Source of the DNA: Zoogloeaceae bacterium
Lineage (GTDB): Bacteria; Pseudomonadota; Gammaproteobacteria; Burkholderiales; Rhodocyclaceae
DNA length: 50,952 bases
NCBI GenBank assembly: GCA_031256795.1
Contig: JAIRPW010000040.1
Coordinates: 1-50,952 of the forward strand
Direction of reading: 5' to 3'
A program made the position numbers and the translations under genes. Under the pieces are notes generated by a model. The model ran no database searches and was not told the origin of the DNA. It saw nothing but the letters and a program-made list of their open reading frames with translations. Position 1 is the stretch's first letter. The number at the start of each line of letters is the position of its first letter. Shown here piece after piece: positions 1 to 50,952 of this stretch.

Positions 1-590
1 ATCTTCGTATAGCCGTAGAGAGGCATGGTCTGGAATGGGTCGGTGAAATAGCGGTCATCCGTATTGGTGCGCACCGGGATGCGCGCGGCGACTCCGGCTT
101 TCAATTGCGACGGTTCCAGGCCCCATTGTTTGCGGGTGTAGTTCAGGAAAAACTTTTCGTACAGATCGCGCCCGACGGAAGCGAGCACCACGTCTTCGCT
201 CGTGCGAATCGGGTCGCGCGGCTCGCGCACGCGGGCGAAGAAGGATTCCGCTCCCGCCTCGTCGAGATTCCATCCGTACAGACGGTTGAGCGTGTCGCAG
301 TTGATCGGGAACGGGTAGGCGACGCCATTGACGACGCTGCGCACGCGATGCTCGTAAGGCCGCCATTCCGTGAACCGCGACAGGAAGTCAAAGACGCGCT
401 TATCCTTGGTGTGGAAAATGTGCGGGCCGTAACGGTGGATCAGCACGCCATGCGCGTCGGTTTCGTCATAGGCGTTCCCGGCGATGTGCGCGCGTTTCTC
501 GATGACCCGCACCGAACATCCCGCTTCCGCCAGCGCGCGGGCAACCGTGACGCCAGCGCAGCCGGCTCCGACGACGATGAAATCCATCAT
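1..590 (-). CDS. glf: UDP-galactopyranose mutase, N-terminal part (runs off left edge)
   Basis: This is a flavoenzyme that interconverts UDP-galactopyranose and UDP-galactofuranose, supplying galactofuranose for surface glycans. The product starts MMDFIVVGAGCAGVTVARAL, a Rossmann FAD-binding fingerprint (GAGCAG at residues 8-13), followed by the family's GNAYDE and HIFHT stretches and a later FLNYTRKQWG segment. About 196 codons are visible; the family is usually 370-390 residues, so the C-terminal half lies outside the window. The start at 590 overlaps the stop of the small upstream reading frame (ATGA), suggesting translational coupling. The neighbours are glycosyltransferases and methyltransferases, consistent with an O-antigen or capsule locus. 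Identification is firm from motifs; the exact start (590 or 587) is not. Confidence 0.9.
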   Translation of the reverse strand, partial: MMDFIVVGAGCAGVTVARALAEAGCSVRVIEKRAHIAGNAYDETDAHGVLIHRYGPHIFHTKDKRVFDFLSRFTEWRPYEHRVRSVVNGVAYPFPINCDTLNRLYGWNLDEAGAESFFARVREPRDPIRTSEDVVLASVGRDLYEKFFLNYTRKQWGLEPSQLKAGVAARIPVRTNTDDRYFTDPFQTMPLYGYTK

Positions 591-712
591 GGCCGTATTC
601 CCCATTTTTCGTGCCGTTTGCCTTTCAGGCCAAGAAGCCCGTCCGTGAATCCGGCGAGGAAGGCCCGCAGTTGCGAAAGTTTTGCCGGTGCTTTCAAGAT
701 TTCGGGCAGCAT
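587..712 (-). pseudogene. 41-codon remnant resembling a glycosyltransferase C-terminal tail
   Basis: This short frame begins MLPEILKAPAKLSQLRAFLA and ends GLKGKRHEKWGIRP, with its TGA overlapping the glf ATG. An AFLAGFTDGLLGLKGK-type amphipathic, basic tail is common at the C-termini of family 2 (rhamnosyltransferase-like) glycosyltransferases. An in-frame TAA lies two codons before the ATG, so no longer frame exists. I infer that it is the surviving end of a deleted glycosyltransferase gene that once preceded glf. It could instead be a real small peptide. No clear ribosome binding site is seen. Confidence 0.35.
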
Positions 713-970
713 GACATGTTAACTTACGTATAAGTCACTGGTGACGCGTCACGGGGATTTTAGCAGGAGGCTAGGCTTTGCATGAAAGAGCATAGTCAAA
801 AATATTGTCCGAAAAGCGGTTTTGCCCGGATTTGCCGCCAAGGCGGCTAATCGCGTACTATTCGCCGATCAGGCGGCCTGGATCATCAGGCCATCACGGG
901 CCTGGATCGACCAAACTTGACTACCCCTCGTCGATGGTAAAACAAACGGTTTCAAAAATTTGGGTAAGAA
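713..970. other. Non-coding spacer between divergent glycan genes
   Basis: No convincing gene is visible here. The stretch contains a perfect short inverted repeat, GCCGCC-AA-GGCGGC (834-847), and the decamer GGCCTGGATC twice about 28 bases apart. It separates the minus-strand glf side from the plus-strand methyltransferase-glycosyltransferase gene and presumably holds their promoters. I could not assign -35/-10 boxes with confidence. Confidence 0.3.
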
Positions 971-3076
971 ATGACAAAAAATTATGGTTTCGCTTGTCCC
1001 GGGCAAATAGATTCACTGCAAATCCATACAGCGGCGCAAGCTGGGGAATTTCAGCGTCTCTGGGGGCGCGAAGTCGACTATCTCCGTTTCGAGTGGGTTA
1101 CTCTTCCGGAGGAGCCGGATAAAAAACTGGCGGTCGATCTCGTGCTTCGCGCGCCCGACGGGCAATATAACCTGATTGTGATCGGGGCGCTGGTGGAAAC
1201 GGATAGCGTTCGTTTCCCTTCCTTTCTGCAAGGTTGGACGCCGGAGAACATTGGGCATTTGGCGGAAACCATTCTTGCCGAGACACGAAAAACGGTCAGG
1301 AACCGCGAAATTCGCGCCTTGCATCCTTCGCCGCGCCTGCCGGTATCGGAGATCGTCACGACCACCGAACGCATCGTTCCCGGTCTGCGCGATTACACCA
1401 CGGTTGTGAATCATATCAAGCGTTATAAATTCCTGCTTGATCACATTCGTCCCGGCAAAATTCTGGAATGCGCCTGCGGCTCCGGTTACGGCGCGGCGAT
1501 CCTTGCGCGGCTTGATGGCGTACAGAATTATCATGGCGTCGACCTGTCGGACATTGCCGTTTTCTTCGCCAACGGCAATGTGTGGGACGAACGGTTCAGC
1601 TTTCATGCCGTCGACCTGGCCGAACCCGCGCCTTGCCAGTACGAGAACGTCATTTCATTGGAGACCATCGAGCATGTGCCGAACCCTTATCGGTTCATTG
1701 AATTGCTGATCGGCAAGATGGCGTCCGGCGGTCAGCTGCTGTTGAGTCTTCCCGCTGAGACCTGGGGCGGTTCGCATCTCAATCCGTGGCATTTCTCCAA
1801 TTGGAACCGTAAGCGCCTGCTGCGTTTTCTCGATCAGTATTTCGAGGAAATAACGGTTTTCAACCAGAAACTTTCGCTGCTCGGCCCAACGACTTTCGAT
1901 GCTTCGGAGATAAGCGGCGGAGCGCCCGATGAAGATCGTGACGAAGTTTTCGTTTGTATCCTGCGCAAGCCACGGCGAAATCGCCGTCCGGCCATCGTCG
2001 TGAAGCGGCTCAAGGCGCTCGGCGACGTCATCTGGATAACGCCGATCCTGCGCGCGTTGCGCCGTTTGCATCCGGAACACGACTTGATCGTCGTCAGCGA
2101 AAAAACCGAAGTGTTCTTGCGTAATCCGGATGTCGATCTCGTATTCGGCCCGCAGTACGAACCCTCGCGGGGCGATCGAGTGATCGACCTCGATTGGGCT
2201 TACGAACGGCGCAGACAGTTGCATCTGCTCGACGCCTACGCGGATGTCGCGGACATTCCGCTGCTTTCGCGCGAGCCTGCGCTGTATCCATCGTTCCGGG
2301 ATCATGGGGTTTGTGCCGACGTCGTCCGGAAGTATTTCGGAACGGCGGACGTCCAATACCTGCTGGCCGTACACATGCAGGCGAATTCGCCCGATCGCGT
2401 CTGGCCGCAAGAGTATTGGAAACGATTGCTGCAACGGCTTCTGGATGAAAACTCCGCCCTGGGAATGATCGTTCTGGGGCATGACAAGGATTTCAATACG
2501 GTCGATATTGGCCTTTGCTCGAACCGGATACTCGACATGACAAGCAAGCTCGACGTCATGCGGAGCGCGGTCATGCTCTCTTTTTGCGATTTGTTGCTGG
2601 CCCCGGACTCCGGCGTGCTGCATATTGCCGCCGCGATGCACACGCCCGCGCTGGGGTTGTTTTCAATGGCCGATCCGGCGACGCGTCTGCCGTTTTCCGC
2701 GCGATGCCGGGCAATCTGGGCGGACGTCGAATGCCGTGGATGTCTGGCGGGCGTCGCGGCGGAAAAGGTTCCGCGCTGCCCCAGGGGACATGCGGAATGT
2801 ATGGAAAAAATCGACGTGGAAACCGTTTTTGCCGAGGCTGTCCGAATGCTCGCAAGCGGCATGCCGAATCGATGGCGAGACCGCTGTGGACGGTCGAACG
2901 AACTGAATGGTATCGAATCGAAAGCATTTTCACTGTCTTCCAGGGTCGCCACGCCGATCCCCGTGTTTGTCAAAAAAGCATATGTCCGATTGATCGGCAT
3001 CGGTTCCAGCTACAAATTTAGATTCGTGGTTCGTTTCGTAAATTTGCTTCTGAACCTGCTCACGAAACGAAGTTGA
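971..3076 (+). CDS. Bifunctional SAM methyltransferase / heptosyltransferase-type (GT9) glycosyltransferase
   Basis: This is a 701-residue two-domain protein. Residues about 135-330 form a class I SAM-dependent methyltransferase: motif I is ILECACGSGYGAA (164-176), followed by the acidic GVDLS turn and a SLETIEHVPNP post-motif typical of Methyltransf_11/25. Residues about 341-630 form a GT9 (ADP-heptose-LPS heptosyltransferase) domain, with the N-terminal VVKRLKALGDVIWITPILRA motif and the PDSGVLHIAAAMHTP donor-site motif (545-559). Residues 1-130 match nothing I recognise. The gene probably modifies and extends an LPS or S-layer glycan. It converges on the next gene, and the two stop ends overlap by 17 bases. 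The start is ATG at 971 with a weak GGGTAAG ribosome binding site. Domain calls are firm; the substrate is unknown. Confidence 0.85.
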   Translation: MTKNYGFACPGQIDSLQIHTAAQAGEFQRLWGREVDYLRFEWVTLPEEPDKKLAVDLVLRAPDGQYNLIVIGALVETDSVRFPSFLQGWTPENIGHLAETILAETRKTVRNREIRALHPSPRLPVSEIVTTTERIVPGLRDYTTVVNHIKRYKFLLDHIRPGKILECACGSGYGAAILARLDGVQNYHGVDLSDIAVFFANGNVWDERFSFHAVDLAEPAPCQYENVISLETIEHVPNPYRFIELLIGKMASGGQLLLSLPAETWGGSHLNPWHFSNWNRKRLLRFLDQYFEEITVFNQKLSLLGPTTFDASEISGGAPDEDRDEVFVCILRKPRRNRRPAIVVKRLKALGDVIWITPILRALRRLHPEHDLIVVSEKTEVFLRNPDVDLVFGPQYEPSRGDRVIDLDWAYERRRQLHLLDAYADVADIPLLSREPALYPSFRDHGVCADVVRKYFGTADVQYLLAVHMQANSPDRVWPQEYWKRLLQRLLDENSALGMIVLGHDKDFNTVDIGLCSNRILDMTSKLDVMRSAVMLSFCDLLLAPDSGVLHIAAAMHTPALGLFSMADPATRLPFSARCRAIWADVECRGCLAGVAAEKVPRCPRGHAECMEKIDVETVFAEAVRMLASGMPNRWRDRCGRSNELNGIESKAFSLSSRVATPIPVFVKKAYVRLIGIGSSYKFRFVVRFVNLLLNLLTKRS

Positions 3077-3965
3077 TGTTGGAATCCTGCCTTTCGGGAA
3101 TTTTCCCCGACGCCCCTTTCAGGCCGTCGACGACTCCGCGAAAAATCATTTTCAAATTCTGGAACCGCTCTTTGACAAGAAGCGCGCCAACCAGAACTTT
3201 TGTCGATATATAAATGAAGCACGCCACTTTCCAGGAAGATCGAATCCATTTTTCACGAAAGAGCAGTATCGCGTTGCGATAGCGGTAGTAATAGCGTATC
3301 GGACCATGAATGGTGAACACAAGCCCCAGTAATACGATGGCTCTGTTGCCCAGGCTGTGGCGCATAACGGCGTCGTGTACGCCATAACATCGATAACCAA
3401 GGTTGCGGGCGCGGAAACACCATTCGATGTCCACATAGTCGATGAACAGGTCTTCCCTCATTTTTCCCACGCGCTGGAAAATGTCCATAGGAATCAGGCT
3501 GCCCGACGCGATGAGCTGGTCAACTTCAACGACCGGATCGTCGGGCGACGAATGGATTCGTTTCGACAGAATTCCACTGAGACGAACGAAAGGCGTAATA
3601 TCCAAGCCGTGTTGATCGTCCATGTAGCGCGGCCCGACGCAAGCGGCGTCCGGTTTGTCTTTCAGGGCGGCCAACAGGCAGACAACCATGCCGTCGTCGG
3701 CGATGCTGTCCTGATCCATGAGCAGGACATGGCTCGCGTTCAATTGTTCCGCGAGTTCGATCCCTTCGTTTTGTGCCTTGGCAATACCGCGATTTTCCCC
3801 AAGGGAAAGAAAATGAATACCCGCTTCCTCCGGGACAAACCGGGGTTCATTGCCATTGTTGACAACGATGATTTCAGCGACTTGCGGCCGTAGCGCAGCA
3901 ATGGAGCGCGCCAATTGCGGCAATACCGGCTTGTATGAAACGATAATGGCGGCTATTTGTTCCAT
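3060..3965 (-). CDS. Family 2 glycosyltransferase, rhamnosyltransferase-like
   Basis: The predicted 301-residue cytoplasmic or membrane-associated transferase begins MEQIAAIIVSYKP, the usual GT2 beta-strand start. It has VVNNGNE, then LGENRGIAKAQNEGI, and the metal-binding DQD at residues 84-86. A later FIDYVDIEWCFRARNLGYRC segment is characteristic of the RfbF/rhamnosyltransferase subgroup. The last 60 residues are hydrophobic and basic, suggesting membrane association. I chose ATG at 3965; a GTG at 4007 would add 14 residues that do not look like the family. The gene overlaps the convergent methyltransferase-glycosyltransferase by 17 bases. Sugar specificity cannot be read from sequence; rhamnose is the best guess. 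Confidence 0.85.
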   Translation of the reverse strand: MEQIAAIIVSYKPVLPQLARSIAALRPQVAEIIVVNNGNEPRFVPEEAGIHFLSLGENRGIAKAQNEGIELAEQLNASHVLLMDQDSIADDGMVVCLLAALKDKPDAACVGPRYMDDQHGLDITPFVRLSGILSKRIHSSPDDPVVEVDQLIASGSLIPMDIFQRVGKMREDLFIDYVDIEWCFRARNLGYRCYGVHDAVMRHSLGNRAIVLLGLVFTIHGPIRYYYRYRNAILLFREKWIRSSWKVACFIYISTKVLVGALLVKERFQNLKMIFRGVVDGLKGASGKIPERQDSNINFVS

Positions 3966-4096
3966 GTGCGTTCGCCAAAAATGCGTAACATATTCATCGC
4001 TCAACACCGCCTATTTGCCGCCACCGTTCCAAATCGGAAAGCAGGCGAACGAAGAACATCAGGCATGGTCTCATGGCAACGCATGTTCATGATGGC

Positions 4097-4823
4097 CTAT
4101 CTTTCGGAATCCGGACTCCCGGTGATGACGACAGCCACTTGTTCTCCGAATTTGTTATAGGCGATGTATCGGCATCCAAAACCCGTCGCGTCGAGGAATT
4201 CCCTGAAAGCCTTGTGTTCATGGTTCTGCCAGCCCGGATAATTGAAATACTCGTCGAAGACAAGTACCGTGCCGGCGCGGATACGCGGCGCAAGATTACG
4301 GAATACGGATACCGTGCTTGAATATAAATCACAGTCGACGTGAATCAGGCTGGCCGTGCCCTGAACGTCTTGCAGGAATTTCGGTAAGGTATCGTCAAAC
4401 AAGCCCTTGTACAGCACACAATTTGGCTCGAAATTCAATTTTTCGCCGGATACGTCAAAAGCGCCTTCGGGAAAATCGTTACGCCAGAATTCGGGTAGGC
4501 CGGTAAATGTGTCGAAACCGTAGACCTTGCCTGGCGCAAAATGCCGGGCAAGCAGGTTCAGCGATTCTCCTCTGTAGACGCCCAGTTCACACATAAACTT
4601 TTCTCCCTGGGGGGGGGGCGTCATCCATTGCGCCAAATGCGGTCTTCATGACTTCCAACCGCGACGAACAGGGTTTCGCGTCGTACATGAACGCGTCGAC
4701 GAATGATGCGGACGCCGAGGTCGCCTGTATTATCCTGTTCAACTCCAAGTCATTCACGATCCGGACGGCGGCGGCGCGAAGCAGACGGGCGGACAGATTG
4801 CCGATCTTTTGTTTCCAGCGCAT
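4097..4823 (-). pseudogene. TylF-type O-methyltransferase, frameshifted in a C10 tract
   Basis: Two overlapping frames make one gene. The first starts at ATG 4823, one base after the xthA stop (TGATATG), and reads MRWKQKIGNLSARLLRAAAV through to MDDAPPP. The second carries the catalytic part from GEKFMCELGVYRGESLNLL onward, with the VDCDLYSSTVSVF and VLVFDEYFNYPGW motifs typical of macrocin-O-methyltransferase (TylF)-like sugar methyltransferases. The junction is a run of ten C on the coding strand (4609-4618). Nine would restore a single protein of about 241 residues. As written, the upstream frame ends shortly after the tract, and only a truncated 179-residue form from TTG 4636 could be made. 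The cause is a sequencing error, a fixed pseudogene or phase variation. Confidence 0.75.
4609..4618. repeat. Homopolymer of ten G (C on the coding strand)
   Basis: Ten consecutive G on the plus strand sit inside the O-methyltransferase reading frame, exactly where the frame breaks. Tracts of this length in glycan-modification genes are classic slipped-strand mispairing sites. No other run of this length was noticed in the window. Confidence 0.95.
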
Positions 4824-4824
4824 A

Positions 4825-5604
4825 TCAATTTCCAAGGCTGACCCAGATTGGCGCGTGGTCGGACGGGCGTTCCCAGGCGCGCAAATGCCGATCAATCCCC
4901 GCCGCGCGCGCGCGGACGCGCAATGGTTCGGAGAGCAAAATGTGATCAATGCGCCAGCCGTGATTTTTCTGGAAACAGGCCATGCGGTAATCCCATTGGG
5001 AAAAACTTTTTTCCGGCTGCGGGAAAAGCCGGAAGCTATCTTTCAGACCCAGACTCAATAATGCGCGAAAGGCTTGCCGTTCGGCGGGCGAACACAAAAT
5101 GCTATCCCGCAATTTCTCCGGCGCATAGACGTCTGCGTCTTCCGGCGCAATATTAAAATCCCCGCAAAGAGCGAGAAGCGGATAACGCGCGATCTCTTCC
5201 TTCAGCCACTCCGTAAGCGCGGCCATCCAGGAAAGTTTATAGGCAAATTTGCTGCTTTCCAGCGCTTCGCCATTGGGAAAATAGGCAGAGATCACCCGCA
5301 ATTCTCCCACGCCTGCCGCGATCAGGCGCTGCTGCGGATCAGGGAAAAGCGGATTGCCTCTTTGAATATCGCGCGGCGTCCCTAAAGAGGAGCGAATCAG
5401 AAGCGCGACGCCATTATAGGTTTTCTGCCCGCAAAAAACCGCTTGATAACCCGCTTCCAGTAACGGCTCCGCCGGGAAATTTCTGTCCTCAAGTTTTAAT
5501 TCCTGCAACGCGATAATATCGGGCGCGTCTTTCTCCCGCAGCCAGTCCAGAAGATGCGGCAAGCGCACTTTGAGACTATTAACATTCCAGCTGGCGATTT
5601 TCAC
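4825..5604 (-). CDS. xthA: Exodeoxyribonuclease III (AP endonuclease)
   Basis: This 259-residue Mg-dependent enzyme cleaves DNA 5' of abasic sites and removes 3' blocks in base excision repair. It shows the exonuclease III/APE1 signatures in order: MKIASWNVNSLKVRL at the N-terminus, the metal ligand in LQELKLED, the GDFNIAPEDADVY block, RIDHILLS, and the C-terminal RPSDHAPIWV catalytic His. Length is normal for bacterial ExoIII (about 260-270). The methyltransferase frame starts one base after its stop, so the two may be co-transcribed although functionally unrelated. The gene upstream (5618-6175) ends 13 bases before the xthA start. Confidence 0.95.
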   Translation of the reverse strand: MKIASWNVNSLKVRLPHLLDWLREKDAPDIIALQELKLEDRNFPAEPLLEAGYQAVFCGQKTYNGVALLIRSSLGTPRDIQRGNPLFPDPQQRLIAAGVGELRVISAYFPNGEALESSKFAYKLSWMAALTEWLKEEIARYPLLALCGDFNIAPEDADVYAPEKLRDSILCSPAERQAFRALLSLGLKDSFRLFPQPEKSFSQWDYRMACFQKNHGWRIDHILLSEPLRVRARAAGIDRHLRAWERPSDHAPIWVSLGN

Positions 5605-5617
5605 GCGCTCTGCCGCC

Positions 5618-6175
5618 TCACTTCGCGTTTGCGGGAGGGGCGGAGGCCGCCCCGTCCGGGCTGGCCGCGTCTTTCACGGGCGTTTCCTTCGGATAGCCCG
5701 CGAGGTCTAGCGCGTTTTGGTATGCGCCAGACTCAAAGCCGGAAAACTTCTGCCGTCCGATGGCGGCGCTGGGTACGGATGTTCCGCCAAAAAGATGCTT
5801 CATCGCGGTGAGATCATCTTCGGTCTGAATCAAAATTTCACGGAATGGCACTCCGCGCCGCGTGAGAAGCGCGCGCGCTTCGGCGCAGGCCGGACAATCC
5901 GCGCCGGTGTAAAGCACAACCGGAAATTTGCGCGCGGCCTCGCGGGCGGCGAAAGGCATATCCGTTTCGGGTTTTGCTGTGTCTGAAACGGGTTTACGCC
6001 CGCTGCGAGTAACATTTTTGACACTCCCCGGCGGCGGCGTATCGGAAATAATCGTAGTTCCGGTCGCGGGGTCTTTCCAGCTATAGACTTGCGCCATTGC
6101 GGCAGGCGATAAAAACGTCAGCGCCGCGAACGCGGCGGGAAAAATATACCTACGGGAAAGCGGGGAAGGGAACAT
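5618..6175 (-). CDS. Secreted DUF4124/glutaredoxin-like protein
   Basis: The start is ATG 6175, preceded by CAGGAGTTTTTT, a good ribosome binding site; the longer frame from 6196 lacks one. The 185-residue product has a signal peptide (basic MFPSPLSRRY, hydrophobic AFAALTFL, cleavage after AMA). A DUF4124-like stretch QVYSWKDPATGTTIISDTPP follows. A thioredoxin-fold segment then carries VVLYTGADCPACAEARALL, a CPAC redox motif, and a later SVPSAAIG cis-Pro region. The C-terminus is Ala/Pro-rich. I infer a periplasmic thiol-redox protein. The exact function is unknown. It probably shares a transcript with xthA. Confidence 0.8.
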   Translation of the reverse strand: MFPSPLSRRYIFPAAFAALTFLSPAAMAQVYSWKDPATGTTIISDTPPPGSVKNVTRSGRKPVSDTAKPETDMPFAAREAARKFPVVLYTGADCPACAEARALLTRRGVPFREILIQTEDDLTAMKHLFGGTSVPSAAIGRQKFSGFESGAYQNALDLAGYPKETPVKDAASPDGAASAPPANAK

Positions 6176-6204
6176 AAAAAACTCCTGAAGCGTCAATACG
6201 GAAT

Positions 6205-8313
6205 TCAGGACGCAATCGTAGCACTTTGCATCCCGTTGTGGCGCAAGAGCGCGTCTGGCGAAGGCGCTCTTTTACGAAAAGCGACAAAAGACGAAAGCGC
6301 GGGGCGGCTGCCGCCCGTCGCGAGAATTTCCCGCAGAAAGCGCGCCCCGGTGGCGGCGTCCAGAATGCTGCCGTTTTTCGCGCGCGCTTCCTCAAAGGCG
6401 GCGTAGGCGTCGGCGGAAAGCACTTCCGCCCACTTGTAGCTGTAATATCCCGCCGCATAGCCGCCGCCAAAGATATGGGAAAAACTATTGGGAAAACGCT
6501 GCCACTTCGGCGGAAAAAGCACGGCGGCTTCCGCGCGCACGGCCTCCAGGAGCGCGAAAATATCATCGGTATCCGGGGAAAAGGCGCTGTGCAGCAGCAT
6601 GTCGAAAAGCGCGAATTCCATTTGCCGCATGGTCTGCAATCCGATCTGAAAATTCCGCGCGGCGCGCATCCGTTCAAAAAGCGCGCGCGGCAACGCCTCG
6701 CCTGTTTCCGTATGCGCGGTTATGTCGCGCAGCACTTCCCATTCCCAGGCAAAATTTTCCATGAACTGCGAAGGCAATTCCACCGCGTCCCATTCCACGC
6801 CGTCAATGCCAGAGATTCCGGATTCTTCTACCTGAGTTAAAAGATGATGCAGGGCGTGCCCCGTTTCATGAAAAAGCGTTTCTACTTCCGCGTGGGTGAA
6901 GGTTGCGTGATTTTGCCCAACGGGACGGGAGAAATTACAGACAATGCAGGCAAGAGGAAGAGCAAGCGGCCCGCTCCTCATACGCTGACGGCTGATCAGG
7001 CCATCCATCCACGCGCCGCCGCGCTTGGTTTCCCGCGCGTAAAGATCCAGATAAAAAGCGCCCAGCGGCGCGCCGTCCTGCGTCTCCAGACGATAAAAGC
7101 GCACGCTTTCTTCCCAGACCGAGGCGTCGGCTTCACGAACGCGCACGCCATAGAGCCGTTCAATGACAGAAAAAAGGCCAGACAGAACTTCAGGCTCACG
7201 GAAGTAAGCGCGCACTTCTTGTTCAGAAAAATCATAACGCGCCTGACGTAGTTTTTCCGAAGCAAAGGGGACGTCCCAGGGTTGAAGGTCAGAAAGTCCC
7301 AGATGTTCGGAAGCAAAAGCGGAAAGCTCTTGTAAATCGCGTTCGGCAAAAGGCCGGGCGCGCCGCGCCATATCGCGCAAAAATTGGAGCGCCTGTTCGG
7401 GGGTTTGAACCATTTTGGCGGACAGGGAAACTTCCGCGTAATTTTTGAACCCCAGAATCCGCGCTTTTTCCGTTTTCAAACGCAGAATTTGCCGCATGAC
7501 CGGCGCGTTATCCCATTCCGGGCGGCTTCCCGCGTCGGAAAATTCAGAAGCGCGTATCGCATAGGCGCGATACATCTCATAACGCAGAGTCCGATTTTCC
7601 GCATACTGCATAAAAGGCGTCCAGGAAGGGGCGTGCAGGGTAAATTTCCAGCCCGCCTCTTTTCCGTTCGCTTCACGCGCGGCGTCCAGAGCCTCCTTTG
7701 GCAGACCGGAAAGATCGGCGGGATCGGTTATGGAAAGCGAGAAGGCGTTGGTGGCGTCCAGAAGGTTCTCCGAAAATTTTGCGCCCAGCTGCGCAAGCTC
7801 TTCTTGCAGCGCGAGAAAGCGCGGCTTGTCTTTTTCGGAAAGATCGGCTCCAGATAAACGGAAATCACGGAGTTCGTTGTTGACGAGCTGCTGGCGGGCG
7901 GCGGAGAGCGTCTGGAATTCAGCGCTTTGCCGCAGCGCTTTATATTTTTCAAAGATCGCAAGATTCTGCCCCAGTTCGCTGTAGAAGCGCGAAACCTCCG
8001 GGAGCGCCGCGTTATAGGCTTTGCGCCAGTCTGCCGTATCCATAACCGCGTGAAAATGTCCGGCGACTCCCCAGGCGCGGGCAAGCGGCGTAAGCGCCTC
8101 CGCAAGCGGAGCGGCAAAATCCTCCCAACTGGCGGGAATGCCGGGAGCGGCGAGCTGCCGAAGTTTCGCGCGGGCGTCGGCAATGAGCGCGGTGATTGCC
8201 GGTTCGACATGGTCGGGCATGACGCGCGCAAAATCCGGGAGCGCGTCGTCACCAACAAAAAGCGGATTGGAAAGGAGGGGGACGGCAGAAGAAAAAGCGG
8301 ATGATGAAAGCAT
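6205..8313 (-). CDS. prlC: Oligopeptidase A (M3 zinc metallopeptidase)
   Basis: This cytoplasmic M3-family peptidase degrades short peptides, including cleaved signal peptides. I chose ATG 8313 (MLSSSAFSSAVPLLSNPLF), giving 702 residues against about 680 in Escherichia coli. The longer frame from 8457 would overlap the divergent exbB gene and adds a low-complexity basic head. The HExxH zinc site is HETGH, with His482, Glu483 and His486. It is followed by the conserved GIDGVEWDAVELPSQFMENF block, where the third ligand Glu is expected. A C-terminal FGGGYAAGYYSYKWAEVLS motif is typical of the family. The gene is transcribed divergently from exbB. Confidence 0.93.
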   Translation of the reverse strand: MLSSSAFSSAVPLLSNPLFVGDDALPDFARVMPDHVEPAITALIADARAKLRQLAAPGIPASWEDFAAPLAEALTPLARAWGVAGHFHAVMDTADWRKAYNAALPEVSRFYSELGQNLAIFEKYKALRQSAEFQTLSAARQQLVNNELRDFRLSGADLSEKDKPRFLALQEELAQLGAKFSENLLDATNAFSLSITDPADLSGLPKEALDAAREANGKEAGWKFTLHAPSWTPFMQYAENRTLRYEMYRAYAIRASEFSDAGSRPEWDNAPVMRQILRLKTEKARILGFKNYAEVSLSAKMVQTPEQALQFLRDMARRARPFAERDLQELSAFASEHLGLSDLQPWDVPFASEKLRQARYDFSEQEVRAYFREPEVLSGLFSVIERLYGVRVREADASVWEESVRFYRLETQDGAPLGAFYLDLYARETKRGGAWMDGLISRQRMRSGPLALPLACIVCNFSRPVGQNHATFTHAEVETLFHETGHALHHLLTQVEESGISGIDGVEWDAVELPSQFMENFAWEWEVLRDITAHTETGEALPRALFERMRAARNFQIGLQTMRQMEFALFDMLLHSAFSPDTDDIFALLEAVRAEAAVLFPPKWQRFPNSFSHIFGGGYAAGYYSYKWAEVLSADAYAAFEEARAKNGSILDAATGARFLREILATGGSRPALSSFVAFRKRAPSPDALLRHNGMQSATIAS

Positions 8314-8378
8314 GTGAGGGAGAAATACAGGAAAAATGACCGCTATAATAACGCGCTCTTTTTTATGCGGGAGGTCTT

Positions 8379-8990
8379 GTGACACTCTTTCAGATTGTAA
8401 AGGAAGTGGGCTGGACGATTTGGCCCTTGCTTTTCGCGTCGGTGATTGCTTTGGCAATTATTCTGGAACGCTCCTGGCGTTTGCGCGCGCCGCTGATCGT
8501 GCCGGACGGCCTTTTACAGCGCGTCCTGGGCGAACTTGAAAGCGGCGGCCTGGACGAAAAGATGCTGACGGCGCTGGAGCGGCATTCTCCGCTTGGTCAG
8601 GTGCTTGCGGCAGGAGTGCGAAGCCGTAACGCTTCCCGCGAAATCATGAAGGAGTCTATTGAGGAAGTTGGGCGCGCCGTTACGCATCAACTGGAACACT
8701 ACCTTACTACGTTGGGGACGATCGCCTCTATCGCGCCTCTGATGGGATTGTTCGGCACGGTGGTCGGCATGATCGAAATGTTCGGCACGCAGGTTCCGGG
8801 CAGCGCTGATCCGCAGGTGCTCGCGCACGGAATATCCGTCGCGCTGTACAACACGGGCTTTGGAATTCTGATCGCGATTCCCAGCATGATTTTTTGGCGG
8901 CATTTTCGGGCGAAAGCGGATGGTTTCGTGATGGAAATGGAACAGCGGGCGGTTCGTCTCGTGGAAGCGCTGCACGGCGAGCGTGTCTGA
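8379..8990 (+). CDS. exbB: ExbB/TolQ-type proton channel protein
   Basis: This 203-residue inner-membrane subunit uses the proton motive force to drive TonB- or Tol-type energy transfer. The start is GTG 8379 behind GGGAGGTCTT. An N-terminal transmembrane helix (WPLLFASVIALAIILE) is followed by a cytoplasmic loop and then the MotA/TolQ/ExbB domain with LGTIASIAPLMGLFGTVVGMI and a third helix (NTGFGILIAIPSMIF). A TATAAT hexamer at 8344-8349 could be the -10 box. The gene heads a plus-strand run exbB-exbD-lpxK-Trm112-kdsB, an order common in betaproteobacteria. No tonB is visible in the window, so the partner is encoded elsewhere. Confidence 0.9.
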   Translation: MTLFQIVKEVGWTIWPLLFASVIALAIILERSWRLRAPLIVPDGLLQRVLGELESGGLDEKMLTALERHSPLGQVLAAGVRSRNASREIMKESIEEVGRAVTHQLEHYLTTLGTIASIAPLMGLFGTVVGMIEMFGTQVPGSADPQVLAHGISVALYNTGFGILIAIPSMIFWRHFRAKADGFVMEMEQRAVRLVEALHGERV

Positions 8991-9020
8991 CGGCGCGCTG
9001 GCGCGGAGAAGGAGCGAAGC

Positions 9021-9455
9021 ATGAATTTTTCCAAAAGACGCGGTAGCGAAGAGCCGGAAATCAATTTGATTCCCTTGATTGACGTGCTTTTGGTCGTCAT
9101 TATTTTCTTGATGCTGACGACGACCTATACGCGCTTCTCCAGTCTGGAAATTACTTTGCCGTCCGCTGAGGCGGAAACGCCGGACGTCAAAAAAACGAAC
9201 GACATTGAAGTGGATATAACCACTGACGGACAAATATCGGTTGCGGGAGAAACCCTGAAAACTCCGGAGCCGCGTTTTATCAGCGAGGCCATGCAGCGCG
9301 CGGCAAAAGGCAGGGAGGACCCGATCATCATCATCAACTCGGACGCCAAAACCGCCTATCAGAGCGTAGTCGACGTCATGCAGGCGGCGCAGATGGCGGG
9401 CTATCCGCGCATTTCCTTTACCGCCCAAAGCATCCCTGGTTCTGCCGATCATTGA
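9021..9455 (+). CDS. exbD: ExbD/TolR-type biopolymer transport protein
   Basis: The 144-residue partner of ExbB has a single N-terminal transmembrane helix (INLIPLIDVLLVVIIFLML) with the essential membrane Asp in PLIDVL, then a periplasmic ExbD/TolR domain. The start ATG 9021 follows GGAGAAGGAGCGAAGC, an excellent ribosome binding site. Its stop overlaps a TTG that could begin lpxK, implying co-translation. It works with exbB as a 5:2-type proton-driven motor. Whether the motor serves TonB or another system cannot be told here. Confidence 0.92.
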   Translation: MNFSKRRGSEEPEINLIPLIDVLLVVIIFLMLTTTYTRFSSLEITLPSAEAETPDVKKTNDIEVDITTDGQISVAGETLKTPEPRFISEAMQRAAKGREDPIIIINSDAKTAYQSVVDVMQAAQMAGYPRISFTAQSIPGSADH

Positions 9456-9472
9456 TTGTCGGCGGTTTTCTC

Positions 9473-10498
9473 ATGCGCAGATTGGCGGAGTGGCTTACCC
9501 GCGCCTGGTTTCAGCGGCGATTGCCGCTTTCTCTTTTGTGGGCGGCGCCGGTTGCCTTTGTTTTTTTCGGGTTGGCGGCGTCGCGCCGCGCCTTGTATCG
9601 CCGGAATATTCTGCGCGCGGAACGCTTGCCCGTTCCCGTGATTGTCATCGGCAATGTAACGCTGGGCGGCGCGGGGAAAACGCCTTTGACGCTGGCGATT
9701 GCGGAAATTTTGCGCGCGATGGGTTACCGCCCCGGCATGATAAGTCGCGGGTATCGCGGCCAGAATTCCACGCCGCGCCAGGTTTTTCCGGATTCCTCCG
9801 CTGCGGAGTGCGGCGATGAACCGGTACTTCTGGCAAGACGGAGCGGTCTGCCCGTGTGGATTGGCCGTGATCGCGCGAAGGCAGGAAAGGCGCTTTTGGC
9901 TGCCGCGCCTTCTGTGGATGTGATTTTGTGTGATGATGGTTTGCAGCACTACAGCTTGCAGCGTGATTTGGAGATAGCCGTGTTTGACGGGCGCGGCGCG
10001 GGCAACGGCTGGCTTTTGCCGGCAGGCCCTCTGCGTGAGCCGGTCTCGCGCCTTGCGTCGGTTGGCGCGATCGTGACGCATGGCGATCCTGATTTCCCGC
10101 GTGATTCGCAATCTCTGCCCGCGCGCTTTGCCGCGCGGTTTACTTTTGGGATGGCCTATCGTCTGGGCGCGCAGGAGGTTTGCCTGCATACTGCGGAGCT
10201 GATTCGGCGGTATCCTGACGCGATTTGGCAAGCCGTCGCGGGCATGGGAAATCCTGCGCGGTTTTTCCGCGCGTTGGATGCGTTAGGGTTTAGGTTTGCG
10301 CCGCGCCCTTTTCCTGATCATCATTCATACCATCTGTCTGATCTGGGATTCGCGTCGGCAGGCCCTGTCATCATGACGGAAAAAGATGCGGTAAAATGCG
10401 CCGCGCTGGGACTTGCCGACGCTTGGGTTTTGCCGGTTTCCATGCTCTTGCCGCCTGAATTTCCCCGCTTTCTGAAGGAAAAACTGAATGGACGCTAA
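9473..10498 (+). CDS. lpxK: Tetraacyldisaccharide 4'-kinase
   Basis: LpxK phosphorylates the 4' position of the lipid A disaccharide at the inner membrane. The 341-residue product has an N-terminal membrane anchor (LLWAAPVAFVFFGLAASRR), then a P-loop-like GNVTLGGAGKTPLTLA (from residue 60) and MISRGYRG. The DDGLQH motif of the family is present. ATG 9473 is chosen; a TTG at 9452 overlapping the exbD stop is possible and adds seven residues. The stop overlaps the start of the Trm112-like gene by 11 bases. Length is close to the usual 325-340. Confidence 0.93.
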   Translation: MRRLAEWLTRAWFQRRLPLSLLWAAPVAFVFFGLAASRRALYRRNILRAERLPVPVIVIGNVTLGGAGKTPLTLAIAEILRAMGYRPGMISRGYRGQNSTPRQVFPDSSAAECGDEPVLLARRSGLPVWIGRDRAKAGKALLAAAPSVDVILCDDGLQHYSLQRDLEIAVFDGRGAGNGWLLPAGPLREPVSRLASVGAIVTHGDPDFPRDSQSLPARFAARFTFGMAYRLGAQEVCLHTAELIRRYPDAIWQAVAGMGNPARFFRALDALGFRFAPRPFPDHHSYHLSDLGFASAGPVIMTEKDAVKCAALGLADAWVLPVSMLLPPEFPRFLKEKLNGR

Positions 10499-10664
10499 AT
10501 TGCTTGATATTCTGGTTTGCCCGGTGTGTAAAGGGCAGGTTCACTACAATAAAACAGAACGAGAGATCGTGTGCCGCGCCTGCAAACTGGTCTACCCCAT
10601 TCGGGATGACATCCCAATTCTGCTGGAGGAAGAGGCGCGCGAGTTGACCCAGGAAGAGCGGTGA
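10488..10664 (+). CDS. Trm112-like zinc-ribbon protein (YcaR family)
   Basis: This 58-residue protein begins MDAKLLDILVCPVCKGQVHY and contains a second CRACKLVYPIRDDIPILL block. The two CxxC pairs are the zinc ligands of the Trm112 fold, and PIRDDIPILL is the family signature. Members sit between lpxK and kdsB in many proteobacteria. The eukaryotic homologue activates methyltransferases; the bacterial role is less clear. The start overlaps lpxK by 11 bases, and the TGA is embedded in the GTGA start of kdsB, so the three genes are translationally coupled. Confidence 0.93.
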   Translation: MDAKLLDILVCPVCKGQVHYNKTEREIVCRACKLVYPIRDDIPILLEEEARELTQEER

Positions 10665-11455
10665 GGCCGAAATTGGCGTCCGCGCCTTTGTCTTTCAAGG
10701 TGGTCATTCCCGCGCGTTACGCCTCATCCAGATTGCCGGGCAAGGCGTTGCTTGATTTGGGCGGCAAACCGATGTTCATGCGCGTGGCGGAACAGGCCGC
10801 CGCGTCCGGCGCGGAAGAGGTGCTGCTGGCTACAGATCATCCGGATATTCTGAATGCCGCGCTTGCGGAGGGCTTGCGCGCCATTTTGACGGACAAAGGC
10901 CATGCCAGCGGAACGGAACGGCTCGCGGAGGTCGCGGCGAAAGAGGCGTGGCCGCCTGATACGTTGGTCGTCAATGTGCAGGGCGACGAACCGCTCATTC
11001 CTCCCGCGCTCATCCGCGAAGCGGCGGAAACGCTTGCGGATTCCGGCGCGGATATTGCCACTTTCGCGCACCTCATTGCAGACGCAGAAGAGTTTTTCAA
11101 TCCCAACGTCGTCAAGGTTGTCCTGAACCGGATGGGGGACGCGCTGTTTTTCTCCCGCGCGCCCATTCCCTATGCGCGCGACGCCTTTTCCCGTGGGCGC
11201 GCGGCGCTCCCGCAAGGTTTACCCGCGTATCGGCATGTCGGCTTGTATGCGTATCGCGCCGCGTTTCTGCGGGATTTTTCCCGTATCGAAGCCTCTTCTC
11301 TGGAAGGTTTCGAGTCTCTGGAGCAATTGCGCGCGCTTTGGCATGGGTATCGCATTCGTGTCGCGTTGACTTCAGAGCCGTTGCCGCCGGGCGTGGATAC
11401 GCCAGAAGACGCCGAACGAATGCGGGCGCTTTTCGCCGCGCGGGGTGGGCATTGA
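10661..11455 (+). CDS. kdsB: 3-deoxy-manno-octulosonate cytidylyltransferase
   Basis: KdsB activates KDO as CMP-KDO for LPS inner core assembly. The 264-residue product carries VVIPARYASSRLPGKAL (nucleotide-binding N-terminus), HASGTERLAEV, VVNVQGDEPLIPP, and the LEGFESLEQLRAL and GVDTPEDAE signatures. The start is a GTG overlapping the upstream TGA (GTGA), which adds about ten residues before the conserved core. Its own stop overlaps the TTG of the following membrane protein. Assignment is unambiguous. Confidence 0.95.
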   Translation: MRPKLASAPLSFKVVIPARYASSRLPGKALLDLGGKPMFMRVAEQAAASGAEEVLLATDHPDILNAALAEGLRAILTDKGHASGTERLAEVAAKEAWPPDTLVVNVQGDEPLIPPALIREAAETLADSGADIATFAHLIADAEEFFNPNVVKVVLNRMGDALFFSRAPIPYARDAFSRGRAALPQGLPAYRHVGLYAYRAAFLRDFSRIEASSLEGFESLEQLRALWHGYRIRVALTSEPLPPGVDTPEDAERMRALFAARGGH

Positions 11456-12192
11456 CAGACAGTCGGAGGTTGTGCGGGATTTTTTTCTGGACCGGCGTGT
11501 CGCTGCTGTGTTTTTCCTGGTTCAGAGGGGATGACTTTCCCGCGCCCGCCGCCGTATTGCCAACGCTTTCACGCGCCCCGGAGCAGACGGCCATTCAGCG
11601 CGCGCCCTTCGACGTGACGGTCGCGGGAAAGGAGTATCGGATTTCTCCGCTGTACCGCTATGACCTGACCGGTCTCGTGGTCAGTCTGCACCATGCGGAC
11701 AGCTGGCTGGATTATGCGCATCAGGAATGGGGAGACGCGCTCAATATCGTAGACCTGTGCGTGGTATGGGGAAAGAACGCAACCTCCGGTATTTACGAGG
11801 AGATGCGTTTTTCCCACGGGCAATGGACCTGCTATTACCAGACGCGCGACCAAAAGACGTGGGAACGGTTTTCCGAATCTGAAATTTCCAACAATCACCT
11901 GCTGACGAATCATCCGGCGATTCGGCGGAAAATCAGGTCAGCGCGGATAGGCGATCAAATCCGCCTTGTCGGTTTTCTGGCTGAGTATGCGCATGGCGAC
12001 TTTCGGCGCGGGACGAGCACTACGCGCACGGATACCGGCAACGGCGCGTGTGAAACCGTGTGGGTGGAAGGTTTCGATATTTTGCGGCGCCCCCCCGCAT
12101 ATGGGCGGGTGGCGCGCTGGCTGGGGTATTGTCTGATCGCGCTTGCCGCCATACTTTGGTTCCGGCTTCCGCCCAATTTTGGGCGGAAGTGA
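11452..12192 (+). CDS. Membrane-anchored protein of unknown function, two predicted helices
   Basis: I do not recognise a named function. The start is probably TTG 11452, overlapping the kdsB stop (TTGA), giving about 246 residues. A frame extending upstream to 11338 is merely open inside kdsB. The protein has an N-terminal transmembrane helix (LCGIFFWTGVSLLCFSWF), a roughly 180-residue region rich in Trp, Tyr and His (including YRYDLTGLVVSLHHADSWLD and LCVVWGKNATSGIYEE), and a C-terminal helix (WLGYCLIALAAILWFRL). The middle part would lie in the periplasm if the N-terminus is inside. It ends the lpxK-kdsB operon; the convergent erpA stop is only four bases away. Confidence 0.7.
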   Translation: MTDSRRLCGIFFWTGVSLLCFSWFRGDDFPAPAAVLPTLSRAPEQTAIQRAPFDVTVAGKEYRISPLYRYDLTGLVVSLHHADSWLDYAHQEWGDALNIVDLCVVWGKNATSGIYEEMRFSHGQWTCYYQTRDQKTWERFSESEISNNHLLTNHPAIRRKIRSARIGDQIRLVGFLAEYAHGDFRRGTSTTRTDTGNGACETVWVEGFDILRRPPAYGRVARWLGYCLIALAAILWFRLPPNFGRK

Positions 12193-12195
12193 GCC

Positions 12196-12537
12196 TCACG
12201 CCGAGAATGAAGAACCGCAACCGCAAGTTGAAGTGGCGTTCGGGTTGCGGATGACGAACTGCGAGCCTTGCAGCCCTTCGCTGTAGTCAATTTCCGCGCC
12301 GACCAGGTATTGATAGCTCATCGGATCGATGAGCAGCGTGACGCCGTCTTTTTCAAATTGCGTATCGTCTTCGTTGGCGCTCTCTTCAAAGGCGAAGCCG
12401 TACTGAAAGCCGGAACAGCCGCCGCCGGTGATGAATACGCGCAGTTTTAGGTCTGGGTTGCCCTCTTCCTCAATCAGCGCGCGCACTTTGGCTGCGGCGT
12501 TATTGGTGAAGATGACGGGAGATGCGCTGTCGCTCAT
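12196..12537 (-). CDS. erpA: A-type iron-sulfur cluster carrier/insertion protein
   Basis: This 113-residue protein delivers Fe-S clusters to apo-enzymes. Its three cluster ligands are all present: Cys41 in [11 protein letters not shown], and Cys105 and Cys107 in [12 protein letters not shown] 12537 is chosen because AAAGGAATCCCC lies just upstream; the open frame to 12603 is non-conserved. The sequence [20 protein letters not shown] and the acidic [13 protein letters not shown] fit ErpA better than IscA or SufA. Fe-S proteins of the UbiU/UbiV type are encoded later in the window. Confidence 0.9.
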
Positions 12538-12759
12538 GGGGATTCCTTTTATGGATGAAATTATGGGAAGGCGATTATGAAAGCGCCGTCGGCGGATCGT
12601 CAAGAATCATCGCGTGAAAGTTGACATGAGCTTCTTTGCATTTATGCCCGCCGAGAAATATCATCCGCTTCATGCCTGCCAACGCACGATATGAGCGCGG
12701 TGTGACTTGCTTTGCGGTCGAGCAGACTTTTTGGTTATTGCTCTGAAAGGAAATACACC

Positions 12760-13716
12760 ATGCCGTTGCCGTTAATTCCTCTTATTTTAGGTGCTTTCAG
12801 CTTGGCTGGAGCCGGATTTGGCGTCAAGAAAAAACGTGAGGCCCGATAAGATCATGTCTCGGCGAAACAGATCGGCGAGGAAGCCGAAAGTCGCTACAAA
12901 AAAGCGGTTGAGGCTTTTGTATTCGATAAAAGTGAAACCGAGCAGGCGTTTTTGGTTCTCGGGAAACTTAAGCAGGAAATTTTTGTCAACCAGATCAAAT
13001 ACCTAGTGGATGCGATCAATACGCTGAATGATAAAGAGGCTTCTTCGACACTAAAAGATTTCCAAGAGGAAATCGAAGCTTTGAATGTTCCTGAAATGAG
13101 GGCCATGGAAGCGAAAGGGCTGGAACTGGGAAGCGGCCTTGAAGATGGAGCGATATCAGGCTCATTGGTGGGGCTGGCTGCTTATGGCGCCGTAGGTGAA
13201 TTGGCGAGCGCGTCCACAGGTACCGCAATCGCCAGCCTGAGTGGCGTGGCGGCAAAAAATGCTACGTTAGCATGGCTAGGCGGCGGTCCTCTTGCGGTGG
13301 GCGGTCTGGGTATGGCCGGCGGAACAGTGGTACTGGGTGGCGTCGTTGTCGGTCCGGCTCTGGCTGTGGCGGGCTGGAGGATGGCCTCTGGAGCTGAAAA
13401 GGCATTGACCGAAGCGCGTAAATATGCGAACGAGGCGGATATTGCCATCGCCGAGATTGACAAAATAAAGGTTGTGCTTGCCGGATTGCGGGCGAACGTC
13501 AGCGAGAAGCAGACAGTGCTATTGAAACTTGTCGACGTGTTTGATTCCTGCAAAGTTCCCGATGCGACGGATGTGAGAGCTTTTGACAACATGCTGAAGG
13601 TAGGCAAGTCACTCAAGGATGTGCTTGCGACAGGCGTCATGGAGGATGATGGGAACGCCGTTGTCGGTTTTGGTGGCGTTTTGAAACGCAAGGTTTCCGG
13701 GGTATTGAAGTATTGA
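12760..13716 (+). pseudogene. Glycine-zipper membrane-type protein split by an in-frame TAA
   Basis: The gene starts at ATG 12760 behind CTGAAAGG. It reads MPLPLIPLILGAFSLAGAGF and on to KKKREAR, then hits TAA at 12847-12849. The same frame continues uninterrupted as DHVSAKQIGEEAESRYKKA and onward to 13716, with no plausible start just after the stop. Read through, the protein has 317 residues plus the stop position: an N-terminal hydrophobic helix, a charged coiled-coil-like region, a Gly/Ala-rich block (GSLVGLAAYGAVGELASAST, then GGGPLAVGGLGMAGG) with glycine-zipper spacing, and a second helical region. Similar Gly-rich proteins are widespread but uncharacterised. Codon use is less GCG-biased than in the flanking genes, suggesting transfer. 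Confidence 0.65.
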
Positions 13717-13789
13717 ATGGTTGTGCTCACGCGGTCTCGGCGGAGAGTCCGTGAGATGTCTTGCCGAAACCGCTGCAAAGGAGAAAGAA

Positions 13790-14167
13790 ATGACAGATTT
13801 AACCAAATTACTCCCATTGGAAGCAGTGAACAAGCTCGTGTTGGCATGGAGCGATTACCAGAAAATCCATGAAACCGAAAAAACGAAGAGGGAGCTGATT
13901 CACGCAGACCGGGATGTGCAACTGGAGAGCATCCGCTCACAAAAGGATGTGTTGCGGGACTGCATTAAAAGAACGTTTAAGGAACGCGCAGGTATTTTTG
14001 ACAAGTCATTTGCCATGCTTGATCAAGGGCTGGCCTCTGGCAACGATCAGACCGTGAATGCAGCACTGGGACTGATTACGACGACGATCAAGGAAAATCC
14101 GATGAAGCACGCCGTCCAACTCATTCAGGATGTGCACAACCCGAATGTCCGTGTGATTGAAATCTGA
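13790..14167 (+). CDS. Helical protein of unknown function, partner of the glycine-zipper gene
   Basis: I do not recognise a function. ATG 13790 follows AAAGGAGAAAGAA, a near-perfect ribosome binding site, and gives 125 residues. The product is soluble and mostly helical and charged: LVLAWSDYQKIHETEKTKRE, then SQKDVLRDCIKRTFKERAG, and a C-terminal GLASGNDQTVNAALGLI segment. It has no signal peptide, membrane segment or cysteine cluster. It lies 73 bases after the glycine-zipper frame on the same strand. I infer a two-gene unit in which this protein is the cytoplasmic partner. Base composition is lower in GC than in the surrounding core genes. Confidence 0.7.
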   Translation: MTDLTKLLPLEAVNKLVLAWSDYQKIHETEKTKRELIHADRDVQLESIRSQKDVLRDCIKRTFKERAGIFDKSFAMLDQGLASGNDQTVNAALGLITTTIKENPMKHAVQLIQDVHNPNVRVIEI

Positions 14168-14572
14168 GGCGCGCGGCATCAGGTTGTCTGAACGTGTGAC
14201 AAGGAATTTAGTAGCGATGACGTCTATAGAGTTGTAGCTGTGGCGAATGTGTTTGGAGAAAGTGCCTAGGCATTGAGTGTAGAGGAGAGGGCTGCAGCGG
14301 CGCAATGGGTCTGAAAAAACGATGATTGACGCACTGACTAAGCTATCAGAATGCCGATTCCCGGCACGTTCAGCGTCGCGCCGATGAAGGCGGTGGGAAT
14401 GGATTGCCGCTGGCGAACTGGAAGCGCGTGCTAAGAGAGAGGATGGTTCTGGCCTACCGGTGGTTGCCTGACACGGTATGTCGGCGGCGTCTACTACTGT
14501 CATCGCGCCGCCTTTCTCTTGCGAGCAGTGCGGCACATGGCGCAGTTACGTTGGGTATTTACGTGGGTTTCG
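14168..14572. other. About 400 bases without an intact gene, apparently decayed
   Basis: No frame with a good start is seen. On the minus strand around 14347-14430 two adjacent frames read like the end of a lost gene (TRFQFASGNPFPP in one, IPTAFIGATLNVPGIGILIA followed by a stop in another), as if separated by a frameshift. The stretch lies between the glycine-zipper cassette and rpmE and is probably the tail of the same foreign insertion. Confidence 0.35.
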
Positions 14573-14601
14573 TTGCGTCTCCTGTTTTTTTCCCGTAAAA
14601 T
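14573..14601 (+). promoter_or_regulatory. Probable sigma70 promoter of rpmE
   Basis: TTGCGT (14573-14578), a 17-base spacer and TAAAAT (14596-14601) lie 55 bases upstream of the rpmE start. Spacing is optimal and the boxes are close to consensus. Assigned by eye. Confidence 0.5.
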
Positions 14602-14655
14602 CCGCAGATTCTGCGTCCGGCCAAGACCGCCGGATATTCTTTGAAAGGAAACAAG

Positions 14656-14880
14656 ATGAAAAGCGGTATTCATCCCGATTATGAAGAGGTACAGGTGTCC
14701 TGCTCCTGCGGGAATACTTTTGCGACTCGCTCCACCATGAAAAAAGCCCTGCATGTGGAAGTGTGTTCTTCCTGCCACCCATTCTATACGGGTAAGCAAA
14801 AAATTGTGGATACAGCAGGGCGTGTAGAAAAGTTCAATCAAAAGTTCGGGGCGTTGCGCGCGGGAAAATCTTCCGCCTGA
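14656..14880 (+). CDS. rpmE: 50S ribosomal protein L31 (zinc-binding form)
   Basis: The 74-residue L31 starts [20 protein letters not shown]. It has the four cysteines of the C+ type at 16, 18, 37 and 40 (CSCG and [13 protein letters not shown]). ATG 14656 is preceded by TTGAAAGGAAACAAG. The gene stands alone between a promoter and a hairpin terminator. In many bacteria the zinc form is used in zinc-replete cells and replaced by a cysteine-free paralogue under zinc starvation; no paralogue is in this window. Confidence 0.95.
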
Positions 14881-14930
14881 TTTTTACGCAGCCAAGAACA
14901 CGCGCTTTTCCTGTCATTCCCCGTTTCATG

Positions 14931-14955
14931 AAAAGGCAGCCGCGCGCTGCCTTTT
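14931..14955 (+). terminator. Rho-independent terminator after rpmE
   Basis: The hairpin GGCAGC (14935-14940) CGCGC GCTGCC (14946-14951) is flanked by AAAA and followed by TTTT. It lies 50 bases after the rpmE stop and ends just before the next gene. The A-flank and T-tract could allow use in either direction. Confidence 0.75.
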
Positions 14956-14973
14956 CTGCTATTCATAATCGCT

Positions 14974-16650
14974 ATGCTTATGCGGCTGTTCTCCTCGCGT
15001 TCTTTTCTGAAACTGCCGCTTTCCGGATGGACGCTGGCGGGGTTACTCGGATTTTATGTGTTTGCCGGTCTCTTTGGGCATGATCCGTGGATGAGCGAGG
15101 ATGTTACGCATCTTGCCGTGGCGAGAGATTTTCTTCTGCCGTCTCATGCCGAAGGCTGGGGGTTGGCGCTTGCAGGGCGTCCCTTTTTTTCGGCGCCGCT
15201 CTATTACTGGAGCGCCGCATTTACGGAATGGCTTTTTGGCTGGATGTTGCCGACGCATGACGCGCTGCGTTTGGCAAGCGGCTTGTGGACCGCGTTAGCG
15301 TTATGCGCGCTTTATTATGCCGGACGGGAAATGTATGGCCGGGAAGCCGCCGCGGCGCCGCCCTTGCTTTTGTCGGGCAGCTTCGGCTTTATTGTTCACG
15401 CGCATGAAGCGCAGCCCATGTTGGTGCTGCTTGCCGCGATCTCGTTTGCCTTGCTGGCTTTTACGTTGTGGCCGCGCAAGCCGAAAACCGGATCGGCGTT
15501 TTTTGCGCTGGCGTTTTTGCTGGCGGTTCTGGGATCGGGGTGGGCGGGAGTTCTGTTTTTATGCGCGCTGCTGCCTTTACCCTTTCTTTTTTTTCCGGTT
15601 TGGCGGGGAAAAATACGGTTCGTGTGGATTGCGCTTTTGGCGTGTCTGGCGATATTGGCGGTTGCGGCGTTTCTGCTGAATTCTTTTGCGAATCAGTGGT
15701 TTTCAGGGTGGTTTGTGCAAGAAGCCGCGCGTTTTTCCGGCGTTTGGGAGTATGGTCGGGACGCGCTTGTGCTCATGGGCATGTTCTCCTGGTTTTCTTG
15801 GCCGCTCTGGCCTCTTGCGCTTTGGGCCTTATGGCGCAGCCGCCGTCATTGGCGGACTCCAGGAATTTTATTGCCGTCGGCCGCTTTTCTGGCGCTTTTG
15901 CTCCTGCTTCCTATTGGGTTTGAGGTGCGTCGGAGCGCGGCCATTTTACTTTTGCCGCCTTTGGCTCTGTTGGCTACGCCGGGCGCGCTTACGCTGCGCC
16001 GAGGCGCGGCCAATGCGCTGGATTGGTTTTCTGGCATGGTTTTCAGCGCTTTCGCGGCGCTGCTGTGGACGGGGTGGTGTGCGATGGTTTTCGGCGTGCC
16101 CGCGCGTTTGGCGCGCCGCGCTTTGGAATTGGAGCCTGGTTTTTCCGGGCGCTTTGATGGCTGGCTCTTCGCCGTGGCAGTTTGCGTGAGCGTATGGTGG
16201 CTATGGCTTATTTTGTCGCTGCCGCGTTCGCCGTATCGCTGCGTGGTTCGCTGGAGCGCGGGTCTCGCGGTAAGCTGGTTGCTGGCGGTATCTTTGTGGC
16301 TGCCCTGGGTAGACCACGGAAAAAATTATCGCGCGGTAGCCTCTGCTGTGGCCGCGCGAGTGAGCGGATCTACTCCCGGTTGCGTGGCAAGCTGGCAGAT
16401 CGGGGAGGCGCAGCGAGCCGCTTTCTTTTATTTTGCGTCGTTACGCGTTACGCCAATATCCGCAACCAAGGGTACGAAATGTCAATGGTTGCTGGCCGAA
16501 GAAAGACCGCGCGCGCAGAGACCTTTTTCGTGGAACGTCAAGGCGGAAGATTGGGAAAAAGTTTGGGAGAGCCGTAAACCAGGCGGGCGACGGGATTTCC
16601 TGCGTCTTTATCGGCGGCGCTATGAGAAATCCGATAGCGGCGCCGCATAA
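14974..16650 (+). CDS. ArnT/PMT-like integral membrane glycosyltransferase
   Basis: This 558-residue protein has about ten to twelve hydrophobic helices. It resembles the GT83/PMT family, which transfers sugars such as aminoarabinose from lipid-linked donors on the periplasmic side. After the first helix comes FGHDPWMSEDVTHLAVARDF, placing acidic residues in the first periplasmic loop as in ArnT. GRPFFSAPLYYWSAAFTEWL, the ArnT/PMT loop-and-helix stretch, follows. The C-terminal 80 residues form a soluble domain ending in basic residues. ATG 14974 is chosen; ATG 14980 is also possible. The stop converges on ubiV with four bases between. A lipid A or glycan modifier is likely; the donor is unknown. 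Confidence 0.75.
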   Translation: MLMRLFSSRSFLKLPLSGWTLAGLLGFYVFAGLFGHDPWMSEDVTHLAVARDFLLPSHAEGWGLALAGRPFFSAPLYYWSAAFTEWLFGWMLPTHDALRLASGLWTALALCALYYAGREMYGREAAAAPPLLLSGSFGFIVHAHEAQPMLVLLAAISFALLAFTLWPRKPKTGSAFFALAFLLAVLGSGWAGVLFLCALLPLPFLFFPVWRGKIRFVWIALLACLAILAVAAFLLNSFANQWFSGWFVQEAARFSGVWEYGRDALVLMGMFSWFSWPLWPLALWALWRSRRHWRTPGILLPSAAFLALLLLLPIGFEVRRSAAILLLPPLALLATPGALTLRRGAANALDWFSGMVFSAFAALLWTGWCAMVFGVPARLARRALELEPGFSGRFDGWLFAVAVCVSVWWLWLILSLPRSPYRCVVRWSAGLAVSWLLAVSLWLPWVDHGKNYRAVASAVAARVSGSTPGCVASWQIGEAQRAAFFYFASLRVTPISATKGTKCQWLLAEERPRAQRPFSWNVKAEDWEKVWESRKPGGRRDFLRLYRRRYEKSDSGAA

Positions 16651-16654
16651 GCAA

Positions 16655-17605
16655 TCAAGCCGCGCTGTTTTCTTCCGCCGCGCCCCATTGCGTAGCGCTT
16701 TCCCATTCCAGTCCCGGTTTTCCAAGCCAGTAGCCGTCACAGAATCCAGAGTTGTCGACTACGGTATCCAGCGTTGCAAAATCTTGGGTTTTCCGGCGGC
16801 AAGCGGCGGTAAAGGCAGACAGAATGTGTGTCATACCGCTTTCCTGAGGAGAAATGCGGATACGTTCAATACCCATGCGAATCATGTCTGGAATATGCCG
16901 GATTAAGTTGCAGGTTTGGGCAGACATGGTTTGAATGCCGTTTAAGGTGAGAAAAGGCTGTCCTTCGCGGGTGTTGAGTAAAAGTCCCTGCGGATGCTCC
17001 AGGCAGCGAAATTGGCAATTATCCTTGTTCAGGTCGTAATGGCGGGCGGTAAAGCAGCGCGCGGAAAAGGCGAGCGGCATTTTTCCGAACACGAATATCT
17101 CGCTCTCTACGCCTGCGGGGCGGCTTTTGTGCAGGGCGAAAATCATATCGCGCGAGGCTTCCAGCGGCGGCGTCCAGCCCGTCGCGCCTTGCCGAACAAA
17201 CCAGGCCAGCGAGGCCTCGTTATAAATATTGAGGTGCGTACCGCAGACAAAGGGAATTTTTCGCGCGCTGGCCATGGCTACCGCGCCCAGGTCATTGACC
17301 TCTACGCCCAAACGTCCTTCGTCCATGAGGCGGCGCAGGTTTTTGAGGTCGCTTTCCGATTCCAGAAGAGCTTGCGTGGAAAAAATCACATTTTTTCCGC
17401 GCGCCGTCAGGTCGCGCGCGAGATTCAGCCAATCGCCTACGCGCATCTGCTGACGTCGAGCGCAAACGACCTCTCCTAGGTAAATTCGGTCAATTTCTGG
17501 AAGCGCGGCCATCGCGGCGTAAAACTCCAGGATCTTTTCGCGCGGCCAGAACCAAAGCAAGGGCCCCAGGCTGATTTTGGGCGGGACAGGGTGGGCGAAG
17601 TTCAT
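16655..17605 (-). CDS. ubiV: O2-independent ubiquinone hydroxylation protein UbiV (U32 family)
   Basis: UbiV and UbiU form a [4Fe-4S] heterodimer that hydroxylates ubiquinone precursors without oxygen. The 316-residue product starts at ATG 17605 ([20 protein letters not shown]). The candidate cluster ligands are Cys48 (GEVVCARRQ), Cys184, Cys197 and Cys201 ([20 protein letters not shown]), matching the known UbiV pattern of one isolated Cys plus a C-x12-C-x3-C group. The [10 protein letters not shown] and [10 protein letters not shown] stretches are typical of U32 proteins. It lies 84 bases downstream of ubiU on the same strand. Confidence 0.9.
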
Positions 17606-17689
17606 GAAACAATCCAAAAAAAGGAAAACACAGGATGGCGCGGCAGCGATCCGACGATCGCGCAATGCCCGCGAAAGCGGGCGCGCGGC

Positions 17690-18745
17690 TTAACGCCAAG
17701 GGCGGCTGTACGCGCCCAGCGTAGCCTGACGCCCTTCCGCGACGCGGGAGAGTTCATGCTGCCAGGCGGGGGCAGCCTGGTAGGCCTCGGCCTCGTTGGC
17801 GGCAACAGCTTCGGCGGCGCGATCCAGCGCGGCGCGCAAGGCGCGCGTAACCTGCCCTACGTAGGCCGGACTGCGCTGACGTCCCTCAATTTTAAGAGCC
17901 GAGACTCCGATTTGTATCAGTCGCGGCAAAATTTCCAGCGTATTGAGGCTGGTAGGTTCTTCCAGCGCGTAATAAGTATCGCCTTGCACTTCAAAGCGTC
18001 CTTTGCACAGAGTGGGGTAACCAGCGGATTCCTGAGGGGCAAAAGCATCAATAAGCACACCGTTTAGACGCGCCTCCATATGCTCGCCAGCGACTTCGTC
18101 CGCGCGCGCGTTTCGCCTCTCCCAGCGCACAAATTTTGCGGGCGAACAGACGCCGACGGTATTCGGCGACTCTCCGGTTGCGTAGGAAGAAAGCCAGCAG
18201 CGTCCTTCGTTCATCACGCACAGACTGCCGAAGCCAAAGACTTCAATCTCCGCTTCGGTGTTCTGAATCAAGTGTTCAACCTGAGCGAGCGTGAGAACGC
18301 GCGGCAGCACGACGCGGCGAATACCGAATTCCCGCTGACAAAAATTGATGGCTTCATAATTGGTCGCAGACCCTTGCACGGAAAGGTGTAGAGCCAAATT
18401 GGGATGCCGGTCGCGGGCATAGGCGAGCAGTCCCATGTCCGCAAGAATGACTGCGCGCGCACCCAATTCCGCCGAGCGGTCGACCGCTCGACGCCATTCC
18501 TCAACTCGGCCCTGCTGCGGAAATGTGTTGATGGCAATCAGGGTGGAGCAGCCTTTGGCGCGCGCATAGGCAATTCCATCGGCGAGCGCCTGTTCGGAAA
18601 AATTCAGGCCTGCGAAGTTGCGGGCGTTGGTGTCGTTCTTGAATCCGGTATAGACCGAGTCCGCGCCGTTATCCACCGCGATTTTGAGCGCGGGCAGGCT
18701 GCCGGCAGGGCAGACCAGGGCGGGTTTTCTGATACTTTTTTTCAT
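17690..18745 (-). CDS. ubiU: O2-independent ubiquinone hydroxylation protein UbiU (U32 family)
   Basis: This 351-residue U32-family protein is the partner of UbiV. The opening KPALVCPAGSLPALKIAVDN and GADSVYTGFKNDTNARNF are typical of UbiU. The cluster ligands are Cys176, Cys183 and Cys200 (GSLCVMNEGRC then GVCSPAK), with Cys247 as the likely fourth. The 7- and 17-residue spacings equal those of Escherichia coli UbiU, while the last gap is about eight longer. The pair shows ubiquinone can be made anoxically. The gene follows rho by nine bases and precedes ubiV, probably one transcript. UbiT, the usual third member, is not in the window. Confidence 0.92.
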   Translation of the reverse strand: MKKSIRKPALVCPAGSLPALKIAVDNGADSVYTGFKNDTNARNFAGLNFSEQALADGIAYARAKGCSTLIAINTFPQQGRVEEWRRAVDRSAELGARAVILADMGLLAYARDRHPNLALHLSVQGSATNYEAINFCQREFGIRRVVLPRVLTLAQVEHLIQNTEAEIEVFGFGSLCVMNEGRCWLSSYATGESPNTVGVCSPAKFVRWERRNARADEVAGEHMEARLNGVLIDAFAPQESAGYPTLCKGRFEVQGDTYYALEEPTSLNTLEILPRLIQIGVSALKIEGRQRSPAYVGQVTRALRAALDRAAEAVAANEAEAYQAAPAWQHELSRVAEGRQATLGAYSRPWR

Positions 18746-18754
18746 GCTTCGCCA

Positions 18755-20014
18755 TTATCCTCGCCGCATGGCATTGAAAAATTCCGCGTTATTTTTGGTC
18801 GTCTTGACTTTGTCAAGCAAAAATTCCATGGCCTCCAGATCGTCCATTGGATAGAGCAGTTTGCGCAATACCCACATTTTTTGCAGGACGTCGGGCTTCA
18901 GTAACAACTCCTCGCGTCGGGTTCCGGAGCGGTTCACGTTGATGGCGGGATACATGCGCTTTTCCGCCATGCGCCGGTCCAGATGGATCTCCATGTTTCC
19001 GGTGCCCTTGAATTCCTCGTAGATAACATCGTCCATGCGCGATCCGGTTTCGATCAGCGCTGTGGCGACAATGGTGAGACTGCCGCCTTCCTCAATGTTG
19101 CGCGCCGCGCCAAAAAAACGTTTTGGTTTTTGTAGCGCGTTGGCGTCTACGCCGCCAGTCAATACCTTGCCCGACGCGGGCTGTACGGTGTTATAGGCGC
19201 GCGCCAGGCGCGTGATGGAATCCAGGAGGATGATGACGTCTTTCTTCATTTCGACAAGACGTTTGGCTTTTTCAATGACCATTTCCGCGACCTGTACGTG
19301 GCGGGTAGCGGGCTCGTCAAAGGTAGAGGCGACGACCTCGCCGCGGACCGTGCGGGTCATTTCGGTTACTTCTTCCGGGCGTTCGTCAATCAAAAGCACA
19401 ATCAGTACGGCGTCGGGATGATTGCTGGTCAGGGCGTGCGCGATATGCTGCAACATAACCGTTTTCCCAGACTTTGGCGGCGAGACAAGCAAAGCGCGCT
19501 GCCCCGCGCCAATTGGGGCAATCATGTCAATAACCCGTCCCGTAATGTTCTCCTCGGCGCGGATGTCCCTTTCCAGATGCAAATGCCGCGCTGGATGCAG
19601 GGGCGTCAGATTCTCAAACATCAATTTATTTTTGGTGGCTTCCGGCGGAAAACCGTTAATTTTGTCCAGCTTGGTCAGCGCGGAATATCGTTCGCCATCT
19701 TTGGGCGTGCGAACTTCCCCTTCAATAGAATCGCCGGTGCGCAGGTTGAAACGCCGAATCTGTGAGGGGGAAACGTAAATGTCATCCGTATCGGCCTGGT
19801 AGGAGGTATCGGGAGATCGGAGAAAGCCGAAGCCGTCGGAAAGGATTTCCAGTGTTCCGTCCCCGTAAATGGTTTCGCCTTTTTTGGCCTGGGAACGAAG
19901 AATGGAAAAAATGAGTTCGTGCTTTCTGAGTCGGTTTGCGGCGTCAATGTTGAGACTGGCGGCCATTTCAACCAATTGGCTGACGTGCAGAGACTTGAGT
20001 TCGGAGATGTGCAT
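18755..20014 (-). CDS. rho: Transcription termination factor Rho
   Basis: This 419-residue hexameric RNA helicase terminates transcription at unstructured C-rich RNA. It contains the N-terminal Rho domain ([18 protein letters not shown]), the cold-shock-like RNA-binding domain ([17 protein letters not shown]), and the RecA-type ATPase with P-loop VSPPKSGKT (residues 177-185). Walker B is [16 protein letters not shown], followed by the Q-loop/R-loop region. Length is exactly normal. trxA lies directly upstream, as in many proteobacteria. The 130-base leader, which holds an inverted repeat, may carry autoregulation. Confidence 0.97.
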
Positions 20015-20105
20015 GTTGTGGCGTGGCGGCTAAAGGCGGGAAAAAGCGTCCCCGGAAATACGAAGAACGCGGTGTGCTGCGGGAAAGAGGAAGATTAGAG
20101 GGTAA

Positions 20106-20128
20106 CCAGACTGGAGAACCCAGTCTGG
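20106..20128 (-). promoter_or_regulatory. Perfect inverted repeat between trxA and rho
   Basis: CCAGACTGG (20106-20114), a 5-base loop, and CCAGTCTGG (20120-20128) form a perfect 9-bp stem in the 132-base gap. Read in the gene direction, a short pyrimidine-rich stretch follows rather than a clean T-run. It may be a weak trxA terminator, an attenuator before rho, or a protein-binding operator. Confidence 0.45.
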
Positions 20129-20146
20129 AGACGTAAGATAGGGAAT

Positions 20147-20476
20147 TTACAGGCGGCTGTCAATCATGGACGCAATCTGACTTTCACTTTGCGCGCCAAC
20201 CTTGATTTCTTCCACATTGCCGTCGCAGAACAGCATGAGCGTGGGAATCCCGCGAATGTTGTAGCGGGCGGCGAGATCGCGTTCCTCGTCTACGTTGATC
20301 TTGCCCACACGAATTTTCCCGCTGTATTTTCGCGCGATATTTTCAACAATCGGCATCATGGCTTTGCAGGGACCGCACCATTCTGCCCAGAAGTCCACCA
20401 GGACGGGAATGCTGGCACTCAGTACCTCCGTCTCAAAATTGTCGTCACTGATGGGAGTGATAGATTCGCTGCTCAT
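20147..20476 (-). CDS. trxA: Thioredoxin 1
   Basis: This 109-residue cytoplasmic disulfide reductase has the active site WCGPC (Cys34, Cys37), a cis-Pro loop RGIPTLMLF, and a buried Asp in VLVDFWAEWC. ATG 20476 follows CGAGGAAATC. The trxA-rho pairing is widespread in proteobacteria and supports the call. About 260 bases separate it from the divergent rpmB. Confidence 0.96.
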   Translation of the reverse strand: MSSESITPISDDNFETEVLSASIPVLVDFWAEWCGPCKAMMPIVENIARKYSGKIRVGKINVDEERDLAARYNIRGIPTLMLFCDGNVEEIKVGAQSESQIASMIDSRL

Positions 20477-20670
20477 GATTTCCTCGATAAAGTATGGGAA
20501 AGGGAAGGTGGAAAGCTGTTCGTAAGCGCGTTATCCGCGAAAGACAGGGTCATTTGCGGAAAGCGCGGCTATCCTACCGAAAACCGCGCAGGCTGAAAAG
20601 CGCGGCGCAAGAAAAATGGGGCAGAGGCAGCGAAGGAAGAGAGGCGATCTGGAATGAATGGCAAGATAGC

Positions 20671-20699
20671 TTGTATTGTTTATTGTCACGTAGTACTAT
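20671..20699 (+). promoter_or_regulatory. Probable sigma70 promoter of rpmB-rpmG
   Basis: TTGTAT (20671-20676), a 17-base spacer and TACTAT (20694-20699) lie 39 bases before the rpmB start. It is the best-placed promoter in the 262-base divergent gap. Assigned by eye. Confidence 0.5.
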
Positions 20700-20738
20700 G
20701 CGCGGCTTAACTCAACCAATGCTTTTTGGAGTGAAATC

Positions 20739-20972
20739 ATGGCGCGAGTCTGCCAAGTGACGGGTAAAGCCCCGATGGTGGGGCACAAAGTGTCTCATGC
20801 CAACAACAAAACCAAGCGGAGATTTCTGCCGAATCTGCAATATCGCCGTTTTTGGGTGGAAAGTGAAAATCGTTTCGTGCGTCTGCGCGTTTCCAATGCC
20901 GGTCTGCGGCTCATTGACAAGAACGGCATTGATGACGTGCTGGCGGACTTGCGCAGCAGCGGCGAACTTTGA
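20739..20972 (+). CDS. rpmB: 50S ribosomal protein L28
   Basis: This 77-residue protein begins [20 protein letters not shown], the L28 signature. [17 protein letters not shown] and a C-terminal [17 protein letters not shown] follow. It has one Cys only, so it is the zinc-free type. rpmG follows after 16 bases on the same transcript, the usual pair. Confidence 0.97.
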
Positions 20973-20988
20973 TTGAAAGGAAAGTATT

Positions 20989-21156
20989 ATGGCGAAGGGC
21001 GGGCGCGAAAAAATCAAGCTGGAGTCCAGCGCGGGCACCGGGCATTTCTATACGACCTCCAAGAATAAGCGTACTACGCCTGAAAAACTGGAGTTCATGA
21101 AGTACGATCCCAAGGCGAAAAAGCATGTTCTGTATAAAGAGATCAAGCTGAAGTAA
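20989..21156 (+). CDS. rpmG: 50S ribosomal protein L33
   Basis: This 55-residue protein starts [20 protein letters not shown] and ends [14 protein letters not shown], the cysteine-free proteobacterial L33. ATG 20989 lies behind GAAAGGAAAGTATT. It is co-transcribed with rpmB and ended by the hairpin at 21185. Confidence 0.97.
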
Positions 21157-21184
21157 TTTTTTGCCGCGCATGCGTTTTTTCGAG

Positions 21185-21226
21185 CTGGCCTTTTAGGGAT
21201 TGTCCTAAAGGCCAGTTTTTTATTTT
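21185..21226 (+). terminator. Rho-independent terminator of rpmB-rpmG
   Basis: CTGGCCTTTTAGG pairs with CCTAAAGGCCAG (one bulged T) across a 6-base loop, followed by six T and an ATTTT. It lies 28 bases after the rpmG stop. Confidence 0.9.
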
Positions 21227-21250
21227 GGGCAGGGCCGGGGTTCCCAGGAA

Positions 21251-21613
21251 ATGATTTTTGGCGCGAGGAAAGCCGAATCGCGTATTGTCTGGAGAGAAGC
21301 GGACGCGCCGGAAAAACCGCCGCTGGGCGATCCATGCAATGGCTGCGGTCTGTGTTGCCTTTTTGCGCCTTGTCCTGTTGGGGCGCTATTGACTTGGCGG
21401 CGTTCTGGTACGTGCGCGTGGCTGCGCTGGGAAGAAAACCGCAAACGTTATGTATGCGGCGCGTTGATGCGCTGGCAGTCTGAAGAGCGCGCGTTTTCCA
21501 GAATCTATCGTCTCTGGATGTTTCGTTTGACGCGCCGCTGGATCGCGACGGGGGCGGGCTGCGACGCAGCTCTTTATGCGGAGTCGCCGCGCGCGCCAGA
21601 AGAGGCGCGATAA
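21251..21613 (+). CDS. YkgJ-family cysteine-cluster protein
   Basis: This 120-residue protein carries a zinc- or iron-chelating CxxCxxCC motif: CNGCGLCC, with Cys29, Cys32, Cys35 and Cys36. Further cysteines at 41, 55 and 69 complete the UPF0153/YkgJ pattern. The C-terminal half is rich in Arg and Trp (RIYRLWMFRLTRRW) and could bind membrane or nucleic acid. The start ATG 21251 has AGGA only one base upstream, so the true start may differ. It sits between the rpmG terminator and gap. Its biochemical role is unknown. Confidence 0.75.
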   Translation: MIFGARKAESRIVWREADAPEKPPLGDPCNGCGLCCLFAPCPVGALLTWRRSGTCAWLRWEENRKRYVCGALMRWQSEERAFSRIYRLWMFRLTRRWIATGAGCDAALYAESPRAPEEAR

Positions 21614-21693
21614 AAAAGGGAACGCTATATAATCCGCATTCTTTGCGGCGGCGTGTCTGGAACGGGGTTTCCTTATTTCTACAGGAGTGTTTG

Positions 21694-22722
21694 ATGTCAA
21701 TTCAGGTGGCTATCAATGGTTTTGGGCGCATCGGTCGGTGCATTTTCCGCGCGATTTATGAGCAGGGTTTGCAGGACGAATTTAGCGTGGCGGCGGTCAA
21801 TGCTTCTGGCGATTTGGTTACAAATGCGCATTTGCTGAAGTACGATACTACGCATGGGCGTTTCGGCACGGACGTCTCTGTTGAGGGAGATCGCGCGCTT
21901 TTGATTGAAGGCAAAAAAATTCCCTTTTATTCCAGCAAGAATCCAAAGGATATTGACTGGTCGCGTCATGGCGTTGATTTGGTGTTTGAATGTACCGGCG
22001 CTTATACCAGCAAGGAAAAGGCTGCCGCGCTTTTGGCGCAGGGGGCGAAAAAAGTGCTTATTTCCGCGCCTGGCGGCGACGATGTGGACGCGACCGTCGT
22101 CTATGGCGTGAACGAGGCAGTGCTGACGCAGTCAATGCGCGTGGTTTCCAATGCTTCCTGCACTACCAATTGCCTGGCTCCTGTGGCCAAGGTGCTGTCG
22201 GAGTCGGTTGGCATTCGGCAAGGATTGATGACGACGATCCATGCCTATACGAATGATCAGGTGACGGTTGACGCGCGGCACAAGGATTTACGCCGCGCCC
22301 GGGCTGCCGCGGCCAATATTATTCCTACCAAAACCGGCGCGGCTCGCGCGGTAGGGCTTGTGCTGCCGCAATTGAGCGGACGGTTTGACGGGTTTGCGTT
22401 GCGAGTGCCAACTCTGAATGTCTCGATCGTGGATTTGACTTTTATGCCGGAACGCGCGACGACAAAAGAGGAAATTAACGCGAGGATGACGGAAGCAAGC
22501 AATGGTGTTTTGCGGGGAGTCCTGGCGGTGAATACAGAGCCGTTGGTTTCTTCAGATTTCAACCATACTTCGGTATCTTCCACTTTCGACGCGACGCAGA
22601 CGCGCGTACTGGAAGGCGAGAACGGCGAGACGCTCGTCAAGGTGCTGGCCTGGTATGACAATGAATGGGGATATTCCTGCCGTATGCTGGATACGGCGCG
22701 CGCGTGGCTGTCGGCAAAGTAA
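21694..22722 (+). CDS. gap: Glyceraldehyde-3-phosphate dehydrogenase, type I
   Basis: This 342-residue glycolytic enzyme oxidises glyceraldehyde-3-phosphate to 1,3-bisphosphoglycerate. It starts MSIQVAINGFGRIGRCIFRA; the catalytic Cys156 is in SNASCTTNCLAP, and the phosphate-binding RAAAANIIPTKTGAA block and WYDNEWGYSCRM C-terminus are present. ATG 21694 follows ACAGGAGTGTTTG. At the cofactor loop the sequence is VNASGDLVTN, not the usual NDLTD of strictly NAD-dependent enzymes, so cofactor preference is uncertain. A TATAAT hexamer at 21628-21633 is a possible -10 box. Confidence 0.95.
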   Translation: MSIQVAINGFGRIGRCIFRAIYEQGLQDEFSVAAVNASGDLVTNAHLLKYDTTHGRFGTDVSVEGDRALLIEGKKIPFYSSKNPKDIDWSRHGVDLVFECTGAYTSKEKAAALLAQGAKKVLISAPGGDDVDATVVYGVNEAVLTQSMRVVSNASCTTNCLAPVAKVLSESVGIRQGLMTTIHAYTNDQVTVDARHKDLRRARAAAANIIPTKTGAARAVGLVLPQLSGRFDGFALRVPTLNVSIVDLTFMPERATTKEEINARMTEASNGVLRGVLAVNTEPLVSSDFNHTSVSSTFDATQTRVLEGENGETLVKVLAWYDNEWGYSCRMLDTARAWLSAK

Positions 22723-22825
22723 GGGGAAACGTAACGTTTTGTTACGGCTTTCAGGAGAGACCGGGCATTTCATGTATTATCCGGCCTCTGTTTGCGTGTT
22801 GTTTATTTTCTGTGAGGGTGTTGGT

Positions 22826-23605
22826 ATGCGTATGAAAAAAATGTTGGCGGTGTTTCTGACAGGTCTGGTTGTTTCTGCGTCGGCGTGGGCGGCGGATGTG
22901 TTTGTGACGGTCAATGGCTCTGCCGTACCGCAATACCGCGCGGATGTTTTGTTTAATGAGCAGAAAGCGTCGGGGGTGGAAATTAATGATCGTACCCGCG
23001 ACGCGGTGCGCGAGGCGCTGGTGCGCAGCGAGCTGATTGCCGTGGAGGCGCGGCGTTCCGGCATGGATAAAGAAGCGGAAGTGCGCGGTCTGATGGAAAA
23101 TGCCAGCACGTCTGTTTTGGTGCGTGCGTATCTGGATAAATATCTGCGGGAAAATCCGGTATCTGACGCCGAGGTTACGGAAGCGTATGACGCCTTAAAG
23201 CAACAGGTTGGCAGTACGGAATACCATGTTCGTCATATTCTGCTGGATACCGAGGCGGCGGCGAAAGCGGTGATTGCCAAGCTGGGCAAGGGCGGTAAGT
23301 TTGCCGCGCTAGCCAAGGAATCCAAAGACGAGGGAAGCAAGAATCAGGGCGGCGATTTGGGCTGGAGCAGTCCTGCGGCGTTTGTGCCGCCGTTCGCCGA
23401 GGCGTTGCAAAAAATGTCCAAAGGCCAGTACAGCAAGGAGCCGGTGCAGACTGATTTTGGCTACCACGTGCTTTTGGTTGAGGATGTTCGTCCGGCGAAA
23501 TTGCCCGCGCTGGATCAGCTGCGCGGTCAGATTGAGCAGCGGCTCAACATGCGCAAGGTGGATAGCCTGATTGAGGAGCTGCGCGGAAAAGCGGAGATCA
23601 AGTAA
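22826..23605 (+). CDS. Periplasmic parvulin-type peptidyl-prolyl isomerase
   Basis: The 259-residue product has a signal peptide (MRMKKMLAVFLTGLVVSASA, then WAAD). A helical chaperone-like segment (SurA/PrsA-N type) follows, then a parvulin rotamase domain at about 140-235: EYHVRHILLDTEAA, then KNQGGDLGWSSPAAFVPPF and TDFGYHVLLVED. It assists folding of exported and outer membrane proteins. ATG 22826 is chosen because the frame upstream to 22655 runs through the gap gene end. A strong terminator follows, so it may be monocistronic. It is smaller than SurA (one rotamase domain), closer to the PpiC/Cbf2 type of betaproteobacteria. Confidence 0.92.
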   Translation: MRMKKMLAVFLTGLVVSASAWAADVFVTVNGSAVPQYRADVLFNEQKASGVEINDRTRDAVREALVRSELIAVEARRSGMDKEAEVRGLMENASTSVLVRAYLDKYLRENPVSDAEVTEAYDALKQQVGSTEYHVRHILLDTEAAAKAVIAKLGKGGKFAALAKESKDEGSKNQGGDLGWSSPAAFVPPFAEALQKMSKGQYSKEPVQTDFGYHVLLVEDVRPAKLPALDQLRGQIEQRLNMRKVDSLIEELRGKAEIK

Positions 23606-23634
23606 TTCCCGCAGGTATTTTAAGTTTTGATTCT

Positions 23635-23662
23635 GCCCGCGCTTTTCAGGCGCGGGCTTTTT
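23635..23662 (+). terminator. Rho-independent terminator after the parvulin gene
   Basis: GCCCGCGC (23635-23642), a 7-base loop and GCGCGGGC (23650-23657) form a perfect GC stem followed by five T. Confidence 0.92.
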
Positions 23663-23798
23663 CATGAAGAATTTCAAAAAAAGAAACGGCTAAAAAGGGG
23701 CGTTTTTTGCGGAAAGCAGGGGCGATTTGATTTTTCGCGTTGTTTCCGCAGTCTGGTTGTGTTAGAAAGACGGCCTATTGTGCGGCTAGAGAGTAAAA

Positions 23799-25025
23799 AT
23801 GGTTTTCTCCTTTTTCAGAAAAAACGAGACGGAAACTCCGGCGCAGAAGACGGCGCGCCCTGTGGCGCAGAAGCCCGCGCCTGTTGCGAATTCCAGGCAG
23901 ACAGGGAAAGGCAGTCCTCAGGGCGTGAACGCAGAGGTAAGCGCGGGTTCCGGTAGTTCTGCGGCGGCGGATGATTGGTCGCTTGATTTCTCCGTGACCA
24001 TGAATCGCGGTGCGGGCATTGAGCTTTTTGAAGAAACCGATCCTTACGCGGAGATTGCTGAACATGCGGCGATTTCTTATGCCAATGGTCAGACTGGCGT
24101 GGCGCGGTCCACGCTGGAGAACGCGATCCATGGAAATGGCGAGCCGGGGGCTGTGCGTTTGTGGCACATGCTTTTTGATCTTTTGCGGGTGACGGGAGAC
24201 CAATCTGCCTTTGAGCTTCTGGGCATGGATTTTGCGCGGGTTTGTGAGTTGTCGCCGCCTTCTTGGAGCGTTGAGCCGGCGGAGAAGGAGAATCCTCCGA
24301 TGATGGCGCCGCTTGATATGGGCGGCGGAGTGATCGCCTTGCAGGGAGTCCTGCTGAGCGACAATCCGGCGTTGGACGAGATGCGGCGGATATTGGCGAA
24401 GAAAGCGCCCTGCCGGCTGGATTTTCGGAGATTGGCTGGGGTAGATGCGGACGCGGCGTCGATGCTGTCGGGCATTCTAGGCGAGGCGCGCAAAAAGGAT
24501 TTGGCATGGGGATTGTCGTACGCGCGTTCGTTTTCGGACCGTTTGGCTTTGCGGATTGCCAGTGGACAAGTGCAGGAAGCCTCTCTTTGGCAGTTACAGC
24601 TGGAGTTGCTGTTGTTTTTGGGGGATGAGAATACTTTTGAGGAGCGGGCGGTGGATTATGCGGTGAAGTTTGAATTATCGCCGCCGTCATGGGAACCGCC
24701 CAAAAAACCGCCGATGATCCCTGAAAGCGAGGATGCGGGAAGCGGATCGGATATTGCCGCGGACGAGGTATCCATGCGCCTGGAGGGCGATCTTTTGCAG
24801 GGGAATTTGGGCGCGGTACAGGCCTTGCTCAAGTCGGGCGAAGAGACGCGCTTGGATTTTTCCGGGGTGCGGCGCTTGGATTTCGTGAGCGCCGGGATGT
24901 TGGCGACCTTGTTAAAAGAAGCGGGCGGCAAAGCGGTGATTGTCCATCCCAATTATCTGGTTGCGGAATTGTTGCGTGTTATGGGCGTAGATCAGGTCGC
25001 GCGTTTGGAAATTGCCAAACATTGA
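23799..25025 (+). CDS. STAS-domain protein with an internal repeat, next to hslVU
   Basis: This is a 408-residue cytoplasmic protein without known catalytic motifs. A Pro/Ala/Gln linker fills the first 60 residues. Two similar modules follow, each with a helical stretch ending ELSPPSW (one near residue 150, one near 305). Each helical module is followed by an acidic linker and a STAS-like beta-alpha unit: VIALQGVLLSDN to LDFRRLAGVDADAASMLSGI, and MRLEGDLLQGN to LDFSGVRRLDFVSAGMLATL. STAS domains (anti-sigma antagonist fold) often mediate regulated protein contacts. The usual phosphorylated Ser position reads DADAAS and DFVSAG. It is 21 bases before hslV, as seen in several betaproteobacteria. 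The function is unproven. Confidence 0.8.
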   Translation: MVFSFFRKNETETPAQKTARPVAQKPAPVANSRQTGKGSPQGVNAEVSAGSGSSAAADDWSLDFSVTMNRGAGIELFEETDPYAEIAEHAAISYANGQTGVARSTLENAIHGNGEPGAVRLWHMLFDLLRVTGDQSAFELLGMDFARVCELSPPSWSVEPAEKENPPMMAPLDMGGGVIALQGVLLSDNPALDEMRRILAKKAPCRLDFRRLAGVDADAASMLSGILGEARKKDLAWGLSYARSFSDRLALRIASGQVQEASLWQLQLELLLFLGDENTFEERAVDYAVKFELSPPSWEPPKKPPMIPESEDAGSGSDIAADEVSMRLEGDLLQGNLGAVQALLKSGEETRLDFSGVRRLDFVSAGMLATLLKEAGGKAVIVHPNYLVAELLRVMGVDQVARLEIAKH

Positions 25026-25046
25026 GCGAAATACAGGGCAAAAAGT

Positions 25047-25586
25047 ATGGAACACTATCACGGCACAACAATTGTGTCGGTACGGCGCGGCAGTTTGGTC
25101 GCAATGGGCGGGGATGGGCAGGTTACGTTGGGAAACGTCGTGATCAAGCAGGGGGCGCGCAAAATTCGCCGTGTGTATCAGGAGCGTATTTTGGCGGGCT
25201 TTGCGGGCGCGACGGCGGATGCTTTTACCTTGCTGGAGTTATTTGAGTCCAAGCTGGAAAAACACCAGGGCAATTTACTGCGCGGCGCGGTGGAATTGGC
25301 GAAGGACTGGCGGACAGATCGTATGCTGCGGCGCTTGGAGGCCATGCTGATTGTCGCGGATGTGGAACGTACACTGGTGATTACCGGCAATGGGGACGTT
25401 TTGGAGCCTGAATATGGGGTTGCCGCGATTGGTTCGGGCGGGGTATATGCGCAGAGCGCCGCGCGCGCGCTTTTGGAGAATACAGAGCTGTCTCCGCTGG
25501 AGATCGTGCAAAAGTCTTTGGGGATTGCCGCGGAGATGTGCATTTATACAAACCACAACTTTACGTTGGAGCAGTTGGGCGAATGA
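25047..25586 (+). CDS. hslV: ATP-dependent protease proteolytic subunit HslV
   Basis: HslV is the proteasome-like peptidase of the HslUV complex. In the 179-residue product the N-terminal nucleophile Thr is exposed by processing within [58 protein letters not shown] and a C-terminal [12 protein letters not shown] are family signatures. ATG 25047 follows ACAGGGCAAAAAGT. Its TGA overlaps the hslU ATG (ATGA), coupling production of the two subunits. Confidence 0.97.
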
Positions 25587-26953
25587 GCATTGAAAAAGCG
25601 GAGCAGGCGGAAGGCGCGTCGTTGATGACGCCGCGGGAGATCGTGCATGAGTTGGACAAACATATTGTCGGGCAGGCAGACGCCAAGAAGGCGGTAGCGA
25701 TCGCCTTGCGCAATCGCTGGCGTCGGTCGTGTGTAGCGGAGCCTTTGCGTTCGGAAATCACGCCGAAGAATATTTTAATGATCGGCCCTACCGGCGTAGG
25801 GAAAACGGAGATTGCGCGGCGGCTGGCGCGCTTGTCAGGCGCGCCTTTCGTCAAGGTGGAAGCGACGAAGTTTACCGAGGTAGGCTATGTTGGGCGGGAT
25901 GTTGATACCATCATTCGTGATTTGACGGAGGTAGCGGTCAAAAACCAGCGCGAGAAGGCCATGCGTGAAGTGCGCGTTCGGGCGGAGGACGCGGCGGAGG
26001 ATCGGGTGCTGGACGCGCTTTTGCCGCCGGCGCGCAGCGCGGGTTTTTTTGCGGAAAACGGAGAGGACGCCGAGGAGAGCGGCACGAGGCAAAAATTCCG
26101 CAAAAAGCTGCGGGAAGGCGCCTTGGATGAAAAGGAAATAGATATTGAGGTGGCTTTGCCGTCCGTGCAGACAGAAATTTTCGCGCCGCCGGGCATGGAG
26201 GAGCTAACGAGTCAGATTCAGGGCATGTTTCAAAACCTGTCGGGGGGGCGTAACAAGAGCCGCCGGATTCGGGTGCGCGAGGCTTTGAAATTGTTGGCGG
26301 AGGAAGAGGCGGCGAAATTGATCAGCGATGAAAACGTAAAACTTGCGGCGTTAAAGAATGTGGAGCAGAACGGCATTGTTTTTCTGGATGAGATTGATAA
26401 GGTAGCGAGCCGGGGGAGCCGGGAGGGGGCGGATGTTTCCCGGCAGGGGGTGCAGCGGGATTTGTTGCCGCTGGTAGAGGGGACTGCGGTTTCCACGCGC
26501 TATGGCATGGTGAAGACGGATCATATTTTGTTTATTGCGTCTGGCGCGTTTCATTTGGCGAAGCCGTCGGACTTAATTCCTGAGTTGCAGGGGCGTTTTC
26601 CGATCAGGGTAGAGCTGAATTCCTTGTCCATTGCGGACTTTAAGCGCATTTTGACGTCTACGGACGCTTGTTTAACCCGTCAGTACCAGGCGCTTTTGGA
26701 AACGGAAGGAGTTGAGCTTGTTTTTGCGGACGACGGGATTGACCGTCTGGCGGAAATTGCGTTTCAGGTGAATGAGAAAACGGAGAATATTGGCGCGCGC
26801 CGTTTGTATACCGTGCTGGAAAAGCTATTGGAAGATATTTCATTTGAAGCGGGACGCGCGGGGATGGAATCGGTGGAGATTACTGCCGCTTATGTGGATG
26901 CGCGTCTGGAAAAGCTCGCCGCGAATGAGGACCTCTCGCGCTATATTCTGTAA
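25583..26953 (+). CDS. hslU: ATP-dependent protease ATPase subunit HslU
   Basis: This 456-residue AAA+ unfoldase feeds HslV. It has Walker A GPTGVGKT (68-75), the pore loop in [15 protein letters not shown], the intermediate I-domain (about 110-240), Walker [13 protein letters not shown], and a C-terminal LSRYIL tail that inserts into HslV. ATG 25583 overlaps the hslV stop. Heat-shock control is usual for hslVU, but I see no clear sigma32 promoter before hslV. Confidence 0.97.
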
Positions 26954-27309
26954 CGTTTGCCCGCGTTGCTTCCGCGCGGCTTTGGGGGGATGGCGGTACG
27001 CCGACAACGCGGGAAAAGATAGCGCATCAATCCGTGTGATTGCGGATGCGCGGGGTTTCTGCGTCAGCTCGCAAAGTTTTGCCTGCCGCAACGGCGGGCG
27101 AGGGTCGGGGGCAAAGATTCTGGATCACGTCGGTGTGCGGCGTAATTTTTGTTGACGTTGAGACTTATTATCATTTATAAATGCTTCCCATGAACAAAAG
27201 CAAGGTAGTGTAGGCAGGGCGGTTGTCGGCGTTGATCCTGTCGAGCGAAGTTTGCGACGCCGATGTCGTTATGTGATTCAGGCGGTTTTCTGAAAAGGAC
27301 CTTTCCGCG
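26954..27309. other. Intergenic region upstream of the feo operon
   Basis: These 356 bases contain no convincing gene. Around 27020-27053 an imperfect inverted repeat (GCGCATCAATCC with ATTGCGGATGCGC) may end hslU transcription without a clear T-run. The right part turns AT-rich and holds the feo promoter. The 27180-27309 leader has no obvious riboswitch fold. Confidence 0.5.
27152..27181 (+). promoter_or_regulatory. Probable feo promoter with an overlapping Fur box
   Basis: TTGACG (27152-27157), an 18-base spacer and TATAAA (27176-27181) form a sigma70-like promoter. The overlapping stretch around 27160-27178, read on the minus strand, contains AATGATAATAAG and matches the 19-base Fur consensus at about 13 positions by my hand alignment. 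Repression by Fur-Fe is what one expects for ferrous uptake genes. Confidence 0.5.
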
Positions 27310-27546
27310 ATGAATGCTGTTATTTCCATGCCGCTTTCTCTGCTTATGCCGGGTGAGCGGGCGCGTGTGGCGCGTTTTCCCTCTGGAGAGGAAGCGCAGA
27401 AACGCTTGGCGGGCATGGGGATCCGACCGGGGTGTGAAATTGAAATCATGCTATGCAGCGGCGATCAGCTTGTGCTGGCATTGGATCATGCCCGCATTGC
27501 GCTTCCGCGCGCGTTGGCGCAGAAAATCCTGGTTTCCTCTGTTTGA
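27310..27546 (+). CDS. feoA: FeoA-domain protein (first copy)
   Basis: This 78-residue SH3-like cytoplasmic protein has the features of FeoA: SLLMPGERARVARF, the RLAGMGIRPGCEIEIM core and a C-terminal LALDHARIALPRALAQKILV. FeoA supports FeoB ferrous transport. A second feoA follows 10 bases later, a common tandem arrangement. The tandem copies differ strongly, so they are not a recent duplication. Confidence 0.9.
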   Translation: MNAVISMPLSLLMPGERARVARFPSGEEAQKRLAGMGIRPGCEIEIMLCSGDQLVLALDHARIALPRALAQKILVSSV

Positions 27547-27556
27547 AAGGATGAAT

Positions 27557-27793
27557 ATGTATCTGGGACATCTGCAGGTGGGTCAAAAAGCGAAAGTTGT
27601 CGGGTTTATCAAGGACAAACTAAATCGTGCCTATAGACAAAAATTGCTCTCCATGGGGCTGACTCCCGGCGTGGAAATTTCAGTTTTGCGCGTTGCGCCT
27701 TTGGGGGACCCTGTGGAAATTGAGGTGCGTGGATTTTCGTTGAGTCTGCGCAAGGACGAAGCGGCGGCACTGGAGGTCAGTCAGCGCGCCTGA
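27557..27793 (+). CDS. feoA: FeoA-domain protein (second copy)
   Basis: This 78-residue FeoA-family protein reads MYLGHLQVGQKAKVVGFIKD, then RQKLLSMGLTPGVEISVLRV and PVEIEVRGFSLSLRKDEAAAL, all typical of FeoA. I chose ATG 27557 because AAAGGATGAAT sits at proper distance; ATG 27551 is too close to it. Lies 38 bases upstream of feoB. Confidence 0.92.
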   Translation: MYLGHLQVGQKAKVVGFIKDKLNRAYRQKLLSMGLTPGVEISVLRVAPLGDPVEIEVRGFSLSLRKDEAAALEVSQRA

Positions 27794-27831
27794 CGGATTT
27801 TCTTTAAAAATAGCCATGGCAGGTACATACG

Positions 27832-30210
27832 ATGCGTGAAAAATCCCCTTTGACTATCGCGCTTTTGGGCAATCCCAATTGCGGCAAGACAACCCTCTTT
27901 AACGCTTTGACGGGCGCGCGCCAGAAAGTAGGCAATTGGCCGGGGGTGACCGTAGAAAAGAAAAGCGGGCGTTTTACACAGGACGGACGCGACATTGATG
28001 TTGTGGATTTGCCTGGCATTTACTCGCTGGACATAGCGGGCGAAGGCTCTCTGGATGAGCGCGTTGCGCGGGAATTTGCTCTTTCTGGCGAGGCTGACCT
28101 GATTGTCAATATTCTGGATGCGTCCAATCTGGAGCGCAATTTGTATCTTACGGCGCAGCTGCTGGAAATGCGCGTGCCAATGCTGGTGGCGCTCAATATG
28201 TGCGACGTGGCGGATGAGCGCGGCGTGGCAGTGGATGCGGACGCGCTTTCCCAGGCTCTGGGTTGTCCGGTTGTTGCGCTGGTAGCCAAGGAAAAGCAGG
28301 GCGTTGAGGCGTTGAAAACTTTACTGGCGACGACGGAGCGTTTCGTCGTGCCGACGGCGCGTCCAGGTTTTCCGGATAGACTTGCGACGGCGATAGATGC
28401 GGCGCGGACGCTCACCGACGCTTTGCTGCCGGAACACATGGACGCGGATTGGGCGGCGCAAAAAGCGCTGGAAGGCGATGCGGGCGTTTTGGCTTGTTTT
28501 TCGGAGTTGGACGCGAGCGGGCGGGATTTTTTGGCGCGTACGCGGCAGAGTGTGGAAGCCGCGCTGGGCGATGATTTGGATGTAATCGCGGCGGACGCGC
28601 GGTACGCTTTTATTGCGGATTTGGTTGCGCGGACCATGCGGCGCGGCGCGGCAAAGCGCGCGCGCAGCCTTTCGGATCGTGTGGATCAGGTGGTGCTGAA
28701 CCGCGCTTTGGGCATTCCGATTTTTTTCTTCATGATGTATTTGATGTTCCTGTTCACCATTCATTTGGGCGGAGCTTTTATTGATTTTTTTGACGGCCTG
28801 GCTGAGCTTGTGTTCGTAAAGGGTCTGGGGTATTGGCTTTCCGCGATGGGCTCCCCGGAATGGCTGAAGGTGCTTCTGGCGGATGGCATTGGCGGCGGTT
28901 TGCAGACGGTGGCGAGTTTTATCCCGATTATTGGGTTTTTGTTTCTTTTTCTCTCTTTGCTGGAGGATTCCGGCTATATGGCGCGCGCGGCCTTTGTCAT
29001 GGATCGTTTCATGCGTTTTGTGGGCTTGCCGGGGAAATCTTTCGTGCCGCTGATTGTCGGTTTCGGCTGTAATGTGCCGTCGGTGATGGCGGCGCGCACT
29101 CTGGAAGGAGAGCGGGATCGTCTGATGACCATCGCGATGTCGCCGTTTATGTCTTGCGGCGCGCGCTTGACTGTGTATGTCTTGTTTGCGGCAGCCTTTT
29201 TCCCGCAGGGCGGACAGAATCTCGTTTTTCTGCTGTATCTCGTGGGCATTGCCGTAGCGGTGCTGACGGGCATGGCCTTGAGGCATACGCTGTTGCAGGG
29301 GCAGAGTACGCCTTTTATTCTGGAATTGCCGCCCTATCACATGCCGACGATTAAAGGGGTGATTCTGCATTCCTGGCATCGTCTCTCCGCCTTTATTTTC
29401 AAGGCGGGAAAAATTATTGTGCCGATGGTAATGGTGTTGAACATTCTGAACGCGATGGGGACGGACGGCAGCTTTGGGCATGAGGACAGCGAGGATTCCA
29501 TGCTGTCCTCCATCAGCCGCCGCATCGCGCCTGCTTTTTCGCCGATAGGCGTGACGGAAGAGAATTGGCCGGCGGCGGTTGGTATTTTCACGGGCATTTT
29601 GGCGAAGGAAGCGGTGGTGGGTACGCTGGATGCGCTATATGGGCAGGTGGCGGCAAGCGAGGAGAAAGCGGCCAGGGACGCGGAAGGCGAAGAGAGCGAA
29701 ACAGAAGAGGAAGCCGCGCCGGATTTTCTGGCGTCCATGAAGGAAGTCGCCGCGACGATCCCGGAAAACTTGAGCGCGCTTTCGGAGAAACTTCTTGATC
29801 CTTTAGGCTTGAGCGTGGGAGAAATTGAGGACAAGGATGCGTCTGCGGAAGCGCAGGGCGTTTCGGTCGACACCTTTTCCGCGATGCAGCGGATGTTTGG
29901 CGGCACGGCGGCGGCGTTTTCTTATTTGGTGCTGATTCTGCTGTATTTCCCTTGCGTTGCTGTGCTGGGCGCTGTTCGTCAGGAGGTCGGGGTTCGCTGG
30001 GCGTTGTTTGTGTCATTCTGGAGTATCGCTTTGGGTTATGGCGCGGCTACGCTGTGCTATCAATTCCTGACCTTTGCGGAGCATCCGCTGAATTCCGTCC
30101 TTTGGGGCGCGGGGATTCTGGCCTTTCTTGCGCTGACGCTTTTGTGTATGCGCTGGTATGGCCAGAGGCAATGGAACGCCATGCCGCGTCTGGCGGAAGA
30201 GTCGGTGTAG
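27832..30210 (+). CDS. feoB: Ferrous iron transporter FeoB
   Basis: This 792-residue inner-membrane Fe(II) transporter has an N-terminal G domain: G1 GNPNCGKTT (13-21), G3 DLPGIYSL, G4 NMCD. A helical GDI-like domain follows, then a membrane part with two Gate/Nucleoside-recognition motifs (GFGCNVPSVMAART and the later GILAKEAVVGTLDALYG). A long acidic cytoplasmic insertion, EEKAARDAEGEESETEEEAA, precedes the last helices. Operon partners are two FeoA, FeoC and a cation exporter. Activity would be greatest where iron is ferrous, in anoxic or acidic settings. Confidence 0.97.
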   Translation: MREKSPLTIALLGNPNCGKTTLFNALTGARQKVGNWPGVTVEKKSGRFTQDGRDIDVVDLPGIYSLDIAGEGSLDERVAREFALSGEADLIVNILDASNLERNLYLTAQLLEMRVPMLVALNMCDVADERGVAVDADALSQALGCPVVALVAKEKQGVEALKTLLATTERFVVPTARPGFPDRLATAIDAARTLTDALLPEHMDADWAAQKALEGDAGVLACFSELDASGRDFLARTRQSVEAALGDDLDVIAADARYAFIADLVARTMRRGAAKRARSLSDRVDQVVLNRALGIPIFFFMMYLMFLFTIHLGGAFIDFFDGLAELVFVKGLGYWLSAMGSPEWLKVLLADGIGGGLQTVASFIPIIGFLFLFLSLLEDSGYMARAAFVMDRFMRFVGLPGKSFVPLIVGFGCNVPSVMAARTLEGERDRLMTIAMSPFMSCGARLTVYVLFAAAFFPQGGQNLVFLLYLVGIAVAVLTGMALRHTLLQGQSTPFILELPPYHMPTIKGVILHSWHRLSAFIFKAGKIIVPMVMVLNILNAMGTDGSFGHEDSEDSMLSSISRRIAPAFSPIGVTEENWPAAVGIFTGILAKEAVVGTLDALYGQVAASEEKAARDAEGEESETEEEAAPDFLASMKEVAATIPENLSALSEKLLDPLGLSVGEIEDKDASAEAQGVSVDTFSAMQRMFGGTAAAFSYLVLILLYFPCVAVLGAVRQEVGVRWALFVSFWSIALGYGAATLCYQFLTFAEHPLNSVLWGAGILAFLALTLLCMRWYGQRQWNAMPRLAEESV

Positions 30211-30225
30211 TCGGCGGGCTGCGGT

Positions 30226-30579
30226 ATGGCTTCTGAATCCCGCGCGTGTTTGACGCCCAGCGTTTTGCGGGATTGTTTGCGCCAGGAGGGAGAAATGCCG
30301 CTTGCGGCGTTATCTGCGCGCTTCGGCGTTTCTGCCGCAATGGTGGAAGGGGTTTTGGCGTATTGGCTGCGGCGCGGGTGCGTAGAGCGTGTAGGCGGGG
30401 AAGAATTTCCGGGAGGCGGAGTCGCTGCGCAGACCGCTGTCTCTGGACGTCCTTCCGCTTGTCGTCCTTCCGCTTGTTCCGCATGTGCGGCGCGCTGCTC
30501 TTCTGCTTCCGACGCGCGCGTATGGGTTCGCTGGCGGGAAAACGCGCCTGATCAGGATACTTTGGGGGCGGTTACGTGA
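30226..30579 (+). CDS. feoC: FeoC-like winged-helix protein
   Basis: This 117-residue protein is placed directly after feoB. Residues 8-60 form a winged helix (LTPSVLRDCLRQEGEMPLAA, then LSARFGVSAAMVEGVLAYWL). It is followed by a cysteine-rich wing and tail (RPSACRPSACSACAARC) of the kind that holds an Fe-S cluster in FeoC. A perfect 15-base tandem duplication makes the RPSAC repeat and adds one extra Cys. FeoC homologues stabilise FeoB and may sense iron or oxygen. Its TGA overlaps the GTG start of the next gene. Confidence 0.8.
   Translation: MASESRACLTPSVLRDCLRQEGEMPLAALSARFGVSAAMVEGVLAYWLRRGCVERVGGEEFPGGGVAAQTAVSGRPSACRPSACSACAARCSSASDARVWVRWRENAPDQDTLGAVT
30448..30477 (+). repeat. Perfect 15-bp tandem duplication inside feoC
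   Basis: The unit CGTCCTTCCGCTTGT occurs twice with no spacer (30448-30462, 30463-30477), encoding RPSAC twice. Being a multiple of three it keeps the frame and duplicates one cysteine of the putative cluster-binding tail. Confidence 0.95.
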
Positions 30580-31544
30580 GCTTTGTCCAGACAAACGTGA
30601 TGGCGCGGCACGATCTTGCGCCCTGGCTGCATCGGCATGAGTTTCTTGATCGGCGCGACGAGGCGAGACAGCGGCGCACATTGTGGGTGGTGTGGCTGAC
30701 GCTGGTTACGATGGCGCTGGAAATTTTCTTTGGCTACTGGACGGGTTCCATGGCGCTGCTCGCGGACGGCTGGCATATGGGAACGCATGCCGCCGCGCTG
30801 GCGCTGGCGATTTTCGCCTGGCGTTACGCGAGACGGCAGGCAGATAATCCGCGCTTTACTTTCGGAACCGGCAAGGTGAGCGCCCTGGGCGGTTATACCA
30901 GCGCTTTACTGCTGGGAATTGTCGCGTTTTGGATGATTTGGGAGTCTGTGCTAAGGCTTTTGCATCCAGAGACGATTGCCTACAGGGAGGCGCTTCTGGT
31001 TGTGGTCATCGGTCTTGTTGTCAATCTCGTTTCTGTCTGGCTGTTGCGCGGGGAGCATGACCATGCGCATGGGCATGAACATGCGCATGAGGGCGAGCAG
31101 GATCACAATTTTCAGGGCGCGTTTTTGCATGTGCTGGCGGATTTGCTGACTTCTGTGCTGGCGCTGGCCGCGCTTTTGTGCGGCGCGTGGCTCGGCTGGG
31201 CAAGACTGGATCCTTTGATGGGTTTTGTGGGCGCGGCGCTGATTCTCTACTGGGGCGCGGGTTTGCTTCGCGCTTCCGGGCGTATTTTGCTGGACGCGGA
31301 GGATCATGAGGAGCTTTCGCGGGAAATTATCGCCGCTTTGGAGTCCCGCCCGGATCATAAGGTGGTGGACTTGCATATCTGGAGGCTGGGCGTGGAGGCG
31401 TATGGCTGTATCGTCGCGCTGCTGACGCACCGCCCGGACAGCACGGAAAATTATCGGCGGCAGATTTCCGCGCTGGGGGATGGGCAGCTAAAGCACGTTA
31501 CGGTGGAAATTAACCGTTGCGTTTGCGACGCGGAGTCTCTATAA
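30576..31544 (+). CDS. Cation diffusion facilitator, DmeF-like
   Basis: This 322-residue metal/proton antiporter of the CDF family has six predicted helices. The first metal-site motif is LLADGWHMGTHAAAL (the WHMGTH form is typical of DmeF Co/Ni/Fe exporters rather than zinc CzcD). A His-rich cytoplasmic loop lies between helices 4 and 5 (HDHAHGHEHAHEGEQDH), then HVLADLLTSVLA and a C-terminal cytoplasmic metallochaperone-like domain with VVDLHIWRLG. The GTG start at 30576 overlaps the feoC stop, so it belongs to the feo transcript. I infer it exports excess Fe(II), Co(II) or Ni(II) that enters through FeoB. Confidence 0.88.
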   Translation: MSFVQTNVMARHDLAPWLHRHEFLDRRDEARQRRTLWVVWLTLVTMALEIFFGYWTGSMALLADGWHMGTHAAALALAIFAWRYARRQADNPRFTFGTGKVSALGGYTSALLLGIVAFWMIWESVLRLLHPETIAYREALLVVVIGLVVNLVSVWLLRGEHDHAHGHEHAHEGEQDHNFQGAFLHVLADLLTSVLALAALLCGAWLGWARLDPLMGFVGAALILYWGAGLLRASGRILLDAEDHEELSREIIAALESRPDHKVVDLHIWRLGVEAYGCIVALLTHRPDSTENYRRQISALGDGQLKHVTVEINRCVCDAESL

Positions 31545-31632
31545 GCCGCCGCGATTGTTTTTGCCGCGTTATTGTCGCGCCTATGGGATGACAGGGTAGA
31601 ATCCGTTTTCCCGTTATTTCTTTTTGCCGGTC

Positions 31633-33084
31633 ATGCGTTATTTTTCCACGCGCGGGCAATCGCCCATTTTGCCATTTTGCGACATTCTTCTGGAAGGCTT
31701 GGCCCCAGACGGCGGCTTATATTTGCCGGAGCGTTATCCGCATGTCAGCCGTGAGGATCTGGACCGCTGGCGGAATCTTTCTTACGCGGAATTGGCCTTT
31801 GCGATTTTCCATCTCTACATTGACGATATTCCCGCGCGTGATCTGCGTGACATGGCGGCGCGGGTTTATACGGCGGAACGCTTTGGTTTTGCCCGCGACG
31901 CGGCGCGCGCCGCCGAAATTACGCCGCTGACCTGGCTGGAGCCGGGACGTCTGGGGCTGCTGGAATTGTCGAATGGCCCTACGCTCGCTTTTAAGGATAT
32001 GGCGATGCAGTGGCTGGGGGAATTGTTTGAATACGCGCTGGCGGAACGAGGAGAGACGCTGAATATTTTGGGCGCGACGTCAGGAGACACGGGCTCTGCC
32101 GCAGAATACGCGATGCGCGGCAGGGAGGGCGTCCGGGTGTTCATGCTGTCGCCTCGCGGGAAAATGAGCGCCTTTCAGCGGGCGCAAATGTATTCGCTGA
32201 CGGACGCCAATATTTTTAACATTGCGGTGGATGGCATGTTTGATGAGGCGCAGGACGTCGTGAAGGCGGCGTCCCTGGACGCCGCCTTTAAGGCGCGTTA
32301 TCGGATTGGCGCGGTGAATTCAATCAATTGGGCGCGGGTTCTGGCGCAGATTGTTTATTATTTCAAGGGCTATTTTGCCGCGACGGAAACGAGCGAACAG
32401 AAAGTGGCTTTTTGTGTGCCATCCGGGAATTTCGGGAATATCTGCGCCGGACACATCGCGCGGCAAATGGGGCTTCCGATAGGCCGCCTGATTCTGGCGA
32501 CAAATGAAAATGACGTGCTGGACGAGTTTTTCAGAACGGGGGTATATCGTCCCCGCAGCGCGGCGGAAACGCGCGTGACTTCCAGTCCTTCCATGGATAT
32601 TTCCAGAGCGTCTAATTTTGAGCGCTTTGTTTTTGATTTGACCGGGCGGGACGCGGCAAAGGTGCGTGATTTGTGGGCGGAGATTGCGCGTGAGGGAGCG
32701 TTTGATTTGGCCGCCGCGCCAGAGTGGGCGCGTCTGCCGGATTTCGCTTTTGTTTCCGGCAGAAGCGATCATGCGGATCGTTTGGCCACAATCCGCCAGG
32801 TGTATGCGCGCTATGGATTGATTGTGGACCCGCATACGGCGGACGGGCTGAAAGTCGCGTATCAGTATGCGGAATCGGAGGAGACGCCGGTGTTGGTGCT
32901 GGAGACCGCGCAGGCCGCGAAATTCTCCGAGACGATTCAAGAAGCGCTGGGGCGTTTGCCGGATCGCCCGGAAAGCCTTGCGGGGTTGGAATCTCTGCCG
33001 CAGCGCGTAGAAATGATGGCGGCGGATATGGAAGAAATTAAGGCCTTTATTGCCGCGCGTTCGGATTCCGGAAAAGAATTTTGA
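31633..33084 (+). CDS. thrC: Threonine synthase
   Basis: This 483-residue PLP enzyme converts O-phosphohomoserine to threonine. It starts MRYFSTRGQSPILPF, with the PLP lysine Lys121 in NGPTLAFKDMAMQ and LGATSGDTGSAAEYA binding the cofactor phosphate. Other signatures are FCVPSGNFGN and VDPHTADGLKVA. ATG 31633 is preferred over TTG 31624. It is about 90 bases after the CDF gene and ends 21 bases from the convergent patatin gene. Homoserine dehydrogenase, its usual neighbour in betaproteobacteria, is not in the window. Confidence 0.96.
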   Translation: MRYFSTRGQSPILPFCDILLEGLAPDGGLYLPERYPHVSREDLDRWRNLSYAELAFAIFHLYIDDIPARDLRDMAARVYTAERFGFARDAARAAEITPLTWLEPGRLGLLELSNGPTLAFKDMAMQWLGELFEYALAERGETLNILGATSGDTGSAAEYAMRGREGVRVFMLSPRGKMSAFQRAQMYSLTDANIFNIAVDGMFDEAQDVVKAASLDAAFKARYRIGAVNSINWARVLAQIVYYFKGYFAATETSEQKVAFCVPSGNFGNICAGHIARQMGLPIGRLILATNENDVLDEFFRTGVYRPRSAAETRVTSSPSMDISRASNFERFVFDLTGRDAAKVRDLWAEIAREGAFDLAAAPEWARLPDFAFVSGRSDHADRLATIRQVYARYGLIVDPHTADGLKVAYQYAESEETPVLVLETAQAAKFSETIQEALGRLPDRPESLAGLESLPQRVEMMAADMEEIKAFIAARSDSGKEF

Positions 33085-33104
33085 TACGCGCGGGGAAGAG
33101 ACTT

Positions 33105-34226
33105 TTATACCCCGAAACGCTGAATGAGGTCGAGGGAGCTTTTTTGCCCGATTTCGCCGCCGTGATCGGCAAGCCAGCGATCCGCTTCCTGGTAGCCAAT
33201 GTCGCGCAGACGGCGCAAAAATGGCCAGTCCGCCGCGATTTTGGTCGCGCTGCCGAAGCGGTGCAGCAGGTCATCGGACTCCAGAAGATGAAAGCGGGTC
33301 GTCAGCATATGCTGTTCCAGCGCGTCGCTTTCGCGCAGCGCTCGTCCCAGAACGCGCTGTAGGCTGGTCGGCCATCCGTGCCGTTCGCTTTCTTCTTTTG
33401 TCCGTGCCTGACTGTAGGCGATGATGTTGGCAAAAAACTGCATTTCCCGCAATAAACTATTGTTAAAGGCGAGTTCCATCGCGCGCGCGCGGATTTCCTC
33501 CGCCGTTTTGGGCGTGCCGCCATAAACTGGCGGCGCGAGCAGCACTAGGAAAATATCCCGTGCCTCGCATTCATAAAAGAGCGGAAACACCGGAGGATTG
33601 GCGGTATAGCCGCCATCCCAGTAAGGCTCCCCGTCAATCACGATGGCCTGGTGCAGCATTGGCAGGCAGGCGGAGGCGAGCACGGCGTCCTCGCTGATTT
33701 CCGGGGTGCGGAACAGCCGTAGTTTTCCGGTATTGGCGTTGGTTGCCGCCAGAAACAGGCTGACGGGGCTATACAGGCGCAGTCCGGTAAAATCCAGCCG
33801 CGCTTTCAAGAGCTTGCGCAAAGGATTGAAATTGAGCGGATTCATCTGATAGGGCGATAGATATTGCGCCCAGCTGAGCATAATCCGGGTAGCGGGCAGG
33901 AGCGCGGTTTTTCCCGCGCCCGTAAAACTGGGCAGGGAAATGGAAAGATCAAGCGGCACGGAATCGGCAATGCCGCGCCAGAATTCCGCCAGCGCTTGCC
34001 GCGCGCCTTCTCGTCCTCCCTTCATGAGACCGTCCGCCAGCACTACGGCGTTGATTGCGCCCGCGCTTGTGCCGCTCACGCCGTCAAACTCGATGCTTTC
34101 GTCCTCCAGGAGACGATCCAAAACTCCCCAGCTATATGCGCCATGCGCGCCGCCGCCCTGAAGTCCAAGATTAATTCGGCGCGGTTTGTCTGCGCTTGGC
34201 TCTTTTGTTTTGCTGTCTATGCTCAT
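33105..34226 (-). CDS. Patatin-like phospholipase
   Basis: This 373-residue alpha/beta-fold lipid hydrolase has a Ser-Asp dyad. The oxyanion loop is GLQGGGAHGAYSWG (from residue 21); the nucleophile is Ser54 in SGTSAGAIN, and the catalytic Asp sits in PYWDGGYTANPP. No signal peptide is seen, so it is probably cytoplasmic or membrane-peripheral. The C-terminal 150 residues are helical and basic. It may act in phospholipid or polyhydroxyalkanoate-related turnover; the natural substrate is unknown. It is divergent from gpmI. Confidence 0.9.
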   Translation of the reverse strand: MSIDSKTKEPSADKPRRINLGLQGGGAHGAYSWGVLDRLLEDESIEFDGVSGTSAGAINAVVLADGLMKGGREGARQALAEFWRGIADSVPLDLSISLPSFTGAGKTALLPATRIMLSWAQYLSPYQMNPLNFNPLRKLLKARLDFTGLRLYSPVSLFLAATNANTGKLRLFRTPEISEDAVLASACLPMLHQAIVIDGEPYWDGGYTANPPVFPLFYECEARDIFLVLLAPPVYGGTPKTAEEIRARAMELAFNNSLLREMQFFANIIAYSQARTKEESERHGWPTSLQRVLGRALRESDALEQHMLTTRFHLLESDDLLHRFGSATKIAADWPFLRRLRDIGYQEADRWLADHGGEIGQKSSLDLIQRFGV

Positions 34227-34241
34227 CTGAAATTCCTCGTA

Positions 34242-34270
34242 TTGACGGTTGCCGGGTCTGCCCGGATACT
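34242..34270 (+). promoter_or_regulatory. Probable sigma70 promoter of gpmI with hairpin in the spacer
   Basis: TTGACG (34242-34247), a 17-base spacer and GATACT (34265-34270). The spacer carries CCGGGTCTGCCCGG (34252-34265), a perfect 5-bp inverted repeat that could be an operator. The gpmI ATG is 36 bases downstream. Confidence 0.5.
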
Positions 34271-34305
34271 GCGATCCTTATATTTTCCTATTTGGGCTTT
34301 CGTTC

Positions 34306-35955
34306 ATGTTACCCCTTTTTCCCGCTTTCTCTGGAATTTCCGGTCCGCTGGTCCTGGTGGTGATGGATGGTGTTGGCGTGGCGTCGGATGGCGCGGGAAA
34401 CGCGGTTGCCGCCGCGCGCAAGCCTACGTTGGACTGGCTAAGGGAGAATTGCCCGAATCTTTTGCTGAGGGCGCATGGCAAAGCGGTGGGAATGCCTTCT
34501 GACGAGGATATGGGAAACTCGGAAGTGGGGCATAACGCGCTGGGGGCGGGGCAAGTTTATGCCCAGGGCGCCGCTCTGGTGGAAGAGGCCATAAAAACTG
34601 GCGCGATTTGGAGGGGCGGCGCCTGGCGGGAGGTTATGGCGCGCGCCGCGTCTGCCGCCGCGACGTTGCATTTGATTGGCTTGCTGTCGGACGGCAATGT
34701 GCATAGTCATTTTTCCCACGTCAAGGCTATGCTTTTACGCGCGCGCGAAGAGGGCGTCCGGCGTGTCCGGGTGCATGTGTTGCTGGATGGGCGCGACGTC
34801 CCGGAGACCAGCGCTTTGGAGTACCTTCTGCCGTTTGAGGCGTTTTTGGCGGAACTTTCCGACGCGCGGTTTGACGCGCGGATCGCTTCTGGCGGCGGGC
34901 GGCAGATCATTACCATGGATCGCTATGAGGCGGATTGGGCGATGGTGGAGCGCGGCTGGCGAACCCACGTATCGGGCGAGGGAGAGCAATTTTCCCGCGC
35001 TTCCGAAGCGGTAATGGCGCTGCGCGCGCGGCAGCCGGGTCTCGCGGATCAGAATATGCCGCCCTTTGTTATCGCGGAAAACGGCGTTCCGGTTGGGCGC
35101 GTCAAGGATGGGGACGCGGTGGTTCTCTTCAATTTTCGCGGCGACCGGGCTTTGGAGATCAGCCGCGCTTTTACCGAAACGCGGTTTTCCGCGTTTGCGC
35201 GCGGCTCGCTTCCGGACGTCGTTTACGCGGGAATGCTGCAATACGACGGCGACCTCAAGATTCCGGAGCGCTTTCTTGTTTCGCCGCCCGCCATCCGCAA
35301 TACCCTGGGCGAGTGGCTTTCGGCGTCTGGCGTTTCCCAGTTTGCCTGTTCTGAGACGCAAAAATTCGGGCATGTCACCTATTTTTGGAACGGGAATCGT
35401 TCCGCAAAATTTGCGGGCGAGGTCTGGCGTGAAATTCCCAGTGACAGGGTTTCGTTTGAGGAGCGCCCCTGGATGAAGTCTGCGGAAATTGCCGACGCGA
35501 TGATTGAGGCGATTCAAAGCGGCGCGTACCGGTTTTTGCGCTGCAATTTTGCCAATGGCGACATGGTGGGGCATACCGGGAATTTCGTGGCGGCGCGTTT
35601 GGCGGTTGAGGCGCTGGATTTGGCGCTTTCTCGTCTGCTGCCCGCGATTCAGGCGGCGCGCGGCGCGGCGCTCATTACTGCCGATCACGGAAACGCGGAG
35701 GAAATGTTTGAACTGGAGAAAAAAAGCCGACAGCCGATATTGGACGCGGAAGGGCGTCCCAAGGCGAAAACCTCGCACACGCTGAATCCTGTGCCGCTTT
35801 TTTTCTATGCGCCCGGATACGCGCGGCAATGGACATGGAACGGCGATATTTCTCATCCTGGACTGGCGCACCTTGCCGCGACCGTGTCCAATGTGTTGGG
35901 GTTTGCGAAACACCCGGATTGGGCGGAAAGTCTGCTCTGTTACCGCGCGGACTGA
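34306..35955 (+). CDS. gpmI: 2,3-bisphosphoglycerate-independent phosphoglycerate mutase
   Basis: This Mn-dependent glycolytic enzyme has a phosphoserine intermediate. The 549-residue product has the nucleophile Ser72 in GNSEVGHNALG, VVMDGVGVASDG at the metal site, LDGRDVPETSALEYL, NFRGDRALEI, NGDMVGHTGN and ADHGNAEEM. The form FGHVTYFWNGNR resembles plant and trypanosomatid enzymes, whereas Escherichia coli has a YAHVTFFFNGG-type sequence. It is also longer than the usual 510-515. ATG 34306 is chosen from the promoter position. A strong terminator follows. Confidence 0.94.
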   Translation: MLPLFPAFSGISGPLVLVVMDGVGVASDGAGNAVAAARKPTLDWLRENCPNLLLRAHGKAVGMPSDEDMGNSEVGHNALGAGQVYAQGAALVEEAIKTGAIWRGGAWREVMARAASAAATLHLIGLLSDGNVHSHFSHVKAMLLRAREEGVRRVRVHVLLDGRDVPETSALEYLLPFEAFLAELSDARFDARIASGGGRQIITMDRYEADWAMVERGWRTHVSGEGEQFSRASEAVMALRARQPGLADQNMPPFVIAENGVPVGRVKDGDAVVLFNFRGDRALEISRAFTETRFSAFARGSLPDVVYAGMLQYDGDLKIPERFLVSPPAIRNTLGEWLSASGVSQFACSETQKFGHVTYFWNGNRSAKFAGEVWREIPSDRVSFEERPWMKSAEIADAMIEAIQSGAYRFLRCNFANGDMVGHTGNFVAARLAVEALDLALSRLLPAIQAARGAALITADHGNAEEMFELEKKSRQPILDAEGRPKAKTSHTLNPVPLFFYAPGYARQWTWNGDISHPGLAHLAATVSNVLGFAKHPDWAESLLCYRAD

Positions 35956-35979
35956 ACCTCGTTTGCGGACTGCGCAATC

Positions 35980-36016
35980 AACCCGCCAGCGGAATGCCTC
36001 TGGCGGGTTGTCTTTT
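35980..36016 (+). terminator. Rho-independent terminator after gpmI
   Basis: AACCCGCCAG (35980-35989), a 10-base loop and CTGGCGGGTT (36000-36009) form a perfect 10-bp stem followed by GTCTTTTT. The A-rich side is short, so it acts mainly on plus-strand transcripts. Confidence 0.9.
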
Positions 36017-36029
36017 TGGGGCGGGAAGG

Positions 36030-38057
36030 TCAGACGCGGAAGCAGCGCAGGGTTTCGCCGACTTTTTCCGTCGCGGTCAGCAGTTGCCGGACGCTGGCGG
36101 CGGCAGATTCGGAAGCGGCGTGATTTTGCCCCGTCATGTGCGAGATGGATTCCACGCGCTTTGATATTTCCGCGCTGGTATGGCTTTGCTCTTTCAGGGC
36201 GCTGGAAATGGAGGCGACCGCTTCGGAAACGCGCATGGCTTCGGCGCGGATGGAGGCCATGCGCTCGCCGGCTTCCTGCGCGAGCGATTGTCCGGACTCC
36301 ACTTGTTTCTCTACTCTGGTCATCTCCTTTACCGCGTTATTGGCCGCGGTTTGAATTTTTCCGATCATGCTGCCGATGTCCCCGGTGGAGTTCGCCGTCC
36401 GTTCGGCGAGTTGTCTGACTTCGTCGGCGACGACCGCGAAGCCTTTTCCCTGTTCTCCTGCGCGCGCCGCCTCAATGGCGGCGTTCAGCGCCAGAAGGTT
36501 GGTCTGATCCGCGACTTCCTTAATGACTTTGACGACCTCCGTAATATGCCGGGATTCTTCTCCCAGAGATTGAATGACCTGCGCGGCGGCGTCGACGGCG
36601 CGCGCGATGGAAGTCATTTCCTCGCCGGTTTTTTGGATGATCGTATTGCCTTCCTCAGACAGCGCGCCCGCTTTTTCCGCCATGTCTTGCGCGTCGGCGG
36701 CGCCGGCGGAAACCGTTTGAATGGATTCTGTCATTTCTTCAATGGAAGCGGCCATAGCGGCGGCGGATTCGCGCTGTTCCGAGGAGCCTTGCGCGACCTG
36801 CCGCGCCGCGTCCGCGACGGATTCCGTGAGGCCGTTCACTTCTTCCATTTGTTTCTGCACCCCGCAGAAAGCCGTTTGCAGGCGTTCAATCATGTGATCC
36901 AGCGCGCGCGCGATGCGCCCGATTTCATCGCCGCTCGCGTCGTTGAGCCGCCGGGTTAAATCCAGATTGTCCGCGATTTCGGCAATGGCGTTTTGCGCGC
37001 GCGTGAGCGGGGAAAGCTGTCGGCGCACCAGGACGCCAATGGAGCAAATGAGCGCGGCGATCAGCGCGGCATAACCCAGGTTCTGCCAGGTCTGGAGCGT
37101 GGAGAAGGCGCCCGTGAGTTCCCGCGCGGGCGCGGAAGAGACGATGACCCAATGAAAGTCCGGGTGGTCACGGAAAGCGGCGACCTTTGTTTCCAGGCGG
37201 CCTTGCGCGTCTTTCCACGGATAGGAGATAAAGCCGTTTTTTCGCGCCATGATGCTCTGAATTTCAGTCTTTAGGCCGTCTTCCAGGGAATTGATGGTTT
37301 TTCCCTGAAGTTTCGGGTGCGCGATGAAAAAGTCCTCTTTGCTGTCTCCTATGCCTTCGCTGATCAGAAAAACGTAGCCGCTTTGGCCGATGACGAGCTT
37401 GTTGGTGAGGTCGCGCAGATGGTTGAGGTAAAAATTCGCGTCAACGCGCACGGTAAGACCGCCGATGACCGCGCCTTTTTCGTCTTTCAGCGGCATAGCG
37501 CCCAAAACATAGAGATTTCCGCTGCGGTTAATAATGCCCGTATAGCCTTGGCCGGCCAGAAGCGTCTGGACATAATCATCTGTGATGACTTCGCCATCCC
37601 GGTATTTCCCGTCCGCGCTCTTTAAAAGCGTGCTGGCGCGCAGCATTTTCCCGCCGCTTGCGACCAAAAACGCGGGCGAGACAGAGGGGTTTGCCTCCTG
37701 ATACTTTCGCAGATACGTTTGGTTGGCGATACCGGGAATATTCCCGAAAACGAGTTCGGGAATATTTTTCCCGTTGGCGACAGTGAGCGTGTTTCCGGTC
37801 ATGCGGTGAGAGGGAAGGGAACGGGAAAATTCATCCAGGGAGTTTTTTGCCTGGGAAGCCATGCTCTCTTTGGCGAAATTCAGAAAGTCCGAAAGCAGAA
37901 CGACTTGCGTGTCGAGCTGCTTTTCACTTTCCGCAAGCGCGAACGCCTTGGAGCGCGCGCCCAGAAACAGCGCCAGAGAAATGGTGATGACCAGGGATAC
38001 CAGGGTGATGCCAATCAAGGTTTGCCATGCCAATGGCAGTTTGCGTATGGAAAACAT
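36030..38057 (-). CDS. Methyl-accepting chemotaxis protein with periplasmic Cache sensor
   Basis: This 675-residue chemoreceptor begins with a first transmembrane helix (residues about 10-33). A periplasmic double-Cache-like sensor follows ([20 protein letters not shown], then GVFFI-type strands and [15 protein letters not shown]), then a second helix near 330. A HAMP linker and a signalling hairpin come next, with the invariant tip [28 protein letters not shown] and similar heptads carry likely methylation Gln/Glu. No C-terminal CheR-tethering pentapeptide is seen. ATG 38057 follows a good GGAGAATCAAA. The ligand is unknown. It fits with the flagellar operon nearby. Confidence 0.93.
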
Positions 38058-38088
38058 TTTGATTCTCCTGACTTGGATGTGCGTGATA

Positions 38089-38116
38089 ATTATATCCCAT
38101 ACAAATTAAATTTCAA
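38089..38116 (-). promoter_or_regulatory. Probable sigma70 promoter of the chemoreceptor gene
   Basis: On the minus strand TTGAAA (38116-38111), a 16-base spacer and a perfect TATAAT (38094-38089) lie 32 bases before the start codon. The region is markedly AT-rich against a GC-rich background. Confidence 0.55.
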
Positions 38117-38242
38117 CAAGTATATTTTGCATAAAAAATATGATTGGCATGGTCTGGGAATTTCCGTGGCATACTGCGCGTGCGGGATGGAAAAAGACGT
38201 TCGCGCCGTTTTACGGAACAGGGTTTGCCTTTGGAGTTTGCT

Positions 38243-38737
38243 ATGAATAAAGCCTGGGTCAAGGCCATTTTGTTGCTGCCGTTCAGCGTTCTGGTCGTTG
38301 TGCCGTCTCTTGTGCTGTATGCCGCGGGCTATGTTTGGCCGGGGATTTCTTTGGTTTTTTGGGCGCTGGGCCTTCCGCTGGCTTTGTTTGGGTTGAGTTT
38401 GGCGGTTTGCTGTATGCGGCTTTTCGCCACGCACGGGGAAGGAACTCCCGCGCCTTGGGACCCCCCGCGCAAGCTGGTGCGGACGGGGCCGTACCGTTAT
38501 GTCCGCAATCCCATGATTCTGAGTGTCTTGATTTTGCTTCTGGCGGAGGCGGCGCTGCTGGGCTCCGGGGTGATCCTGCTTTTGTTTCTGATTTTTTTTC
38601 TGGGCAAGACGTTGTACTTCGTCTTGTGGGAGGAAAAGGAGTTGGAAGAGCGTTTCGGGGAAGACTACCTGCGCTACAAGCGGCATGTGCCGCGCTGGAT
38701 TCCTCGGACAACCGCCTGGGACCCAGAAACGACCTAG
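38243..38737 (+). CDS. Isoprenylcysteine carboxyl methyltransferase-family membrane protein
   Basis: The 164-residue product has four hydrophobic helices. The C-terminal half matches the ICMT/PEMT fold: GPYRYVRNPMILSVLILLLAE carries the conserved RNPM, and EEKELEERFGEDYLRYKRHV contains the conserved ELEERFG and Y-x-x-Y-x-x-x-V-PRWIP end. Bacterial members methylate unknown small or lipid substrates; the name comes from the fold. ATG 38243 follows TTTGGAGTTTGCT. Its stop is six bases from the convergent motD stop. Confidence 0.85.
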   Translation: MNKAWVKAILLLPFSVLVVVPSLVLYAAGYVWPGISLVFWALGLPLALFGLSLAVCCMRLFATHGEGTPAPWDPPRKLVRTGPYRYVRNPMILSVLILLLAEAALLGSGVILLLFLIFFLGKTLYFVLWEEKELEERFGEDYLRYKRHVPRWIPRTTAWDPETT

Positions 38738-38743
38738 GCGTTT

Positions 38744-39556
38744 TCAGCGCGGACGGTCTGCGGCGGCGGCGGGAGCGGGGCGCGCGGTCAATTCCTCCAG
38801 CACTTCAGAAGGCGCTTCCATCGCGGCGGAATCAATCAGAATGCTGACCCGTCGGTTGCGCGCTCTGCCTTCCGCAGTACTGTTGCTTTCCACGGGGCGC
38901 TGCTCGCCATAGCCGATAGCGGTGAGATTTTGCGGGTCGACGCCCGCAGCCGCGAAGAGCCGCAGCACGGTTGTGGCGCGCGTGGCGGATAATTCCCAAT
39001 TGGAGGGGAACTGCGGCGTATGAATGGGAACGTCGTCGGTATGTCCCTCAATCGTGACCGGAAAGGCATTGCTGGCGATGACCTGGGCGACTGCCTCCAG
39101 CGCAAAAACGGATTCCGGCTCCAGGCGCGCCTGACCGGGCGCGAATAGAACGCTGTCGTTGATTTCCACCGTTACGCCCCGGCTGGTCTCCAGGACGCGC
39201 ACTTTGCCCTGGCGCACCAGGGGCGCGAGCGCTTCCATGATGTCCCGCGCCATATTGCGCATTTTGGTGCGCTGTCGGTTTTTCGTGTCCTCGGCGTTTT
39301 TGTTCGGACGCGCCATTGGCAGCGCTACGGGCGGAGCTCCCGGCGGAAGGACTACCAGTTCGCCGTTGGTGTTGGTAAGACTGCGAAAGGCTGTATTGAG
39401 CGATTCGGAGAGCACCCGGTATTTGCCCTCGTTGACGGACGAGAGCGCGTACATGACCACAAAAAAAGCAAACAGCAAGGTGATGAAGTCGGCGTAGGAA
39501 ACCAGCCAGCGGTCGAGATGCTCGTTCTCTTCCGGAGATTTTTTGCGGCGGCGCAT
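38744..39556 (-). CDS. motD: Flagellar stator protein MotD (MotB family)
   Basis: This 270-residue inner-membrane stator subunit anchors the motor to peptidoglycan. The single helix WLVSYADFITLLFAFFVVMY has the proton-carrying Asp23. A plug-like segment follows, then an OmpA/MotB domain with TIEGHTDDVPIHTPQFPSNW and ALS-type RAxRV end. Pairing with a MotC just upstream and fliA/flhG/flhF is the gene order seen for MotCD in Pseudomonas-like genomes. It is the last gene of the operon. Confidence 0.93.
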   Translation of the reverse strand: MRRRKKSPEENEHLDRWLVSYADFITLLFAFFVVMYALSSVNEGKYRVLSESLNTAFRSLTNTNGELVVLPPGAPPVALPMARPNKNAEDTKNRQRTKMRNMARDIMEALAPLVRQGKVRVLETSRGVTVEINDSVLFAPGQARLEPESVFALEAVAQVIASNAFPVTIEGHTDDVPIHTPQFPSNWELSATRATTVLRLFAAAGVDPQNLTAIGYGEQRPVESNSTAEGRARNRRVSILIDSAAMEAPSEVLEELTARPAPAAAADRPR

Positions 39557-39601
39557 GATGGGCTGGCTTTCTCTTTTTTCGTGAAATCCGGAGCTGCGGC
39601 G

Positions 39602-40387
39602 TCAGCGCCGGGCGCCGCGCAGCGGGCGCTTTTCAGAGGGTTCGTCCTGCGCAAGATACCCCATCAGACGGTTTTCGATGATGCGCGGATTTTCCCCCAG
39701 GGAAATTCCCGAAAGCCCGTCCAGCACAATTTCACGCGCGCGGATTTCTTCGGCGATGCGGCTTTTCAGTTTGTTAAAAATCGGCAGATAAACCAGGTTG
39801 GCCAGACCCACGCCGTAAATTGTGGCGACAAAGGCCACCGCGATGCCCGCGCCCAGCTTGGAAGGATCCGTCAGATTTTCCATCACGTGAATCAGGCCCA
39901 GCACCGCGCCCAGAATGCCGATGGTGGGCGAATAGCCGCCCGCCGCCTCCCATACGCGGGCAGACTGGCGCAGATTGTCTTCCCGGGCGTCCAGGGCTAC
40001 TTCCAGAATTCCGCGCAGACGCGATTCATCCACGCCGTCCGCAAGCAATTGCAGACCGCGCCGCGCCAGAAAATCGTCAGTTTCCAGGGCGACTTTTTCC
40101 AGCGCGAGCAGACCTTCCCGGCGCGCCAGATGACTCCAGCGTATTACCTGGGCGATCACTTCCTGATAGGGCTGCCGGGGCGGAAAAAAAACCCAGGCGC
40201 TCATGGCCAGACCGCGCCGGAAGACGGCAAAGGGCGTTTGTAGCATGACCGCGCCCAGCGTTCCGCCCAGCACAATGACCAGCGCGGTCGGCTGCGCCAG
40301 CGACAGAAGATTGCCGCCCTCCAGCGCCTGACCTGCCGCGATGGCGCCGAGACCCGCCAAAAGCCCGAATAGACTTAGTTTATCCAT
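39602..40387 (-). CDS. motC: Flagellar stator protein MotC (MotA family)
   Basis: This 261-residue proton-channel stator subunit has four helices, a large cytoplasmic loop (residues about 70-145) with the charged residues that contact FliG, and the MotA signature GGYSPTIGILGAVLGLIHVM. IVLGGTLGAVMLQTP is the second helix. It follows fliA by 15 bases and precedes motD by 45. Together with MotD it forms the stator; no second motAB pair is in the window. Confidence 0.94.
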   Translation of the reverse strand: MDKLSLFGLLAGLGAIAAGQALEGGNLLSLAQPTALVIVLGGTLGAVMLQTPFAVFRRGLAMSAWVFFPPRQPYQEVIAQVIRWSHLARREGLLALEKVALETDDFLARRGLQLLADGVDESRLRGILEVALDAREDNLRQSARVWEAAGGYSPTIGILGAVLGLIHVMENLTDPSKLGAGIAVAFVATIYGVGLANLVYLPIFNKLKSRIAEEIRAREIVLDGLSGISLGENPRIIENRLMGYLAQDEPSEKRPLRGARR

Positions 40388-40402
40388 GATGCGCTCACGC
40401 GA

Positions 40403-41149
40403 TTACGCACGTTTTTCACGCCGTCCTCCGGATTTTTCCGGGCCGAGCAGACAGGCGCGCAAACGCACGATAATCTGGCTGTGCAGCTGCGAGACGCGGG
40501 ACTCGGAAATATTCAGCACTTCGCTGATTTCCCGCAAATTCAGCTCTTCCTCATAATAAAGCGACATGAGCAGTTGTTCGCGTTCCGGCAAGCGGGCAAT
40601 GGCCTGAACCAGATTTTTGCGCAAATCCATGTTTTCCAGGATGACGCCCGGATCGTTTTCGCTGTTGCCCAGATGTCTGTCCAGAAAACCGCCGTCGCCT
40701 TCCTGCCCTTCAAAATCTTCCAGATAAAGCAGCTGATGCCCGCGCGCGTCTTGCAGTAACCTCTGATATTCCTCCAAAGGCATGCGGAGCGCCTCTGCCA
40801 GTTCGCTTTCACTGGGCGGGCGTCCGCTCTGGTGTTCCAGCTGCCGCGCCGCGGATTCCGCTTGACGGATAGACTGCCGGACTTTTCTCGGCAGCCAGTC
40901 ATTGCTGCGCAAACCGTCCAGCATCGCGCCGCGGATGCGCTGGACGGCGTAAGTTTCAAACTGCGCGCCCGCGTTTTCCCGATAACGCGCGCAGGCGTCC
41001 AGAAGCCCGATCATGCCGTTTTGCACCAAATCATTTACGTCTACGTTGGCGGGAAGTCTTCCCAGCATGTGATAGGCAAGACGTTTGACCAGCGTTCCGT
41101 ATTGTTCAACAATTTGCTCGCGGTCAATTTGTCCGTCGGCGGTGTACAT
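40403..41149 (-). CDS. fliA: Flagellar sigma factor FliA (sigma28)
   Basis: This 248-residue sigma factor for late flagellar genes has region 2 (LAYHMLGRLPANVDVNDLVQ, then RIRGAMLDGLRSNDW), region 3 with SESELAEALRMPLEEYQRLL, and region 4 with helix-turn-helix EEELNLREISEVLNISESRV. The start codon abuts the flhG stop. It is expected to be held by the anti-sigma FlgM until hook completion. Confidence 0.96.
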   Translation of the reverse strand: MYTADGQIDREQIVEQYGTLVKRLAYHMLGRLPANVDVNDLVQNGMIGLLDACARYRENAGAQFETYAVQRIRGAMLDGLRSNDWLPRKVRQSIRQAESAARQLEHQSGRPPSESELAEALRMPLEEYQRLLQDARGHQLLYLEDFEGQEGDGGFLDRHLGNSENDPGVILENMDLRKNLVQAIARLPEREQLLMSLYYEEELNLREISEVLNISESRVSQLHSQIIVRLRACLLGPEKSGGRREKRA

Positions 41150-42034
41150 TTAAGCGTTCAAGGCATGTGGAATGGGGAGAGAGGCAGAGTGTAGCAGATG
41201 CGCGACAAAATGCTCGACCCCGCCCGAATCGTAGCCGGCGTCCGGCCAGCTATAAAGACGGTCGGCAAAACGACGCAGCGCCGTGGCTGCCGGATGATCC
41301 GGCAAGACCTCTGTCAGGGGCTGACAGAGTTTTTCCAATTCCCGAAACGCGCTATCCACCGGGATCGCGCCGCCGTATTCCAGGCGCGCGATCCCCTTTT
41401 GCGCGGCCAGCTGCTTCAGGTTGTTGAAAATCAGCAATCCATCCTCCGCGCGTTTGACGCGGTTGACCAAAATGCGGAACTGCCGCCGCGCGGCGGCTTG
41501 ACTGACTTTGCGGATGAGCGCGTAGGTATCGGTGATGGAACCCTTCGCGCCCGTGACGACCATGACCGCTTCTCCTGCCGCGAGTCCCCAGGGCGAAAGC
41601 CCTTGCGCGTGTTCGGGGGAGCTGTCAATCAGCAGGACTTCTACCGGACACGAGAGCGCGGCGAGACCGCCCAGAAAAGCGTCCCGCTCATCGGCGGAAA
41701 GGCGCGTCATGGAGCGGGCGGCGCGCGCCGCGGGCAAAATTCTCAGTCCCGGCGTCGGGGAGAACAGCACTTCCTCCAGCGCGCGCTGGCGGCGCAGGGT
41801 TTGCAGAAGGTCTCCTGCCGCGCGACGCCCGAAAAAAGCGGAAAGGTTGCGCCCGCCGTTTTCGTCAATGAGCAAGACTTCCTGTCCTTGCCGCGCGAGT
41901 TCCACCGCCAGATTGGCCGCCAGCGTGGTTTGTCCCGCTCCGGAAGTCCCTGAGGCGAAAGTGAGAATCCGCAGCTGATGGCGGGTGAGCAGACGCCGCA
42001 GCCCCGCCGCCTGGTCAAGGTCAAAGTCAGCCAC
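41150..42034 (-). CDS. flhG: Flagellar number regulator FlhG (MinD/ParA type) with altered P-loop
   Basis: This 294-residue MinD-family protein is the partner of FlhF and limits flagellar number. It has the fold's landmarks: strand ILTFASG, P-loop position GTSGAGQTTLAANLAVELA (from residue 29), VLLIDEN, Walker B VEVLLIDSSPEHA, and a C-terminal amphipathic region. The deviant Walker A normally reads KGGxGKT. Here the signature Lys is Thr30 and the catalytic Lys is Gln35, so ATP binding or hydrolysis may be altered. The frame is intact and overlaps flhF by eight bases, so it is not a decayed gene. Confidence 0.9.
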   Translation of the reverse strand: MADFDLDQAAGLRRLLTRHQLRILTFASGTSGAGQTTLAANLAVELARQGQEVLLIDENGGRNLSAFFGRRAAGDLLQTLRRQRALEEVLFSPTPGLRILPAARAARSMTRLSADERDAFLGGLAALSCPVEVLLIDSSPEHAQGLSPWGLAAGEAVMVVTGAKGSITDTYALIRKVSQAAARRQFRILVNRVKRAEDGLLIFNNLKQLAAQKGIARLEYGGAIPVDSAFRELEKLCQPLTEVLPDHPAATALRRFADRLYSWPDAGYDSGGVEHFVAHLLHSASLPIPHALNA

Positions 42035-43499
42035 GACCGGCCTCGGATGTGTCCGTGGCGAAGAGTCCCGAATTGGCCATCATCAGGCCGGGTTCCAGGC
42101 CCGACAGGCGGTGCGCCGCGTTCGGGGCGTCCCGGAAAGCGCGGTGCAGAAGATACATCCGGTTGGGCAGGTGCAGATCCTCCGGCACGCGCTGGCCGTT
42201 GGACATATAGGCGAGCGACAGGCCGTGCCGGATAATGGCGTCTACCGCCGGGGCCAGCGTGGCGGCTTCGTCAATTTTGGTCAGCACGCAGCCGGCAAGG
42301 TCATCGCCGCGATAGGCGCGCACTACGTCGTCCAGCGTATCGCCGCGCGCGGTCGCGGAAAGGAGCAGCAGACGGCGGACTCCGGAAAGGGAAAGCATGG
42401 CGTTCATTTCCGCGACAAGCCGGTCTTTCTGGCTCATGCCCATCGTGTCAATCAGCACCATATGCTTTCCGGAAAGCTCGCCCAAAATCTGCTGTAAATC
42501 TTCCGCGTCCCGGGCAAGATATACGGCCACGCCCAGAATCCGGCCATAGATGCGCAGCTGCTCGTAAGCGCCAATCCGGTAGCTGTCCGTTGTGACCAGC
42601 GCGGTTTTGCTGGCGCCGTGGCGCAGCACGCAGCGAGCGGCGAGTTTGGCGGTCGTTGTGGTTTTGCCTACGCCCGTAGGGCCGGTGAGCGCGTACACTC
42701 CGCCCCGGTCAATCAGGTCTTCTTCCGCGATAAAAAGATGTTTGTTCGCTTTTTCCCGGCACCAGGTCATGGCCTGGGCAAGTTCCAGATTTTGGGGAAG
42801 GTTCGCGCTCAGATCGCGCGCCAGACACGGGGAAAATCCAGCGTCCAGCATTCGCCGCAGCGCTTCGGTTTTGGTCGGCGCCTGCCGCGCGGTTTCGCCC
42901 CAGACAAAGCCTGCCAGCTGCTGTTCAATCACTTTGCGCAGGGAGCGGATTTCATCAATCATCGCCGCGGTGGATTGCGAGACGCTGTCATCCAGCGCCT
43001 GGATGCTTGCCGCGCGCCCGCTCTGCGTGCTTCGTTTCAGGGCGGGCGTCATGGGGATGCCCGCGTTAACAAGCGGCGTGTCGCGATTCGGAGAGGGGGC
43101 GGAAGGGCGCGTGCCGGCGCGCGTTTCCGGCTGGGTGACGATGCGCTCGGCGCGAGAGAGCAGCGAGGCGTGCATGGGGGGCGGCGAAGAGACGCGCGGG
43201 GCGCTTGCGAGGGCCGAGTTGGAGATGCGTACCTGATAGGCGTCATCGTCATCGCGCAGAAAGGCGGAGTTCGGCTTCCTGGAGACTGCGGCGAACGGCG
43301 AAGGAGCGGGAGCGGGTCTTGTCTTTTCCTCTACGGGAGAGGCGATGGACGCCATATCGCGCGCGGCGACGGCCATAATCTCTACGCCGCCGTTCGGGAG
43401 ACCGCGATTGGAGAGAATAATGGCGTCCTGCCCCAGCGTTTCCTTAACCTTGCGCAAAACCTCGCGCGCGTTGGCGGCGGCAAATTTCTTGACGTTCAT
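42027..43499 (-). CDS. flhF: Flagellar SRP-like GTPase FlhF
   Basis: This 490-residue SRP-family GTPase sets the pole and number of flagella. It has a B domain at the N-terminus (MNVKKFAAANAREVLRKVKE), a long Pro/Ser-rich linker (about 55-160), an N domain and the G domain with P-loop GPTGVGKT (273-280), followed by TTTAKLAAR and G3 LIDTMGMSQKD. TKIDEAA is the G4 region. The ATG overlaps the flhA stop by four bases. It works with FlhG at the cell pole. Confidence 0.96.
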   Translation of the reverse strand: MNVKKFAAANAREVLRKVKETLGQDAIILSNRGLPNGGVEIMAVAARDMASIASPVEEKTRPAPAPSPFAAVSRKPNSAFLRDDDDAYQVRISNSALASAPRVSSPPPMHASLLSRAERIVTQPETRAGTRPSAPSPNRDTPLVNAGIPMTPALKRSTQSGRAASIQALDDSVSQSTAAMIDEIRSLRKVIEQQLAGFVWGETARQAPTKTEALRRMLDAGFSPCLARDLSANLPQNLELAQAMTWCREKANKHLFIAEEDLIDRGGVYALTGPTGVGKTTTTAKLAARCVLRHGASKTALVTTDSYRIGAYEQLRIYGRILGVAVYLARDAEDLQQILGELSGKHMVLIDTMGMSQKDRLVAEMNAMLSLSGVRRLLLLSATARGDTLDDVVRAYRGDDLAGCVLTKIDEAATLAPAVDAIIRHGLSLAYMSNGQRVPEDLHLPNRMYLLHRAFRDAPNAAHRLSGLEPGLMMANSGLFATDTSEAGRG

Positions 43500-45571
43500 G
43501 AACGGCCTCCGATGATAGAGGTGATTTTGAGAAGTCTGTTTTCAGGAATTTCATTGTGCGCGACAACCTTCATTTGCGGGATGTTGCGCCGCAGGAAGCG
43601 GGAAAGCAGCAGACGCAGCGCGGCGGGGACCAGCAAAACGGCGGGCAGTCCCAGGTCTTCCTGACGTTTCGCGGCAGCGGCGGCTTCTTTGAGAAGCCCG
43701 TCCGCCAGACCCGGCTCCAGGACTCCCGCGCCGTTGATGCTCTGTAACAGCAGGCGTTCCAGCTGCGGGTCCAGCGTCATGACTTGCATTTCGCCTGTGC
43801 CGGGATAGATGTCCTGCACAATCGCGCGCCCCAGCGCCACGCGCACCTGCGCGGTAAGTTCGTCAATGCTCTGGGTGCGGGTGGCGTGATCGGCCAGCGT
43901 TTCCACGATGGTGCGCATGTCGCGGATGTGGACGCCTTCGTCCAGCAGGTTTTGCAGCACTTTTTGCAGCGCGCCCAGCGAGAGGGTTTTGGGTACGAAA
44001 TCTTCCAGCAGTTTGGGCATTTCCTGGCCGAGGTGTTCCAGCAGCTGCTGTACTTCCTGACGTCCCAGCAGCTTGGCGGCATGGGTAAGGAGCAGCTGAT
44101 TCAGATGGGTGGCGATGACGGTAGAGGCGTCCACTACCGTATAGCCATAGGCTTGCGCCTGGTCGCGCAGGCGCGTTTCGATCCAGATGGCGTTCAGGCC
44201 GAAGGCCGGGTCCTGGGTTTTTATGCCTTCCAGATCGCCGACTACCCGTCCGGGATTGATGGCGAGATTCTGGCCGGGGAACACTTCGCCTTGCCCGACT
44301 TCCACGCCTTTCAGGAGAATCCGGTAGGCATTGGGCTTGAGTTCCAGATTGTCGCGGATATGCACGGATGCGGTGAGGAAGCCGACGTCCTGGGCGAATT
44401 TTTTGCGGATGCCCCGGATGCGGCGCAGCAGTTCGCCGTCCTGCGTTTTGTCGACCAGCGGGATCAAGCGATACCCCACTTCCAGCCCCAGCACGTCCAG
44501 CGGCATAACGTCCGCCCAGCTGGCCTCCTGGCTTTCCTGGCTCTTGCTTGCCTGCGGTTTGGGCGGCGCGGGGCGCGCGGCGGCGCGCCCGCTTTTCTTC
44601 ATCATGTTCCAGCCCAGATAAGAAAGGCCGCCGGCAAGAAGCAAAAAGACGAGATTGGGCATACCGGGGATTACGCCCATCCCGCCCAGAATGGCGGCCG
44701 TGATAAAAACGGTCTGGTGATTGCGGAATACCTGGGAGGCAAACTGTAGGCTGACTTCGCGCTCATCCGACACCCGCGTGACGACCATGCCCGCCGCGAT
44801 GGAAATGACGAGGGAGGGGATTTGCGCGACCAGACCGTCGCCGATGGCGAGCAGGGTATAGGTGCGCGCCGCGTCGTCAATCGCCAGATCGTGCTGAATC
44901 ACGCCGATGATGAGGCCGCCGATGATGTTGATCAGGGTGATGATGATGCCGGCGATGGCGTCGCCGCGCACAAATTTGGAAGCGCCGTCCATGGATCCGA
45001 AAAATTCCGCCTCGCGGGCGATGTCGGAGCGGCGCTGGCGCGCTTCGTCCTCGCCGATCAGTCCGGCGTTCAGGTCCGCGTCAATCGCCATCTGCTTGCC
45101 GGGCATGGCGTCCAGCGTAAAGCGCGCGGAAACTTCCGCGACCCGTCCCGCGCCCTTGGTAATCACCATGAAATTGATGATGACGAGAATCAGAAAAACG
45201 ATGATGCCGACCGTGTAGTTGCCGCCGACCAGAAATTGTCCGAAAGCCTCAATGACCTTGCCGGCCGCCGCGCCGCCGGTGTGGCCCTGAATCATCACTA
45301 CGCGCGTGGAGGCGACGTTGAGCGAGAGGCGCAGCAAGGTTGTGACCAGCAGCACGGTGGGAAAGACGGAAAACTCCAGGGTTTTGCGCACCTGAATGGC
45401 GACGAGCAAAATCATGACCGACAGCGCGATATTGAAGGTAAACAGCACGTCCAGGATGAAAGGCGGCAGGGGCAGCACCATCATCGCCAAAATCATGATG
45501 ATGAGGACAGGCGCGCCGATTTGCGCGGGGGAAACGCGCGCGAAGAAGCCGGGGATCGCCAGCGCAGCCAT
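43496..45571 (-). CDS. flhA: Flagellar export gate protein FlhA
   Basis: This 691-residue type III export gate protein has about eight N-terminal helices (residues 1-310). The FHIPEP-family signature is RFTLDAMPGKQMAIDADLNAGL, followed by GAMDGA-like FFGSMDGASKFVRGDAIAGI. The large cytoplasmic domain (350-691) binds chaperone-substrate complexes. The ATG shares its A with the flhB TGA (TGATG), so translation is coupled. Confidence 0.97.
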   Translation of the reverse strand: MAALAIPGFFARVSPAQIGAPVLIIMILAMMVLPLPPFILDVLFTFNIALSVMILLVAIQVRKTLEFSVFPTVLLVTTLLRLSLNVASTRVVMIQGHTGGAAAGKVIEAFGQFLVGGNYTVGIIVFLILVIINFMVITKGAGRVAEVSARFTLDAMPGKQMAIDADLNAGLIGEDEARQRRSDIAREAEFFGSMDGASKFVRGDAIAGIIITLINIIGGLIIGVIQHDLAIDDAARTYTLLAIGDGLVAQIPSLVISIAAGMVVTRVSDEREVSLQFASQVFRNHQTVFITAAILGGMGVIPGMPNLVFLLLAGGLSYLGWNMMKKSGRAAARPAPPKPQASKSQESQEASWADVMPLDVLGLEVGYRLIPLVDKTQDGELLRRIRGIRKKFAQDVGFLTASVHIRDNLELKPNAYRILLKGVEVGQGEVFPGQNLAINPGRVVGDLEGIKTQDPAFGLNAIWIETRLRDQAQAYGYTVVDASTVIATHLNQLLLTHAAKLLGRQEVQQLLEHLGQEMPKLLEDFVPKTLSLGALQKVLQNLLDEGVHIRDMRTIVETLADHATRTQSIDELTAQVRVALGRAIVQDIYPGTGEMQVMTLDPQLERLLLQSINGAGVLEPGLADGLLKEAAAAAKRQEDLGLPAVLLVPAALRLLLSRFLRRNIPQMKVVAHNEIPENRLLKITSIIGGRS

Positions 45572-46707
45572 CAGGCGGCCTCCGGAACGGCGAATTCAGG
45601 AGGCACGGCGATTTCTTTGGGCGGAACGGGATAGCGCCCGCCTTCTTTTTTCCATTGATTCAGCTGATGGATATAGGCCAGCACTTCCGCCACGGCGGCG
45701 TAGAGCGGCGCGGGAATCAGATCGTCGAGTTCCGCGTGCTTATAAAGAGAGCGCGCCAGAAGCGGCGCTTCCAAAAAGGGGACGCCGTGTTCCGCGCCGA
45801 TGGCGCGGATTTTCCGGGCCACTTCCCCCATGCCTTTGGCGAGCACCTTGGGGGCGCTCATGCCGGTCTTGTAGGCCAGCGCGACCGCGAAATGCGTCGG
45901 GTTGGTGACGATTACGTCGGCTTGCGGCACGGCCGCCATCATGCGTTTTCTGGCCGCCTCGCGCTGCAAACTGCGGATGCGCCCCTTGACCATGGGATCG
46001 CCTTCGGTTTCCTTGGCTTCCTGGCGCACTTCTTCCTTGGTCATTTTCAGCCGGTCATAGTATTGCCAGATTTGGAAAGGCACGTCCGCCGCGACGATCA
46101 GGATCATGGAAGCGACAACGAGAAGGAACGTCAGCGTCAGAATATTTCCGGCGCTGGCGAGCGCCTGATCCAGCGGCTGAAGCAGGAGGCCAAAAATTTG
46201 CTCTCTTTCGTTCCAGAGAATGAAAAAAGCGACTCCGCCGATCAGCAGGGATTTCAGAATGGCCTTGGCCAGCTCCATGAGACTGTTCCAGGAAAACAGG
46301 CGCCCCAATCCAGAAATGGGGTTGAGGCGGTTCAGATCGGGGACGAGCGCTTTACTGGAGAAAACCCAGGAGTTGAGAAGAAACGGGGGGATGAGGGCGG
46401 CGACGATCAGGGCGGCGATGAGCGGCGCGAAAGCAAGCATGGCGTCCATGCTGATGTCGGCCAGACGGGGGAAAATCAGCTCCGGTTCCTGCAAAAAAGC
46501 CGGATCAATGGATAGCCCCTTCTGCATGAGGCGCATGGCGCGTTCCGAGAACCAGCCGCCCAAAAACCAGAAAGACGCCGCGGCGACGATAAGAACCAGA
46601 AAACTGCCCAGCTCCCTGGAATGGGGAACCTGGCCTTCGCTACGTGCCTGCTCAATGCGCCGACCCGTAGGCTGTTCAGTCTTTTCGAGATCGCTTCCTT
46701 CTGCCAT
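45571..46707 (-). CDS. flhB: Flagellar export switch protein FlhB
   Basis: This 378-residue inner-membrane export protein switches secretion from hook to filament substrates. The N-terminal EKTEQPTGRRIEQARSEGQV is the family start. Four helices follow, and the autocleavage site NPTH lies at residues 269-272 (VTNPTHFAVAL). The C-terminal tail is slightly long and ends VPPEFAVPEAA. It is the first gene of the operon visible here. A TATAAT (46741-46736, minus strand) lies 28 bases before the ATG and may be the -10 box. Confidence 0.96.
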   Translation of the reverse strand: MAEGSDLEKTEQPTGRRIEQARSEGQVPHSRELGSFLVLIVAAASFWFLGGWFSERAMRLMQKGLSIDPAFLQEPELIFPRLADISMDAMLAFAPLIAALIVAALIPPFLLNSWVFSSKALVPDLNRLNPISGLGRLFSWNSLMELAKAILKSLLIGGVAFFILWNEREQIFGLLLQPLDQALASAGNILTLTFLLVVASMILIVAADVPFQIWQYYDRLKMTKEEVRQEAKETEGDPMVKGRIRSLQREAARKRMMAAVPQADVIVTNPTHFAVALAYKTGMSAPKVLAKGMGEVARKIRAIGAEHGVPFLEAPLLARSLYKHAELDDLIPAPLYAAVAEVLAYIHQLNQWKKEGGRYPVPPKEIAVPPEFAVPEAA

Positions 46708-47020
46708 GACTTATGCCGCCGTAAAGGTGGCGCTATTATAGGAAAAAATCAAAAAAATTAAATAGGTAGCGTGTTTTTTTTATAAATTAAATTAACTTTG
46801 ACCGCTATGTGTCGAGAAAGCGACGTCTTTCCTTCTGCGCACAGGGGACGCTGTCTGCGGCGTTCCGGGGCGGGGATGATCGTTTCGATGACCTGTCGGC
46901 GGGAAGCGCATGTACGGGACGCCGAGGGCGGCGCCCCTTAATTGCGCGCGGCAGAATCCATACCCGCGCGGGCGCTTAATAAGCGCTCCTGCAACGAACG
47001 CGCAACGCGCGCCGACGCCC
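46708..47020. other. Junction between flagellar operon and mobile region, no gene seen
   Basis: The first 90 bases are AT-rich and hold the presumed flhB promoter (TATAAT on the minus strand at 46736-46741, no clear -35). The rest is GC-rich with two neighbouring palindromes: CCCGCGCGGG (46963-46972) and GCGCTTAATAAGCGC (46972-46986). Open frames here have composition and codon use of chance frames. It could contain an insertion boundary. Confidence 0.4.
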
Positions 47021-47221
47021 CTACGCTCGTTTGCGTCTTTTCCGGCGAACGCTCTTGTCCCCGACAAACAACTGCGCCGCGCGTTCAGTCCATGCCTGAT
47101 AGCGTTTCATCAAGTCCGCGACGATTTCGGCTTTCGTCGTCCTGGGCGAATAACCGTAGAGCTTCATCACGGCGCGATCAGGGGCTGTATGCGCCTTGTT
47201 GAGTTCCGGCGGCATGGTCAC
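47021..47221 (-). pseudogene. C-terminal fragment of a DNA methyltransferase
   Basis: This 66-codon frame reads MPPELNKAHTAPDRAVMKLY and then GYSPRTTKAEIVADLMKRYQ, ending in a basic KRRKRA tail. The LNKAH-x-x-x-DRAV-x-x-x-YG pattern is that of the extreme C-terminus of MmeI-like and related class I SAM-dependent DNA methyltransferases, where a LxKAHxxLDRAVxxxYG segment precedes the stop. An in-frame TGA two codons before the first possible start (GTG 47221) closes the frame. A neighbouring frame just upstream reads VALRIYMIRDH, which could be the preceding piece after a frameshift. I infer a remnant of a deleted restriction-modification or phage methylase gene. Confidence 0.55.
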
Positions 47222-47292
47222 GGATCATATAAATCCGCAAGGCTACTTTCCGGGAACCGGGCGCGGGAAGAATGACTCTTTTGCGTCTCTTA

Positions 47293-48495
47293 TTAGAGGA
47301 TCGCCTGAATGCCTCGGCTGTGACGTTCATTGGAAGACGCGAAAAGCCCGGAACAGTCCGCCCGGACGGCGCATGAGTTGCAGGCGTCAATATATATTTT
47401 TTTATAATCCGAAATGCTTTGTCGGGCAAACGGGCGCAATACGTGCGGAAGAACGCAAAGCGGAAGATTGTATAAAGAAAAAGGGATTCCGCGATAATGT
47501 AAGTATTTGACAGCGTCAGTCAGTTGTTTTTGATAATCAATGGGATCAATCCAAAGAAAATTCCAGTTTTTTTTCACATATCCCATGTTTTCCATACCCA
47601 TAAGCGCGATATGGCAGACAAAAGGAAAATTCCGGTATATAAAATCCATCAGAGAAACTAGGCGGGGTATGGTTTGTTTATGCAAGACAACCCGAATTTC
47701 CACGGTTAATCCGGCGCGCGCCGCGTTATACAGGCCTGATACGCTTTCCTGAAAGGCTCCGCGCGCCTGTACGATCCAGTCATGCAAAAACGAAGTATCG
47801 GAGTACAACGGAATTGCCGACAGAAAATTCTTTGGCGCGGCGGCAGCCAGGGCGCGGGTGAAAGCAAAATCCCGAAAACGGCGGCCATTCGTCAGCATGG
47901 TTACGGGAGTATCGGGAAAGCGTTCCGAAATAACGGACAAAAGCCTTACTAGATGATCTCCAAGTAATGTTGGTTCTCCGCCGCTGATTCCCAGATGACA
48001 GGGCGGATCACGAATGAATTCGAGCAGCTCAAAATGTTCCTTGATGAGCGAAGGAATGTGATCCTCTTTAGGGGGCTGCGGGCACATTATGCAGTTACTG
48101 TCGCATTGGCCGGTTGCGAAGATTGTGTTGAAGCGCGAGTCTGGTCGGTACAAAATATCTATGCGACCGTTTGGCGATATGGCGACAATCGCCCCTTCGC
48201 TTATGGACGCCAAGTTAGAAACGCCAAGAAGCAAAGGAATCGAGCCAATATTTTTAGGTGCGTCTAATGAAGGCGACAAAATCGCGGCATGGCCATGCAA
48301 TTCAGAAGGGGCTGCGGCGTCGTTTTCGGAACGCATGGATAGAACCGTCCGGACTCCCGGAGAAATCGAAGCGCCAGGGAAAACCACGCGCGCAAGAAAT
48401 CTCTTTGTGACCTCCGTGCCGTTAGAAATTACCTGCCTATCCTTTTCCGATACAGGAAACACATTCCCGCTCGGCACAGCTTTTTCCTTCGTCAT
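47293..48495 (-). CDS. hxsC: Radical SAM maturase of the His-Xaa-Ser system (HxsC-like)
   Basis: The 400-residue product has a radical SAM CxxxCxxC cluster: Cys131, Cys135 and Cys138 in CDSNCIMCPQPPKEDH, a sequence distinctive of HxsC. GISGGEPTLLG is the GGE motif. A C-terminal auxiliary cysteine group (Cys372, Cys375, Cys381 in CNSCAVRADC) is followed by NERHSRGIQAI, also typical. The start is ATG 48495, seven bases after AGGAGG; ATG 48501 is too close to it. HxsC normally works with HxsB on the HxsA/HxsD peptides; none is visible here. It follows a phage virion-type gene by 19 bases on the same strand. Codon use is less GC-biased than in the flagellar genes. The peptide it modifies is unknown. 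Confidence 0.85.
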   Translation of the reverse strand: MTKEKAVPSGNVFPVSEKDRQVISNGTEVTKRFLARVVFPGASISPGVRTVLSMRSENDAAAPSELHGHAAILSPSLDAPKNIGSIPLLLGVSNLASISEGAIVAISPNGRIDILYRPDSRFNTIFATGQCDSNCIMCPQPPKEDHIPSLIKEHFELLEFIRDPPCHLGISGGEPTLLGDHLVRLLSVISERFPDTPVTMLTNGRRFRDFAFTRALAAAAPKNFLSAIPLYSDTSFLHDWIVQARGAFQESVSGLYNAARAGLTVEIRVVLHKQTIPRLVSLMDFIYRNFPFVCHIALMGMENMGYVKKNWNFLWIDPIDYQKQLTDAVKYLHYRGIPFSLYNLPLCVLPHVLRPFARQSISDYKKIYIDACNSCAVRADCSGLFASSNERHSRGIQAIL

Positions 48496-48514
48496 TTCCA
48501 TCCCTCCTAAAAAA

Positions 48515-49345
48515 TCAAACAGCCTTGTGCGAAATAACCGCATGCACCGACGGGACGTCGGTCTCCACGGCAGAAGGCGCGAGACATGTGAAATCGCAGT
48601 GCGCCTGATACACCGGAGCGGCATAGGATTGAAAATCCTCGTGATCGGAAAACGTCATAGAGATTTCCTTCATCTCCGCAGCATCAAAAACAACCCAGTT
48701 CGCAAGCAGAACCGCTTTCACCGCGCGACGCATCGCCAAACGTTCATCCGCATTCAAACTCCAGGCAATAATCGTCAAACGGTAACGAGACAAATACCCT
48801 TCAACATCCCGCCACACGTCGTCCTCCGCCTCATATGCGGATAACCCCAAATCGCCGCCAATAAAGTCCTGCTCTTCCGCGTCGCTTTGTAAATGCACCG
48901 TAACCACAGGAAGCGTCGTTTCCTCCAGCAGCGGGGACGCAATCAATACAGGAATCCCCCCAGACGGATGCAGAATCTCTCCCCGCTCGACATAACTCCG
49001 CAGCCCCAATTCCAACCTGTCGCGTACAATCCCGACAACATCAGACGACATGTCCCGAAAGAGAAAACTCGGCGTAACCGACTTAACTGACCCACCAGAC
49101 CACGAATCAGCAACGCGATAAAACGCGCCATAGAAATAAGGCCGCCGATTGTCAATCGCCACATAATCCGTGAGACCGGAAATAGGATCGCCTTCGTAAA
49201 TCAGCTTCGTTTCCGTATCCGCCGGGTCGATAAAAAGACAAGGAGCGTCTCTTCGATAAACGCGCATACGATCCGCGCCGGGAAGAGGCTGAAATATAAG
49301 AAACGCGGCATTTCCAGGAGGAAGGGCATAAGCAAGTGCAATCAT
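48515..49345 (-). CDS. Phage virion-type protein, possibly tail completion
   Basis: I do not recognise a named family. ATG 49345 (MIALAYALPPGNAAFLIFQP) gives 276 residues; a TTG at 49387 is possible and no strong ribosome binding site decides. The first 100 residues are beta-rich (AIDNRRPYFYGAFYRVADSW). The second part, from VGIVRDRLELGLRSYVERGE, carries IPVLIASPLLEETTLPVVTV and RYRLTIIAWSLNADERLAMR. It looks like a tail-terminator or tail-completion domain in which a subunit of the tail end is evaluated against neighbours. The gene follows a tail-type gene and precedes hxsC. Phage origin is inferred from this context and style. Confidence 0.6.
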   Translation of the reverse strand: MIALAYALPPGNAAFLIFQPLPGADRMRVYRRDAPCLFIDPADTETKLIYEGDPISGLTDYVAIDNRRPYFYGAFYRVADSWSGGSVKSVTPSFLFRDMSSDVVGIVRDRLELGLRSYVERGEILHPSGGIPVLIASPLLEETTLPVVTVHLQSDAEEQDFIGGDLGLSAYEAEDDVWRDVEGYLSRYRLTIIAWSLNADERLAMRRAVKAVLLANWVVFDAAEMKEISMTFSDHEDFQSYAAPVYQAHCDFTCLAPSAVETDVPSVHAVISHKAV

Positions 49346-49393
49346 GGTTACGCATGGTTGCGTCACGACTCCCAGAAGACAAAACAACCTGCG

Positions 49394-50161
49394 CTATTTT
49401 TTCCCCAAGGCGCGATTTACCGCTTTTTCCAGCAAGGGCGCAATTCCCTTCGCGGTATCTTCCATAAGCCTCATTCCTGGCCGCTGCCCTATCATCCAGC
49501 GATTAGACTGCCATTCTCCCATTACCCGAAAAGTCAAATACGCGGACGATTTGCCCTTCCCGGCGGAAGTCTCCATACGCACCATCCCCGCGTGCCGGTC
49601 TGTACTGTGGCGTTGAGAAAGACGACCAGACAACCCAGACGGCAACCTTTCCCCCCAGTGATACGATGCCTTCGGAACGACAGAGCCTGTCGCCGAAATC
49701 CGCGTCCCCATCGACGATACCCAAGACTTATCCAATTCTTTCGCCAGACGAAAAACAGAACGGGGCGTCCCGCCGGAAGCCGACGGAACGTTGTGCCGAA
49801 ACGGAATAATCAGATACTTCTGCCCGACATGCGCGCCTCCCTTTGCCTGTCGCGTCTTTCGGGAAGTCTGCAACATCCGCTTCAAGTCCTTTTCCGGCCT
49901 TCCCCGCTCAATCTCAACCGCGTACTTATAGTCAGAAACGATTTCAGCCGACAAAGCCCCGGTCATGCGCCACGAAACGGATTCCGCATACGGCTCTTTT
50001 TCCCCCGCCCACAGCTTCGCCTTCCAGACACGCGACCGCCATTCCTCCGCGCCGCCATCCGCAACGGAAGCGACGGCGGCAGTCAGGCGCGGAGACAGCG
50101 CCGCATAAACCTCGCGCGGAAGCGAGGCAATCTCCGACAGGTCATACGTCACGCTATACAT
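49394..50161 (-). CDS. Phage minor tail / HK97 gp10-like protein
   Basis: This 255-residue protein starts at ATG 50161 behind AGGATTGGGC, overlapping the previous gene by eight bases. It contains MTGALSAEIVSDYKYAVEIE and RGRPEKDLKRMLQTSRKTRQ, then a basic region. The pattern of a small N-terminal helix, SWRMTGAL strand and YAVEIERGRP loop is typical of HK97 gp10-like tail completion proteins, but the protein is about twice as long. The C-terminal half (GLSGRLSQRHSTDRHAGMVR, then FRVMGEWQSNRWMIGQRPGM) is Ser/Arg-rich. Role in tail assembly is inferred. Confidence 0.6.
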   Translation of the reverse strand: MYSVTYDLSEIASLPREVYAALSPRLTAAVASVADGGAEEWRSRVWKAKLWAGEKEPYAESVSWRMTGALSAEIVSDYKYAVEIERGRPEKDLKRMLQTSRKTRQAKGGAHVGQKYLIIPFRHNVPSASGGTPRSVFRLAKELDKSWVSSMGTRISATGSVVPKASYHWGERLPSGLSGRLSQRHSTDRHAGMVRMETSAGKGKSSAYLTFRVMGEWQSNRWMIGQRPGMRLMEDTAKGIAPLLEKAVNRALGKK

Positions 50162-50952
50162 GCCCAATCCTCGAACACCACGGGCAAGACGCTCCGCCCT
50201 CTACCACCAAAACGCTCCCCGAAGGAAACCGCAGCACACATTCAGCGCCAACAACAAAAGAATCAAAAGACTTTTTTAGCAACGCAGCGCCGGGAACAAA
50301 TGGCTTGCCGTCGTTTCTCCTTGCGTCTTTCAGCAAAAGTGCTATGCTGACACTGCGTCCTGTAGTTGGTTGAGCAGATTCGGCGTGAGTTTCACGCAGG
50401 GTGTGTAGTCCCGGCAGGACGCTTCCTATTTCTACGGCGGCAATCGCGCGTAACTTGGTTTTTTCTCCGCTCCCCTCTCCCTTATAGTCACGCACAATCA
50501 GTTTCACGCGATACAGACGCCCTCCAATCTCAAGCGGCGCAAAAAAATTGTGAATCGCCTGTACATCTGGATTCTTGTTCACAAAATCTTCGTGTGATTC
50601 CGCCAAGATAGCGCGCGAAACAAGGCTTTCAAGGGCATAAATTGCGGAAAACGCATATGGATTCCCAGATTGATAGACAAGTCTTTTTTTATCGTCTTTC
50701 GCCATAACCAACATCCAACCCGTGTCTTTGTTTTTCGCCCCATCAATCGGGAACATTGACAAATGAAGAAGAGCATTGCTCCGCATTTCTTCGCGCGTTC
50801 TCCCAAACTCATTCCCTGTAATTGAAGAAACGACAATGTCCGGCAAGTCAAACAGTCCGCGCCGCTGTCCGAATCTCCATCTGAACCCCTGCGTAACCAC
50901 GCTTTTCGGACGGTCGCGCCTCTCATAGTCACGCACCCGCGTACCGTCATGG
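50154..50952 (-). CDS. Phage polyvalent-type protein with LPD3-like domain (runs off right edge)
   Basis: The frame is open to the right edge (HDGTRVRDYERRDRPKSV at the visible N-terminus), so this is the C-terminal part of a longer gene. The block VFVNKNPDVQAI-like HEDFVNKNPDVQAIHNFFAP followed by GGRLYRVKLIVRDYKGEG fits the LPD3 domain found in large polyvalent proteins of phages and mobile elements. A last 45 residues carry CVLRFPSGSVLVVEGGASC and a CPWC pair. Ends eight bases inside the next gene. Similar proteins are exported with phage DNA or encode portal-associated effectors; which is unknown here. Confidence 0.6.
   Translation of the reverse strand, partial: HDGTRVRDYERRDRPKSVVTQGFRWRFGQRRGLFDLPDIVVSSITGNEFGRTREEMRSNALLHLSMFPIDGAKNKDTGWMLVMAKDDKKRLVYQSGNPYAFSAIYALESLVSRAILAESHEDFVNKNPDVQAIHNFFAPLEIGGRLYRVKLIVRDYKGEGSGEKTKLRAIAAVEIGSVLPGLHTLRETHAESAQPTTGRSVSIALLLKDARRNDGKPFVPGAALLKKSFDSFVVGAECVLRFPSGSVLVVEGGASCPWCSRIGHV

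Follow-up and report, generated by a model that had tools for sequence, protein, structure and literature searches.

The gene at positions 47293..48495 of the stretch analysed here (the window, 50,952 nucleotides, which is the entire contig C40 of a 2.1 Mb genome in 51 contigs, 99% complete) encodes the peptide-modifying enzyme HxsC, and we consider it, with a probability of about 80%, to be the stranded end gene of an ordinary five-gene Hxs operon that was broken up by mobile DNA. A sequence-only reading of the window had proposed that either the system lost its partners, or HxsC on its own serves a phage in modifying a virion or small peptide. The first proposal holds in so far as hxsC is stranded, but another contig (C21) of the same genome retains hxsD, a portion of hxsB and a frame resembling hxsA; the second, tempting claim is corrected by the reading as a stranded gene. 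The protein belongs to a known family, its operon is broken, and its start may derive from a fusion with a phage gene.

The hxsC gene and its surroundings

The 400-aa frame lies on the minus strand, with its ATG at 48495-48493 and its stop codon ending at 47293 (Table 1). In the profile search that had been suggested as a check, it matched the TIGR03977 (HxsC) model with 362.6 bits (E 1e-108; protein residues 98-388, model positions 2-292 of 292), exceeding the curated cut-off of 267.9 bits across the whole model and bearing out the earlier assignment, and it also matched phrog_15140 (353.7 bits). Every motif quoted for that assignment was found in the protein. The radical-SAM CxxxCxxC cysteines (C131, C135 and C138) and the later, C-terminal cysteines (C347, C372, C375 and C381) occur in every one of the 12 aligned HxsC proteins, that of the window among them. 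Judged by its sequence, the gene is a genuine HxsC gene, structurally complete in appearance. Among the 42 columns that are ≥95% conserved in the other proteins of a 96-HxsC alignment, 38 are retained by the window HxsC and 39 by its relative from the MAG labelled Azoarcus sp. Cf509_bin17 (median HxsC 42/42). Unique changes numbered 10 in the window HxsC versus 7 in Cf509_bin17 with the consensus as outgroup, and 29:14, 24:15, 20:15, 19:15, 28:14 and 16:19 (window:Cf509_bin17) with six single outgroups; these counts demonstrate decay neither way.

Both the AGGAGG ribosome-binding site and the same-strand phage virion-type gene 19 bases away, as previously noted, were confirmed, with the site located inside the 19-base gap that separates hxsC from the stop codon (48517-48515) of a phage head-to-tail adaptor homologue. 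Between hxsC and the contig edge lie three genes, all on the same strand, namely this adaptor homologue, a phrog_16819 protein and an LPD3 gene. On the opposite side, a scrap of a type IIG (MmeI-like) enzyme, aligning to positions 865-910 of the 912 in the PDLC03598 profile, sits between hxsC and the same-strand genes that we take, by sequence recognition, to be flhB and flhA of the flagellar operon. Downstream of hxsC, Pfam-type and PHROG profile searches of the contig C40 frames detected neither a sheath gene nor any other phage gene, and hxsC is not flanked by phage genes on both sides.

Table 1. Features of the window (contig C40) and of the tip of contig C21
Feature	Contig	Position	Strand	Basis and remarks
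Type IIG (MmeI-like) restriction-methylation enzyme, C-terminal scrap, 66 aa	C40	47021..47221	minus	PF20467 41 bits; PDLC03598
hxsC, 400 aa	C40	48495..47293	minus	TIGR03977 362.6 bits; catalytic cysteines retained (alignment)
First 31 hxsC codons	C40	48403..48495	minus	Without DNA match to the Cf509_bin17 operon; first 8 residues gp080-like
AGGAGG ribosome-binding site	C40	48508-48503	minus	Read directly; in the adaptor-hxsC gap
Full-length homologue of phage head-to-tail adaptors, 276 aa	C40	48515..49345	minus	tblastn, 9 phage records; PHB04/ST4 alignment
Homologue of Aeromonas phage ST4 gene 082	C40	49394..50167	minus	phrog_16819, E 3.1e-35; 22 phage records
LPD3-domain gene, cut off by contig end	C40	50154..50951	minus	PF18798 51.1 bits; open at edge
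Second HxsD-like frame (orf77, 77 aa)	C21	488-721		NF038315 22.5 bits, beneath cut-off 41
hxsD	C21	759-1013		68.3 bits, cut-off 50
hxsA-like frame	C21	1402-1094		Six H-x-S triplets; 47% identity to Cf509_bin17 frame

The remaining hxs genes at the tip of contig C21

The search for partner genes proposed earlier was run genome-wide; it placed hxsD and a partial hxsB solely on C21, where the open frames also include an hxsA-like one. Among the 533 window frames of ≥30 aa, the maximum was three scattered H-x-S triplets, in a single frame (9452-10498, 348 aa). The frame order at the C21 tip is lolA, an HxS-repeat protein, hxsD, the 77-aa HxsD-like frame orf77 and a truncated hxsB. The HxS-repeat protein, our hxsA-like frame, scored 32.1 bits against TIGR03979, beneath the cut-off of 121.65. 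A functional Hxs system would be expected to include hxsD, which is present on C21, and to have hxsB beside hxsC, an arrangement not found in this genome. The G+C content is 49% in hxsC, 50% in both hxsD and orf77 and 45% in the hxsB fragment, and 59% in lolA and flhB; values are, however, also low in two of the three phage-type genes, the adaptor (53%) and LPD3 (51%) genes, and not low in hxsA (56%), and low G+C is thus not special to the hxs genes.

An unbroken hxsA-hxsD-orf77-hxsB-hxsC run is present in Cf509_bin17 (JAIRPB010000030.1, locus L123), whose HxsC was the first-ranked relative among the best 80 of at least 342 in an HxsC-alignment scan of genome_contigs. Identities to its products were 47% for hxsA (93 aa), 65% for hxsD (111 aa), 54% for orf77 (76 aa), 71% for HxsB (first 110 aa) and 73% for HxsC (379 aa, residues 21-399), and its orf77 counterpart (1901-2134) lies between hxsD and hxsB, as in C21. 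With the Cf509_bin17 protein as query, orf77-like frames were seen at two other loci (L146 and L180) among 101. We take the C21 and C40 pieces, on these sequence likenesses, to be one former operon, which would have consisted of hxsA, hxsD, the second HxsD-like gene, hxsB and hxsC and was probably acquired horizontally. The assembly does not link the two contigs: no 15-mer was common to the terminal 150 bases of either one and the 4-kb ends of the remaining contigs, and synteny near lolA and flhB across the genus was uninformative.

The hxsB fragment corresponds to the first 100 model positions, about the first quarter of the gene, in the whole-genome profile search, and reads to CNQSCPY, one residue short of the third radical-SAM cysteine, after which the sequence changes. 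With Cf509_bin17 HxsB as query against the whole assembly (E up to 1), only residues 6-127 were matched, on C21, and the remainder of hxsB is absent from the assembly. The smallest contig in the assembly is 7,697 bp, so that a short contig carrying the 3′ part may have been dropped. The fragment also has an in-frame TAG upstream, which we do not take as inactivating since a start at MPFRF coincides with the beginning of the model.

The hxsB break is followed by a 119-base, hairpin-rich end (z -2.64; 3 of 200 shuffles equally good), for which an Rfam search gave no RNA match. The C21 tip matched 202 plasmid records, with nine of the ten rows listed annotated as TnpB or transposase, and seven of the 20 genus genomes, the window's own among them, carry its sequence. 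We read it as the right end of a TnpB element, presumably of the IS200/IS605 family, that interrupts hxsB, with tnpB itself beyond the contig end; such an insertion would have broken the operon.

As HxsB ends before the third cluster cysteine, the Hxs system is most likely inactive, with the stranded HxsC still complete-looking; the HxS peptide would no longer be matured by an HxsB without its full cluster motif and catalytic domain. The split system could alternatively be partly working, with HxsC acting in trans on the C21 HxsA alongside HxsD and its HxsD-like companion but in the absence of HxsB, as the hxsA-like frame, hxsD, orf77 and hxsC are all open and the HxsC cysteines are retained. 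The break in HxsB, the location of hxsC outside a shared operon, and the presence of hxsB at 76 of 80 genome loci with hxsC (the best 80 of at least 342 HxsC relatives) make this quite unlikely.

The phage fragment and the start of the hxsC frame

The stranded hxsC now has directly upstream of it a fragment of a PHB04/ST4-type phage that would end at the adaptor gene. In such phages a small gene, here named gp080 after ST4, comes after the adaptor, and the tail sheath gene comes next; this order was found in all seven named phages fetched (ST4, PHB04 and five more), counting phiT5282EW, in which genes of the same size at the gp080 and sheath places are annotated as hypothetical. Among 47 viral contigs with the adaptor, gp080 was present in all and the sheath in 46, which are all 46 that have ≥600 bases of room. 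The 19-base distance from adaptor to hxsC falls within the range of gaps between adaptor and gp080 (-8 to 55 bases in the 46 viral contigs with a start found).

The DNA match between hxsC and Cf509_bin17 begins at 48402, which is codon 32 of the hxsC frame. The first 31 HxsC residues showed no significant likeness to seven gp080 proteins (552 of 1000 shuffles as good). When, after this negative comparison, just the first 8 residues were anchored and scored against 39 distinct gp080 starts, the score was equalled by 9 of 948 control starts, the controls being mechanical open frames and the gp080 starts being chosen by rule (ATG given priority, then the smallest deviation from 12 bases after the adaptor). 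We therefore place the join inside the first ~31 hxsC codons, where it probably lies just within the phage gp080, and an in-frame gp080-HxsC fusion is plausible from the sequence, in which the ribosome-binding site and start of gp080 would lead into an almost complete HxsC.

A draft in 51 contigs, with sequence in common between several contig tips, could contain an assembly chimera at this join, with hxsC truly located behind hxsB next to C21, and the similar divergence of hxsC and the hxsB fragment from Cf509_bin17 would fit this. The join nevertheless leaves the hxsC frame uninterrupted, its start resembles that of gp080 and lies where one would be expected, and hxsB is itself cut by the IS end, so that we regard a misassembly as unlikely. 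Very unlikely, too, is a gp080-HxsC chimera that is expressed from a phage late transcript and whose HxsC part acts independently of HxsB on a peptide of phage or host, which, if true, would represent a broken peptide-modification system taken over by a phage fragment.

Occurrence of hxsC elsewhere and comparison with known systems

The His-Xaa-Ser system was reportedly defined by Haft and Basu. A passage of PMC9062424 that cites Haft and Basu gives HxsB and HxsC as the presumed maturases of HxS-motif peptides, and an excerpt of PMC8446631 lists hxsA-hxsD among the genes of a Pseudomonas aeruginosa region, some of which are phage tail genes. In the open-licence literature we found no report of a stranded or phage-used HxsC.

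With hxsC matches in 5 of 150 genomes of the family, the window's own included, and in 1 of 20 of the genus, again its own, the hxs operon is patchy in its distribution. An HxsC relative is encoded on 434 records of the plasmids collection, of which Klebsiella accounts for 333. Four of the best 80 genome loci have no hxsB in the fetched stretch. One of these (L164) begins at a contig edge, and the other three have upstream room and represent hxsC without hxsB in Hymenobacter polaris (L173), a betaproteobacterial MAG (L178) and Legionella feeleii (L201), with short hxsC frames in L173 (294 aa) and L201 (342 aa). An HxsB above cut-off is lacking from all four of these genomes and present in that of Cf509_bin17. 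The H. polaris, betaproteobacterial and L. feeleii loci suggest that an orphaned hxsC arises more than once.

In viral_contigs, relatives were found with alignment queries and none with a single HxsC or single adaptor protein as query. HxsC-like frames are held by 19 of 21 viral loci, and hxsB was in the fetched stretch at 18 of these 19; the exception (L222) has an HxsC-like frame that is just 23% identical. The proposed survey of adaptor-hxsC adjacency, run on the 47 adaptor-bearing viral contigs with 4-kb flanks, found hxsC in none, the exact junction sequence had no match in viral_contigs, and the nine phage records with the adaptor do not overlap with the two that contain hxsC. A phage late operon carrying hxsC alone as cargo, for modification of a virion protein or small peptide, could account for the same-strand position and good ribosome-binding site 19 bases behind a full-length adaptor and for the retained catalytic residues, and phages do carry hxs genes (a complete operon in phage LE1, hxsC with hxsB in viral contigs). 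These viral surveys, the MmeI scrap and flagellar operon found downstream in place of sheath or tail genes, and the residence of the other operon genes in the same genome make such cargo very unlikely.

As a stranded gene, the window hxsC presents an Hxs operon coming apart, with an IS end in hxsB, phage debris before hxsC and the maturase left on its own, and orphan genes of this kind can mislead genome mining for peptide-modifying enzymes.

The contractile-tail morphogenesis module of ST4 and PHB04 shares with the window the adaptor and gene 082 homologues, which are adjacent in both, but such phages continue after the adaptor with gp080 and the tail sheath gene, where the window has hxsC instead. 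Gene 082 is opposite to the adaptor in the seven named phages fetched, whereas the two are co-directional in the window; among 44 viral contigs, they are co-directional in five (L282, L284, L296, L327 and L328) and opposite in the other 39. Elsewhere in the window's genome, a frame on a further contig (G000:C51, ~24300-28489; L120, L122) starts like ST4_091 and runs into other sequence, adjoining an apparent CRISPR array (judged by eye) at the contig end. Leptospira phage LE1 (KF114877) is a phage record with an hxs operon, complete and in the order hxsA-D-B-C, whose HxsC is 45% identical to that of the window, and the adaptor homologue was not found there at E 1e-3. A close counterpart is the operon of Cf509_bin17, which has the same extra HxsD-like gene as the window's genome but is unbroken, whereas in the window's genome the operon is split over two contigs.
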